Source: Porticoccaceae bacterium (GTDB lineage: Bacteria > Pseudomonadota > Gammaproteobacteria > Pseudomonadales > Porticoccaceae). Taken from it: 64,000 nucleotides of DNA. Both the position numbers and the translations under genes were made by a program. The stretch spans positions 1 through 64,000 of the forward strand of contig JABJEX010000014.1 in assembly GCA_018663035.1 (NCBI GenBank), given 5' to 3'. The notes under the pieces were generated by a model. It searched no databases. It was given only the letters and a program-made list of their open reading frames with translations, and was not told the DNA's origin. Shown here one piece after another: positions 1 through 64,000 of this stretch; position 1 is the first letter of the stretch, and every line of letters starts with the position of its first letter.

Positions 1-345
1 ATCCACATAACCCATCACCGCATCGGGTTTGGCTCGATTGACCGGAATGCCTCCCAGCCAGCGAAAGAACCAGGCCACGCCAAACTTGAAAATAGAATGC
101 TTACCCAGCCAGCGTACTCGAGCATTGATACCCAGAATAACGCAGATACCATATACAAAGTCCCAATTAGAGGTGTGGGGTGCCGCCACCACCATGACCC
201 TCTGAGCGTCGGCAATTTTACCCTCCAAATTCCAACCAATCGCGCGATAAAATGTGCGCCCAAACCAACGCGTGAAAGAGCTACGATTAGTGCGTAGATG
301 CTCTGGGCATTGGTCCTCAGAGACTGGGGTAATGTTCCTACTCAT
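1..345 (-). CDS. Lysophospholipid acyltransferase family protein (partial; C-terminus beyond window start)
   Basis: Own translation from ATG at 345: MSRNITPVSEDQCPEHLRTNRSSFTRWFGRTFYRAIGWNLEGKIADAQRVMVVAAPHTSNWDFVYGICVILG...; HTSNWD is an HX4D acyltransferase motif. Not in ORF track because it is open at the edge; the 15..263 track ORF is a spurious frame. Confidence 0.8.
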   Translation of the reverse strand, partial: MSRNITPVSEDQCPEHLRTNRSSFTRWFGRTFYRAIGWNLEGKIADAQRVMVVAAPHTSNWDFVYGICVILGINARVRWLGKHSIFKFGVAWFFRWLGGIPVNRAKPDAVMGYVD

Positions 346-395
346 ATCTGTTTTTTCTCTCGTTGTTATTAGTATCAGACCAGAGTCAGAGTTAG

Positions 396-1967
396 CTAGT
401 GCTCTCTGGTTGCACGAAACTCAATATCCGGGTGCCTCTCTTGCGCCAGCGACAGATTTACCCTTGTAGGCGCCAGATAGGTGAGATGACCTCCGCCATC
501 TAGCGCCAGATTCTCCTCGGCTTTAATCCGAAAAGCCTCCAGAGTCTTGGCATCAGCGCATTCGGTCCATCGGGCCGTGTGGACATTAACTGGTTCATAA
601 ATGGCTTCAACGCCATATTCCTCTTTTAAACGATAAGCTACCACATCAAATTGCAACTGACCCACCGCACCCACAACAATATCGTTGTTGCGGAAGGGGA
701 AGAACACCTGTGTACTGCCCTCTTCTGAAAGCTGGCGGATACCATTTTGTAATTGCTTGGCCTTGAGTGGATCCTTGAGACGAATACGTTTAAACAGCTC
801 CGGAGCAAAATGGGGAATACCGCTAAATTTAAGCGCCTCACCCTCTGTAAAGGTATCGCCAATCTGTATCGAACCATGATTGTGAAGACCGATAATATCA
901 CCTGCAACAGCCTCTTCAACCGAGATGCGTTCACCTGCTTTAAAGCTAAAAGCATCGGAGATCCGCACATCTTTGCCAGTGCGAACATGCTTCATTTTCA
1001 TCCCCTTGCTGTATTTGCCAGAGCAAATACGCATAAAGGCAATACGGTCGCGATGCTTAGGATCCATATTGGCTTGGATCTTAAATACAAAGCCAGTAAA
1101 TTTATCCTCAGTGGCTACAACTTCGCGCTGTAAAGTTTGCCGTGGCTGCGGTGCCGGCGCCCAGCGGACAAAATCATCCAACATTTCGCGGATGCCGAAG
1201 TTACCTAGTGCAGTGCCAAAAAATACCGGCGCCAGCTTGCCCGATAAGAACTCATCCATATCAAATAAGTTGGTAGCACCCTTAACCAGCTCCAACTCTT
1301 CAAGCACATCATCGGCATAGTCGCCCAGCGCCTTGCGGGCCTCTGGCGACTCCAGACCTTTGACCTGAATATCATCGGCTAATGTGTGACCCTTGCCCTG
1401 TGTGTAGACATGGATGGTATCCGTATAAAAATTGTAGACGCCCCGAAATCCACGGCCCATGCCAATCGGCCAGTTGATCGGTGCCGCTTTAATTTTTAAG
1501 ACGTCTTCGATTTCGTCCAGTAGGTCGATGGGGTCGCGAATATCGCGATCCATTTTATTAACAAAAGAAAGTATCGGTGTGTCCCGTAAACGGCACACGT
1601 CCATCAGTTTAATAGTGCGATCTTCGACACCTTTGGCGCCATCAATCACCATAAGGGATGAGTCCACAGCGGTAAGAGTGCGGTAGGTGTCCTCAGAAAA
1701 GTCCTCGTGTCCCGGAGTATCCAGCAGATTAACCATGCAGTTGTTGTAGGGAAACTGCATCACCGAAGAGGTCACCGAGATACCTCTCTCTTTTTCCATC
1801 GCCATCCAGTCAGAGGTAGCGTGACGATCGCTTTTACGGCCCTTTACGGTACCCGCCACCTGAATAAGATTGCCAAGCAGTAAGAGCTTTTCAGTAATGG
1901 TTGTTTTACCCGCATCTGGGTGGGAGATAATCGCAAAGGTGCGTCGGTCTGAGGCTGATTGACTCAT
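396..1967 (-). CDS. prfC: Peptide chain release factor 3
   Basis: 523 aa GTPase: [40 protein letters not shown]3-type C-terminus. Confidence 0.96.
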
Positions 1968-2287
1968 GATTCTTATGACTGCCGTTAAAAGTCGCGCATT
2001 ATAGCCTTGCCATGGTTTAGGGTCAGCTTTTATCTAAGGATCATCAGTGCCGAGATAATGGCGTGGTTTAATTTGCTCCTAATACTCGAAAGCATAGGTT
2101 TTATGCCTATGCTAACACTGACATATGGTTGCTAAAGCACTCGCTCCTCAGCTAAAACTAGCCTGCAATCCAGCGGCGCAGTTGCCCACGTATAGCAGCT
2201 CTGCATAGGGACAATAACAGTTGGTGATTGCAGCCAGTTGCAGTATTGTCTTGGCTTAGTCAATGATTCAGGTTTAGGAGTATCACA

Positions 2288-3301
2288 ATGAAGTATCGCG
2301 GCCAGACAGATTACGACCATCAGGGCCCTTCGCCTAGATCTGGCGTACTTCTCTGCAATCTGGGCACACCAGATGCACCAAAAACCGCAGAATTGCGACG
2401 CTATCTAAAAGAATTTTTGAGCGACCCAAGGGTTGTTGAAGTACCTCGCCTACTCTGGTGGATGATTCTCAATTTAATTATTTTGCGCATTCGCCCGCGC
2501 CGCTCCGCAAAGCTATACAAAACTGTCTGGTCTGATGAGGGCTCGCCTCTAATGGTCCACAGTAAAGCTCAGGTGGCTGGGGTCAAGGCACTGCTGGACA
2601 AGAAATTTAATGCCGATATCCCAGTGGTTTTGGGGATGCGCTATGGCAATCCCTCGATGGAGTCTGCAATACAGCAACTCACTGAAATGAATGTGCGTGA
2701 CATTACCGTACTGCCCTTGTACCCCCAGTACTCTGGTGCCACTACAGGCTCGACCTTTGATGCTGTAGCTCAGGTATTTACCAAAACTCGCTGGGTTCCA
2801 GAGCTACATTTTATCGGCAGCTATCATCAGTCTCCGCTCTATATAGAAGCCCTGTGCGAGAGCATTCAGGCACATATAGATGAACATGGTATGCCAGAAA
2901 AATTAATGTTCTCGTACCACGGCACTCCTGAGCGATATCTAAAAAAAGGCGATCCCTATCATTGCCTGTGCCACCAGACGACTCGACTGGTGCGAGAAAA
3001 AATGGGCCTGAATGAAGAGCTGGTTATGACCACTTTTCAGTCGCGTTTTGGCCGCGAGCCCTGGTTACAGCCCTACACAGATAAAACCCTCGAATCCATG
3101 CCCGCCGAGGGTGTCAAACATGTTGCGGTAATCTGCCCAGGATTTTCCTCGGATTGCCTGGAGACCATAGAGGAGATCAACGGCGAGGGCCGAGAAATAT
3201 TTACTGAACATGGCGGCGAGACATTTCACTACATCCCATGTTTAAACGCTCAGCCTGCTCACCTTGAAACCCTAGCAGAAATCGCTGCAAAACACCTTTA
3301 G
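2288..3301 (+). CDS. hemH: Ferrochelatase
   Basis: GVLLCNLGTPDAP..., SYHGTPERYLKKGDPYHCLC, GFSSDCLETIEEI. Confidence 0.95.
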   Translation: MKYRGQTDYDHQGPSPRSGVLLCNLGTPDAPKTAELRRYLKEFLSDPRVVEVPRLLWWMILNLIILRIRPRRSAKLYKTVWSDEGSPLMVHSKAQVAGVKALLDKKFNADIPVVLGMRYGNPSMESAIQQLTEMNVRDITVLPLYPQYSGATTGSTFDAVAQVFTKTRWVPELHFIGSYHQSPLYIEALCESIQAHIDEHGMPEKLMFSYHGTPERYLKKGDPYHCLCHQTTRLVREKMGLNEELVMTTFQSRFGREPWLQPYTDKTLESMPAEGVKHVAVICPGFSSDCLETIEEINGEGREIFTEHGGETFHYIPCLNAQPAHLETLAEIAAKHL

Positions 3302-4182
3302 GTACCGCAACTTGCTAGCCAACGTTGCAGCACCGCCGCACAGGGCTGGCTCAACTTAAATGTAGCCAGCTCATCTGCCCGGGTTTTTCCCTCATTTAGG
3401 ATTATGATTGGCTTACCCTGCTGTTCTGCCCAGAGACAAAAACGGTAGCCAGAGTAAACAGCCAGAGATGAACCTACGACCAGCAGACCCCCGGCCTGCT
3501 GGAGAGAACTCTGGGCGCGAGCTACACGTTCTTTGGGGATAGAATCCCCAAAGAACACGGCGTCCGGCTTAACGATACCGCCACAGTGCTCACAATCAGG
3601 CGTTAGCATATCGCTGTAATCTATATGATCTATGTCCGCGTCGCCATCTGGAGCTATGGTTGCAATCAACTCTGTGTATTTTGCATTATGTGTTTCCAGC
3701 CACATCTGCATCGGGGCTCGCGGGTATTGAATGCCACAACTCATGCAGGATAATGTATCCACGCGACCATGCAGGTCGATGACCTTTTGGCTGCCCGCGC
3801 GCTGGTGCAGGCCATCGACATTCTGAGTCACCAAACAGGATAGAACGCCAATCTTTTCTAGCTCCACTAAGGCATTGTGTGCACTGTTAGGCTGAGCCTC
3901 GGTCATAAACCGCCAGCCGAGCATATTCCGCAGCCAGAAGCGCTGGCGAGCTCTATGCTCGGTCATAAACTGCTGATGAGTGACTGGCTGTTTTCGCTGC
4001 CAAAGACCTTCACTATTACGATAGGTTGGCACACCAGACTCAGCGCTGACGCCAGCGCCAGTTAAAACCAGCCAATTATCTTGAGATCTCAGTATTGAAA
4101 TTATCTGCTCCACTACGACCTTCTGTCTGATACCTGTACCCCTTATACGCAGACTAGAGGGAAATTGCCTGCAAGCCGCCAA
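3298..4182 (-). CDS. Sir2-family NAD-dependent protein deacylase (SIRT4-like); true start may be internal
   Basis: GAGVSAESGVPTYRNSEGLW, TQNVDGLHQRAGS, two CxxC pairs, VVGSSLAVYSG; converges on hemH with a 4-nt stop-codon overlap. Confidence 0.9.
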   Translation of the reverse strand: MAACRQFPSSLRIRGTGIRQKVVVEQIISILRSQDNWLVLTGAGVSAESGVPTYRNSEGLWQRKQPVTHQQFMTEHRARQRFWLRNMLGWRFMTEAQPNSAHNALVELEKIGVLSCLVTQNVDGLHQRAGSQKVIDLHGRVDTLSCMSCGIQYPRAPMQMWLETHNAKYTELIATIAPDGDADIDHIDYSDMLTPDCEHCGGIVKPDAVFFGDSIPKERVARAQSSLQQAGGLLVVGSSLAVYSGYRFCLWAEQQGKPIIILNEGKTRADELATFKLSQPCAAVLQRWLASCGT

Positions 4183-4250
4183 AAATAAGGCAATATGCCA
4201 GTGCTACCCGTATAATGACGCTTTTTTGATCATCCATCGATTCTAGCACT

Positions 4251-5516
4251 ATGAGCAATAAGGAAATCAAAGCCTATATGCAGGCTGTTGGCATTGCCGC
4301 CCGTGACGCTTCCCGCGTGGTTGCCCGCGCAGGAAGTGCGGTGAAAAATAATGCTTTACTGGCAATTGCCAATAGCATGGATAACGCCCGAACTGACCTG
4401 CTGCAAGCCAATACTGAGGATATGAGTAGGGGTAGAGATGCCGGTCTTGATGATGCGTTACTGGATCGACTTGAACTCAATAACGAGCGCATTGATGCCA
4501 TGATTGAAGGCCTCAAGCAGGTCGCGAGCCTAAAAGATCCAGTGGGTGAAATCACTGATATGGGCTTTCGCCCCAGCGGTATTCAACTGGGGAAGATGCG
4601 TGTGCCTTTAGGTGTTGTTGGTATTATTTATGAGTCGCGACCCAATGTCACCGTCGATGCAGCAAGCCTGTGCCTAAAATCGGGCAACGCAACAATTTTG
4701 CGCGGTGGCAGCGAAGCTATTCGCTCTAATCAGGCCATCGCCAAATGCATATCCACGGGGCTAATTGCCTGCGGCTTGCCCGAGAGTGCGGTGCAGGTAG
4801 TCAACATCACAGATCGGGCAGCAGTTGGCGAACTTATCACCATGACTGACTATGTAGATGTCGTGGTGCCCCGCGGTGGTAAAAGCCTAATTGAGCGTAT
4901 CAGTGCTGATGCCCGAGTACCTGTTATCAAGCACCTGGACGGCAATTGCCATGTCTACATTGATGATCGTGCTGACCTTAAAAAAGCGGTGGCTATTGCC
5001 GACAACGCCAAGACACATCGCTATGGCGTCTGCAATGCAATGGAGTCTCTGCTGATCGCTGAGCCTGTCGCCGATAAAGTATTGCCTGAACTAGCAAAAA
5101 TTTATATCGAAAAACAGGTTGAAATGCGCGGCTGTGAAAAAGCTCGCAAGCTTCTCAGCTCAGTGGTTGAGGCCACCCAACAGGATTGGTATGAGGAATA
5201 TTTGGCACCAATTGTATCGATAAAAATTGTCGCAGGGATTGATCAGGCCATTGAGCATATTAATAAATACAGCTCTAAGCACACCGAATCCATAGTGACT
5301 GAAGACTTTAATCGTGGCCGCCGCTTTATCGCTGAAGTAGACTCCAGCTCAGTTATGATTAATGCGTCAACTCGCTTTGCTGATGGCTTCGAATACGGCC
5401 TTGGTGCTGAGATTGGAATTTCCACAGACAAAATACATGCCCGGGGGCCCGTGGGTCTTGAGGGCCTTACTAGCCAAAAATGGGTAGTCTTTGGCGATGG
5501 ACAAATCCGTCAATAA
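4251..5516 (+). CDS. proA: Gamma-glutamyl phosphate reductase
   Basis: [30 protein letters not shown]; full length 421 aa. Confidence 0.96.
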
Positions 5517-5517
5517 T

Positions 5518-6150
5518 ATGGCTACAGCTCTATTTGGTGGAACATTTAATCCAATCCACTTTGGCCATCTTACGATTGCCAGCGAGTTGGCAGACTTGCT
5601 GCAAGTCGACAAGATACAGTTAATTCCCTGCGCATTTCCGCCGCATCGCGGGCAGCCTCAAGCCAGTGCAGAGCAACGTCTAGCAATGCTTGAGTTGGCT
5701 ATCAACCGACAGCCGAAACTGACAGCAAACCCAATAGAGCTGCATAGAGACGCGCCCAGCTACAGTATCGACACTGTAACGTTGCTACGCGAGCAAATTG
5801 GTGATCAACAGCCGTTGTTTTTTTGCATAGGCCTAGACTCGCTGGTTACCCTCCCATCCTGGCATCGCTGGCAGGAACTACTAGATTACTGCCATATCGT
5901 GCTGGCCTCTCGACCAGGCACCAAACTGCCAGCAGCTGGCCCCCTGATAGACTGGATTGCTGAAAATAATTGCGAAGACCTCAGCATAATGCAACAACAG
6001 CCAGCAGGCAGCGTGTATTTTTGCAACCTCAGCATGCTAGATATCTCAAGCACTGATATTCGAGATAAACTAGCCAAAGGCCAGGACATAGATTTTTTGA
6101 CCCCGACCAAGGTGGTCGAGTACATTCAGCAACATCACTTATACGAGTAA
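5518..6150 (+). CDS. nadD: Nicotinate-nucleotide adenylyltransferase
   Basis: ALFGGTFNPIHFGHL nucleotidyltransferase motif, SSTDIR; start moved to internal ATG before ATALFGG. Confidence 0.94.
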   Translation: MATALFGGTFNPIHFGHLTIASELADLLQVDKIQLIPCAFPPHRGQPQASAEQRLAMLELAINRQPKLTANPIELHRDAPSYSIDTVTLLREQIGDQQPLFFCIGLDSLVTLPSWHRWQELLDYCHIVLASRPGTKLPAAGPLIDWIAENNCEDLSIMQQQPAGSVYFCNLSMLDISSTDIRDKLAKGQDIDFLTPTKVVEYIQQHHLYE

Positions 6151-6159
6151 ATAATTGCC

Positions 6160-6552
6160 ATGACGCAAGCCCTGAAAGACATTGTTATCAACGCCCTTGA
6201 AGAGATCAAGGCCACCAACATCACCACCATAGATGTACGCGAACTTACCGGCATGATGGACACCATGATTGTCGCCAGCGGCAACTCTAATCGTCAGGTT
6301 AAATCTCTTGCCAACAGCGTAGTGGTCGATGCTAAGAAGGCTGGATACAGCCTGATTGGTGTTGAGGGTGACGATACCGCTGAGTGGATTTTAGTGGACT
6401 TTGGCGATGTGATTGTGCACGTCATGCTGCCCACAACTCGCGAGTTTTACGATCTAGAGCGGCTCTGGGCATTGCGCCCCGGCGATCGGCCAGAAGACGG
6501 CTCAAGCGAGGAGGATACAATGCTGGGTGCCCCCGAGAGAAGCATAGACTAA
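6160..6552 (+). CDS. rsfS: Ribosomal silencing factor RsfS
   Basis: SGNSNRQVKSLA, GDDTAEWILVDFGDVIVHVM. Confidence 0.94.
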   Translation: MTQALKDIVINALEEIKATNITTIDVRELTGMMDTMIVASGNSNRQVKSLANSVVVDAKKAGYSLIGVEGDDTAEWILVDFGDVIVHVMLPTTREFYDLERLWALRPGDRPEDGSSEEDTMLGAPERSID

Positions 6553-6557
6553 GGCCA

Positions 6558-7028
6558 ATGAAGCTCAGGCTACTAGCTGTAGGCACTAAAATGCCGGCAT
6601 GGGTAGAAACCGGCTGCCATGAATATGGTAAACGTATGCCACCTGAGCTACGCATTCAGACAGTGGAAATACCGCTGGGCCCGAGAGGAAAAAGCCAGTC
6701 CTCAGCTGCCGCTATTCAGGCTGAAAGCAAGGGCCTAATCAAAGCAATTGGCGATAATGACTTTGTGGTAGCTCTGGATGTTTTGGGTAAAACCATGACC
6801 ACCGAAAAACTCGCCAGTAATCTGAGTAACTGGCAGATGCAGGGGCGCGATATCAGCCTATTAATAGGCGGGCCAGATGGCCTTAGCTCAGACTGTTTAG
6901 CGCGGGCCAACCTGCGCTGGTCTTTATCGGACTTAACTCTGCCTCATCCTTTAGTGCGAATTATTTTAATGGAACAGCTGTACCGAGCGTGGACGATCAA
7001 TAGCAATCACCCGTATCATCGTGCTTAG
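6558..7028 (+). CDS. rlmH: 23S rRNA pseudouridine(1915) N3-methyltransferase
   Basis: MKLRLLAVGTKMPAWVETGCHEY..., LIGGPDGL, HPLVRIILMEQLYRAWTI; start moved from 6384 to ATG 6558. Confidence 0.95.
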   Translation: MKLRLLAVGTKMPAWVETGCHEYGKRMPPELRIQTVEIPLGPRGKSQSSAAAIQAESKGLIKAIGDNDFVVALDVLGKTMTTEKLASNLSNWQMQGRDISLLIGGPDGLSSDCLARANLRWSLSDLTLPHPLVRIILMEQLYRAWTINSNHPYHRA

Positions 7029-7045
7029 TTTTTTGGATACGCCAT

Positions 7046-8929
7046 ATGAGAGATGACGCAGCTTTTATAGACCCAGCGCGAGAACGCAGGATTTTCAGTA
7101 GCAGGCTGTTGATTAGTGCATTCGCTGTCGCTCTCTTGTTTACGATTATTGTCTGGCGATACGTGGATTTGCAAATCAATCGCCACCAGGACTTTGCCAC
7201 TCACTCCGATAACAATCGAGTTCACACACGTCCTGCAGCTCCGGCCCGCGGCCTTATTTACGATCGCAATGGCGAGCTCTTAGCTGACAATCGTCCCGCC
7301 TATAACCTGAGCATTGTTCGCGAACGAACACAGGATTTGGCGTTGCTCCTAGAGGATCTGTCTCAGCTGATTACTATTTCAGAAGAGGATATAAAGCGCT
7401 TCGAAAAACGTCTTAAACGGCGCAAACCCTTCGAGCCCACTGCATTAAAATTTAAGCTCACCGAAGAAGAGCGCAGCATTCTCGCAGTAAATGCCTATCG
7501 ACTAAGTGGCGCCGAAATTAGCGCCCAACTCACCAGGCACTACCCTAAAGCGGAACTGTTCGCCCATGTGGTTGGCTACGTGGGCCGAATTAATGATCGG
7601 GAAATTCAGAGAATAGATCCTGTTGCCTATAGTGGTACTGATTCAATTGGCAAAATTGGTCTCGAAAAACACTACGAAGAGCAACTTTTGGGATTGGTGG
7701 GCAACGAGCATGTTGAGACCAATGCACGCGGGCGAGTAATGCGAGTGCTAGAGCAGGTAGACCCAGTGCCAGGAGCCAATCTCACTATGCATCTGGATAG
7801 CAATTTGCAAAAACTGGCCCATGAAGCATTTCAGGGCGAACGCGGTGCCCTAGTCGCCCTAGATATAAAGACTGGCGGCGTCCTGAGCATGGTCAGCGCA
7901 CCCAGTTATGACCCCAATCTGTTTGTCTCTGGGATTAGCCAGAAAAACTATAGCAAGCTGCTTAATTCCAGTGATCGTCCCATGTTTAACCGCGCGATTC
8001 GCGGCCAGTACCCCCCGGGCTCTACGATCAAACCACTGTTTGGTCTGATTGGACTGCACAAGCAAACCATCACTATGGATTATCGTATTGAGGATCCCGG
8101 CTACTTTTATATGGAAGGCATCGAACGCCCTTGGCGTGACCATAATTCGGATCGCGGCGGCCATGGCAATGGGGTGGATCTAGCTAAGGCAATTATTGAA
8201 TCTTGCGATGTATTCTTCTACAACATGGGCATCAGGACTGGCATCGACCTGCTGTCCAGCTATGGTGAGGTATTTGGGCTAGGCACCTTAACCGGGATTG
8301 ATGTACCCGGTGAGCGCAGAGGAATCATGCCTTCGAGAGAATGGAAAAAGAATGCCAGACAGCAGTCCTGGTTTAATGGCGACACCATTAATGCCAGTAT
8401 CGGTCAAGGATTTATGCTGACTACACCACTTCAGCTCGCCGTGATGTCTGCTCGAATCGCCTCAAAGGGAAAAATGATTCAGCCGAGGCTGGTCAAGAGT
8501 ATCAATGGCGTTCCACTAGAGCCACCAAAGCTGGAGGAAAGTATCAGCATTAATGATCGCTACTGGGACTACATCCATCGGGCAATGAGGGATGTGGTGC
8601 ACTCTCCGCGGGGCACCGCCAAGGGCATAAGCAAAGGTCTAGACTATGAGATTGCCGGCAAGACTGGTACAGCTCAGGTGATAAGTATCAATGCAGAAGA
8701 TGAATACGACAGTTCTAAGCTCGACAAAAGCCAATGGGACCATGCACTGTTTGTGGCCTTTGCTCCACTGGATGATCCGCAGATTGCCGTGGGGCTGATT
8801 GTAGAAAATGGTGAGCATGGCAGCTCAGTGGCCGCACCAATTGCGCAGCGAGTGATTGATGCCTACCTCAAATCAAAACCTGCCTTTAACAGTCAGCTGG
8901 TGGCCAACCAAGAGGAGGTGCGACGCTAA
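7046..8929 (+). CDS. mrdA: Penicillin-binding protein 2
   Basis: GRIYD-like ARGLIYDRNGELLADN, QYPPGSTIKP (SxxK), AGKTGTAQ (KTG). Confidence 0.95.
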   Translation: MRDDAAFIDPARERRIFSSRLLISAFAVALLFTIIVWRYVDLQINRHQDFATHSDNNRVHTRPAAPARGLIYDRNGELLADNRPAYNLSIVRERTQDLALLLEDLSQLITISEEDIKRFEKRLKRRKPFEPTALKFKLTEEERSILAVNAYRLSGAEISAQLTRHYPKAELFAHVVGYVGRINDREIQRIDPVAYSGTDSIGKIGLEKHYEEQLLGLVGNEHVETNARGRVMRVLEQVDPVPGANLTMHLDSNLQKLAHEAFQGERGALVALDIKTGGVLSMVSAPSYDPNLFVSGISQKNYSKLLNSSDRPMFNRAIRGQYPPGSTIKPLFGLIGLHKQTITMDYRIEDPGYFYMEGIERPWRDHNSDRGGHGNGVDLAKAIIESCDVFFYNMGIRTGIDLLSSYGEVFGLGTLTGIDVPGERRGIMPSREWKKNARQQSWFNGDTINASIGQGFMLTTPLQLAVMSARIASKGKMIQPRLVKSINGVPLEPPKLEESISINDRYWDYIHRAMRDVVHSPRGTAKGISKGLDYEIAGKTGTAQVISINAEDEYDSSKLDKSQWDHALFVAFAPLDDPQIAVGLIVENGEHGSSVAAPIAQRVIDAYLKSKPAFNSQLVANQEEVRR

Positions 8930-10069
8930 ATGTATAAAGATGATTTTGTGCGGCGCCTGGAAAATCCTGATGGAGATCGTCGCGCTAGCCGCTCTCTGCA
9001 TATAGATATTCCACTGCTGCTAATTCTAGTTGCAACCTGCCTGGGCGGTCTCTTTGTGCTTTACAGTGCTAGTGGCCAGAGTATGTTTTATATTAAACGC
9101 CAGGCTACCTTTATGCTGCTTGGCTTTGTGGGTATGTTAGTTGTAGCGCAATTCCCAGTGCGATTCTGGGAGCGTTGGGCGCCTGTGCTCTATGCCATAG
9201 GTCTAGTCTCTCTGGTAGCTGTCCTCTATGTGGGTGTGGGCGCAAAGGGAGCGCAGCGCTGGCTTGATCTTGGGGTGACCAGATTCCAGCCCTCCGAGTT
9301 AATGAAGGTAGCTGTGCCTATGATGATTTCTGCCTATCTGGGTAAGCGCCTGATACCACCATCGTTTAAACATGTATTCTTTACTCTGATGATGATCCTG
9401 ATTCCGGTTTTTTTGATTGTGAATCAGCCAGATTTGGGTACAGCATTGCTTATCTTTGCCGCTGGTTTCTTTGTGGTTTTTTTAGCCGGCTTGGGCAAGC
9501 GCTATCTTGTGAGCGCTTTCGTGCTGGCCATGGCGGCCATACCCAGCCTGTGGTTTTTTGTGATGCGGGACTATCAGAAGCAGCGAGTGTTGACCCTGCT
9601 ATCTCCCGAGGACGATAAACTTGGCGCTGGCTGGAATATTATTCAATCCACAACCGCAATCGGCTCTGGCGGTTGGTCGGGCAAAGGCTGGACTCTGGGT
9701 ACTCAGTCACAGCTCAATTTCCTGCCGGAGAGCCATACAGATTTTATTATCGCCGTACTGGCCGAGGAGTTTGGTCTGGTTGGCGTGCTAACACTCTGTT
9801 TTGTTTACTGTCTGTTGATTGGGCGCTGCATAATGATTGCCATTGGGTCCCAGTCGCAATTCGGGCGCCTGTTGGCGGGCAGTATCAGTCTAACTTTCTT
9901 TATCTATGTGTTTGTCAATATGAGCATGGTATCCGGTATATTGCCTGTTGTGGGCGTGCCATTGCCTTTAATTAGCTATGGCGGAACATCAGTCCTGACT
10001 CTATTCTTAGGATTTGGTATTCTTATGGCCATTAGCACCGAGCCGAAACGGATTAGGATGGATCTTTGA
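8930..10069 (+). CDS. mrdB: Rod shape-determining protein RodA (SEDS glycosyltransferase)
   Basis: Polytopic; FQPSELMKVAVP, NFLPESHTDFIIAVLAEEFG, GVPLPLISYGGTS. Confidence 0.95.
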   Translation: MYKDDFVRRLENPDGDRRASRSLHIDIPLLLILVATCLGGLFVLYSASGQSMFYIKRQATFMLLGFVGMLVVAQFPVRFWERWAPVLYAIGLVSLVAVLYVGVGAKGAQRWLDLGVTRFQPSELMKVAVPMMISAYLGKRLIPPSFKHVFFTLMMILIPVFLIVNQPDLGTALLIFAAGFFVVFLAGLGKRYLVSAFVLAMAAIPSLWFFVMRDYQKQRVLTLLSPEDDKLGAGWNIIQSTTAIGSGGWSGKGWTLGTQSQLNFLPESHTDFIIAVLAEEFGLVGVLTLCFVYCLLIGRCIMIAIGSQSQFGRLLAGSISLTFFIYVFVNMSMVSGILPVVGVPLPLISYGGTSVLTLFLGFGILMAISTEPKRIRMDL

Positions 10070-11085
10070 AAAACCTGACAAAAACAGCTGTATTTTTACT
10101 TGCCATTTTTTTGGCAAACCTATCATTTGCAGATTACTCAAAACATCCTGAAGCTGCCGCCTTTGTCGACACCATGGTCGAAAAACACCATTTTGATCGC
10201 CAGCAGATTCTTGCCTGGCTAGCTCAGGCCAAACACCAGAACTCCATTGTAAAAGCGATGAGTCGCCCGGCAGAAAAAGTGAAGCCCTGGCACCAGTACC
10301 GCAAACACTTTATCTCTGATCTGCGCACCAAAAATGGCGTTAAGTTTTGGCGCCAAAATCAAGCCACCCTTGAGCGTGCAGCAGCAGAATTTGGCGTAGA
10401 CCCTGCAATTATCGTCAGCATTATAGGGGTTGAAACCAACTATGGCCGCAACACCGGAAGTTACAAGGTTATTGACGCATTGACTACACTGGCCTTTGAC
10501 TACTACACCTATACAGACAAGCGTGAATCTCGCAAGAAATTCTTCACTATCCAGCTGGAGCATCTATTTTTATTGGCCAGAGAACAACAACAGGATCCGT
10601 TGAGTCTCAAAGGTTCATACGCCGGCGCCATGGGCTGGGGTCAGTTTATGCCAAATAGCTATCGCAATTATGCGGTGGACTACGATGGTGACGGCTTTGC
10701 TGATATTTGGACCAATCCAACAGACGCCATTGGCAGTGTGGCCAACTATTTCTCCAAACATGGCTGGCAGAAAGATCAACCAGTAGCGACCAGAGCCCAT
10801 ATCAATGGCAAGGTAAGCGAAGAGGGTCTTAATCAGATGAAACGCCCCAAGACTAGCATCGCCGATCTTGTCGCTATGGGCTACGAACCGGTAGAGAAAT
10901 TCGACCAAGACACCAAGGCATTCCCAATGCGATTTAAAGCCAAATATGGCGATGAATACTGGATCGGGCTACATAACTTTTATGTGATTGGCCGCTATAA
11001 CCCGCGCACCAAGTATGCGCTTGCAGTCTATCAACTCAGTGAAATTATCCGGACAAGCCACTGTGCCTCCGATGAGCACTGCTAA
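10066..11085 (+). CDS. mltB: Membrane-bound lytic murein transglycosylase B
   Basis: IIGVETNYGRNTGSYKVIDALTTLAF, GSYAGAMGWGQFMPNSYRNYAVD. Confidence 0.93.
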   Translation: MKNLTKTAVFLLAIFLANLSFADYSKHPEAAAFVDTMVEKHHFDRQQILAWLAQAKHQNSIVKAMSRPAEKVKPWHQYRKHFISDLRTKNGVKFWRQNQATLERAAAEFGVDPAIIVSIIGVETNYGRNTGSYKVIDALTTLAFDYYTYTDKRESRKKFFTIQLEHLFLLAREQQQDPLSLKGSYAGAMGWGQFMPNSYRNYAVDYDGDGFADIWTNPTDAIGSVANYFSKHGWQKDQPVATRAHINGKVSEEGLNQMKRPKTSIADLVAMGYEPVEKFDQDTKAFPMRFKAKYGDEYWIGLHNFYVIGRYNPRTKYALAVYQLSEIIRTSHCASDEHC

Positions 11086-11923
11086 TCGCCACCTTGGCGC
11101 TCTGCCGGTTATCCTCGCAACAGTTCTGGGCATAGTCAGCTGCGGTTCTGCGCCAACTCTGGGGCCAACTCTGGGGCCAACATCTGATAGGGATGGCCCA
11201 GGCGAGAGAATAGACATCTCAGCGATCCCCAACCCCCTACCCAAAGTAGAACCAATCACCAAACTAGGCAATAAGAGCCCCTATACTGTGTTTGGCAAGA
11301 CCTACCAGGTTATGAGCAGCAATAAAAATTATCGCGAGCAGGGTGTCGCCTCCTGGTACGGTAAAAAGTTTCACGGCCGAAAAACCTCGAATGGTGAAAT
11401 TTATAATATGTATGGCATGACTGCAGCACATAAAACATTGCCAATACCCAGCTACGTCTCGGTGACTAATCTGGATAATAATCGGTCTATAGTTGTGCGC
11501 GTCAATGATCGCGGACCATTCCACGATGCGCGATTAATAGATCTATCCTATGTGGGTGCTCTTAAATTGGGATTTGCTGACCAGGGCACCGCTAGAGTTT
11601 TGGTGGAATACCTTGACCCCAGTCAGCCAACAGCTACCGAGAATTTATCTGCTGACAGCAGCCAATCTGCCTCAAGTGAGGATCCCGAGCAAGAAGCTTT
11701 TCAAGATCGTTATCTCCAAGTAGGAGCATTTAATGATTTGGACTCGGCACAGATTCTGCAAAAAAAGGTTCAGGACCATACCTCGCTGCCCATCTCGGTT
11801 CAGAAAAAAGACCAACTCTTTAAGGTATGGGTTGGACCCATTGTAGGCAAACTTGAATTACAGCAGTTGCGCAAGGCACTGCTGGACGCGGCTAATATCT
11901 CAGGGTTTATTATCTCCGAGTAA
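11072..11923 (+). CDS. rlpA: Septal ring lytic transglycosylase RlpA (lipoprotein, DPBB + SPOR)
   Basis: Lipobox-like VLGIVSC, GVASWYGKKFHGRKTSNGE, VRVNDRGPF; C-terminal SPOR-like YLQVGAFNDLDSAQILQKKV; start assigned at ATG 11072 overlapping mltB. Confidence 0.92.
   Translation: MSTANRHLGALPVILATVLGIVSCGSAPTLGPTLGPTSDRDGPGERIDISAIPNPLPKVEPITKLGNKSPYTVFGKTYQVMSSNKNYREQGVASWYGKKFHGRKTSNGEIYNMYGMTAAHKTLPIPSYVSVTNLDNNRSIVVRVNDRGPFHDARLIDLSYVGALKLGFADQGTARVLVEYLDPSQPTATENLSADSSQSASSEDPEQEAFQDRYLQVGAFNDLDSAQILQKKVQDHTSLPISVQKKDQLFKVWVGPIVGKLELQQLRKALLDAANISGFIISE
11153..11181 (+). repeat. 12-bp in-frame tandem repeat (CCAACTCTGGGG x2 plus CCAAC)
   Basis: Read directly; encodes PTLGPTLGPT just after the lipobox of RlpA. 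Confidence 0.95.
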
Positions 11924-12048
11924 TACTCAGACTGCGCCGCTGCCTGATGTCCCAGTAATCATCAGAACTATGCTAAGAGGGGGCGCATAAGCCGCTATCT
12001 GGTGTTAAACTATCGAGCCTGTTTAATTTGATTTTCGGTGTGCTCCCT

Positions 12049-13224
12049 ATGTTTACCAAACGGATATTGTTGTCAGCAATCTACCTCCTATGTCTGTTGG
12101 CAATGCCTACCAGCCAGGCGCAGAAACTGATTCCAGCAGCTCCGGAAATCGCTGCCAAGGCTTGGATTCTGGTGGATGCCAAAACTGGGCAGGTACTGGC
12201 AGAAGATAATGCTGATGAGCAGTTGCCTCCAGCTAGTCTGGCCAAAATGATGACCACCTACATTGTCTCTAACGAAATCAAGGCTGGCCGCATCAGCGAA
12301 GATGATGAGGTGTTAATCAGCGACAATGCTTGGGAGTTGGGCGGCGCCAAGACTGACGGTTCAACCATGTTTCTCAGTCCACGCTCCAGGGTATCTGTTA
12401 TTGATCTGATGCACGGTGTAATTATCCAATCGGGCAATGATGCCGCGATAGCTTTGGCTGAGTTTTTAAGTGGTGGTGAAGTTGCCTTTTCCGACAGCAT
12501 GAATTTGCAGGCGGAACTGCTAGGCATGACGGGCACCTATTACATGAACGCCACCGGTCTGCCGGCCGAAGGTATGGTGACCACGGCCCGTGATCTCTCG
12601 CTTATTGCTCGCTCTATAATCCGCGACCATCCAGATTATTACAGTATCTACGCAAAAAAATATTTTGAACACAATAATATTAAGCAACCTAATCGCAACC
12701 GCTTGCTGTGGCGTGATAAGAGTGTCGACGGCTTAAAAACAGGGCACACAGAGGAAGCGGGCTACTGCCTAGTGGCATCGGCAGAGCGCCGCGACATGCG
12801 CCTTATTTCGGTGGTACTCGGAGCCAGCAGTGATGCCTCTAGAGCCAGAGAGTCACAAAAGCTACTGTCCTATGGTTTTAGAAATTTTGATACCAAGGTT
12901 ATCTACGCTGCTGATGAGCTAATTAAAGAAAACACCAAAGTCTGGTACGGCGCTGAGGAATTTTTAAACCTCACTATTGCCGAAGACGTTACCCTGACCT
13001 TTCCAAGGGGCTCTGAGAAGAATCTCACCGCTAACATTTTGGTCGATGAAGAGATCAAGGCACCTATTTTCAGAGGTCAGGAGCTGGGCAGACTGCAGGT
13101 TAGCCTCAATGATGAACTCATGGTTGATGTGCCTCTGGTAGCCGAGATCGATGTAGCAGAAGCTGGCTTATTCGCTCGGCTGATGGATTGGATTATTCTG
13201 TTTTTTACCCAACTAATCTCCTGA
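12049..13224 (+). CDS. dacA: D-alanyl-D-alanine carboxypeptidase (PBP5/6-like)
   Basis: PPASLAKMMTTYIV (SxxK), SGNDAAIALAE (SxN), KTGHTEEAG (KTG), C-terminal amphipathic helix. Confidence 0.93.
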   Translation: MFTKRILLSAIYLLCLLAMPTSQAQKLIPAAPEIAAKAWILVDAKTGQVLAEDNADEQLPPASLAKMMTTYIVSNEIKAGRISEDDEVLISDNAWELGGAKTDGSTMFLSPRSRVSVIDLMHGVIIQSGNDAAIALAEFLSGGEVAFSDSMNLQAELLGMTGTYYMNATGLPAEGMVTTARDLSLIARSIIRDHPDYYSIYAKKYFEHNNIKQPNRNRLLWRDKSVDGLKTGHTEEAGYCLVASAERRDMRLISVVLGASSDASRARESQKLLSYGFRNFDTKVIYAADELIKENTKVWYGAEEFLNLTIAEDVTLTFPRGSEKNLTANILVDEEIKAPIFRGQELGRLQVSLNDELMVDVPLVAEIDVAEAGLFARLMDWIILFFTQLIS

Positions 13225-13234
13225 GATAACGCCA

Positions 13235-13504
13235 GTGACTGACCAAGAAGCACCACAGATCGAGTTTCCCTGTAGCTACCCAGTAAAGGTAATGGGCGAT
13301 GCCCATCCGGAAATGCACGAGCATGTGCTGCAGGTTATGGAAACCCATGCCCCGGGATTTGACCGCAGTGAAATCACTATTCGCGACAGCAGCAAAGGTC
13401 GTTGGCAGTCTATTACGGTGGTGATTACAGCAACTGGCAAACCTCAGCTTTCTGCAATTTTTGAAGACCTTAAAACCAGCAGCCGAGTGAAGATGGTACT
13501 TTAG
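13235..13504 (+). CDS. ybeD: DUF493/YbeD family protein
   Basis: [19 protein letters not shown]...; position between dacA and lipB. Confidence 0.9.
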
Positions 13505-13506
13505 CC

Positions 13507-14169
13507 GTGGCCGACTCTCTGCCACTGATTGTCCGCCACTTGGGTCTCTGTGAGTACAGCCAGTCGTTCGCAGACATGAAGGCATTTAATGAACAGCGAG
13601 ATGCCAGCACAGCTGATGAAATCTGGTTTCTGGAGCATCAGCCAGTATTTACTCAGGGTCAGGCCGGCAAAGCTGAATACGTTTTAATGCCGGGCGACAT
13701 ACCAGTTGTGAAAAGCGATCGCGGTGGCCATGTCACCTATCATGGCCCAGGTCAGATCACTGCGTATCTGCTAATTGATCTCAAGCGTCTAAAACTGGGC
13801 GTACGGGATCTGGTCAGTCTAATTGAGCAGGCTCTGGTCGAAACCTTGCAAAAATGGGAAATCAGCGCCAGTCCTAGACGCGACGCACCTGGGGTATACA
13901 CCGCCGATGGGCAAAAGATCGCCTCGCTGGGTCTGCGTATTCGCAAAGGCTGTAGTTACCATGGGTTAAACTTTAACGTATCCATGGACATGTCCGCTTG
14001 GCAGCGTATCAATCCCTGCGGGCTGAGCGTTCCCATGACTCAGATAGCAGATCTGGTTGATGAACCGCCAAGTATAGAGACTGTTACAGAAGTATTGGCC
14101 GCATTACTGGCCAAAGGGCTGGGTTATAATGGCTATGTTACCGGCAGCAATCAGATTGTTGTAAATTGA
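13507..14169 (+). CDS. lipB: Octanoyltransferase LipB
   Basis: [39 protein letters not shown] start. Confidence 0.95.
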
Positions 14170-14188
14170 ATTATGTACAGGAAAAACC

Positions 14189-15169
14189 ATGACCTCAGAG
14201 TCTGTTACACCACCTAAGCGCACACGCCGATTACAGCAGGGTGAGAAACTTCGCAGCGCCGATAAAGTGGAGCGTATTCCGGTCAAGGTGATTCCCACTC
14301 AAACCATACAGCGCAAACCTGAGTGGATGCGTATTCGTCTCTCTGCGTCGCCGAAAGTGCAAGAAATAAAAGATATTTTACGTAGCCATAAAATGGCTAC
14401 AGTCTGTGAAGAGGCAGCCTGCCCCAACCTGCATGAATGTTTTAGCCATGGCACAGCGACCTTTATGATTATGGGTGAGATCTGTACTAGGCGCTGCCCA
14501 TTCTGTGATGTGGGCCATGGCAAACCCAACCCACTTGATAGTGACGAGCCGACTAATCTGGCTAAGGCTATTCAGGCTATGGGGCTAAGCTATGTGGTAA
14601 TAACCTCGGTTGACAGGGATGATTTGCGAGACGGCGGTGCTCAGCACTTTGCCGACTGTATTCGCGAAGCGCGATTACTCTCACCCAAATTAAAAGTAGA
14701 GGTACTAGTCCCTGATTTTCGCGGCCGCATGGAGCCAGCCCTAAAAATATTGACTGAGACAGCCCCGGATGTGTTTAACCATAATATGGAGACCATTCCA
14801 CGCCTGTACCGGGAGGCACGCCCCGGCGCTAATTACGCCTGGTCATTAAAATTACTTAAAGAGTACAAGGCTCTCAATCCCCATGTGCCCACTAAATCAG
14901 GCCTTATGGTTGGTCTGGGAGAATCTAAGGATGAGTTGCTACGGACCCTAGACGATCTCCGCGAGCATGATGTGGATATGCTTACGGTGGGCCAGTATCT
15001 GCAGCCCTCGGTCAACCATCTGCCGGTCGACCGCTTTGTGCATCCAGATGAATTTGCTGAATACACCGCCTACGCTGAGAGCATCGGCTTCTCGCACGCT
15101 GCCTGTGGGCCTCTAGTGCGCTCGAGCTATCATGCTGACAAACAGGCCCGTGGCGAGGATCTCAATTAG
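14189..15169 (+). CDS. lipA: Lipoyl synthase
   Basis: [40 protein letters not shown] radical SAM cluster motifs. Confidence 0.97.
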
Positions 15170-15462
15170 TCGTCGGTCCAAATCTCTCGAAGAGGCTCAC
15201 CAAAGTCGTCGTAAATAATCTTTTTTACAGGACGTTTTTTTGGCTTGGGTTGAGGTGCTGCTGGCTTTCTCTTCTTGCGGCTGTCCAGAGCAGAGACCAC
15301 ATCATTAACATAGGTTCTGGTCTGCCTTGGCTCACCGCTGACAAACACCGACTTTGACCTTGGCTGATCTGCAGGCTCACCAGTCTCACCAGCGTTAAAT
15401 TTTTTAATCTCGCCACCACGGGACAGGAACTCCTCTGTTTTACGACGGAGTTCATTGCGCAT
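15166..15462 (-). CDS. Small hypothetical protein with SutA-like EEFLSRGG motif
   Basis: [22 protein letters not shown]...[24 protein letters not shown]; highly basic linker; motif resembles the C-terminal region of Pseudomonas SutA (remembered, not searched). Confidence 0.6.
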
Positions 15463-15559
15463 CGATTGTTTAGATCCTCTGAGCACAGCGGTGTCTTTAT
15501 CCTTAGTTTAATTCACCAGTCTAACAAGCTGATTATTTTATGTGTACCCCAGTACCCTT

Positions 15560-16621
15560 TTAGGGGAACAGTTCTAACTGCATCGCGGGGCCCTGATCCG
15601 CCGAGTCCACAAAACGCACACCTATTCCCAATAAACGCACCGGACGCTCAGCTCGCTGCCAAGCCTGTTCGCAGAGGTGCTCAAAACTTTCCAAAGGGAG
15701 CCCCTTAACTGTCTGCCGCTCGACCGTGGTTGCTGAGAAATCATTAAACTTCATCTTTATAAACTGTTTAGTCACTAGGTAATCGCTGTCAACACGTCGC
15801 AGGCGACTGCGCAACTCTACCAATAGCTCCGGTAACTTAGCGAGACAGGCACTGGAGTCCTGAAGATCATCTGAGTAGGTGTGCTCGACACTAAGAGACT
15901 TACGGCGGCTATTGGCATTCACTTCTCGATGGTCGCGACCAAAGCTGAGATCATGTAATCGCTTGCCAAATACCCCAAATTTATCCACCAACTCGACCAG
16001 CGATCGTTTCTGTAAATCTCCGCAGGTGACAATGCCAAGGCGGCGCAATTTTTCATTGGTCACTTTACCTACACCAAAAATTCGCTTCACCGGCAAATTC
16101 TCAACAAAGTCATCGACATCAGCGGGCGTTATTACAAACTGTCCATCTGGTTTATTGAGGTCGCTAGCTACTTTAGCTAGAAACTTGTTGGGTGCTATAC
16201 CCGCAGAGGCGGTCACGCCAACCTCTTCGGCAATGGTTTGTCTAATCTGCTCGGCAATCAGGGTGGCGCTACCCTGACATTCAAGGCAATCCGTTACATC
16301 AAGATAGGCCTCATCCAGTGATAGCGGCTCGACCTTATCGGTGTAGCGATAAAAAATTTGACGAATTTGCTGAGCTGCCTCTCGGTATTTGGACATGGTT
16401 CCGGGAATTACCACTAAGTCTGGACAGAGCTTTAGAGCCTGACCAGTAGGCATTGCTGAACGCACACCAAAGTGGCGAGCCTTGTAATTGCAGGTGGCAA
16501 TCACACCGCGACGATCGGATTTACCACCAATGGCTATGGGCAGGTTAACTAGAGAGGGGTCGTCACGCATCTCCACTGCAGCATAAAAGCAATCGCAGTC
16601 ACAGTGGATGATTTTCCTCAT
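15560..16621 (-). CDS. dinB: DNA polymerase IV (Y-family)
   Basis: IIHCDCDCFYAAVEMRDDP, SLDEAYLDVT, terminal QLELFP clamp-binding motif. Confidence 0.95.
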   Translation of the reverse strand: MRKIIHCDCDCFYAAVEMRDDPSLVNLPIAIGGKSDRRGVIATCNYKARHFGVRSAMPTGQALKLCPDLVVIPGTMSKYREAAQQIRQIFYRYTDKVEPLSLDEAYLDVTDCLECQGSATLIAEQIRQTIAEEVGVTASAGIAPNKFLAKVASDLNKPDGQFVITPADVDDFVENLPVKRIFGVGKVTNEKLRRLGIVTCGDLQKRSLVELVDKFGVFGKRLHDLSFGRDHREVNANSRRKSLSVEHTYSDDLQDSSACLAKLPELLVELRSRLRRVDSDYLVTKQFIKMKFNDFSATTVERQTVKGLPLESFEHLCEQAWQRAERPVRLLGIGVRFVDSADQGPAMQLELFP

Positions 16622-16696
16622 GGTAATGGCTATTGCCCTCGACCCTGACTGAGGCTTTGGGCTAAGAGACTTTGAGCTAAAAAGTCTTTACAGCCA

Positions 16697-19600
16697 TCAA
16701 GCAGCGTCGTCTTCAAACTGTTGCTCCACCACTTTAAAGCCCAACTTTTTTGACACAACACCAGGCAGCAACAGCATCGCCGGTGTCAAAAGAAGGGTCA
16801 ACACAGTGGATACGATAAGACCATTTACGATTGCGCTCGCCAAAGGCTGCCACCAGGAAGCTACCATGCCACCAAAGGTGTAGCTGCGGTTGACCAGGTC
16901 AATACTCAATCCATTCGCCAGAGGCAGCAGCCCCACTATGGTGGTTACACTGGTCAGCATAACCGGTCTGAATCTGGATTTAGCCGCCTTATACACGGCG
17001 TCACTGGCAGACAGCCCAGGGTTACTGCGGCGCAAATAGTTGTAGGTATCGATCAGCACGATATTGTTGTTCACCACAATGCCCGCCAGCGCAACTATAC
17101 CTACACCAGTCAGAACAGTGCTAAAGGTTGCCTGAGCAATCAGAAGCCCTAAGAGCACGCCAGCCGTCGACATCACCACGGAGAATAGAATAAGTCCCGC
17201 TTGGTAAAAACTATTAAACTGCATTACTAACATAATCAGCATCACCGACATAGCCAGTGAGAACGCCGTAGACAAAAACGCTGCGGCCTTGGCCTGCTCT
17301 TCATTAGCACCGCGGAAGGTAATATTTACGGAAGATCCAAAATCCTGAGTCTCGAGCCAGTTGGCAATTTGTCCCGTTTGATTGTCGGCAAGGTAGCCCT
17401 CTTCGGAATTCGCTAAGATGAATACCGTCTCGACCATGTCGATGCGCTGAATCGCGTCTACCCTTGGCCTTGCCAGACGCTCGCTAAAGCTGCTCACGGG
17501 CACCGCACCCTGTGGTGTATTGACTCTCAAGCTATCGATGGAAGCTAACTGTCGATCCTGCTCTGGATAGCGCAACCTGATTTCAATTTCGTCAGCAGCA
17601 TCATCTGGCCGGAATTCGCCAATCATCACACCACCAGTGACCATCTGTACCATATTACCCACGTCGGCCACGTTAACGCCAAGCATTGCAGCTCTGGAGC
17701 GATCAACCTCTACTTCCCACTGGATACCCGCCAGCGGTGAAGTGTCCTGAAGATCTCGAACACCCTCAACATTATCTGCAATCCACTGCTTTATCAGCGC
17801 CGTGGTTCTGTACATGGCCTGACGATCTGAAGAGGAAATCTGCATCTGAATATCTTTGCCTGTTGGGGGCCCAGTTTCCATTTCGACCGCGGTAACATAG
17901 ACACCTGGTAGTGACTGTGTGCGCTGACGAATCTCCGAAAAAACTTCCGCACTGCCTCTATCACGCTCTTCACGGGGATACAGCTCAACAAGAAATGAGC
18001 TTATTTTGTCACGGCTTACATCGGTACCAAAAACCATCATGCCGCCACCAGTAGCATAGCCGTAGAGCTTATTGACACCTGGCACCGCAGACACTATGTC
18101 CTGCACCTGCATGGTAATTTGACGCTGCTCTTCAAGGGACATATTACCCTGTGCTCGCACCTCTGCCATGCCGTACTGACTCTCAATGGAGGTGAAAAAT
18201 TCCTGACCAGCGTTAAATCGCCCATAGATATCAAAAATGGCGATAAGTAGCGCCATAGCCACAGCAGCAGAGACCACAGGCGCCCGAATTACTGGACGCA
18301 ATATATTGAGGTAACCATTGAGTAATGGTTCAAGTAGTGTTTTTGCAGACTTCTCTGACTGATGATCCTCTGGTAACTTCTTTTGCTTACCGCGACGACG
18401 AGCCAGCACTATACCCAATGTCGGCGCAAAAATAAGTGCGTAGGTAAGCGACCATGCAAGCACTGCAAATACCGTAATCGGTAGGTAGGACATGAAGTCG
18501 CCGGACACCCCAGGCCAAAATAGCAGAGGCAAAAAGGCTGCCAGAGTGGTTCCAGTTGATGCTATCACTGGAATGGCCATGCGCCTTACTGCGGCTATAT
18601 AAGCTTCTCTGGTAGGCAGACCAGCAGCAGTTTGAGTATTGGCAAATTCCACTACAACGATAGCACCATCAATCAACATACCCAGAGACAGCAGTAGCCC
18701 AAACATAACCATAAAGTTAAAGCTATAGCCCAACACGTTGATAATAATCAGAGCGCCTAGCAGGCAGAAGGGAATACCAAATCCAACCAGCAACCCTGAT
18801 TTAACGCCTAGAGTTGCAACCACCAAAATCAGCACTAGACACATTGCGGTAATGATATTGCCTTGCAGCTCATTGACCATCTGGTTGGTCATCACAGAAG
18901 AGTCAAAAACGTAGTCGATATTCATATCGGCAGAGAATTGATCTCGGTATCTTTCCACGGTCGCACGCGAGGCTTCGACGGTTTCAATAAGATTGGCGTT
19001 CAGACGTTTACGGACTTCGATAGCAATGGCTTTTTCACCATTAATAAAACTGTATCCGGCGGCGTCTTTGAAGGTTCGCCGCACCGAAGCTACATCGCCA
19101 AGGGTAATAGATCCCTCGGCATTATTGCGAACCGGCAACGCCCTAATATCTTCAGCAGTCTCAATTAATGCGGGGATTTTGATACCAAAGCGACCCTGTG
19201 CAGCGTCTAGCTCGCCAGCGGGAATCAACAAATTATTGACTCTGACAGCACGCACCAGTTCATCGATACGCAAGCCATACTGCTCTAGTCGCGATGGGTT
19301 TACTATGACATCAACCACCTCTTCGCGATCACCAGAGACATCTGCCTTTAGCACATCGGGAAGCATTTCCAGTTCTCGCTGGTAAAACTTCGCTGCCTTA
19401 AACAGCTCTCGCTCAGTCACATTATCGCCCGAGAAAGTTATAACAATGGTCGGCTCAGGACTGGGACTTAACTCATTGACTATGGGTTCTTTGGTTTCCT
19501 GAGGAAATTCTGCTTTGGCACGATTTACCGCTTCACGCACTTCAGCAACGATTTCTTTTATATTATCGGCGACTTCAAATTCTGCCGTAACTGTCACTAC

Positions 19601-19861
19601 ACTTTCGCGAGCGGTAGCCTTTACCTCTTCCAAACCATCTAATGTCTTGAGCTCTTTTTCGATTGGCCTGATCAGCAGTCGGGCACCGTCTTCCGGAGAA
19701 ATACCATCGTGGCGTACCATAATCATAACGACTGGAAGTGTTACATTAGGGTTGAGCTCCACAGGCATAGAAAGGCGCGAGCCAGCACCTGCGATAAGAA
19801 TCAGCAACATGATGGATAGGGTTGCTCTGGAATGGTCGACAATTAGACTGAGAAATTTCAT
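16697..19861 (-). CDS. Efflux RND transporter permease subunit
   Basis: 1054 aa, 12-TM RND pattern; GMLIDGAIVVVEFAN, GIVVNNNIVLIDTYN. Confidence 0.94.
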   Translation of the reverse strand: MKFLSLIVDHSRATLSIMLLILIAGAGSRLSMPVELNPNVTLPVVMIMVRHDGISPEDGARLLIRPIEKELKTLDGLEEVKATARESVVTVTAEFEVADNIKEIVAEVREAVNRAKAEFPQETKEPIVNELSPSPEPTIVITFSGDNVTERELFKAAKFYQRELEMLPDVLKADVSGDREEVVDVIVNPSRLEQYGLRIDELVRAVRVNNLLIPAGELDAAQGRFGIKIPALIETAEDIRALPVRNNAEGSITLGDVASVRRTFKDAAGYSFINGEKAIAIEVRKRLNANLIETVEASRATVERYRDQFSADMNIDYVFDSSVMTNQMVNELQGNIITAMCLVLILVVATLGVKSGLLVGFGIPFCLLGALIIINVLGYSFNFMVMFGLLLSLGMLIDGAIVVVEFANTQTAAGLPTREAYIAAVRRMAIPVIASTGTTLAAFLPLLFWPGVSGDFMSYLPITVFAVLAWSLTYALIFAPTLGIVLARRRGKQKKLPEDHQSEKSAKTLLEPLLNGYLNILRPVIRAPVVSAAVAMALLIAIFDIYGRFNAGQEFFTSIESQYGMAEVRAQGNMSLEEQRQITMQVQDIVSAVPGVNKLYGYATGGGMMVFGTDVSRDKISSFLVELYPREERDRGSAEVFSEIRQRTQSLPGVYVTAVEMETGPPTGKDIQMQISSSDRQAMYRTTALIKQWIADNVEGVRDLQDTSPLAGIQWEVEVDRSRAAMLGVNVADVGNMVQMVTGGVMIGEFRPDDAADEIEIRLRYPEQDRQLASIDSLRVNTPQGAVPVSSFSERLARPRVDAIQRIDMVETVFILANSEEGYLADNQTGQIANWLETQDFGSSVNITFRGANEEQAKAAAFLSTAFSLAMSVMLIMLVMQFNSFYQAGLILFSVVMSTAGVLLGLLIAQATFSTVLTGVGIVALAGIVVNNNIVLIDTYNYLRRSNPGLSASDAVYKAAKSRFRPVMLTSVTTIVGLLPLANGLSIDLVNRSYTFGGMVASWWQPLASAIVNGLIVSTVLTLLLTPAMLLLPGVVSKKLGFKVVEQQFEDDAA

Positions 19862-19879
19862 GGTTGAATCAGTTCCAGA

Positions 19880-20947
19880 CTATCGCGGTGAGTTGTTATC
19901 GGGGAAAGCCGCTTCTACGCGCTCACCATCAATCACGTAGTTTTGACCCACCGTAATCAGTACAATCTCATCCGGTAGACCTGTAACCCAGATGCCCTGA
20001 GAGGTCTCACCAACAGCGTTGACTCGAAACGATCGCACTATCTGGCTGCTATCAACGACGCGAACTACTGTCTCACCCAAATCATTGAGTAAGATAGTAC
20101 TCGCGGGCACCAGATGACCACTCACTCCAGCAATGTCTATATCCATCTGAGCCGAGACACCAGCCCTCATAGATTGATCGGCGTTCTCCATGGTGGCCTC
20201 TACCCGGTAACCCTTGGTTACTGGGTGCGCCTGAATCGCTAGATAAGTGAGCTGAGCTCCTCTGTACTCTTTACCATCGACGTCAACTACGGCCTGATCA
20301 CCTTTACTAAGACTGCCAATTTCGGACTCCGTGACCAGGGCTTCAATTTTCAATGGATTGAGTTCGACTACCGTGGCGCAATGGCTGCCCGGCGCCACAA
20401 AATCACCAACCTCCACCGGCCGCGATTCGACTATGCCATCAAAGGGTGCCGTAATCTGGAGATTTTCAATATCTAACTGGGCACGCTTAACATTGGTTCG
20501 CGCGGAGGCCAATGCCGCTTTTGCTTGAGATATAGCCAGCTCAGATTGATAGCCAGCACTTTTTAATTTTTGCGCGCCTCGATAGGCAATATCTGCATTC
20601 TCGAGGGCTGCTCTGGCCTGAGCAAGACGGAAGTGTCGGTCTTCAGGATCAATCTGACAGATGCCCTGCCCCTTCTCTACCGCATCACCCTCTTCAATGA
20701 GCGTGGCAGAAATCTTACCCGAAACCTGAGCCAGAACTCGCACCGCTCGGTTGGCTTTAGTCTTAGCTCGCAAGGACACCGTAGGACTAAAAAGCTGCTG
20801 TTCAGAATAAGCCACTAGTACTTTGGTATATTTGCTAGGAGACTGGCTGACAACCTCCACAGGGTCGGTTGAAGTGAGCAATCCACTGGCGAACCAGGCA
20901 ACAATGGCCAGGGAAAATATCAAGGCGAGACGCACATTATTATTCAA
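19880..20947 (-). CDS. Efflux RND transporter periplasmic adaptor subunit
   Basis: N-terminal TM; VSGKISATLIEEGDAVEKGQGICQID biotinyl-lipoyl-like half motif, ITAPFDGIVESRPVEVGDFV. Confidence 0.93.
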   Translation of the reverse strand: MNNNVRLALIFSLAIVAWFASGLLTSTDPVEVVSQSPSKYTKVLVAYSEQQLFSPTVSLRAKTKANRAVRVLAQVSGKISATLIEEGDAVEKGQGICQIDPEDRHFRLAQARAALENADIAYRGAQKLKSAGYQSELAISQAKAALASARTNVKRAQLDIENLQITAPFDGIVESRPVEVGDFVAPGSHCATVVELNPLKIEALVTESEIGSLSKGDQAVVDVDGKEYRGAQLTYLAIQAHPVTKGYRVEATMENADQSMRAGVSAQMDIDIAGVSGHLVPASTILLNDLGETVVRVVDSSQIVRSFRVNAVGETSQGIWVTGLPDEIVLITVGQNYVIDGERVEAAFPDNNSPR

Positions 20948-21328
20948 AGAAACCTACCTTAGTTTTTAGTCATCCACAGATAAATTTTTGTTGTGGGCTT
21001 TACGCAAAATACAGCGCTCTAGTTTACTCGGGTTTTAGGCGAACTGCCCTGAAAAATAGCCTGTTTTAAAAATATTAAGATTTTACTTGGCATTCAGTGG
21101 GCCGACGCACAGGCATTTCACAATTTAATTAGTTCTCATAGGAGCCGACATGCTGTGATCTATTCTACAAAAACACGATGAAAAATCAGATGTCGTTTGT
21201 ATTTCAATTAATCAGGCTTGCACTAAATATAGCTGTGATGACAATAAACTACCAAAGCTAGGAAATGGACTATTCCGGACGCACCTTGATGCGCGGAATT
21301 ACAGGTAACATGGACAGGATGAAGCCAA

Positions 21329-22510
21329 ATGATTAGCACACCTAGGCAACAACTCAACTACAAAAAAATCACGTTTGTCCGCAGTATTGTAGCGGGTATT
21401 CTCTGCGCAATGCTAGCCAACAACGGCTCCGCCGATAAACCGAATAATCTGAGACTTAACGGCTGTGCCATCTATGAAGATTTAGGTAAACAGCAATTTG
21501 TGGCTGCCCTTTTTACCGAGACACAACAGCACAATGCCAATAGCATCCAGCTAGCAGAAAGCCCCAAACGCATGGAAGTACGACTACTCAATAACTACTC
21601 AAAGCGTCGTTGGCTTAATCTGTGGATGCAGAGTATCTCTATCAACAACGATCGGGAGAGTTTTTCGGGGTCGGCTCAAGAGGTGATAGATATTATGCAG
21701 GCACCCAAATCTGCGCCTCAGAAGGGCGACGTAATTGAATACCTTTTCGGTCCGGATAGGGGTACATCGGTGCGATTTAATGGCACAGAGCTGGTGTCCA
21801 ACTATCCAAATAATGTCTTTAATATTCTGCTGCGCACCTGGATTGGTCCAATCCCACCCTCAACAGCCTTCAAAGATCAACTACTGGGGAATAGTAGAGA
21901 CAGCCAAGCCCTGTCGCTTCTCCAGTCGGTAAAGCCTCAGCCAAACAGAGTTGCCTTAGCTGCTTCTTGGATGGCCCCTCCCCCAGTGGAGGAAAAACCA
22001 CTCGAAAAAGTTGATATACCCCCGCTTCAAACGACTGCGCTGGCAGCTATTGAAGCGCTTCCGACACCGGATATCCCTGAGCCAACATTAGAGACGGTCG
22101 CCGAATTAGCTTCTGAAACGAGTTCCGAATCTAGTTCTGAAACTCTGCAAGAGGAACTGTTGGCCTCTGAGGACATAGAGTCTGAAGACAACGTTCTAGA
22201 CTTTGATGTAACCGAAGCTCTAGCGCAACGGGACTACACGCCGCTGGTAGTGGGGCAGATTTACAAATCGATCAGTTACCCCCGTCGAGCCGTAGACAAA
22301 AATCAGCAAGGCACGGTTCGTATTGCAGTCTCAATTGATTTGTCAGGCGAACTGGTCGATGCGTCAATTACTCAGAAGTCGGACTTCAAACTGTTAAATA
22401 AGGCGGCTCTTAAGGCAGTAAAAGATGCAGCCCCCTTCCCACCGATGCCTACGGAAATGAAAACAGAGATATTCGAGTTGAGTCTGCCCATAACCTTTAG
22501 ATTACAGTAG
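21329..22510 (+). CDS. Chalcone-isomerase-like domain fused to TonB C-terminal domain
   Basis: Signal sequence; LRLNGCAIYEDLGKQQFVAALF...PKRMEVRLL...KGDVIEYLFGPDRGTSVRFNGTEL...LLRTWIGPIPPSTAFKDQLLG resembles Pfam Chalcone_3; acidic Ser/Glu linker; YPRRAVDKNQQGTVRIAVSIDLSGELVDASI...FPPMP is TonB_C. Confidence 0.8.
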   Translation: MISTPRQQLNYKKITFVRSIVAGILCAMLANNGSADKPNNLRLNGCAIYEDLGKQQFVAALFTETQQHNANSIQLAESPKRMEVRLLNNYSKRRWLNLWMQSISINNDRESFSGSAQEVIDIMQAPKSAPQKGDVIEYLFGPDRGTSVRFNGTELVSNYPNNVFNILLRTWIGPIPPSTAFKDQLLGNSRDSQALSLLQSVKPQPNRVALAASWMAPPPVEEKPLEKVDIPPLQTTALAAIEALPTPDIPEPTLETVAELASETSSESSSETLQEELLASEDIESEDNVLDFDVTEALAQRDYTPLVVGQIYKSISYPRRAVDKNQQGTVRIAVSIDLSGELVDASITQKSDFKLLNKAALKAVKDAAPFPPMPTEMKTEIFELSLPITFRLQ

Positions 22511-22606
22511 CGGTTGCGGCATTTACACTTTGCCACTGGTCAAGTTTTGAGCAACTGGCTATAATCCGCGGCTTCCCTTGACACGCAATCTAATGGAACC
22601 ACTGAA

Positions 22607-23143
22607 ATGAGCTACAACGACATACCAGCGGGTAAAGACCTGCCTAACGATATCAATGTAATTATTGAAATCCCCGCAAACCATGACCCAATTAAATACG
22701 AAGTAGATAAAGACAGTGATGCACTTTTCGTTGACCGTTTTGTCGCTACTCCAATGTTTTATCCAGCTAACTATGGCTATGTGCCCCAGACTCTTTCTGA
22801 AGATGGCGACCCCCTAGATGTATTGGTGGTCACTCCATACCCAGTGGTACCGGGCGCTGTAATTCGCAGCCGCGTGGTGGGTGTGTTAAATATGAGCGAT
22901 GAATCAGGCATTGACGCCAAGCTACTGGCAGTGCCCCATAGCAAGCTGACCAAACTCTACGATCATGTAGAGGAAGCCTCTGACCTTCCTGAGTTGTTAA
23001 TTGCTCAGATTGGACATTACTTTGAAAACTACAAAGCACTGGAGCCAGGTAAGTGGGTGAAAGTTGAAGGCTGGGACAATGCTGAAGCCGCGCGCAAAGA
23101 AGTTTTAGCCTCTAGAGAGCGCTACCTCGCAGAAGCAGAATAA
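22607..23143 (+). CDS. ppa: Inorganic diphosphatase
   Basis: [22 protein letters not shown]. Confidence 0.96.
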
Positions 23144-23166
23144 GCAAGACAACGCTTAACTGATGC

Positions 23167-23194
23167 AAAAAACCCAGCCTAGGTTGGGTTTTTT
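23167..23194. terminator. Bidirectional rho-independent terminator between convergent ppa and rpoS
   Basis: AAAAAACCCA-GCCTAGGT-TGGGTTTTTT, perfect 10-bp arms with A/T tracts. Confidence 0.88.
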
Positions 23195-23216
23195 ATTGGC
23201 ATAGTCAAACTATGGA

Positions 23217-24143
23217 TTAGCAACCATCTTGCAACTCAGCAAAGAGTACGTCACTGCTCAGGCCGTGCTTGCGCAATACATCACCCAAACGACGCAGGGC
23301 ATCGACCTGAATCTGCCTGACTCGCTCTCGGGTCAGCCCAATTTCTCGCCCTACCTGCTCCAGGGTCTCCTCCTGATGATTGAGTAGCCCAAAGCGCCGC
23401 ACTAAAACCTCCCGTTGCTTTTCCGGAAGCTGTTCCAACCATTCATTGAGCACAGTGGTAAGATTTTCACCCTCGATTTGATTTTCAGGGCTAAAGCCAC
23501 TGTCATCGGCGATGGTTTCTACCAGAGTTTTCTCTTTATCAGCTACCGGCACATCAATGGAGGCAATCCGCTCGCTCAAACTGAGCACCTTGAGCACGTC
23601 TGCCACAGGTTTGCCTACCTCTTCAGCAATTTCATCGGGGGTAGGCGCATGATCAAGGCGCTGAGCCAACTTGCGTGATGCGCGCAGATAGACATTAAGT
23701 TCTTTGACAACATGGACCGGCAGTCTAATGGTGCGGGTTTGGTTCATTAATGCTCGCTCAATGGTCTGGCGAATCCACCAAGTAGCGTAGGTTGAAAATC
23801 GATATCCCAGCTCAGGATCGAACTTTTCAACGGCCCGCATAAGACCCAGATTACCCTCTTCTATCAAATCCAAGAGTTCAAGGCCTCGATTGACATAACG
23901 CCTTGATATTTTGACCACTAAGCGCAAATTGCTTTCGATCATCCTATGGCGCGCCGCTTCACAACCTTTGTGAAATTTGCGGGCATAAAAAACCTCTTCT
24001 TCGGCCGTCAGTAGCGGCGCGAATCCGATTTCTTTTAAATAAAGACTAGTTGCATCAATGACCTGATGACTTACATTCGGTGAGTCTTCCCTACTATCAG
24101 AAGCCTGAGCTTGCTGATCTACAATAAACGCTTCATCCATCAC
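23217..24143 (-). CDS. rpoS: RNA polymerase sigma factor RpoS
   Basis: [59 protein letters not shown]; adjacent to nlpD and pcm. Confidence 0.96.
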
Positions 24144-24276
24144 GTTATCATCCCTTTTGCACGATCTTCCATGTATTTAGCAGCCAATCCCGGCGCTAAC
24201 CCAGAACCTTACCTCAATCGGTAATTCTCTCCCCTCCCTGTCACTTTCTTAACTCTAACTTTTTTATTATTCGGTT

Positions 24277-24990
24277 TTAATCTATATATACAGTTGGATT
24301 TACGGGGTTACCGTCTTTCCTAATTTCGAAGTACAACGTTTTCTTAGACCCCAATTTTGAGATTGTTTCCGTACTTTTTACAGTTTGCCCCTCTTTTACC
24401 AGTATTTCTTCATTATGAGCATAGGCACTAAGTAGCACCTCACTGTGTTTAATGATAACCAGCTTACCATATCCACGCAAACCGTCACCTGCATAGACCA
24501 CAGTTCCGGGAGCTGCGGGTTGCACATTAAGACTGGCATTTGACCTGATGCTGAGTCCTTTGCGCAGATCCTTGGGACTATAACCCTCTACCACCTCGCC
24601 CTTTACCGGCCATTGCCAACGCAGGTTCTTACTGTAGACAATCGGCTTGGGAGTTGTTTTAGCCTCTGCCACAGAACCGCTATTAACCTGCGGCACAGGG
24701 GCGGTAGATCTGGATGCATCACTGAGATTGATACCTGTAGTCTTTAAAGACAGCACCTGACCAGAGCGGATTGTATAGGGGGGGCTGATGGCATTGGCCT
24801 TAGCCAGTTTGCGCACATCCAAGTCATATCGCCACGCAATTGAATAGAGAGTTTCACCTACTGTCACTGGGTGCGCGGTAATACGCAGGCTCGGCGGCTG
24901 TTCGCGGGTACTCATGGGCGCAGAATAGGTTTCACAACCAGCCGCAAGGGCACCGAGAAGGGCTATCAGGGGTAGGCTGAATCTATACAA
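24277..24990 (-). CDS. nlpD: LysM/M23-domain lipoprotein NlpD
   Basis: Lipobox AAGC, LysM (VTVGETLYSIAWRYDLDVRKLAKAN), LytM-type C-terminus. Confidence 0.9.
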   Translation of the reverse strand: MYRFSLPLIALLGALAAGCETYSAPMSTREQPPSLRITAHPVTVGETLYSIAWRYDLDVRKLAKANAISPPYTIRSGQVLSLKTTGINLSDASRSTAPVPQVNSGSVAEAKTTPKPIVYSKNLRWQWPVKGEVVEGYSPKDLRKGLSIRSNASLNVQPAAPGTVVYAGDGLRGYGKLVIIKHSEVLLSAYAHNEEILVKEGQTVKSTETISKLGSKKTLYFEIRKDGNPVNPTVYID

Positions 24991-24991
24991 A

Positions 24992-25942
24992 TTAATCTAC
25001 CTGTGAAGAATGTTGTTGATATTTAGCACCAACATATTCCAAACCCAGCACTAAAATCAAGCCAAACACCAAAGCTGCAATGCACAAACTGGTCAGGGGG
25101 TCCTGGCCAACAAGCTCAGTAAACTGATAGGGCAGCAGATTTTCGGATGCTAATACAACGACCTTCCCAGAGTCGCTGACCACTGACTCAGTCACTAGCT
25201 TCCAGGGCCAAATTACATTTAAGCTGCCCACCAAAAACCCACACATGGTAGCAATTACCATGGTCTGATAAAAAGTCAGCAACCAGGATAGAAGGCGACT
25301 GAACAGCATGAGGCCAATCAGACCACCAGCGGCAAAAACCAGCAGAATATCGATCTGAAAATTGGCAATCGCATCTATAAATACAGGATAAAGCCCCAGC
25401 AACACCAAGATAAATGAACCTGATATGCCCGGCAAAATCATCGCACAGAGCGCAATGGAGCCGGCAAAAAACATAGTTAGATGATTGCCCTCGAGAATGA
25501 CTGCCGGCGCAATGGAAATCCCGTAGGCTATCAATACACCCACAGCAAACATCAGCTGCTCAATTCGCTGGGACGGGGGATGCTGACGCAATAAATAAAT
25601 TACTGAGCCTAAAATCAGGCCGGTAAAAAATGACCACAGCGGTAGAGGGTGCTCTGCCAACAGAAATTGCATAACCTGAGCTAGGGAAAATAGACTGGTT
25701 AGCACACCTAGCAGCAAAACTGTCAGAAAGTTGCCGTTTATATGCTGCCAAGCGGCTGCGATACCCTTCGACCTCAGCAACCGAAGAGCCTCAAAGTTGA
25801 GAGATTTAATCGTGTTGATTAATTCAATATAGATCCCACTTACAAAGGCAATGGTGCCTCCGGATACCCCGGGCACCACATCGGCAGCGCCCATAGCCAG
25901 TCCTTTCAAAAAAAGCAGCAACTGATGTCCGATATGTCTCAT
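24992..25942 (-). CDS. DUF368 family membrane protein (candidate polyprenyl-phosphate translocase)
   Basis: KGLAMGAADVVPGVSGGTIAFVSGIYIELINTIKSL and second ILPGISGSFILVLLG half-motif; polytopic. Confidence 0.9.
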   Translation of the reverse strand: MRHIGHQLLLFLKGLAMGAADVVPGVSGGTIAFVSGIYIELINTIKSLNFEALRLLRSKGIAAAWQHINGNFLTVLLLGVLTSLFSLAQVMQFLLAEHPLPLWSFFTGLILGSVIYLLRQHPPSQRIEQLMFAVGVLIAYGISIAPAVILEGNHLTMFFAGSIALCAMILPGISGSFILVLLGLYPVFIDAIANFQIDILLVFAAGGLIGLMLFSRLLSWLLTFYQTMVIATMCGFLVGSLNVIWPWKLVTESVVSDSGKVVVLASENLLPYQFTELVGQDPLTSLCIAALVFGLILVLGLEYVGAKYQQHSSQVD

Positions 25943-25972
25943 GGGGCTTCCTCTGAATTCTGGTGTGAACCT

Positions 25973-26644
25973 CTAACGTGAAATACCACCTAAGAGGGGT
26001 ACAAACTTCACTTTTTCGACTATCTCTTCGTCAAATTCGGCGGTGTTACCCAAGCGTTTAAGAACGCGTAAGTCTTGGGATATGCCATTGCCAACTGGAA
26101 TAACTAAAATGCCATCAGGCGCCATTTGACGCAGGAGCTCTTCAGGTACGGCTTGAGGTGCCGCGGTCGTGATAATACCGTCGTACAGCGCGTGTTTTTC
26201 CCAACCAAAACTTCCATCGGAGAGCTCGGCAGTGATATTGCCAAGGCCAAGCTTACGGAAGCGATCCTTAGCTTTTCGCAACAACGGCTCTATACGCTCG
26301 ACCGTATATACCGTCTCTACTAGCTGGGACAGAATGGTTGTTTGGTAGCCCGAGCCGGTGCCAATCTCCAAGACCTTTTTGAGTGGGCCCGCGCTAAGGA
26401 GAATCTCTGTCATTCGCGCAACTATATAGGGCTGCGAGAGCGTTTGAGAAAATCCAATAGGTAGAGCTGTATCTTCGTAGGCTCGGTGAGATAGGGCCTC
26501 ATCGAGAAAAAGATGTCTAGGAGTCATTCTAATAACATCGAGTACAGGTTGACTGCTAATACCCTGATCTATCAGACGCTGAATTAACCGCTCTCTAGTG
26601 CGCTGGGACGTCATGCCAATACCAGCTAGTTCGATCGAATTCAC
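25973..26644 (-). CDS. pcm: Protein-L-isoaspartate O-methyltransferase
   Basis: [37 protein letters not shown]. Confidence 0.95.
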
Positions 26645-26713
26645 CCGTTACTCCTGTTCTTAACCCTGACGTGGACGGCCTTCAGCACAGCCTGTTATTA
26701 GGTCGATAATATA

Positions 26714-27700
26714 TCACAGGGCTTTAAATTCGGGGCGGAATAATTCTGCCATTTCCCGCAATAACGCTGTAGCGTAAGCGCCAGCAGGGAGTGCAAAATT
26801 CAGCTCCAACCGATCACTCTCTAGCCAACAACTGGTTAAATCCTGCGGATACAACAATAGCGCTCGACGCTCCTGCTTTAGGCCCGCATGCTCTAGGGCA
26901 TAGCACCAACTCTGCCAGTCACCCAAGACCTCAGATTCAATACTACCTACCTCAGCGTTGATATTAGATCGGCCGCGACCCCAGAGTGCTGCTGACTGAT
27001 CCCCATCAATGGGCGCAAGGCCATTCATTTCTAGGCGCTTGCTAACTAATAAATTAAACAGCCAGGAGCGTGCAGCCGAGAGATAGATACCTGTGCCCTG
27101 CTTATTCCCTTTTAATCGGTCACTCTCAATGAGCTCAACCACGCGGTGTAAATTGCCACCATCGTGCCCAAAGCGCTGCTCTGCAAAATAATTGGGTACG
27201 CCATGCTGCTCGATAAGCTGTAAACGCTGCTCTAATAAATATTTATCTGGCGTAAATTGACGCAGCACAATATTGAAGCGATTGCCACTATGCATGCCGC
27301 GACGTAGCTTTTTATGGTGACGCCGAGCACTGAGAACTTCGAAGTCATTATGCTGCAACTGCTTTAGATCGAGCTCTCGACCGGGTAGATGCAAACTGAA
27401 CCATTGGCTAGTAACCGCATAGCGGTCCTTGAGACCACAAAATCCAATATCTCTGCGCTTAATACCCGCCAATTCGGCCAATAGGCCAGCAACCCACTGA
27501 CTGTTCTGGTCGCGCTTGCGAATATGCAAAAGAAGATGCTCGCCATGATCACTAGGCTCCAGATCCAGAATCTCATCGACCTGAAAGTCTTCTGGGCAGG
27601 AGCGGAATAACGCGCTGGATAGTGGCTCACCATGCAATCGTGGCATAAGGTGAAAATTGAAATGGTCGCAGCGGATTGCCCTAGTCTCCGCTGTGCTCAT
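26714..27700 (-). CDS. truD: tRNA pseudouridine(13) synthase TruD
   Basis: [37 protein letters not shown]. Confidence 0.94.
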
Positions 27701-28178
27701 CTGTATTGGCAGGTCTTAAAAGGACAACGGCATGACAGGCAATACCCTCTTCGCGGCCAGAAAAACCCAACTTTTCAGTGGTGGTTGCCTTTATGTTGAT
27801 CTGCTCGACACTGCAGCCTAAGTCCGCTGCCAAGTTGAGCCTCATGCCATCTAAATAGGGTGCCATCTTAGGACTCTGGGCAATAATAGTCATATCGCCA
27901 TTGCCCAATACATAGCCTTTGACTCGCATCATAGCCACCACCTTAGCTAGCAAGTCACGGCTATTAATGCCCGCAAAGGCTGAGTCTGTATCAGGGAAAT
28001 GTTGGCCTATATCCCCCAGACAAAGGGCACCTAAAATCCCATCTATTAGCGCATGAATTAACACATCACCATCAGAGTGAGCAATAAATGCACGTGGGTA
28101 AGGAATACTTACACCACCCAGCACCAAGCCTTTGCCCTCGCCAAAAGCATGTACATCATAACCATGGCCTATACGCAT
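27681..28178 (-). CDS. ispF: 2-C-methyl-D-erythritol 2,4-cyclodiphosphate synthase
   Basis: [30 protein letters not shown]. Confidence 0.96.
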
Positions 28179-28197
28179 TTAAGCTTCTCCCGAGTGC

Positions 28198-28911
28198 TCA
28201 TTGTTCGCGCTCTTGATTTTTCATAATGGCTTCAGCAATCGCCAAATCCTCTCGACGAGTGATCTTTATATTGTCCTGTCGACCATTGACCACCAGCGCC
28301 TCAAAGCCTGAGTACTCCATAGCAGCAGCCTCATCAGTAGGCAGCTTGTTATCGTCTAACATGGCTTTGATAGATTTTTTTAGCAGGCCGAATCTAAACA
28401 TTTGGGGAGTCTGAGCCGCTCTATATTCAGCGCGGTTGACTGTACTGATAATGCGATTATCCGCCGTTACAAACTTTAAAGTATCATTAACCGGCGCCGC
28501 TAGAAGACCACCCACTTTATGCTCAGCTAGCTCGGCAATTAACTGGGCTATATTGTTTGCTGTAATACAGGGGCGGGCCATATCGTGGACCAACACCCAA
28601 TCATTTTCATCTGCCCTGCTCTCTATTGCAGCCAGCCCATTCAGCACGGAGTAGGCGCGCTGTTTACCTCCTGGCACCAGTTGCACGCGCGGATCATTGC
28701 AGGCCGCTACTTTTGACCAGTAGCCGGAGCCGACATCACAGGGAGCAATTATCGCTTCAATAATAGATAGACTCAGTAGTCGACTCAGGGTGTGTTGAGC
28801 TACTAGGGCGCCATTCAGCTGGTGGAACTGCTTGGGAATATCAGCACCAAAGCGCTGACCCAATCCAGCAGCGGGCACAATTGCCCAGTATTTTGGCGAC
28901 CTATCTGTCAT
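28198..28911 (-). CDS. ispD: 2-C-methyl-D-erythritol 4-phosphate cytidylyltransferase
   Basis: AIVPAAGLGQRFGADIPKQFHQLNG, VLVHDMARPCI. Confidence 0.95.
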   Translation of the reverse strand: MTDRSPKYWAIVPAAGLGQRFGADIPKQFHQLNGALVAQHTLSRLLSLSIIEAIIAPCDVGSGYWSKVAACNDPRVQLVPGGKQRAYSVLNGLAAIESRADENDWVLVHDMARPCITANNIAQLIAELAEHKVGGLLAAPVNDTLKFVTADNRIISTVNRAEYRAAQTPQMFRFGLLKKSIKAMLDDNKLPTDEAAAMEYSGFEALVVNGRQDNIKITRREDLAIAEAIMKNQEREQ

Positions 28912-29233
28912 CACGAGCCCCCTGCTGGCTGGCATTAGACGCGCTATTCAAGACTTGATCGCTCTTATCAATGACCAGATAAAAAATCTCGCCCTGCTTG
29001 ATCATGCCAAGATCCTTGCGAGCCTTTTCTTCAATAGAATCAAGATTGCTCTTGAGGCTTGCTACTTCTTCGGCAATAAGTTGATTGCGCTTTTCCAGCT
29101 GTTGGTTTTTTTCTTTTTGCAGATCGAGTTGCCTATTTAGCTCAGCCATATGAGCAAGACTACCCTCGCCAACCCACAGGCGAGCCTGAAGACCGGCGAA
29201 GAGTATAATCAGTAGTATAAGTAACCAACGCAT
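28901..29233 (-). CDS. ftsB: Cell division protein FtsB
   Basis: Short single-TM coiled-coil protein between ispD and eno; LWVGEGSLAHMAEL. Confidence 0.9.
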   Translation of the reverse strand: MRWLLILLIILFAGLQARLWVGEGSLAHMAELNRQLDLQKEKNQQLEKRNQLIAEEVASLKSNLDSIEEKARKDLGMIKQGEIFYLVIDKSDQVLNSASNASQQGARDDR

Positions 29234-29279
29234 ATTGTCATTCTATTCGCTTTTACAAGGCATTGGCTAATCGCCTATG

Positions 29280-30575
<1,296 letters not shown>

Positions 30576-30664
30576 TTAATGACTCCAATTTGGTGGTTAA
30601 GAAACATTTCACAGAAGGAAAAGGTAGCGCAAAAAATAGTTACAGCGGAAAATCTAGAATATGA

Positions 30665-31519
<855 letters not shown>

Positions 31520-31528
31520 CTAGCTCCC

Positions 31529-33253
<1,725 letters not shown>

Positions 33254-33304
33254 TCAAGATGGGGTAGCAGATTACCAGAAAGGATGGGGTTATTCTACTG
33301 CGAT

Positions 33305-34648
33305 CTACAAAGAGTTGGGCTGCCAAAGAATTTTTTTACCCGGCTGTCCGGGCTTGGCTTGCCAGCCTTCACAGACCCAGTAATCTCCTACTGCCACAAG
33401 GGTTTCACCCCTGTATAAAAGGGGCAGACTGTCTCGCCACCAGGGCTCAACTCGGTATTCAAGCAATAATTTTTTTAAACTATTGGAATGACCTCTCCCC
33501 TCTGGCTTGCATCGCTCACCCCCCTGACGATAGCGCACAGTTAGAGGCTCTTTATCTACCACCGAGAGCCCCTCTCCTAACGACTGCTCAGCGATCAGAT
33601 AGCTACCATCTGACAACTCAAGAGATTCGGCTAAATCCCACTGAAGGTCCTCTTTGGTCTCTGGACTTAGCGGCATGATACTGAGCAGATACAGTCGCTC
33701 ATTAAAACGACGCCATTGCGCAGAAGGCTGGGTCACTAAAGGGTTGGCATCTTGGCGAGCAGTTAACAGAGAATCAGTAATCTCATCAATGGTTTTATAA
33801 CCTGGCATCGGCAAGTTATGGAGTGCCGGCCAGTGACGCATGATATTTCTTTGCCGCCGCCCAGATAAAGCAGATAGCAAGCCGATATCGATTGACCAAC
33901 CACCGCGCTCACGTCTGGGTTGCAACTGCGCTATATCAATATTGGCGAGCTCCTCGGCCAGCAACTCAGCATCACCGCTGAGCTGTGCCGACAGCTGAAC
34001 AGAGCGATCATAATCAGGCCATCGTTGAGCTATGACTGGGATCACCTGATTGCGTAAAAAGTTGCGGTCATATTGATCCTGTGCATTGCTCTCATCCTCG
34101 ACCCAACTGAGCCCCTGGGCCTCGGCATACAGCTTGAGGTCAGCCTTGCGCCATTGCAGTAGCGGACGGATTAGGCAGCCGCCCCCAAGACTGCGCTGCG
34201 CGGGCATACCGGACAGACCTTTGGTTCCAGAGCCTCTGAGTAGATGATAGAGCACAGTCTCAACCTGATCGTCCGCATGATGGCCCAGCACCAGCAGCCC
34301 ACTCGGCTGGAGCATGCGTTCAAATACCTCATACCTCGCCTTGCGTGCTGCGGCCTCTAAACCTTCGCCTGATTCACGCACCTCGACCTGCTCGACATGC
34401 AACCGCACTCCTAGCTTCTCGCAGTGGCTGACAACAGCAGCCTGCCAATGATCTGCATTGGGCGACAATCCATGATGAATATGCAGGGCAGAGACCCGCT
34501 TGGCAGGTACAGTTTTAAGGAGCAGATTTAGCAGGACCACTGAATCTAGGCCTCCACTGAGGCCCACGAAAATTTCTGAGGCTTCGCGAAGCTGTGGTTG
34601 CCAAGCAGCTAATGCACTGCCAGCATCTATTCCCAGAGGCTTAGTCAA
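33305..34648 (-). CDS. tilS: tRNA(Ile)-lysidine synthase; probable TTG start at 34648 overlapping the yheU stop
   Basis: IFVGLSGGLDSVVLL PP-loop, GHHADDQVETVLYHLLRGSG; the ORF-track start (34717) would overlap yheU by 77 nt. Confidence 0.92.
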   Translation of the reverse strand: MTKPLGIDAGSALAAWQPQLREASEIFVGLSGGLDSVVLLNLLLKTVPAKRVSALHIHHGLSPNADHWQAAVVSHCEKLGVRLHVEQVEVRESGEGLEAAARKARYEVFERMLQPSGLLVLGHHADDQVETVLYHLLRGSGTKGLSGMPAQRSLGGGCLIRPLLQWRKADLKLYAEAQGLSWVEDESNAQDQYDRNFLRNQVIPVIAQRWPDYDRSVQLSAQLSGDAELLAEELANIDIAQLQPRRERGGWSIDIGLLSALSGRRQRNIMRHWPALHNLPMPGYKTIDEITDSLLTARQDANPLVTQPSAQWRRFNERLYLLSIMPLSPETKEDLQWDLAESLELSDGSYLIAEQSLGEGLSVVDKEPLTVRYRQGGERCKPEGRGHSNSLKKLLLEYRVEPWWRDSLPLLYRGETLVAVGDYWVCEGWQAKPGQPGKKILWQPNSL

Positions 34649-34976
34649 TACGATTATCCGGATCCTGCGAATAGTCCTCATAGGCGGCAAGTGCCGTCTG
34701 GGATCTATCCTGGTCAATAGCGGGAGACGCTGCTACAGCTGTTTGCTCAGCAACAAAACGTTTAAATTGGTGGCGGGTCAGTAGAGTGCAGTTTTCAGTT
34801 GCCGGGTCAAAGGTGATCACCGTGTCACCGCGCGCCAACTGGCGCCGCACCTGTTGTATTTTGGTCTCTAATCCTGCTTCTTGGGCACCATAATCTGTGC
34901 CTTCACGCAGGATAAACTCCTGAATAACAGCCTCTAGGATCTCGGCATCCAGTCGCTCAGGAGGGATTTCAATCAT
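34641..34976 (-). CDS. yheU: YheU family (UPF0270) protein
   Basis: IPPERLDAEILEAVIQEFILREGTDYGAQE...KIQQVRRQLARGDTVITFD. Confidence 0.85.
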   Translation of the reverse strand: MIEIPPERLDAEILEAVIQEFILREGTDYGAQEAGLETKIQQVRRQLARGDTVITFDPATENCTLLTRHQFKRFVAEQTAVAASPAIDQDRSQTALAAYEDYSQDPDNRID

Positions 34977-35749
34977 TTTGCTGGCTTCCTGAAACGCAGG
35001 GTCATACGATCGCTCTCTCCGATTGCCAAGTAGCGATCGCGATCTTTATCACCAAGCCGCAAACTCGGAGGCAATGTCCACACACCTTTAGGGTGATCTG
35101 CGGTATCCGCAGAATTAGCATTGATTTCTGAAGAAGCCTCAAAGATAAAGCCAGCTTGCTCAGCCAGTTCGATCACGTATTTTTGCGTCACATAACCACT
35201 TTGAATCATAGTTTGTAGATCGGTATCGGGCTTGGCTCTATGCTCAACCACACCCAGCACCCCACCGGGCTTAAGGGTCGTAAAAAACAACTCGAATGCG
35301 CGACCCTCACTACCAGACCTCATCCAGTTGTGAACATTGCGAAAAGTCAGCACCGCGTCTGCACTATTGTCTGGCGTGCTTAGAAGTCCCGCACCCGCAT
35401 CAAAGGTATGCAGCTCAAGGTTGCCATACAATGCTGGTTGACTAGCAATTTTTTCCTCAAACTTAGCCCTTGAGTTGCGGTAATAGGCACTTTTTGCCTC
35501 AGGATTAAAATGGGCCGCATACAACGTGCCCTGAACTTTTTCCGCCAATATCTCAGTGTACCAACCTCCTCCTGGAGATATCTCAACCACATCCATTACT
35601 GACTGAATGCCAAAAAAATCCAGTGTTGCAAACGGGTGGCGAAACTCGTCACGCGCCATGTTGGCAGCGCTGCGCTCTGCTAGAGCATTAGAAGTCATTA
35701 GTATTAAGAGACCAAACGCCAGCCATTTAGATAACCTTAAAATCTGCAT
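34973..35749 (-). CDS. Exported/anchored class I SAM-dependent methyltransferase-like protein
   Basis: Signal sequence then DVVEISPGGGWYTEILAEKV, VLTFRNVHNWM, LKPGGVLGVVEHR. Confidence 0.85.
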   Translation of the reverse strand: MQILRLSKWLAFGLLILMTSNALAERSAANMARDEFRHPFATLDFFGIQSVMDVVEISPGGGWYTEILAEKVQGTLYAAHFNPEAKSAYYRNSRAKFEEKIASQPALYGNLELHTFDAGAGLLSTPDNSADAVLTFRNVHNWMRSGSEGRAFELFFTTLKPGGVLGVVEHRAKPDTDLQTMIQSGYVTQKYVIELAEQAGFIFEASSEINANSADTADHPKGVWTLPPSLRLGDKDRDRYLAIGESDRMTLRFRKPAK

Positions 35750-35872
35750 TGCCTTTTCACCTGTCCAGAACATTTAAATTTTTTGATTTGCCAGCTGATA
35801 CTAGCCGATCAGCCTACAACAGCGCCATAAATTAGTGCGATAATAATGGGCTTTCAAGTCGAGTTAGTAATT

Positions 35873-36334
35873 ATGCTCAATATAGTGCTCTATCAGCCAG
35901 AGATTCCTCCAAACACGGGCAATATTATTCGTCTCTGTGCCAATACTGGTTTCCAGCTACATCTTATTGAACCTCTGGGTTTCGATCTGGATGATAAAAA
36001 GCTGCGCCGTGCCGGGCTTGATTATCGAGAATTCCAATCATTACAGGTACACAGTAGCTGGCCGACCTATCTACAAAACGTAGAATCTACTGCTGTGTAC
36101 GCCCTTAGCACCAAGGGCACTCAATGTTACTCCAAAGCTACGTATAAGCCCGGGGATACCCTGCTGTTTGGCCCTGAAACCAGGGGCCTGCCCGAAGAAA
36201 TTCGGACTCAGGTAGGTGTAACGAATGTTTTAAGACTGCCTATGCAGCCCAATAGCCGCAGCTTAAATCTCTCAAACACCGTCTCCATCGTAGCCTATGA
36301 GGCTTGGCGTCAGCTTGGCTTTACAGGTAGCTAA
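35873..36334 (+). CDS. trmL: tRNA (cytidine(34)-2'-O)-methyltransferase
   Basis: [51 protein letters not shown] motifs. Confidence 0.95.
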
Positions 36335-36383
36335 TCGTGCCTAATGCCATATTTGTTATTTCTCCCAAGGACAGTGATAAACC

Positions 36384-36926
36384 ATGACTGCAACCATCGG
36401 CTTATTTTACGGAAGCTCCACCTGCTACACAGAAATGGCGGGAGAAAAAATCCGCGATGTTATTGATGGCATCTTGGGCAATGGCAGTGTTCGGCTGCAC
36501 AATATCGCCTCGGATCCAATCGAAACTATGACTGACTTCAGCTACCTAATTCTTGGTATTCCTACTTGGGACTATGGTGAACTTCAGGAGGACTGGGAGT
36601 CTCATTGGGAAAGTCTCGACGACCTAGACTTAACCCAGACTCAGGTTGCGATTTATGGCCTTGGCGACCAAATAGGTTATCCAGAGTGGTTTCAGGATGC
36701 GCTGGGCTATCTTTGGGTCAAGGTAGTGAATCAAGGTGCTCGTTCAGTGGGCGCCTGGCCCAATCAGGGTTATAGCTTCGAGCAGTCGAGAGCCCTAACT
36801 GAGGACGGTAGGTATTTTGTAGGCCTGCCTCTAGATGACGAAAACCAGCTAGACCTTAGTGAAGACTATATCAATCGCTGGTGCCATCAGATTTTAAGAG
36901 AATTCGGGTTGCTCTCAGATGGCTAG
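36384..36926 (+). CDS. fldB: Flavodoxin (FldB-like)
   Basis: IGLFYGSSTCYTEMAGEKIRDVI, LGIPTWDYGELQEDWE. Confidence 0.9.
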   Translation: MTATIGLFYGSSTCYTEMAGEKIRDVIDGILGNGSVRLHNIASDPIETMTDFSYLILGIPTWDYGELQEDWESHWESLDDLDLTQTQVAIYGLGDQIGYPEWFQDALGYLWVKVVNQGARSVGAWPNQGYSFEQSRALTEDGRYFVGLPLDDENQLDLSEDYINRWCHQILREFGLLSDG

Positions 36927-38181
36927 AAATCCACTGCAACACTGGCACTTCCATAAGTCACCCAGCCAGAGAATCAACAAGGATGTGCTTGTACTAGGTG
37001 CTGGTATAGCCGGCTGTACCACGGCTGCGGCCCTAAAAAAACGTGGGTTTCACGTAACCATTATTGATCGCCACAGCACGGCCGGCTGCGAAGGATCTGG
37101 TAACCGGCAAGCAATTGTCTATCCTAAATTATCACCCAGAGATGATCTATTGCCTCGAGTAAATCTTGCCGCCATGCAATTTGCCAGCACCTATTATCAA
37201 CCTTTTTGGCAGCAAGGTTTTGGGGAGCAGTGCGGTGTTATGCTGCTGCCGGAGAACGCTCGAGCACAGAAGGATTTCAACGCCATTGGCCAGCGCTTTC
37301 AGAACCAACCAGAGCTGGTTCAGTTTTTGGAAAACAGCCAGCTTTGCGAATCGGCAGGCCTAGAGCTAAAGGCTGAAATTGGCTTGTTTTTCCCCAAACT
37401 AGGCTGGCTTCCCCCGGCGGAGATTTGCCAACAACTGCTTATGCAGCAGCAGATCCCATTGATCAGCGCTGATATTCATCAGTTAGAGTATCAAAACCAG
37501 TGCTGGCATTTACTCAACGCTCAAAGAGAGCTAATCAGCAGTGCCGAGACACTGATCATTGCCAATGCCTATGGCTGCCAACAGTTTTCGCAAACAGCGT
37601 TTTTGCCCGTAACTCAGCTGCGCGGACAGGTCACTGATCTGCCCGCCAGCCCCGCAAGCCGTTTTCTTAAAACAGTTATCTGTGGTCAGGGCTATATTAC
37701 GCCAGAGCGAGAGGGCCGCCACAGCTGCGGCGCGACCTATAACAAAGGATTGTTTACCACTGAGGTAAGAGATGCAGACCATCAGAGTAATATAGACCAA
37801 ATTGGTGCCACTGATGCAGCTCTAGGGGCCCTGTTGGGCGCTCAGACCTTGTCGCAAGTACAGGGCCGAGCTAACTATCGCTGTACCACTAAAGACTATT
37901 TGCCAATTGTAGGCGCGGTGCCAGAATTGGCGGAATTTATCCGCGACTTTGAGCAGTTGCGCAAAGATGCTCGCGCCGATATAACCTCTGGAGGGAGTTA
38001 CCTGCCCAATCTCTATGTTAACTGCGGAATGGGCTCACGAGGCCTCAGCTATGCGCCACTAACCTCAGAGTTACTGGCTGCTGAAATCGCTGGCGAAGAG
38101 CCGCTTATAAATCAGGAATTGCGGCTAGCTATGCACCCCGCTCGATTTATTGTTCGTGACTTAAAAAAGAAACGTATTTAG
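36919..38181 (+). CDS. mnmC: FAD-dependent cmnm5s2U34 oxidoreductase, stand-alone MnmC C-terminal domain
   Basis: VLVLGAGIAGCTTAAAL, GCEGSGNRQAIVYPKLSPRDD, NCGMGSRGLSYAPLTSELLAAEI; no methyltransferase domain in the ORF. Confidence 0.85.
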   Translation: MARNPLQHWHFHKSPSQRINKDVLVLGAGIAGCTTAAALKKRGFHVTIIDRHSTAGCEGSGNRQAIVYPKLSPRDDLLPRVNLAAMQFASTYYQPFWQQGFGEQCGVMLLPENARAQKDFNAIGQRFQNQPELVQFLENSQLCESAGLELKAEIGLFFPKLGWLPPAEICQQLLMQQQIPLISADIHQLEYQNQCWHLLNAQRELISSAETLIIANAYGCQQFSQTAFLPVTQLRGQVTDLPASPASRFLKTVICGQGYITPEREGRHSCGATYNKGLFTTEVRDADHQSNIDQIGATDAALGALLGAQTLSQVQGRANYRCTTKDYLPIVGAVPELAEFIRDFEQLRKDARADITSGGSYLPNLYVNCGMGSRGLSYAPLTSELLAAEIAGEEPLINQELRLAMHPARFIVRDLKKKRI

Positions 38182-39398
38182 ATTGATTGCTCATCCGCGG
38201 ACGCCAACCCGACCTCAAGCCCCCTGCGACAGGCATTTGCACTACCCTTATGGTCATCCATATCCCTAAGAATATCTGCCAGTTCAAGATAGCTCTGGGG
38301 GCAGGGTTCGAGGGCAACGGCGCTATTAAAATAGTCTCTGGCCTTGCCCTTAAAACCCAGGCGTCGACAGATGCGTCCAAGCGCCAATAGCAGGTCGGCA
38401 TCATCCCCATGACTGGACAGCCACTTTTCGGCCGCAACCAGTTGCTTTTCTGGTGTGACTGTTTCTAGCAAGCCAAATCGCTCCACTAGATCAGGGTGCC
38501 AGGTATGATTGAGCGCCTTGCTTAGCAGGGGTTGTAATTTTTCTCTGGCATTAACTCTAGCTAGGGCATCTGCGTATCTAGCCACAATTTCAGGCCTCTT
38601 TCGCAGCGGGCGAGGCAACAGCTCCCAAAGCTCAGCCAACTGATTCTGCTGCTCGAACTGATTGAGCTCTGGATCGGCAACAAATCCAGCGATAAGTTGG
38701 CTGTATACCTCTGTTTCCAGCAGTAAAAAGTCATCTTTGTTAAGTGCGCCATAACGCCTAATATCGTACAGTAGCTTTTGCGCCGCCACCCAGTTTAGCT
38801 GCAGGCGATAGGTGTCGATCAAAAGACGTAACACAGCCGTATCGCTGGGCTTTTCGCGATGTAGCAACTGCAATAACTGTTTGGCCTGCTCGAATTCTTC
38901 TGTGATTATCCATAGTTCTGCCAGTGCTTTGTCGGCAAGAAACCGCGCCTTGGGGTAATTTAACTTAAGGCGTTCCAGCAACTTTCTTGCGGTATCAATT
39001 TCCTGATTCTCTGCGGCTGCCCGCGCGGCAAATATTAGGTTGACCATCGGCATGGACGAGCGATCGGCGGACTCCAGTAGCACTGCACTGGCTTTTTGCC
39101 AATCCTGATCAGCAAACAACAATAGCCCTTGGGCAGTTTTGTTGATGTGCTTATTGTTGCGGCGGTCGGCCCACCACTGACGAATACCTCCGGCCGCTAG
39201 CAGCCAGCGCAAAGCCAACAACAACCAAACCAGCAGGCCTGTTAACAGTAAATAAATCGCGGTAGCAACCCAGAGGCTCATCTCTACGCTGATATCCGCG
39301 AATGCAATAAGAACATAGCCACTGCCCTGCTGTAACAACCATATACTGGCTGCGCCAACCAACAATGCTAGAACCATTATTAGAAGGAGCTTTCTCAC
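38178..39398 (-). CDS. hemY: HemY-type membrane TPR protein
   Basis: Two N-terminal TM then TPR-rich; in operon hemY-hemX-hemD-hemC. Confidence 0.9.
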   Translation of the reverse strand: MRKLLLIMVLALLVGAASIWLLQQGSGYVLIAFADISVEMSLWVATAIYLLLTGLLVWLLLALRWLLAAGGIRQWWADRRNNKHINKTAQGLLLFADQDWQKASAVLLESADRSSMPMVNLIFAARAAAENQEIDTARKLLERLKLNYPKARFLADKALAELWIITEEFEQAKQLLQLLHREKPSDTAVLRLLIDTYRLQLNWVAAQKLLYDIRRYGALNKDDFLLLETEVYSQLIAGFVADPELNQFEQQNQLAELWELLPRPLRKRPEIVARYADALARVNAREKLQPLLSKALNHTWHPDLVERFGLLETVTPEKQLVAAEKWLSSHGDDADLLLALGRICRRLGFKGKARDYFNSAVALEPCPQSYLELADILRDMDDHKGSANACRRGLEVGLASADEQSI

Positions 39399-40579
39399 CG
39401 CTCGGACTCCGAACCATTAATATTGGTAAGGCGACTCTGGCGAACTAACAGATAATTTTCAAGCGCCTCAAGGGAACCGTTTATGGGAGGCAGTTGTTGG
39501 ACTATCTTGGTTGCTGCCAGATCAGCAAGTTGCTCCTCGACCATCCGACCCTCAGCACTGTGCTGAAAGTAAACGGCCAACCATTCGCGCGCCTTGTTAA
39601 GACTGGCACTGTAAACAGCCTGCTGTTCACGCAGCAAAGCGGTCTGTGACTGCTCCAACATCAGGCGTAGGTTTTGTCGCACTAAAGTTTCTTCAGCAGG
39701 CTGAAGTAACGGCTCTATAGGTTGCTCTCGGTGTCTAATAGTAATCAACTGCCTGAGCTGTGAGGCAAACCCTGTGGCTAATTCTCCAAACTCTTTAGTC
39801 TGGAGCTGCTGTGCTTTCTTTTTGGCATTTTCAGAGGCTGGCAGCTCTGCTGTTTTACCATAGGCACTGTATATCTCTAGCTGGGCAATGGTTTTAATCA
39901 ATGCATCCAGCGCCAAGAAGATTCCCTCATGATCTACCTGACCGGCGAGGCGCAGTGCATTCATATCAGCCATAATAGCGCTGCGCACTGGCAGTAACTC
40001 TTGATCATCAAGTTCGAGTAAGATCTTATCCACACTGGTTAACAGCGCCATTGGGTTTCTTGGGCTGCGCTCTGTTTGTAGACGATGATTAGCTAAGCGA
40101 GTTAGATTTAGAGCTTCGGCAAGCAGCCAATCACTGCGAGTCGTAGAGCCGAGTTCTGAGAGACGTCCACCAAAAGCGTTAAGACGCAACTGTGAACCCG
40201 CGAGGCTATGCTGCAGCTGCTGGATGGTTTTCAACTGCTCAGCCTGGCTGACCAAATTCTGGCGGTGCTGCTTCTCAAGGGTGGCGACTGAACTTTGCAA
40301 TCTAGAGACCTGTTGGGCACTGGCGTTAACGCTGACCATGCTGTCTTGCCACTGCAGCCAACCAACCCAGCCTGCCGCAGATATAGCGACCAAACTAATT
40401 AATACCAGCAGTAACTTTAGAGTACCTTTCAGCCAACTAGAATGCTTTTGAGCAGGTGTAGCCACTGTGGCTTCCGGCTTAGCCTGCTGAGTGTTTTTTG
40501 GAGTCTTGGCTTGGGTCTTAGTATTGGCCTTATCTTCCGGCGTTGACTGAGTTTCCGTCTGCTTATTTTTTTCCGTCAC
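39395..40579 (-). CDS. hemX: HemX-type protein
   Basis: Single TM, coiled coil, HemX-like C-terminus; operon position. Confidence 0.88.
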   Translation of the reverse strand: MTEKNKQTETQSTPEDKANTKTQAKTPKNTQQAKPEATVATPAQKHSSWLKGTLKLLLVLISLVAISAAGWVGWLQWQDSMVSVNASAQQVSRLQSSVATLEKQHRQNLVSQAEQLKTIQQLQHSLAGSQLRLNAFGGRLSELGSTTRSDWLLAEALNLTRLANHRLQTERSPRNPMALLTSVDKILLELDDQELLPVRSAIMADMNALRLAGQVDHEGIFLALDALIKTIAQLEIYSAYGKTAELPASENAKKKAQQLQTKEFGELATGFASQLRQLITIRHREQPIEPLLQPAEETLVRQNLRLMLEQSQTALLREQQAVYSASLNKAREWLAVYFQHSAEGRMVEEQLADLAATKIVQQLPPINGSLEALENYLLVRQSRLTNINGSESER

Positions 40580-40650
40580 TATCTGACCTCTACTGCGGTT
40601 GCCATTTGTAAGGCTTTTGTGCCTGGTGCCTAGCCTATTATGATCTTAGA

Positions 40651-41418
40651 TTAAAAGACAGACTGGGCCAACGCAATTTGTACTGCTTTAAACATGGATT
40701 CAGGTAAGGCATTTTCAGCTACATAAATATTTTTATAATTTAAATTACGAGCCATCTCGGCGACTCGCGGACTGGGAACCACCAGGGTCGCAGTGGAACT
40801 ATTTGCGTTGCCCAGAGCCTGCAAAAGCTCTCCACTATGGGCGACTATGCAGCTGATTTCTGGTAGCAGTGCTTTGGCTTCCAAAAGCCTCTCTGGGTCT
40901 ATAATGCGTTGGTATAACTCGCAATAGCTCACCGAGGCACCGCGATTTTCAAGCGTTTCACCCAGAGTGGTCCGACCAGCGCCACCCCGAAAAATAATAA
41001 CTGACTTATTGTGAAGATTTTTTAGCTGTGGCATTTCCTGCAACAGCCCTTCGGTGTTTTGCTGCTGTGGCGTTAATGCCTGACAGCCATATTGGCCAAG
41101 TATCTCGGCCGTTTGTTGGCCGACCGCAAAATACTCCATATCTGCAGGCAACATTGGCCAGTATTGATCCAACCAAGCTATTGCTAGTTCTGCTGCATTG
41201 GCACTGATAAAGATGGCCTGATCAAACTCTGCGAAACGCAGTATGAGATTTTTGATCTGCTCTGCCTGCGGTTCTCCCTGAACTATAGGCTGAATTCGCA
41301 TAATAGGCCTGTATTGGTAATCAATCTGGGCCTGCTCGAGTAGCTGCAGAAATTTATCCTGTTGACGTAATGGCCTTACAACCAAGACAGATTTAGGACT
41401 AGCAAGATTAGCTTCCAT
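40651..41418 (-). CDS. hemD: Uroporphyrinogen-III synthase
   Basis: [35 protein letters not shown]; position next to hemC (start uncertain). Confidence 0.9.
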
Positions 41419-42340
41419 AAACCTCAGCCAAAATTTCACCCGCCCCAGCCGCCAACAGCTGTTCGGCTAACTGCACACCCAATTGCTCGGCATTCTCTCG
41501 CGGGCCATGAATCTCAGCGCGCAGTATAGTTGAGCCATCTACACTTCCTACCAAACCACGCAGCTCTAGTGTTTTTCCGCTACCATCAAGCTCAGCGAAG
41601 CATGCTATAGGCACCTGACAGCCGCCCTGCAAATGGCGGTTGATAGCGCGCTCGGCAAGCACACAGCTAGCAGTATCTTGATGATGCAAAGGGGCTAGTA
41701 GCTCCTTAGTAGCCATGTCGTCTGAACGGCACTCGATGCCGACTGCCCCCTGACCACCAGCGGGAAGAGATAACTGAGACGATAGCTGGGCAGTAATTCT
41801 GTGCCCCATCTGCAACCTAATCAGGCCTGCGCTGGCAAGAATAATTGCATCGTATTCACCGGCGTCTAATTTACTCAGTCTAGTATTTACGTTACCGCGC
41901 AACTCCTTGATTTTCAGGCTCGGATAACTCGCATTTACCTGACATTGACGGCGCAGGCTGGAGGTCCCAACCACGGCACCCTGCGGCAATTGATCCAAAT
42001 TTTCATAATGGTTAGAGACAAATGCATCCAGTGGATCTTCTCGTTCACAGATAATTGCCAATTCCAGCCCATCGGGAAACTCCATAGGCACATCCTTCAT
42101 CGAGTGCACGGCAATATCTGCTCTCCCCTCTAACATTGCTATCTCTAGCTCTTTGACAAATAGACCTTTACCACCCACTTTGGCCAGAGGTGTATCTAAC
42201 AACTTGTCACCTCTGGTACTCATGGCTATCAACTCAACATCCAGAGCAGGATGGTGACGCAATAGTTGCGCCTTAACGAACTCCGCCTGCCACAGGGCTA
42301 ATGGGCTCTTTCTTGTTGCTATACGAATGGTTTGCGTCAC
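41408..42340 (-). CDS. hemC: Hydroxymethylbilane synthase
   Basis: [37 protein letters not shown]. Confidence 0.97.
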
Positions 42341-42396
42341 TTTATTAACCTGAATTACTGTCTAATTCGGCATTATCGACGATTTGAACGCTATTG

Positions 42397-43119
42397 TCAG
42401 AGAAGCCTTAACAATTGTCGTAATTTTGATGCTCTACGACGGCTGACTGAGGGTTGGATAGATAGTCCGCTAACACTGATTCGTAGGGAGCCATCCATAT
42501 TCACTAGGCCTTCAATCGCCTCCACAGCCACCAGAGTATTGCGGTGAATTCTAAAAAATCGCGGCTTAAATTCTTCTTCAAGGCTCTTTAGGCTATCGTT
42601 AATTGTGAAGGCAGAGCCTGACTCGTAGGCTTTGACATATTTTTCGTCTGCCTGAAACAATAAAATTTTTTCTACTGGAATTTTTTCGATTCCAAGGTAG
42701 GAGTAGGCATAAAGGTGTTGCCTAGGCTCGGTGCTCTGCTCTTGACGCATCTTGTGAATCAGCTTGCTCGCGGCTAAAAGCGCTCCTAATAAGTCTTCTG
42801 GACTAAGCAGTTTCATCCTAAAAGATGCCGAGCAGTTAGTCGTCACAGGCTTAGATTCAAAGTCTTTAAAAGAGGGGCAGAATATCAATACGGGTAAGCG
42901 GCCCGACTGCTGCAAAAGGTCCACTAACGGGATGCCATCTAGGAATGGGACAGGTAGTTTGATAAGCACAATGTCTGGCTGTTGTTGATTGGCCAACGCT
43001 ATAGCATCACCACTGTTTGCAGCAGTGCCGACAATTCCAATATTTTTGATAGCTGCAATTAGCCCTTCTAGATGAGCCTCCATCATCAACTCGTCGTCAA
43101 CGATCAATACCTTGATCAT
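42397..43119 (-). CDS. AlgR-like LytTR-domain regulator with degenerate (pseudo-)receiver
   Basis: N-terminal VLIVDDE receiver with PDIVLIKLPVPFLDG in place of PDIVLLDIRMPGLDG; C-terminal LytTR: RFFRIHRNTLVAVEAIEGL; position between hemC and argH as for algR. Confidence 0.88.
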   Translation of the reverse strand: MIKVLIVDDELMMEAHLEGLIAAIKNIGIVGTAANSGDAIALANQQQPDIVLIKLPVPFLDGIPLVDLLQQSGRLPVLIFCPSFKDFESKPVTTNCSASFRMKLLSPEDLLGALLAASKLIHKMRQEQSTEPRQHLYAYSYLGIEKIPVEKILLFQADEKYVKAYESGSAFTINDSLKSLEEEFKPRFFRIHRNTLVAVEAIEGLVNMDGSLRISVSGLSIQPSVSRRRASKLRQLLRLL

Positions 43120-43245
43120 ATTTACCCTCCTTGGGTTTTTCTCGAGCTAGGCCATAATACCTATTTTAAACATGAAGTTTTACCCCCCTGCAGGCTCTGA
43201 TTAGCTATAATTCCAACCGCATTAAACAACTGAGTAGTCCTGTCC

Positions 43246-44676
43246 ATGAGCAACTCTGACAATAATAGTCCTAAAACATCTGAAGTGGAGCATACCAACC
43301 AATCTTGGGGGGGGCGGTTCAACGAGCCGGTCGATGCCTTTGTAGCCCGCTTTACTGCATCGGTGAACTTTGACCAAAGGTTGGCCCATCAGGATATTCA
43401 GGGGTCCCTCGCTCATGCCAAGATGTTGGAATCGGCCGGCGTTTTGGATTCAAACGAACTAGCCCTGATTACCAGTGGCTTACAGGACATAGAACAACAG
43501 ATTAAATCCGGTGACTTTGTTTGGTCGGTGGAACTCGAAGACGTCCATATGAATATCGAAGCGGCTCTTACAGAGCGCATCGGCATTGTCGGTAAAAAGC
43601 TTCATACCGGGCGCTCAAGGAACGATCAGGTGGCTACTGATATTCGTCTCTGGTTGCGCGATAAAATCGACGATATCCAACCCTTATTTACTCATCTTCA
43701 ACAGGGCATGATTGAACTGGCAAGCACTGAGGCAGACACGATTATGCCGGGTTTCACACACCTGCAAACTGCTCAGCCCGTTACGTTTGGCCATCATTTA
43801 CTAGCCTGGAATGAGATGCTGGAGCGTGACTACGGCCGCCTGCTGGACTGTAGAAAGCGTCTTAACCAAAGTCCCTTAGGCGCTGCGGCACTGGCCGGAA
43901 CTACCTACCCCATCGATCGTGAGTTTACTGCAACTGAGCTAAAGTTCGACAGGCCAACAGAGAACTCTCTGGACTCAGTGAGTGACCGTGATTTCGCTAT
44001 AGAGTTCTGCGCCTTTGCCAGCATACTAATGACGCATATGTCGCGCATGTCTGAAGAACTGATACTCTGGACATCAGCACAATTCCAGTTTATCAATCTA
44101 CCCGATCGCTTTTGCACTGGCTCTTCAATAATGCCGCAGAAGAAAAACCCTGATGTACCAGAGCTGGTGCGTGGCAAAACCGGCCGGGTCAATGGCCACC
44201 TAATAGCATTATTGACGCTAATGAAATCTCAACCTCTGGCCTACAACAAAGATAACCAGGAGGACAAAGAGCCCCTGTTTGACGCTGTGGACACAGTGAT
44301 GGACTGTCTTCGCGCCTTTGGGGATATGATCCCTGCTATTGAGGCCAATAGAGAATCCATGTACGAAGCGGCACGCCGAGGTTTTTCAACTGCAACTGAT
44401 TTGGCAGATTATTTAGTCGGCAAAGGAATAGCTTTCCGCGACTCTCACGAAATTGTCGGTAAATCTGTTGCCTTCGGAATAGAGCAGAACAAAGATCTCT
44501 CAGAAATGACCCTCGCGGAGTTACAGCAGTTCTCCGATCAGATTGATGAGGATGTGTTCGAGGTTCTTACCTTGGAAGGATCAGTGGCTGCTCGCAACCA
44601 TCTGGGAGGCACAGCGCCAGAGCAGGTTCGCGCTGCTGCCAGTAGAGCCTTACAGGGAATTAAAAGTCGAAGCTAG
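43246..44676 (+). CDS. argH: Argininosuccinate lyase
   Basis: [38 protein letters not shown]. Confidence 0.97.
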
Positions 44677-44980
44677 GAGACTCTCCGGACTGAGCATGGC
44701 AGGCCGCAGCTAACATGGCTGAAAGAAGCTCATCAGTGACTGTGTTTCGCCAGCGCCCGGCGACTAATTTAAAGTGAAATCCTCCTGAGCGCGCTGCCAG
44801 CCATATTTCGGACATGGCTGGCTGGCGCGAGAGAATGATTTGCGAGCCATTGCCCTCGCAGGTGATCGTCAGCATCCCAGCACTGTTTTCATAATCTAGG
44901 TCTGCGCCGCTATCATCGATCATCTCTTCGATAGAAAACATCAGTTCATCAACTATCTGGTTAAATTCCGCTTCATTCAT
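44660..44980 (-). CDS. cyaY: Frataxin-like CyaY
   Basis: 106 aa acidic N-terminus, [26 protein letters not shown]. Confidence 0.9.
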
Positions 44981-45071
44981 TGGCTATCTTCCCTATTCAA
45001 GGTGCGCAGTATAATTGTTTGGTCGTGATCTGCCAGTCCAGCTATACTTACATTTTTTGCGGTGGTCCCCA

Positions 45072-45203
45072 ATGTTTCGCCAATTTAGCTTGTTTATCGC
45101 CCTCTTACTGATGCTGACTAGTCTTGCCGGGTGCGGCAATACCGGAGATTTATATCTTCCTGAAGATCAAGGGACAACCCAGACAATTGATACAGATAGC
45201 TAG
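45072..45203 (+). CDS. lptM: Small lipoprotein, LptM/YifL family
   Basis: MFRQFSLFIALLLMLTSLAGCGNTGDLYLPED; lipobox LAGC followed by GxLYLP; precedes lysA. Confidence 0.85.
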   Translation: MFRQFSLFIALLLMLTSLAGCGNTGDLYLPEDQGTTQTIDTDS

Positions 45204-45209
45204 GATTTC

Positions 45210-46478
45210 ATGTACAACACAGTTTCAACTCAAAATCACCGACTCTATCTCGAAGACGTTGCGCTCGAGCAGGTGGCGACCCAGTTTGGCACACCCTGTT
45301 ATGTTTACAGTAAAGCTGCGCTGGTAAAAAACTATCAGGCCTATCAGGCTGCCTTGGGTGATCAAAAACACCTTATCTGTTATGCAGTAAAAGCCAACTC
45401 CAATATTGCAGTGTTACAAACATTGGCTGCTCTAGGCGCAGGCTTTGACATAGTTTCGGCAGGGGAGTTAGAGCGCGTGCTGATGGCCGGCGGTGATCCA
45501 GCCAAAATCGTGTTTTCGGGGGTAGCTAAAACAGCCGGTGAGATGCGCCGCGCGCTAGAAGTGGGTATTCACTGCTTTAATGTAGAGTCCGAGGCCGAAC
45601 TGGATCTATTGAATAGAACAGCGGCAGAGGCGGGCTGTGTAGCCTCAGTGTCAATGCGCGTGAATCCAGACGTCGATGCCAAAACACATCCCTATATTTC
45701 CACAGGGCTCAAGGAGAACAAGTTTGGAGTAGATATAAATCTTGCTCCGGCGATCTATGAGCGGGCCGCGAAGATGACAAATATTTCTCTGGTCGGTGTG
45801 GACTGCCATATAGGATCGCAGATAACCGAAATAACACCTTTCATCGATGCTATGGATCGTCTTCTGCTGCTGGTCGATCAATTAAAAGATCATGGGATTC
45901 AGCTGCAACATATAGATATAGGTGGTGGACTGGGTGTGCACTACCAAAATGAAGATGTGCCCTCGGTCGACGATTATATGGCTCAGCTGCTTCCTCGCTT
46001 AGAAGGTCGGCAAGAGATGCTTGTTATGGAGCCAGGGCGTTCAATCACTGCTAACGCCGGATTGCTACTGACTCAGGTGCAATTTATAAAAAGTAATGGC
46101 GACAAAAATTTTGCCATAGTGGACGCGGCCATGAACGATATGCTGCGGCCGGCGCTCTACCAAGCCTGGATGGATATTCAACCACTTAACACTGATAGCT
46201 CCTCTGCCGAAAGACAATATGATGTGGTTGGACCTGTTTGTGAGACCGGTGATTTTTTGGGTAAGGATCGAAATTTAACAATTGCCGCAGGTGATTACCT
46301 CGCACTCTTTTCTGCCGGTGCCTATGGTTTTGTTATGAGTTCCAATTACAACAGCCGTGGTCGGGCCGCGGAGGTCATGATTGATGGTGCTGAGACCCAT
46401 AAGATAAGAGCTCGCGAGACATTTGATGATCTGGTTCGCGGCGAGCAGCTCCTACCCGTAAGCACTGAGGGGCACTGA
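45210..46478 (+). CDS. lysA: Diaminopimelate decarboxylase
   Basis: YAVKANSNIAVLQTLAALGAGFDIVSAGEL, CHIGSQIT, EPGRSITANAG. Confidence 0.96.
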   Translation: MYNTVSTQNHRLYLEDVALEQVATQFGTPCYVYSKAALVKNYQAYQAALGDQKHLICYAVKANSNIAVLQTLAALGAGFDIVSAGELERVLMAGGDPAKIVFSGVAKTAGEMRRALEVGIHCFNVESEAELDLLNRTAAEAGCVASVSMRVNPDVDAKTHPYISTGLKENKFGVDINLAPAIYERAAKMTNISLVGVDCHIGSQITEITPFIDAMDRLLLLVDQLKDHGIQLQHIDIGGGLGVHYQNEDVPSVDDYMAQLLPRLEGRQEMLVMEPGRSITANAGLLLTQVQFIKSNGDKNFAIVDAAMNDMLRPALYQAWMDIQPLNTDSSSAERQYDVVGPVCETGDFLGKDRNLTIAAGDYLALFSAGAYGFVMSSNYNSRGRAAEVMIDGAETHKIRARETFDDLVRGEQLLPVSTEGH

Positions 46479-46485
46479 TATGCTA

Positions 46486-47310
46486 ATGAAATTCACCAAA
46501 ATGCACGGCCTAGGCAATGACTTTGTGGTTATCGATGCCGTGACTCAAAATGTGCGGGTCTCGGCCTCAATGGTAAAGCGCCTCGCCAACCGCTCGATGG
46601 GGATTGGCTGCGATCAGGTGCTAGTGATAGAGCCACCTTCGGACAGCAATATCGACTTCAACTATCGCATCTTTAATCAGGACGGTGGTGAGGTTGAACA
46701 GTGCGGCAATGGAGCCAGGTGTCTGGCCAGATATGTTAAGGATCGTCAGTTAACAGGCAAAAACCCAATTCGGGTCAAAACCATGAATCGGGTGATGACC
46801 CTAGAATTAATGGATAATAAGCTGGTCAGGGTAGACATTGGAGTCCCTCAGTTTGAGCCGAGTGAAATTCCCTTTGAAACTGATCAGCGGGCGCTGCTGT
46901 ATCCTATCGACGTGGACGGCAAAAGCTACGAGATCGCCGCTGTGTCCATCGGTAATCCTCATGCAGTTCTGCAGGTCGATGATATCGACAACGCGCCTGT
47001 ATCTGAGCTGGGTGCCAAACTAGAAAGCCACCCAAGATTTCCAAATAAGGTCAACGTTGGGTTTATGCAAATTGTCGACCGCGAAAATATTAATTTGCGA
47101 GTCTTTGAACGGGGGGTTGGTGAAACTCGCGCCTGCGGTTCTGGCGCCTGTGCCGCTGCAGTGGCAGCCATGCAACAGGAACTGGTAGACTCATCAGTGA
47201 CGGTTCATCTCACCGGTGGTGACCTGCGCATAAACTGGCGAGGTAGTAGCGAACCGATTTTAATGACTGGACCAGCAGTCAGTGTTTTTCATGGGCGAAT
47301 ACGAATATGA
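46486..47310 (+). CDS. dapF: Diaminopimelate epimerase
   Basis: KMHGLGNDFVVID, QCGNGARCLARYV, ACGSGACAAAVA. Confidence 0.97.
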   Translation: MKFTKMHGLGNDFVVIDAVTQNVRVSASMVKRLANRSMGIGCDQVLVIEPPSDSNIDFNYRIFNQDGGEVEQCGNGARCLARYVKDRQLTGKNPIRVKTMNRVMTLELMDNKLVRVDIGVPQFEPSEIPFETDQRALLYPIDVDGKSYEIAAVSIGNPHAVLQVDDIDNAPVSELGAKLESHPRFPNKVNVGFMQIVDRENINLRVFERGVGETRACGSGACAAAVAAMQQELVDSSVTVHLTGGDLRINWRGSSEPILMTGPAVSVFHGRIRI

Positions 47311-47987
47311 GTGAAGAAAAACAAATCGACTCAACGGAAGAAGTCGTGCGTGAATTCCTCCGCGACAACCCGGACTTTTTAGATCAAAATCCGGATGTAC
47401 TTGAGTCACTAACACTGCCACACGATAGTGGGAGTGCCGTTTCTCTGGTTGAGCGTCAAGTAGGTGTGATGCGTGATCGTATTAAAGAGATGCGCGGTCG
47501 CCTAGACAATATGCTTACCACAGCCCATGATAATGATCTGCTGTTTGAAAAAACCAAACGTCTAGTATTAAATTTATTAGACGCAAAAACCCTACCTGCA
47601 ATGATAGAAGTTCTCTACGATAGTCTGGGTAAAGACTTTGCTATAGATTTCTACAGCCTGACGCTTCTTGGCGATGAAAATGAAATTCCTCGTACCCTGG
47701 CCCGCGTCTCGAGCCTCGAAAAAGCTAATGACCAAGTGGGTACTTTGCTGAGCTCAAATCGTGCGGTTTGCGGTGTACTGCGCGAGGAAGAAATGACCTT
47801 TTTATTTGGTGAAAAAGGCCTTCAGGTTGGGTCTGTAGCTGCCGTGCCTCTCCGCTACAACAACCTGTATGGTATTCTAGCGCTAGGTAATGCCGACCCC
47901 AATTTTTACAAAAGCAGCATGGGTACGCTTTTCTTGAGTTATATCTCTGAGGTACTCAACCGAGTTTTACCCAAGCATCTTGCCTGA
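47307..47987 (+). CDS. DUF484 family protein (GAF-like)
   Basis: VVREFLRDNPDFLDQNPDVLESLTLPHDSGSAVSLVERQ; follows dapF. Confidence 0.92.
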   Translation: MSEEKQIDSTEEVVREFLRDNPDFLDQNPDVLESLTLPHDSGSAVSLVERQVGVMRDRIKEMRGRLDNMLTTAHDNDLLFEKTKRLVLNLLDAKTLPAMIEVLYDSLGKDFAIDFYSLTLLGDENEIPRTLARVSSLEKANDQVGTLLSSNRAVCGVLREEEMTFLFGEKGLQVGSVAAVPLRYNNLYGILALGNADPNFYKSSMGTLFLSYISEVLNRVLPKHLA

Positions 47988-47990
47988 GTC

Positions 47991-50477
47991 TTAGCGGCGT
48001 TTCTTTTTCCCTTTGCTCGCAGAAGGCTTTCCAGCAGCACCTCTGGCGGGCCTAGCTTTGCGCTTTTTAGTGGTAGACTTTTTCTTGCCCTCAACAATCT
48101 TCTTTTTGCCAGTCTTAACCCGGCTACTGCGTTTCTTCTCGTGCTCTGAGGCGAGTTCGGCCGCTCTAGAAGAGACTCGAGCTCTGTCGCCATTACCTGC
48201 CTTTCCACGGCTTTTGAACGGTTTTCCCTGCGCCTCAATGTTAGAGCCATCCATAAGTTCAAAATCTATTTTACGCTCTTGTAAATTGACCGCTGCTACT
48301 TTGACCCGCAATTTTTGGCCCAGTCGAAATATTCTCCCAGTGCGTTCACCCACCATACGGTGGTGGGAGGCCTCATGATAATAGTAGTCTTTGGGTAGAC
48401 CAGTGACGTGAATGAGCCCCTCCACATGGAGGTCATCGAGCATAACGAATAAGCCAAAGCCGGTCACCGCACTGACTACACCAGAGTACTGCTCGCCAAC
48501 TCTATCCATTAAATATTCGCATTTAAGCCAGTTGACCACATCCCTGGTCGCCTCGTCAGCGCGGCGCTCAGTAACTGACAGATGCTCTCCAGTCTGGTCG
48601 AGGCGGCCTAGGTCATAGGGATATATAGTTTGTGGCTCTAGTAGCGTTGCTCCAGGTACTCGCTGTACCGCAGAGGTTTTTTTCTTACTTCTAATCAAAC
48701 TGCGAATAGCTCGGTGAACCAGCAGATCTGCGTAGCGACGAATCGGCGAGGTGAAGTGGCTATAGGCGTCGAATGCCAATCCAAAATGTCCTAAATTTTC
48801 TGGCTGGTACACCGCTTGGCTCATCGAGCGCAGCATGACTGACTGAATAATTGCTGCATCATCGCGGCCTTTGACTGCCCGAAGAACCCGCTGGTAGTCC
48901 TCGGGCTGAGGATCATCACCGCCTCCAAGGCCAATACCCAACTCTCCCAGAAAATCACGAACCGATGTCAGTCTCTCCTCGCTTGGGCCCTCATGGACAC
49001 GAAATAGAGCCGGAATCTTTACTTTGTCTAAAAATTCAGCGGCACAGACATTCGCGCAGAGCATACACTCTTCAATCAGACGGTGTGCCTCTGTGCGATC
49101 AACAGGAATAATCTGACTAATTTTGCGCTGACTATCAAAGAGAATGCGAGCTTCTTGACTATCGAAGTCAATAGCGCCACGTTTAGCTCTGCGTCTATGA
49201 AGCACCTTATAGAGATCATGTAGCGCATCAACCTCAGGTAAAATAGCTGCAAACTGCTTGCGGATGCCCGATCGACTTTCCTGATCACGCTCCGCGATGA
49301 TTTGCGCTACCTGCGTGTAGGTGGTTCTGGCATGGGAGTGCATTATGCCTTCATAGAACTGGTAACGACTTACATCACCCTCAGCACTAATCTGCATCTC
49401 GCAGACCATGCAGAGGCGATCTTCTGCCGGGTTTAATGAACACAGACCATTCGATAGCTTCTCGGGCAACATGGGTACCACATGATTGGGGAAATAAACG
49501 GAGTTACCCCGCTCAAAGGCTTCGGTATCTAAAGCTGAGCCTACACTGACATAATGAGATACATCGGCAATCGCCACAATCAGTGTCCAGCCTCCCCGCG
49601 GCTTGGGCTGACAATACACTGCATCGTCGAAATCTCGAGCATCTTCTCCATCAATGGTGATCAACGGTGTCTTACGCAGATCCACCCGCAAACTACTGTC
49701 ATCAACTTGGTCCGGAATCGCAGCTGTCTCTGCTAATACCTGTTCATTCCATTGGTGAGGAATGCCGTAGTTACGAATAGACATATCGATTTCTAAGCCA
49801 GGGTCCAAATGGTCGCCCAAAACCTCAGAAATATAACCAACAGGCAAGCTGTTACGAGACGGTGGCTCTGATATTTCAACCACCACAATCTGCCCCGAAG
49901 TGGCATTTAAGCGCCTATCGCCAGGGATTAGGACATCTTGACTGATGCGCGGATTATCTGGGCGAACAAAATTTATACCGCTCTCGCAGAAAAAACGGCC
50001 CACCAACTGAGTGGTTTTGCGCTCAACCACATCGACCAAGCTACCTTCGGGCCGACCGCGTCGATCCCAGCCAGCAATTCTAACCAGCACAATATCGCCA
50101 TCAAAAACACGCCGCATCTGTGCACTTGATAGATAAATATCCTGTCCATCACCCTGGACTGGGGAGACAAAACCATAGCCTTCAGGATGACCTATGATCC
50201 TGCCCTTGACCAAATTAAGCTTATCTAGAGTGCCATAACCTCCACGCCTGTTGCGTGCCACCTGACCATCTCGCTCCATTGCTCTAAGGCGACGACGCAT
50301 GGCTTCTATCTGATCTTCATCAGTCAGTTGAAGAGCTACGCAAATTTCTTCATGGGTTACAGGGCCAATACTTTCGCTGAGGTAATCGATCACAAACTCA
50401 CGACTTGGGATGGGTCGCTGATAATTAGCGGCTTCTCGATTAGCAAAGGGATCATTCTGTTTGGATTTTTTTGACAT
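47991..50477 (-). CDS. rnr: Ribonuclease R
   Basis: TIDGEDARDFDDAVYC, HFTSPIRRYADLLVHRAIR, S1 domain, Lys/Arg-rich tail. Confidence 0.96.
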   Translation of the reverse strand: MSKKSKQNDPFANREAANYQRPIPSREFVIDYLSESIGPVTHEEICVALQLTDEDQIEAMRRRLRAMERDGQVARNRRGGYGTLDKLNLVKGRIIGHPEGYGFVSPVQGDGQDIYLSSAQMRRVFDGDIVLVRIAGWDRRGRPEGSLVDVVERKTTQLVGRFFCESGINFVRPDNPRISQDVLIPGDRRLNATSGQIVVVEISEPPSRNSLPVGYISEVLGDHLDPGLEIDMSIRNYGIPHQWNEQVLAETAAIPDQVDDSSLRVDLRKTPLITIDGEDARDFDDAVYCQPKPRGGWTLIVAIADVSHYVSVGSALDTEAFERGNSVYFPNHVVPMLPEKLSNGLCSLNPAEDRLCMVCEMQISAEGDVSRYQFYEGIMHSHARTTYTQVAQIIAERDQESRSGIRKQFAAILPEVDALHDLYKVLHRRRAKRGAIDFDSQEARILFDSQRKISQIIPVDRTEAHRLIEECMLCANVCAAEFLDKVKIPALFRVHEGPSEERLTSVRDFLGELGIGLGGGDDPQPEDYQRVLRAVKGRDDAAIIQSVMLRSMSQAVYQPENLGHFGLAFDAYSHFTSPIRRYADLLVHRAIRSLIRSKKKTSAVQRVPGATLLEPQTIYPYDLGRLDQTGEHLSVTERRADEATRDVVNWLKCEYLMDRVGEQYSGVVSAVTGFGLFVMLDDLHVEGLIHVTGLPKDYYYHEASHHRMVGERTGRIFRLGQKLRVKVAAVNLQERKIDFELMDGSNIEAQGKPFKSRGKAGNGDRARVSSRAAELASEHEKKRSSRVKTGKKKIVEGKKKSTTKKRKARPARGAAGKPSASKGKKKRR

Positions 50478-50734
50478 AAATATTCTAGATAGTAAGGCTT
50501 CTTCACCACAGTCTATGGCCTAACGCCCTAGGAGTAAAAGCAATTCTGACCCGCATGGCGGTGTTTAACAGAGAGGAGCTGAGCCCTAGCAGAGAAACTA
50601 GCAGAGAAAGAAGCGGCAGAAACAAAGAAAGTAAGACAAAAAAAACCAAAGTCAAGGGGCTTCGGGAATTTACCAGATTACAACATGGGGAAACCAAAAC
50701 ACGCGAAAAGTGTTAATAATCTAAAGATTGACCC

Positions 50735-50766
50735 GCGCCCTCCGTGGCGCACGACATCCAAGTCGT
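50735..50766 (-). other. Two adjacent perfect hairpins with GGA-containing loops (minus strand); possible structured RNA or tRNA relic
   Basis: Minus strand: ACGAC-TTGGAT-GTCGT immediately followed by GCGCC-ACGGAG-GGCGC, read directly. Confidence 0.45.
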
Positions 50767-51019
50767 CTATACCGCACAAACTGGTAGCAAACGAAACATA
50801 ACAACTGATCAAGCTTCTATCCTTTGAAGTCAACTTCCTGTCAACCTAGCTCTCAAACTTCCTGTTTATCAGTGTTGTCTTTCTTACAGCAGTGTAGGTC
50901 TGTGTATTTTTACCAGTAAAGTCCCTGTCAAAGCTTCATGCCAAGGAGTCAATGCTAGGTAATAAGATAGAGGGTTTACCGAGATAAATAAATTACACTG
51001 ACGAGTTAGTACTAAAGTA

Positions 51020-52102
51020 CTAATTTTCAGCATTTCTTTCGAAGAAGTCTTGGATATGCTGGCGGATAAACTGCACCTTTTTAAGGTTCTCTTCCACTGC
51101 TGAAGAGCTGTAGGTCGCCCTAAACTCTAATACGAGTTCTCGCAACTCAGACATACCATAGAGCCCGCAAAGACCCATTAAGTCATGGATAATCTGCCTT
51201 AGACTCGTTTTCTCATCGACCGTCAATTGCTGTTCGAGCCGATTTAAATTGTCAAACAGTGCCTTTTTTAGTTCCTGAGCGGGGATAACCGAGGCCAATA
51301 AGCCGCCAGTTTGCTGTTCCGGTAGTTTACGCTGGTCCCTCAGGGCGCTGAGAATGGCGTTTACCAGATTGACTTCTTCTAAAGGCTTAGACTGGATGCT
51401 AACCGCACCTGCCGATAGCATTCTCTGGTGCTCTGCCTGAGTAATATCGGCAGTGAGCCCAATAATCGGAGGGCTTTCACCGGATTGCTGCATAATAGCC
51501 TCGCAGGCTGCTACACCGTCAACCACCGGCATATGGATGTCCATAAGAACAGCATCAACATGCAGTTCGTCTGCTAGGTCAATAGCCTCTTGGCCATTGT
51601 TAACCACCATACAGGTTGCCCCATAACCCTCCAGTAGTTTTAGAATTAGCTTTTGATTAAATGGGTTGTCTTCGGCAATCAATATAATTAACCCCGACAG
51701 TAGTGGCTCTGGCGCAAGGCCCTTGCTATCGGATGGTTTCTCGGAATTTTCCGGGTCAACCTCTGATAAACAGCAGGTAAAGCTAATTGTTGAACCATGA
51801 TTTTCTCTGCTCTCAATACTCACATCACCACCCATGGTTTGGGCCAGGCGCTTACAAATCGACAGACCCAGACCTGTCCCTCCATAGCGTCGATTAATGG
51901 AAGTATCTTCCTGAGCAAATGGCTCAAATAGGCTGGGAATTTTATCTTTGGCAATACCTTTACCTGAATCAGATACAGAGCATTGCAAAGTAAGCACGCC
52001 GTTTTTTTGCGAGAGAGCCTCTATCTTAAGGCGCACAAAACCCTGATCGGTAAACTTAATTGCGTTATTGATTAGGTTGGCAACTATCTGAGAGAGACGC
52101 AC
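51020..52102 (-). pseudogene. Headless hybrid histidine kinase fragment (HATPase-REC-HPt, BarA/GacS-like), sensor and HisKA regions missing
   Basis: ANLINNAIKFT, GGTGLGLSICKRL, ILIAEDNPFNQKL...VLMDIHMPVVDG, HPt HDLMGLCGLYGM; frame opens at TAA (52130-52132) followed by KPQALCGDPVRLSQIV. Confidence 0.8.
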
Positions 52103-52520
52103 AGGATCGCCACACAGAGCCTGCGGCTTTTACCGTGATATAACCAGAAAAATCTATGGATGAAAGCAGACTGGTGGTGTTCGCCGGGGAGTTTTCAAGC
52201 GTTTTATCTAGGCTGCCCAAAGCAATACCCTCAAAAGCGAGCATGTTTTGCATGTCTGGCGTCCGGTGATCATTAGCGCTGCCCCCCTGCCAAAATGCGA
52301 CCGAGGTGATCTGCGCGATACTACCTGCAGTTACCTGACAACTGGGGACACAGACACCGTAATGTTGATCAATACTGCCATCTCCGTCGATATCTACCCC
52401 ACCCAGACTGTTATTTTTGTCTGCCTCCCAAATACTCAGTAAATTGATGGTGTCAGACAGTGCTGAGTTGGCGGTAAATGAGCAGAGGGTAACAACAATA
52501 AGTACTAATACCTTTTTCAT
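52065..52520 (-). CDS. Predicted secreted protein, C-terminus replaced by out-of-frame kinase DNA
   Basis: Signal peptide MKKVLVLIVVTLCSFTANSALS; ...DFSGYITVKAAGSVWRSCASLSDSCQPNQ where the tail is the kinase sequence in another frame. Confidence 0.65.
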   Translation of the reverse strand: MKKVLVLIVVTLCSFTANSALSDTINLLSIWEADKNNSLGGVDIDGDGSIDQHYGVCVPSCQVTAGSIAQITSVAFWQGGSANDHRTPDMQNMLAFEGIALGSLDKTLENSPANTTSLLSSIDFSGYITVKAAGSVWRSCASLSDSCQPNQ

Positions 52521-52604
52521 AGCTCATCCTTGAATGTCATTCGATGATAGGGGGCTAAACTATCAACTCCAGTATTCGGCCCTGCAAAAATCTCTGGTAC
52601 CGAA

Positions 52605-52626
52605 AAATGTGAACCATTTCACATTT
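52605..52626. promoter_or_regulatory. CRP/Vfr-type binding site
   Basis: AAATGTGA-ACCATT-TCACATTT, full TGTGA-N6-TCACA palindrome, about 95 bp upstream of the ATG at 52520. Confidence 0.75.
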
Positions 52627-52686
52627 TACCGCTGGCAAAATTAAAGATAGACCATGGCAGCTGACAGTCAAGAATCGGAGGCAACA

Positions 52687-52715
52687 AAAAAGGCGATCCA
52701 ACGGATCGCCTTTTT
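52687..52715 (-). terminator. Rho-independent terminator of the rpsP-rimM-trmD-rplS operon
   Basis: AAAAAGGCGATCC-AAC-GGATCGCCTTTTT. Confidence 0.9.
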
Positions 52716-52738
52716 CGATATCTGGGAGCAAATATTGC

Positions 52739-53095
52739 TTAACCCAGTTTTTCCTTAATGCGCGCAGATCGGCCTGAACGCTCGCGCAGGTAGTACAGTT
52801 TGGCACGGCGCACAGCACCGCGGCGCTTAACTTCAATACTGTCAACTAGCGGGCTGTAGGTCTGAAAAGTACGCTCAACACCAATACCGTTAGAGATTTT
52901 ACGCACGGTAAATGCAGAATTCAGTTGGCGGTTGCGCTTAGCCAAAACAACGCCTTCAAATGCCTGTAAACGCTCACGGGTGCCTTCTTTTACTTTTACC
53001 TGAACGACCACAGTATCACCAGGGCTAAACTCAGGGATTTCTTTACTCATCTGCTCTTTTTCAAGTGCAGCAATGATAGATGTTTTGTTACTCAT
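52739..53095 (-). CDS. rplS: 50S ribosomal protein L19
   Basis: [34 protein letters not shown]; start assigned MSNKTS. Confidence 0.97.
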
Positions 53096-53167
53096 TTCTT
53101 GCTCCTCAATTTTCATTGGTTGGTGGCATGCCACCTGTTTTAGAGCTCTGTACAGAGAGGATGAACA

Positions 53168-53920
53168 TTATCCGTTGCCATCATCTGCCAGCGCATCACT
53201 CGCTTCCCTAAGTAAGGCCTGCTGCTCTTTATTAAGCCGCAGCCTGTCCATTAAGTCTGGTCTTCTCTGTTGGGTTCGCACAAGAGACTGCTGCAAACGC
53301 CAACGTCTTATTTTTTCATGGTTACCCGAAAGTAAAACTTCCGGAACCGATTGCCCCTGGTAGTCTTCTGGCCGCGTGTAGTGCGGGCAGTCCAACAGAC
53401 CATCGGCAAACGAATCTTGGTCGGCCGAGTCTTGATGACCAAGAGCTCCTGGCAACTGGCGTATCAGTGCATCCACCAATACCATTGCAGGAAGTTCTCC
53501 GCCACTGAGAACATAGTCTCCTATTGACCATTCCTCGTCGACTTCCAGCTGAATCAATCTCTCGTCAATCCCTTCATATCGTCCTGCTATCAATATGAGA
53601 GACTTCTGATCGGCAAATCCATTTACGGCCTGTTGGTTCAATACTCTACCCTGCGGGGATAGATAGACCACCAGTGTATCTTGGCCTGCCCATTCTCTGG
53701 CGGCGGCTATGGCACAGCGCAGCGGCTCTACCATCATCACCATACCAGGACCGCCACCGTAGGGCCGGTCGTCGACCGTCTCATGACGATCTTGGGTATA
53801 CTCTCTAGGGTTAAAGCTGGTTAATTCCACCAGACCCTGTTTTACAGCCCGACCACTGATTCCATAGTCGGCTACTGCAGTAAACATCTCTGGGAACAGG
53901 GTAATCAATGCAATTTTCAT
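53168..53920 (-). CDS. trmD: tRNA (guanine(37)-N1)-methyltransferase
   Basis: [46 protein letters not shown]. Confidence 0.97.
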
Positions 53921-53964
53921 TCATCTCACCTCTGTGCCCACCACTATTTTTTGCCCGTGGAACC

Positions 53965-54486
53965 CTAAAATTCGGGATCCCAAATCACGTCAATCCTTTG
54001 CGCTTCTAGGTCTATCTTGGTAACAAACTGTTCTGCATAGGGGATTAATCGCTCTTCGCGATCTATACTCTGTGCATCTCCCTTTAGCACTAGAACGTCA
54101 TTGGCGCCGGTCTCTAGCAAGGACTTAACCAGGCCCAAACGGATCTCTCGACCCTCAAAATGGCTATAGACAACCAAGCCTTCCAGCTGGTGCCAATAAA
54201 AATCTTCATTATCAAGGCTCGGCAGTAGAGACTTATCAACGCGTATGTCCTGTTGGCACCAGGCGCGCGCTAAGTCTCGGTCATCGATACCTTTAATATG
54301 GACAATCAGACCGTCGCCATGTCGCTTCCAGTCGTCTACAGTAACCTGCTTGAGACCTTGGGCAGTGGCAACCCACCAGGGTTGATAGTCCATCACTGCG
54401 TCCATCTGCTCGGTATACGAGAATACTTTTACCCATCCGCGAATACCAAATACTGCTGTAATACGCCCTACTACAAGTGTTTCCAA
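53965..54486 (-). CDS. rimM: Ribosome maturation factor RimM
   Basis: VVGRITAVFGIRGWVKV; operon position. Confidence 0.95.
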   Translation of the reverse strand: METLVVGRITAVFGIRGWVKVFSYTEQMDAVMDYQPWWVATAQGLKQVTVDDWKRHGDGLIVHIKGIDDRDLARAWCQQDIRVDKSLLPSLDNEDFYWHQLEGLVVYSHFEGREIRLGLVKSLLETGANDVLVLKGDAQSIDREERLIPYAEQFVTKIDLEAQRIDVIWDPEF

Positions 54487-54511
54487 AGAACTACTCCCGG
54501 GCTACACAGTC

Positions 54512-54763
54512 TTAGGCTGCAGCTTTGGCGGCCTCTTTGAGCAACGCAGAAACGCGATCACTAACCTGAGCTCCCTGGCCCTGCCAGAATGTGGCACGCT
54601 CAAGGTCTACGCGCAGGCGCTCTTCGGCACCGCGGGCTACTGGGTTAAAAAAGCCAATGCGCTCAATGTATCGAGCGTCGCGTGCGTTACGCGAATCGGA
54701 AACTGTGATGTGGTAAAAGGGGCGTTTCTTGGCGCCACCACGAGCCAATCTAATTGTTACCAT
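54512..54763 (-). CDS. rpsP: 30S ribosomal protein S16
   Basis: [41 protein letters not shown]. Confidence 0.97.
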
Positions 54764-54984
54764 TTACTGTAATCCTGTGTTCAAGCGGCCTAATCGCCAG
54801 ACTTGATGCATTTAAATTTCTAATTTCGCGAACGCTCGGCATTTATAGCCTGAGCCCCACGAAAGGCGCGGTATATTACGCCAAAAGGCGATGAAAGGAA
54901 ACTACTTTTGCTGCTATTTACCTAGCTTTGCTAGACCGCAATTTGAGGCCAAAATAACTGACCTTTGGAGGCTGTCGCAGCAAG

Positions 54985-56373
54985 TTAGAACTTAGGAAAA
55001 CCACCGGGGGGCAAACCACCACCGCCGGGCATCATACCACCCATGCCTCGCATCATGTTCTGCATGCCTTTTCCCTTCATTTTCTTCATCATTTTACCCA
55101 TTTGCTTATGCTGCTTGAGTAGCCGATTAAGATCCTGAATGCTGGTGCCCGAGCCAGCCGTAATGCGTCTTTTACGCGAACCGTTCAGTATGTCTGGATT
55201 AGCTCGCTCTTTGGGGGTCATAGAGTCAATAATGCACTCCATGCGTGTGAATTGACTGGTTACATCATTTTGTTGAGCCATCTGCGCCATATTGCCCATG
55301 CCCGGTAGTTTTTCCATTAATCCAGACATACCGCCCATACTTTTCATTTGCTGGAGCTGTTCGCGCAGATCCTCTAGATCGAAACCTTTACCTTTGATGA
55401 CCTTTTTCGCCAAACGCTCCGCTTTCTTTTTATCGACTTTGCGCTCTACTTCTTCGATTAGGCTAAGTACATCGCCCATACCCAAAATTCGCGATGCGAT
55501 ACGCTCCGGGTGGAAAGGCTCCAAGGCATCAGTTTTTTCGCCGACACCCAAGAATTTGATCGGTTTCCCAGTGATATGCCTGACTGATAAAGCGGCACCG
55601 CCACGGGCATCGCCATCAACTTTAGTTAGAACAACGCCTGTAAGCGGCAGCGCTTCGTTGAAGGCTTTAGCTGTATTGATGGCGTCCTGACCAATCATGG
55701 CATCAATAACAAACAGGGTTTCGACCGGGTTTGCTGCCTTATGGACATCTTTTATTTCGTCCATCATCTCGCCATCTATTGCGAGGCGACCAGCCGTATC
55801 CACAATCAGCACATCGACAAATTTAGTTTTCGCTACTGCGATGGCATCTTTAACAATGGCGACGGGTTTTTGGTTGGTTTCACTAGGGAAGAACTCGGCC
55901 CCTACCTCCGCTGCCAGAGTTTTTAGCTGCTCAATGGCCGCCGGGCGATACACATCGGCAGATACCACCATGACTTTTTTCTTTTCACGCTCCTGCAGAT
56001 AGCGCGACAGCTTTGCCACAGAGGTCGTTTTACCTGCACCCTGCAAACCAGCCATCAAAATAACTGCTGGCGGCTGGGCGGCTAGATTGAGGGATTCATT
56101 ATGCTCCCCCATCACCGCTTCGAGTTCTGCCTGAACAATCTTTAAGAATTGCTGACCAGGGTTGAGGCTACTACTAACCTCCTTACCAACCGCACGCTGT
56201 TTGACCTGCTCTACGAAGTCCTTGACTACCGGCAGTGCCACGTCTGCCTCGAGAAGAGCCATTCGCACTTCACGCAGGGTATCTTTAATATTACTTTCGC
56301 TGAGACTGGCTTTACCTGAGATCTTCTTCAAACTCAGGGAAAGGCGATCACTCAAATTTTCAAACATGGCCAT
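54985..56373 (-). CDS. ffh: Signal recognition particle protein Ffh
   Basis: GLQGAGKTTSVAKLSRYL, DTAGRL, Met-rich C-terminal M domain. Confidence 0.97.
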   Translation of the reverse strand: MAMFENLSDRLSLSLKKISGKASLSESNIKDTLREVRMALLEADVALPVVKDFVEQVKQRAVGKEVSSSLNPGQQFLKIVQAELEAVMGEHNESLNLAAQPPAVILMAGLQGAGKTTSVAKLSRYLQEREKKKVMVVSADVYRPAAIEQLKTLAAEVGAEFFPSETNQKPVAIVKDAIAVAKTKFVDVLIVDTAGRLAIDGEMMDEIKDVHKAANPVETLFVIDAMIGQDAINTAKAFNEALPLTGVVLTKVDGDARGGAALSVRHITGKPIKFLGVGEKTDALEPFHPERIASRILGMGDVLSLIEEVERKVDKKKAERLAKKVIKGKGFDLEDLREQLQQMKSMGGMSGLMEKLPGMGNMAQMAQQNDVTSQFTRMECIIDSMTPKERANPDILNGSRKRRITAGSGTSIQDLNRLLKQHKQMGKMMKKMKGKGMQNMMRGMGGMMPGGGGLPPGGFPKF

Positions 56374-56490
56374 GCAGATGACTTCCAGCTAATCAATTTA
56401 GGGGCTCATTATAGCAATAATTTTGTCATGCTCTTCACCCAGTGTTCCGAATATGCCAAACTCTTGTAAATTTCACTGCGTTTAAATTAA

Positions 56491-57285
56491 ATGACAAGTT
56501 CAATACTGGGGTTAACTGCAATTATTGTCTATCTGGCCGGCTGGGTGCTGCACCAGAGTCAGTTGCGTCATGATCCCCAGTTTAAGCCTTTAAAGCTACA
56601 AGCCACTGCAGCTGTTGCGATTGTTATGCACGCTACTGCCACTGCAGATCTTATATTTGTAGGCGACAGTCTGGACTTGAGTTTGCTGAAGATTCTCGCC
56701 CTATTGGCCTTGGTGATAAACACGCTAGTATGGATTAGCGGCCTGAAAAAACCGCTCTACAGTCTCTACTTGTTTTTGTTTCCCATCTCTGCGGTTAGTT
56801 TACTGGGAGCCCTAATAAGCCATGGCTCTGTGCTTACTCCAATAATGTCGTTCAAACTGCAGGCACATGTGCTTATTTCTCTTCTCGCATACAGCTTACT
56901 TGCCATAGCCGCTCTCCAAGCATTACTGGCCGGCTATCAAGACTGGCAGCTTAAACACAAGCATCAGAATCTCCTAATGCGTACCTTCCCACCTGTGCAG
57001 ACAATGGAAGCTCTGCTTTTTGAATTGATTTGGGCAGGGCAAATCTTACTGACTCTATCGCTATTTAGTGGCTTTCTTTTCTACGATGACTTCTTGGCAC
57101 AAAAACTAGTTCACAAGGTGGTGTTTAGCATACTGGCCTGGCTAGTGTATGCCACACTGCTGTGGGGTAGGCACTACAGAGGCTGGCGCGGTAACAAGGC
57201 AATTCGGTGGACCTGGGCAGGTTTCAGCGCTATTTTACTCGGCTTTATTGGGAGTAAATTCGTCCTTGAGTTTGTTCTGTCCTAG
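56491..57285 (+). CDS. YpjD/CcsA-type cytochrome c assembly membrane protein
   Basis: 8-TM-like pattern, KLVHKVVFSILAWLVYATLLWGRHYRGWRG; lies between ffh and the corC-like gene. Confidence 0.88.
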   Translation: MTSSILGLTAIIVYLAGWVLHQSQLRHDPQFKPLKLQATAAVAIVMHATATADLIFVGDSLDLSLLKILALLALVINTLVWISGLKKPLYSLYLFLFPISAVSLLGALISHGSVLTPIMSFKLQAHVLISLLAYSLLAIAALQALLAGYQDWQLKHKHQNLLMRTFPPVQTMEALLFELIWAGQILLTLSLFSGFLFYDDFLAQKLVHKVVFSILAWLVYATLLWGRHYRGWRGNKAIRWTWAGFSAILLGFIGSKFVLEFVLS

Positions 57286-57380
57286 GTAGCTTGCGGTCCG
57301 TTAAAAGCTGCACAGAGCTATTGCCAAAACCTGCAAACTGATTCAACATTGTCGGCCTTAAATTCAGAGGTCCTCTTTCA

Positions 57381-58658
57381 TTGGACGGTTCCCACCCCCT
57401 AGTGTTGTGGTTGACACTAATTATTCTATTAATTATCTCCGCTTTTTTCTCTGGTTCGGAAACTGGCATGATGTCGCTCAACCGTTATCGCCTGCGACAC
57501 CAGCGTAAGAAAAGTTCGGGGGCAAGGCGTGCAGCTAAGCTTCTGGCCATGCCCGACAGGCTTATTGGCTTGATTCTTATCGGCAATAATGCAGTCAATA
57601 TCCTCGCTGCTATTATCGCCAATATGCTGGCTATTATTTATGTGGGAGAAACTGCCGCACCCTGGGTGGCAACTGCATCTCTCACTATTGCTGTGCTTGT
57701 TTTCTCTGAGGTAACCCCGAAAACCATCGCTGCGCAGAATCCGGAATGGTTTGCATTTAAAGCTAGCCATATTCTCAAACCATTGTTGCAATTAATGACC
57801 CCCCTAGTTTGGATGGTAAATAAATTGACCAATGCGGTAGTAGCACTACTCGGCTTTGATCCCAATAAAGATCGGGATGATGGGCTTGATACAGAGGAGC
57901 TCAAATCTCTGGTGGATGTCTCGGGTCACAAACTGTCTGACAGTAATCAGGGAATGTTAAGAGGTATTCTCGACCTTGAGAGCGTGACTGTGGAGGACAT
58001 TATGATTCCCCGCAGCGAAATCAAGGGACTGGATTTGGAAGACAGTATAGACGAACTAATGAGTAGCATTATTTCGTCGGAGTACACTAGACAGCCTCTC
58101 TACGAGGGAGATATCAATAATATTGTGGGCATTTTCCATGTGCGCAAAGCCAATCATCTTTTACGCTCCGAAAACGTAACTCACAATGCAATTAAGCGCT
58201 TTGCAGAGGAAGCCTATTTTATTCCCGAAAGCACTACGCTAACCACCCAACTACTTAACTTTAAAAAGCATCGCAGTCGCTTTGCTGTGGTGGTCGACGA
58301 ATATGGTGAAGTGCAGGGCCTGGTGACGTTGGAAGACATTCTCGAGGAAATCGTTGGTGATTTTACAACCAACACAGCAGATGAAATTGAGGAAGTCATT
58401 CCCAGAGGCGACGGCAGCTACGTTATTGATGGCGTCGCCACTATTCGAGAAATTAACAAGGCCACCGGCTGGTCACTACCTACTGATGGGCCCAAAACCC
58501 TCAATGGTCTAGCCCTTGAACAGTTAGAAAGCATTCCCGATGGCAATGTCAGCTTTAGGTTTGATGGCTATAGGTTTGAAACTCAGCAGATCAATGAAAC
58601 CATGGTCAAAAAGGTAGTGGTAACCTGCATAAAACCCAAGAAAACTTCAGAGGAATAA
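57381..58658 (+). CDS. HlyC/CorC (CNNM-type) transporter with CBS and CorC_HlyC domains
   Basis: FFSGSETGMMSLNRYRLRH, IMIPRSEIKGLDL, VVDEYGEVQGLVTLEDILEEIVGD. Confidence 0.94.
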   Translation: MDGSHPLVLWLTLIILLIISAFFSGSETGMMSLNRYRLRHQRKKSSGARRAAKLLAMPDRLIGLILIGNNAVNILAAIIANMLAIIYVGETAAPWVATASLTIAVLVFSEVTPKTIAAQNPEWFAFKASHILKPLLQLMTPLVWMVNKLTNAVVALLGFDPNKDRDDGLDTEELKSLVDVSGHKLSDSNQGMLRGILDLESVTVEDIMIPRSEIKGLDLEDSIDELMSSIISSEYTRQPLYEGDINNIVGIFHVRKANHLLRSENVTHNAIKRFAEEAYFIPESTTLTTQLLNFKKHRSRFAVVVDEYGEVQGLVTLEDILEEIVGDFTTNTADEIEEVIPRGDGSYVIDGVATIREINKATGWSLPTDGPKTLNGLALEQLESIPDGNVSFRFDGYRFETQQINETMVKKVVVTCIKPKKTSEE

Positions 58659-58680
58659 CCCTTAGTAAAATGGGTTATTC
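58653..58680. terminator. Hairpin spanning the 3' ends of two convergent genes
   Basis: GAATAACCC-TTAGTAAAAT-GGGTTATTC, 9-bp perfect arms covering the corC-like stop and DUF1289 C-terminal codons. Confidence 0.6.
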
Positions 58681-58847
58681 TTCTGGCTTCGCTCACCGCA
58701 CCGCACCAGAACATCGAGACGCTGATCGCGATCCAGATAACTCCACTCGCGAATCTCGCGGCTAGTTCTATGGCAGCCCACACAGATATCGTCTTCGTTT
58801 AGCATACAGATGGAGGTGCAGGGGGAGGCTATTGGCTTTTCCGACAT
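58662..58847 (-). CDS. DUF1289 family protein
   Basis: SPCTSICMLNEDDICVGCHRTSREIREW; conserved CxxxC/CxGC cysteines. Confidence 0.9.
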   Translation of the reverse strand: MSEKPIASPCTSICMLNEDDICVGCHRTSREIREWSYLDRDQRLDVLVRCGERSQKNNPFY

Positions 58848-59371
58848 TAACGCTCTACCTCAACAAGGTCTGTGACCATTTTTCTGCTTTTTTCTTCATA
58901 ATGCGCAACGGAGGTCAGTAGAGCTTCGCGAGTCTGTTCATCATTTTGGCGGACTACCTTACCCGGCGAACCAATCACCAGGGAGCCGTCTGGGATCACG
59001 GCACCAGCTTTAACTAGGGTATTGGCTCCGATAATACAGTCGGCACCCACCTTGGCCCCATCGAGAATCACCGCATTAATGCCAACAAGGGTGCGGTCGC
59101 CCACTTCCAGACCATGGATCATGGCATTGTGCCCAACCGTTACATCATTACCAATCACTAGGGGCTGCCCCGGGTCGCAGTGCAGTACAGCGCCGTCCTG
59201 AATGTTGCTGCGCTCACCTACTTCAATAAGGTCGCAGTCACCACGAATAACTGCATTAAACCAAACGCTGGAACCCTTCTTGAGGATTACCTTTCCCATA
59301 ACATCCGCGCTCTCGGCGATAAAAACCGATGGGTGAATGTCAGGTATGTCACTGCCAATTCGATAGATCAT
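58847..59371 (-). CDS. Gamma-carbonic anhydrase family hexapeptide-repeat protein
   Basis: SSVWFNAVIRGDCDLIEVGERSNIQDGAVLHCD, VTVGHNAMIHG. Confidence 0.93.
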   Translation of the reverse strand: MIYRIGSDIPDIHPSVFIAESADVMGKVILKKGSSVWFNAVIRGDCDLIEVGERSNIQDGAVLHCDPGQPLVIGNDVTVGHNAMIHGLEVGDRTLVGINAVILDGAKVGADCIIGANTLVKAGAVIPDGSLVIGSPGKVVRQNDEQTREALLTSVAHYEEKSRKMVTDLVEVER

Positions 59372-60003
59372 TGTTGTCCTCGCTTGCGTAATTCCTCTAT
59401 GCGGCTATCGCTGGGATATTTTAAGTCAATTCCCGCGTCCAAACAGCTGTTCAGCATATCGACTAATACCTTCAATGTGAAACCCCAGATTTTATAACCT
59501 TTATACGGGAGGTAGGGAAAGCTTAGTGAATCCCCCGCATTGGTTATCTGAAAGTACTGATAATTATCAGGAGTCAAAAATTCCCTGACCGGCGCGGAAA
59601 AAATGGAGGCGATTTCCGAGGGCTCTGCCGCAAGCTTGAGCTCAGCGTCCGCAACACCTACAAATGGCGTTACGCTGAGATTGCGTCGCTTAGGAGAGGC
59701 TACCGGCAACATGGCAATAGGTCGAACCATGCTGGGATGCAGCCCAATCTCCTCGTGCGTCTCGCGTAGTGCCGTGTCTAACAGGTGGCTATCAGACTTG
59801 TCCCACATGCCACCGGGAAAGGCCACTTCGCCGGCATGATTGTTTAGATGCATGGCTCGCTGGGTCAGAACTATCTCTGGATGATTGGCATCACCATGCA
59901 GCAACACGAGCACCGCAGCTGTCGCACCTGAGTCTTGTGGGCTAGGTGCAAACGGATCCAGAGGAAAATCATTTATCAATTGGGTTTTAATTGTTTCAAG
60001 CAT
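59368..60003 (-). CDS. Nudix hydrolase (CoA pyrophosphatase-like)
   Basis: GGMWDKSDSHLLDTALRETHEEIGL Nudix box. Confidence 0.92.
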   Translation of the reverse strand: MLETIKTQLINDFPLDPFAPSPQDSGATAAVLVLLHGDANHPEIVLTQRAMHLNNHAGEVAFPGGMWDKSDSHLLDTALRETHEEIGLHPSMVRPIAMLPVASPKRRNLSVTPFVGVADAELKLAAEPSEIASIFSAPVREFLTPDNYQYFQITNAGDSLSFPYLPYKGYKIWGFTLKVLVDMLNSCLDAGIDLKYPSDSRIEELRKRGQQ

Positions 60004-60044
60004 TCGTGCATTATACTTAGCTATGTCAATTTTCTGAGCTTTTC

Positions 60045-60596
60045 ATGAATTTTTGTTCTGACTGCGGCGAGTCCGTAATTAAAAAAATACCAGAGGGTGA
60101 TAATCGTGAACGCCATGTATGCCCTGGCTGCGAAACAATTCACTACCAAAATCCCAAGGTTATCGCCGGAGTGCTGCCTGTATACGGCGAGAAAATTCTG
60201 CTGTGCAAACGTGCAATAGAACCACGTCATGGTTACTGGACACTGCCTGCAGGTTTTTTAGAAAATGGCGAATCCTCTATGGATGGTGCACTGAGAGAAT
60301 GTATCGAAGAGGCTAATGCTCGGGTTATCAACCCAGAGCTTTACGCTCTTTTTGATATTCCACAAATTAATCAGGTATACGTTTTCTATCGCGCCAACTT
60401 AGCTGCACCAGATTTTGGACCCAGCCTAGAATCCTCAGAAGTCGCTCTTTTTGATGAAGCTGATATTCCTTGGGCAGAACTGGCTTTCCCTGTCGTGGAA
60501 TTGGCGCTAGATCATTATCTGAGAGATAGAAAAAGCGGGCAGTTTGCGGTTAAGCACGAACAGATTTCACGCCCCTGGAAAAGCCGTCGCAATTAA
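60045..60596 (+). CDS. Zn-ribbon Nudix hydrolase
   Basis: CSDCGESV...CPGCETIHYQNPKVI, Nudix box GFLENGESSMDGALRECIEEANA. Confidence 0.92.
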   Translation: MNFCSDCGESVIKKIPEGDNRERHVCPGCETIHYQNPKVIAGVLPVYGEKILLCKRAIEPRHGYWTLPAGFLENGESSMDGALRECIEEANARVINPELYALFDIPQINQVYVFYRANLAAPDFGPSLESSEVALFDEADIPWAELAFPVVELALDHYLRDRKSGQFAVKHEQISRPWKSRRN

Positions 60597-60600
60597 AAAA

Positions 60601-60624
60601 GAGCCTCTGGCAATTCAGAGGCTC
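60601..60624. terminator. Bidirectional terminator hairpin
   Basis: GAGCCTCTG-GCAATT-CAGAGGCTC between convergent genes. Confidence 0.8.
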
Positions 60625-60644
60625 GAGCATTTTCTAAACAGTCA

Positions 60645-61406
60645 CTAAAAGTGCAGCTGCAGGGCCACAAAGTAGCCTTCGAAGCGAGCATCAGACTGCA
60701 GCTCCTCAAAGTCATCTATTTCAACTTGCAGAGATCTGTAGCCAAGAACTAAACCGGCATCTACTGCTGGCGCTAAATCCATTTCAAAAGTCACCTCAGC
60801 CGACCAATCGATCAACCTGAAATCGTCCACATTGACCCAGTTAGCCACCAGCGCTCCCGAGATGATCGTAAACGGTATATCAATGCCTGCTTTTCCGTAG
60901 ATCATGGGAACCGTGGCGCCTAAATCAATCGCTTCCTGCTGGCTTGGGCTCGCCAAACTAGCATCGCCGTCAAATACACGCGCGGTGATGCCGAGATCAA
61001 GATCAACCACATTATCGAGAATCTCATAATAAAATGTCGCATCGGTATGCGTGAGATTGAGCGTAACATCAGCCTGCTCTGTGGCCAAAAACGGGCTGCC
61101 GTTCAAATCGGTACCTGCACTAATCAGTGCATTACCCACCCAGTCCATCTCTGTATGCTGAAGACGGATATTAGGTATCAAAGGTATCGGATGCTCCAGA
61201 GCAATGTAGACAAAACGATTGCTCTCTTCGTCGAGATTTAGCGTCGAGTTCAGATTGATATTGCTGCGCCCTACTTCACCTTGAGGCTTAGCTTGCCAAG
61301 CGCCAACACCAGCATAAAGACCTAAAAAGTCAGCACTAGCTAATGGGGATATGATGGTCGCAAGTAACAGTGTGCTGAGGATGAGGGGTATTCGTAATAG
61401 TTGCAT
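60645..61406 (-). CDS. Outer membrane beta-barrel protein (TIGR04219-like family)
   Basis: Signal peptide MQLLRIPLILSTLLLATIISPLASA; GLYAGVGAWQAKPQGEVG; ends ...FVALQLHF; start assigned at ATG 61406. Confidence 0.8.
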   Translation of the reverse strand: MQLLRIPLILSTLLLATIISPLASADFLGLYAGVGAWQAKPQGEVGRSNINLNSTLNLDEESNRFVYIALEHPIPLIPNIRLQHTEMDWVGNALISAGTDLNGSPFLATEQADVTLNLTHTDATFYYEILDNVVDLDLGITARVFDGDASLASPSQQEAIDLGATVPMIYGKAGIDIPFTIISGALVANWVNVDDFRLIDWSAEVTFEMDLAPAVDAGLVLGYRSLQVEIDDFEELQSDARFEGYFVALQLHF

Positions 61407-61425
61407 TATTCTTCCTTGTAAATTA

Positions 61426-61439
61426 GCCAACCGGTTGGC
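61426..61439. promoter_or_regulatory. 14-bp perfect palindrome GCCAACCGGTTGGC upstream of the OMP gene
   Basis: Read directly; 20-33 bp upstream of the ATG at 61406. Confidence 0.6.
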
Positions 61440-61520
61440 AGTCATGATACAAAATGTCTTCAGATAAAAGTGTGACACAGGTCGACATGACGCTGCCGAA
61501 AACAGTTAGGTTAAAATAAA

Positions 61521-61546
61521 AACCCCAAGCCTTTCAGCCTGGGGTT
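61521..61546 (-). terminator. Terminator hairpin downstream of peroxiredoxin
   Basis: AACCCCA...TGGGGTT arms followed on the minus strand by TTTTTATTTT. Confidence 0.8.
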
Positions 61547-61568
61547 AAAAAATTGCCCAGCTGCTGAA

Positions 61569-62174
61569 TTAGAGCGCGTCAGCATTCTCGGACAGATATT
61601 CCGCAACACCGGCAGTAGTATCTTTCATGCCTTTGTCACCGCGGTTCCAACCAGCTGGACACACTTCACCATGTTCTTGGTGGAAGCTCAACGCATCAAC
61701 CATACGCAGCATCTCATCGACATTACGTCCCAGAGGTAGGTCATTGACTACCTGATGACGAACCATGCCCTGCTCATCGATTAAGAAAGAGCCGCGGAAG
61801 GCAACGCCATCAGCAGGATGCTCAACATCATAGGCCTTGCAGATTTCATGTTTAACATCTGCAACCAGTGTGTAGCGAACAGCACCAATACCACCATCAT
61901 TGATGGCGGTGTTACGCCAAGCGTTGTGGGAGAACTGAGAGTCAATTGATACGCCAATCACCTCGACGCCTCGGCTTTGAAATTCTTCATAGCGGTGATC
62001 AAAGGCGATCAACTCTGAAGGACAAACGAAGGTGAAATCTAAAGGGTAAAAGAAAACAACCGCTTTCTTGCCTTTGATGGCTTCGCTGAGGGTAAAACTA
62101 TCTACAATTTCGCCGCTTCCGGTTACTGCTGCTGCGGTAAAGTCAGGTGCTGACCGTCCTACTAAAACACCCAT
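61569..62174 (-). CDS. 2-Cys peroxiredoxin (AhpC/Prx family)
   Basis: FFYPLDFTFVCPSELIAFDHRYEEF, resolving HGEVCPAGWNRG. Confidence 0.96.
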   Translation of the reverse strand: MGVLVGRSAPDFTAAAVTGSGEIVDSFTLSEAIKGKKAVVFFYPLDFTFVCPSELIAFDHRYEEFQSRGVEVIGVSIDSQFSHNAWRNTAINDGGIGAVRYTLVADVKHEICKAYDVEHPADGVAFRGSFLIDEQGMVRHQVVNDLPLGRNVDEMLRMVDALSFHQEHGEVCPAGWNRGDKGMKDTTAGVAEYLSENADAL

Positions 62175-62367
62175 AAAGTGCTCCTTTTAAGTTATAAAAA
62201 ATAAAAATTGATGTAAAGGTTAGATTGCGCGCGGATAGTTACACAGAGCCGTGCACCGAGCTAATAAATTGTTTTTATTATCCCGATAGCACCGAGTCTG
62301 GCAAAAGTAAATGCACCTGTTAACTGAAGGGCTTAAACATAGACCTAAGCCGAAAACAACTGTAAAA

Positions 62368-62706
62368 CTATTGGTCACCAACCGATGAGTCGTCGCCCAT
62401 GGCTTCGTCGATCAGTGGTTTAAGCTCGCCCTTCTCGTGCATCTCTGTGATGATATCGCAGCCACCAATCAGCTCACCATTAACCCATAGTTGAGGAAAG
62501 GTCGGCCAATTTCCGTAGGTGGGAAGATTTGATCGAATCTCAGGGTTAGACAGTACATCCACATAAGCGAAACGCTGACCACAACCCATCAATGCCTGAA
62601 CAGTGCGCGCAGAGAACCCACATTGAGGCTGATTTGGCGAACCCTTCATATAAAGAAGTACTGGGTTATTTTCCACTTGATCGCGGATAGTTTCCATAAT
62701 GTCCAT
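62368..62706 (-). CDS. grxD: Monothiol glutaredoxin (Grx4 family)
   Basis: NPVLLYMKGSPNQPQCGFSARTVQAL; usual CGFS active site. Confidence 0.95.
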   Translation of the reverse strand: MDIMETIRDQVENNPVLLYMKGSPNQPQCGFSARTVQALMGCGQRFAYVDVLSNPEIRSNLPTYGNWPTFPQLWVNGELIGGCDIITEMHEKGELKPLIDEAMGDDSSVGDQ

Positions 62707-62848
62707 TAAGACTGGCCTCAAAAGATTGATAACGATTTAGGGCGGCAAGTTTACCAATTTCACAGCGCCTCTTATAGGGCTGAGGGTGATTTATTTTGGC
62801 TTACGCAGCTCCGTTTTGGGCAGGACTATGAACCTCGCATTATTATTG

Positions 62849-62873
62849 AATGCAAATGAGAACGATTTGCATT
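62849..62873. promoter_or_regulatory. Fur box
   Basis: AATGCAAAT-GAGAACG-ATTTGCATT, 9-bp perfect inverted repeat closely matching gammaproteobacterial Fur sites; about 78 bp upstream of the porin ATG. Confidence 0.8.
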
Positions 62874-62950
62874 TGCGTTAAAAAATAGCTATAGTTCCCG
62901 CCTCTTCAGAACATCTATCTGGGTTTTATTAAAGTTAAGGAGCAACACAG

Positions 62951-64000
62951 ATGAACAAAAAGCTATTGGCGTTGGCCGCCGGCTTATGTCTTACCTCAAC
63001 AGTTCAGGCTGAAACACCCAGTCTTGAACAACTGTGGCAGCTAGTGAAGGATCAACAGGCTGAGATCGAAGCCCTGAAAAGTCAGATTAAAGACAACGAT
63101 ATAAAAACAGAAGCGACAATCAGCGCTGTTGAGCAGTTTACTGTCACTCCCGTAAAGACCAGTAAAACAAAAATCGGTGGGTATGGTGAGGTGCATTACA
63201 ACAACCTTGAGAATGACAATGCAACTGGCACTATAGACGCAGTCGATTTTCATCGCTTTGTGATGTTTACAGGTCATCAATTTACAGACAACATTCGATT
63301 TTTCTCGGAGCTAGAGTTAGAACACAGTATTGCCGGTGAAGGTAAAGCGGGTGAGATCGAGTTGGAGCAAGCCTATATTGAATGGGATGCAACGGAAAAT
63401 CTCTCCGCAAAAGCTGGTCTTTTTCTAATGCCAGTTGGCATCCTAAACGAGACTCACGAGCCTGAAACCTTTTACGGAACCGAACGCAATAATGTTGAAA
63501 AAAATATTATCCCTGCCACCTGGTGGGAAGCTGGAGGCGCGGTTAGTGGCGAACTGCTGCAGGGCTTGAGTTTTGATGTCGCTGCCCATTCCGGGCTCTA
63601 CATAGCGGAGGGGAAGTACAAACCCCGCGATGGTCGTCAGAAAGTTGGCAAGGCAAAAGCTGACAATATGGCATTTACTGGCCGACTGAAATATACCGCT
63701 ATTCCAGGCTTAGAACTGGCGGCATCTGTCCAATATCAGGCTGACGTTCGTCAGGGCGAAGGCGCGTCAATCGATGGTACTCTTTTCGAAACTCATGTTG
63801 CCTGGCAGGCTGACGATTTCCAGTTGCGTGCACTATATGCCCAGTGGGAGTTTGATGAAGTTTTGAATGCTACCAAAGCCGGTGCGAGCGAACAGAATGG
63901 TTTTTACATTGAGCCTTCCTACAGGCTAAGTGAAAATTTTGGTTTATTTGCTCGCTACAGCCATTGGGATAACACCGCGGGGGCTCAGGTAGATTCCAAA
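62951..64000 (+). CDS. Outer membrane porin-like protein (partial, runs off window end)
   Basis: Own translation: MNKKLLALAAGLCLTSTVQAETPSLEQLWQLVKDQQAEIEALKSQIKDN...KIGGYGEVHYNNLENDN...; signal peptide, coiled-coil, beta-barrel pattern; 350 open codons. Confidence 0.85.
   Translation, partial: MNKKLLALAAGLCLTSTVQAETPSLEQLWQLVKDQQAEIEALKSQIKDNDIKTEATISAVEQFTVTPVKTSKTKIGGYGEVHYNNLENDNATGTIDAVDFHRFVMFTGHQFTDNIRFFSELELEHSIAGEGKAGEIELEQAYIEWDATENLSAKAGLFLMPVGILNETHEPETFYGTERNNVEKNIIPATWWEAGGAVSGELLQGLSFDVAAHSGLYIAEGKYKPRDGRQKVGKAKADNMAFTGRLKYTAIPGLELAASVQYQADVRQGEGASIDGTLFETHVAWQADDFQLRALYAQWEFDEVLNATKAGASEQNGFYIEPSYRLSENFGLFARYSHWDNTAGAQVDSK

Follow-up and report, generated by a model that had tools for sequence, protein, structure and literature searches.

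Probable deletion scar between rplS and rnr joins remnants of a VPLPA-CTERM protein gene and a hybrid histidine kinase gene in a Porticoccaceae bacterium

The window analyzed here is a stretch of 64,000 nucleotides from the genome of a Porticoccaceae bacterium (G000). On its minus strand, about 136 5' codons of a secreted-protein gene are joined, out of frame, to about 364 3' codons of a hybrid histidine kinase gene, over positions 52065-52520 and 51020-52117. The secreted open reading frame (ORF) runs on the minus strand from 52520 to 52065 and encodes 151 amino acids (aa) that begin with MKKVLVLIVVTLCSFTANSALS and end in SGYITVKAAGSVWRSCASLSDSCQPNQ before the stop codon. The other minus-strand frame over the end of this ORF reads PQALCGDPVRLSQIVANLINNAIKFT and remains open down to 51020 as a tail with a HATPase domain, a receiver domain (REC) and an HPt domain. 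The original prediction of an out-of-frame fusion of a secreted-protein gene to a kinase tail is thus confirmed from both minus-strand reading frames and from the homology of each half. The features of the locus are as follows.

52739-53134, minus strand: rplS (ribosomal protein L19), the intact gene nearest to the scar at one end; it adjoins the VPLPA-CTERM gene in G010, G018, G017 and G022
52110-52520, minus strand: 5' remnant, about 136 codons, of the gene for a VPLPA-CTERM (exosortase-sorted) protein, with a hydrophobic signal-like N-terminal stretch and homologues in relatives
52110-52117, minus strand: putative deletion breakpoint, CTGTGTGG, assignable to either parent gene on comparison with the VPLPA-CTERM genes and kinases of relatives
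52065-52109, minus strand: out-of-frame tail of the secreted ORF, RSCASLSDSCQPNQ and stop, encoded by kinase DNA
51020-52117, minus strand: 3' remnant, about 364 codons and stop, of a hybrid histidine kinase gene (HATPase, REC and HPt), recognized by identity to kinase C-terminal halves
47991-50477, minus strand: rnr (RNase R), the intact gene nearest to the scar at its other end; it adjoins the kinase gene in G010, G018, G017 and G022

The true start of rplS is probably an internal ATG (MSNKTSI...).

Over its first 130 codons, the secreted ORF shares 50-71% identity with intact homologues from the five genomes of the same genus that match it best. These intact proteins are about 206-242 aa long; those of G010 and G018, at about 206 aa, carry a VPLPA-CTERM-like tail, VPLPGAAWFFITGLVGIFGLRR, and the model TIGR03370 matches several of the homologues, for example in G020, G058 and G018. 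The VPLPA-CTERM domain kept in the intact homologues is cut off in the window ORF. Because the homologues end in this tail, the window ORF corresponds to a sorted protein minus its tag, and such a truncated protein, lacking both exosortase and tag, would at best reach the periplasm.

A search of 56 relatives matched the kinase tail to intact hybrid kinases of 745-767 aa in the same genus, with at best 72% identity to their C-terminal halves; aligned with these kinases, the tail shows the HATPase, REC and HPt motifs. The sensor, HAMP and HisKA phosphoacceptor domains are missing from the remnant, and the N-terminal half of the kinase is missing from the whole G000 genome. Without HisKA, the tail would be unable to autophosphorylate in cis. 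Since both halves match intact homologues, neither is a chance ORF. The codon-position pattern of the kinase tail is like that of intact genes (12/3 ratio 0.13), and changes at otherwise invariant residues are in weak excess (6 of 140, compared with 0 of 134 in G025, an equally long branch), all six being fairly conservative. Strong decay of the tail is thus not seen. The equivalent kinase tail in G028 contains a stop codon and a change of the receiver motif AEDN to AEHN. Because the window's tail evolves like an intact gene and both remnants are open, the deletion is probably recent relative to its branch.

Both parent genes are intact in G010, G018, G017, G022 and G016, where they lie on one contig and the same strand with the secreted-protein gene upstream. 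Where the positions were mapped (G010, G018, G017 and G022), the points equivalent to the two breakpoints are 34.9-39.6 kb apart, and on either flank the genes of the window keep the order and orientation that they have in these genomes, through rplS-trmD-rimM-rpsP-ffh and beyond on one side and through rnr and beyond on the other. The interval between the parents is an exopolysaccharide (EPS)/exosortase locus of the XrtD/VPLPA-CTERM type, 35-40 kb long, between rplS and rnr. In G010, it begins at the VPLPA-CTERM end with an undecaprenyl-phosphate glucose phosphotransferase (TIGR03023, above cut-off), an export protein, a beta-barrel protein, a chain-length protein and a tyrosine kinase, and continues with an XrtA-type ATPase, glycosyltransferases, sugar enzymes, the exosortase and a PrsT-like TPR protein. 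Its kinase end holds a LuxR/NarL-like response regulator, a TonB-dependent receptor, a substrate-binding-like protein and the kinase itself. The G010 exosortase is assigned to XrtD by TIGR04152 (533.6 bits, cut-off 400), and the PrsT-like protein scores 283.7 bits, under its cut-off of 312.2. The two parents, sought as intact homologues and for adjacency, are thus both found intact in relatives, 35-40 kb apart with the EPS/exosortase locus between them, and not adjacent. These intact same-strand parents on one contig, together with the collinear flanks of the window, support the proposed deletion of the kinase's sensor and HisKA domains and of the C-terminus of the secreted protein. The same collinearity excludes the chimera of unrelated DNA that had been offered as the other origin of the join.

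Homology of the window ORF to the secreted protein extends to the W of GSVW, and the frame switches inside CTGTGTGG at 52110-52117. The junction itself was correctly predicted, and alignment of the relatives moves its position slightly to the left of the 52115-52135 first proposed. Large deletions associated with microhomology occur in bacterial chromosomes, and microhomology was looked for at this site. The VPLPA-CTERM gene reads GGCTCTGTnTGG followed by CTTTAT and the kinase gene CTGTGTGGCGATCC, with a common stretch of up to 8 bp (CTGTGTGG); at the equivalent sites, G018 has CTGTTTGG in the VPLPA-CTERM gene and CTGTGCGG in the kinase gene. This putative microhomology is read from relatives that are about 70% identical, and at such a distance the real overlap may fall short of 8 bp. 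Short common sequence at the join and truncated genes on both sides resemble such microhomology-associated deletions, and nothing in the window is unusual for one. No direct or inverted repeats of 10 bp or more occur in 51900-52600, a scan confined to the surroundings of the join, and a repeat-mediated deletion is ruled out within that scope. A hairpin at the junction was rejected, as folding is no better than in shuffled sequences (z 0.13), and no composition step is obvious there.

The G000 bin, the one genome of its species in the collections searched, comprises 2.02 Mb in 104 contigs, with an estimated completeness of 100% and contamination of 0.37%. Searches of this bin returned no match to the 7.3-kb WcaJ-to-ATPase end of the interval, to its middle 20 kb or to its TonB receptor, and no exosortase (PF09721). 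The XrtA-type ATPase has no orthologue in G000; the single match is 36% identical, longer, and present in intact species beside their own copy. As no tested part of the interval is found in the bin, its translocation is ruled out. Contig C94, near 5293-5364 (L190), encodes an orphan VPLPA-CTERM protein closely similar to a second such protein of G018 and G010, and similar orphans occur in G028, G056, G015, G029 and G062. A sorting tag left without its enzyme in G000 fits the expectation after loss of the locus.

Because the flanks are collinear, both genes are truncated, the tested parts of the interval are absent and an orphan VPLPA-CTERM protein persists without an exosortase, the join is read as a large deletion rather than a gene arrangement. 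Very probably, a single illegitimate deletion fused the VPLPA-CTERM gene to the kinase gene and completed the loss of the EPS/XrtD locus. In this proposed course of events, rplS and rnr of the ancestor would have been separated by a 35-40 kb exopolysaccharide/exosortase (XrtD) locus with the gene content seen in relatives. One illegitimate deletion, probably at short microhomology, would then have fused codon ~136 of the VPLPA-CTERM gene to codon ~382 of the hybrid histidine kinase gene as the last step of locus loss. What was left over would be a secreted protein minus its sorting tag and a kinase tail that is untranslated or poorly translated, and both remnants are most likely dead and without function.

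Undecayed remnants imply either a recent deletion or an assembly join, and an assembler faced with a mixture of strains might have skipped a population-variable locus of about 38 kb and joined its edges. EPS loci are often variable within species, the G000 genome is in 104 contigs, and both remnants are open, little decayed and intact-like in codon-position pattern, all of which would suit such an artefact. However, the join shares about 8 bp only and contains no repeat, and the usual assembly k-mers are much longer than this; the searched parts of the interval are on no contig of the bin; scars at the same locus also occur in genomes with long contigs (G056, 6 contigs; G062, 10 contigs); and the locus is missing in G025 as well. 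An artefact is therefore improbable. Slightly less probable still is a living gene pair, with a HATPase-REC-HPt protein still being made from the kinase tail or a new role taken on by the truncated secreted protein. The open ORFs, the mostly conservative substitutions in the kinase tail and the retention by G056 of an in-frame 272-aa VPLPA::REC-HPt fusion speak for it. However, the tail has a single early start, an internal GTG at 52102 for which no ribosome site could be made out by eye, its phosphoacceptor domain is lost, and the equivalent tail of G028 is damaged. A genuine overlapping gene pair is rejected, as its boundaries vary among species: homologues with the same two ORFs and conserved boundaries are not found, and the sole other VPLPA-kinase fusion found, that of G056, is in frame and differs at both breakpoints. 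That the locus was gained in some species, and not lost here, is hardly credible. Its restriction to a minority of the genus and its absence from deeper branches would agree with gain; yet half-genes flank the join in G000, G012, G056, G011 and G062, and for these scar lineages gain is contradicted because an insertion cannot leave half-genes on both sides. Orphan VPLPA-CTERM proteins without an exosortase also stand against it.

Deletion in the window is accompanied by repeated loss in sister species. The exosortase is present in 13 of 50 genomes of the genus; in one more, G020, the locus is interrupted by the end of a contig. Physical gene remnants are found in seven lineages besides G000. 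In G012, the first ~46-50 residues of the VPLPA-CTERM protein (to codon ~50) are joined in frame to PrsT codon ~390, giving 453 aa with an imperfect 13-bp overlap; this fusion to the C-terminal half of PrsT (C61:78367-79725, L033/L060) is possibly an exported chimeric protein. In G056 (C5 near 671200-671960, L163), the VPLPA-CTERM N-terminus is joined in frame to the end of the kinase receiver and HPt, giving 272 aa with an imperfect 15-bp overlap, and this is an independent deletion with breakpoints other than those of the window. The scars of G011 (beta-barrel codon ~68 to PrsT codon ~14; its close relative G058 has the exosortase) and G062 (WcaJ codon ~335 to the PrsT tail, no overlap) are out of frame. 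Overlaps in the sister scars range from none to imperfect stretches of 13-20 bp. The sole remnant is a PrsT tail after rplS in G015, the kinase receiver-HPt tail in G028 and the last ~50 kinase codons in G005. In G021, G008, G029 and G025, rplS is followed by the regulator block. In a deep group of the genus (L171, L174-L175, L177-L178, L181-L182), the gap between rplS and rnr holds just the response regulator and kinase, with no TonB receptor, binding protein or EPS genes; this pair may be older than the EPS locus or may persist beyond it.

In a tree of ten flanking proteins, species with loss alternate with intact sisters (G021/G010, G012/G018, G062/G061 and G011/G058). Fitch parsimony gives 8 changes of the locus and loss-only parsimony 11. 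In the deepest branches, absence of the locus may be ancestral, and incomplete assembly could account for some of the absences in metagenome-assembled genomes. We tentatively raise the possibility that selection has repeatedly favored loss of the XrtD/VPLPA-CTERM locus between rplS and rnr as a change of trait in this SAR92-type genus, in at least eight changes whose scars grade from recent fusions into tails that have almost vanished. If so, the benefit might be, for example, escape from phages or from grazing, or a move from an attached to a free-living mode of life.

The interval in relatives resembles the PEP-CTERM/EpsH loci (Haft et al. 2006, PMC1569441) in its XrtD exosortase (TIGR04152), PrsT-like TPR protein, XrtA-type ATPase, chain-length, tyrosine kinase and export proteins and glycosyltransferases, with the sorted protein at the edge. 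Unlike those loci, the window keeps just an N-terminal piece of one sorted protein and the C-terminal kinase half, and the response regulator of relatives is LuxR/NarL-like rather than the sigma-54 PrsR. Degenerate exosortase systems have been described in Chlorobium tepidum and on a Desulfovibrio plasmid (PMC1569441) and in Ferrovum strains (PMC4886054). These share with the present case tags without a sorting enzyme, or close strains with and without the system, whereas here several species of a single genus bear readable physical scars at the same chromosomal position. A search of the available literature returned no paper linking SAR92 with exosortase and none naming VPLPA-CTERM together with exosortase.

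Each scar is ordinary, and the interest lies in repeated loss across one bacterioplankton genus. The window's scar accounts for an odd fusion that automatic annotation would give as two genes, and the in-frame fusions of G012 and G056 illustrate the origin of chimeric proteins by deletion. Together, the scars form a natural loss series, in coastal bacterioplankton, for a system that makes surface sugar and sorts proteins. With such a series, one may ask why the locus can be dispensed with and whether its loss goes along with lifestyle or with pressure from phages.

Some flanking genes are irregular in individual relatives. In G012 (C61:86926-86970, L060), rnr is short by about 54 codons (between query residues 143 and 198), perhaps through a small deletion or an assembly gap. 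Genes seemingly split into overlapping frames, namely trmD in G017 (C1:2193838-2194586) and rnr and ffh in G069 (C4 near 117520-117700 and 121380-121800), look like assembly indel errors.
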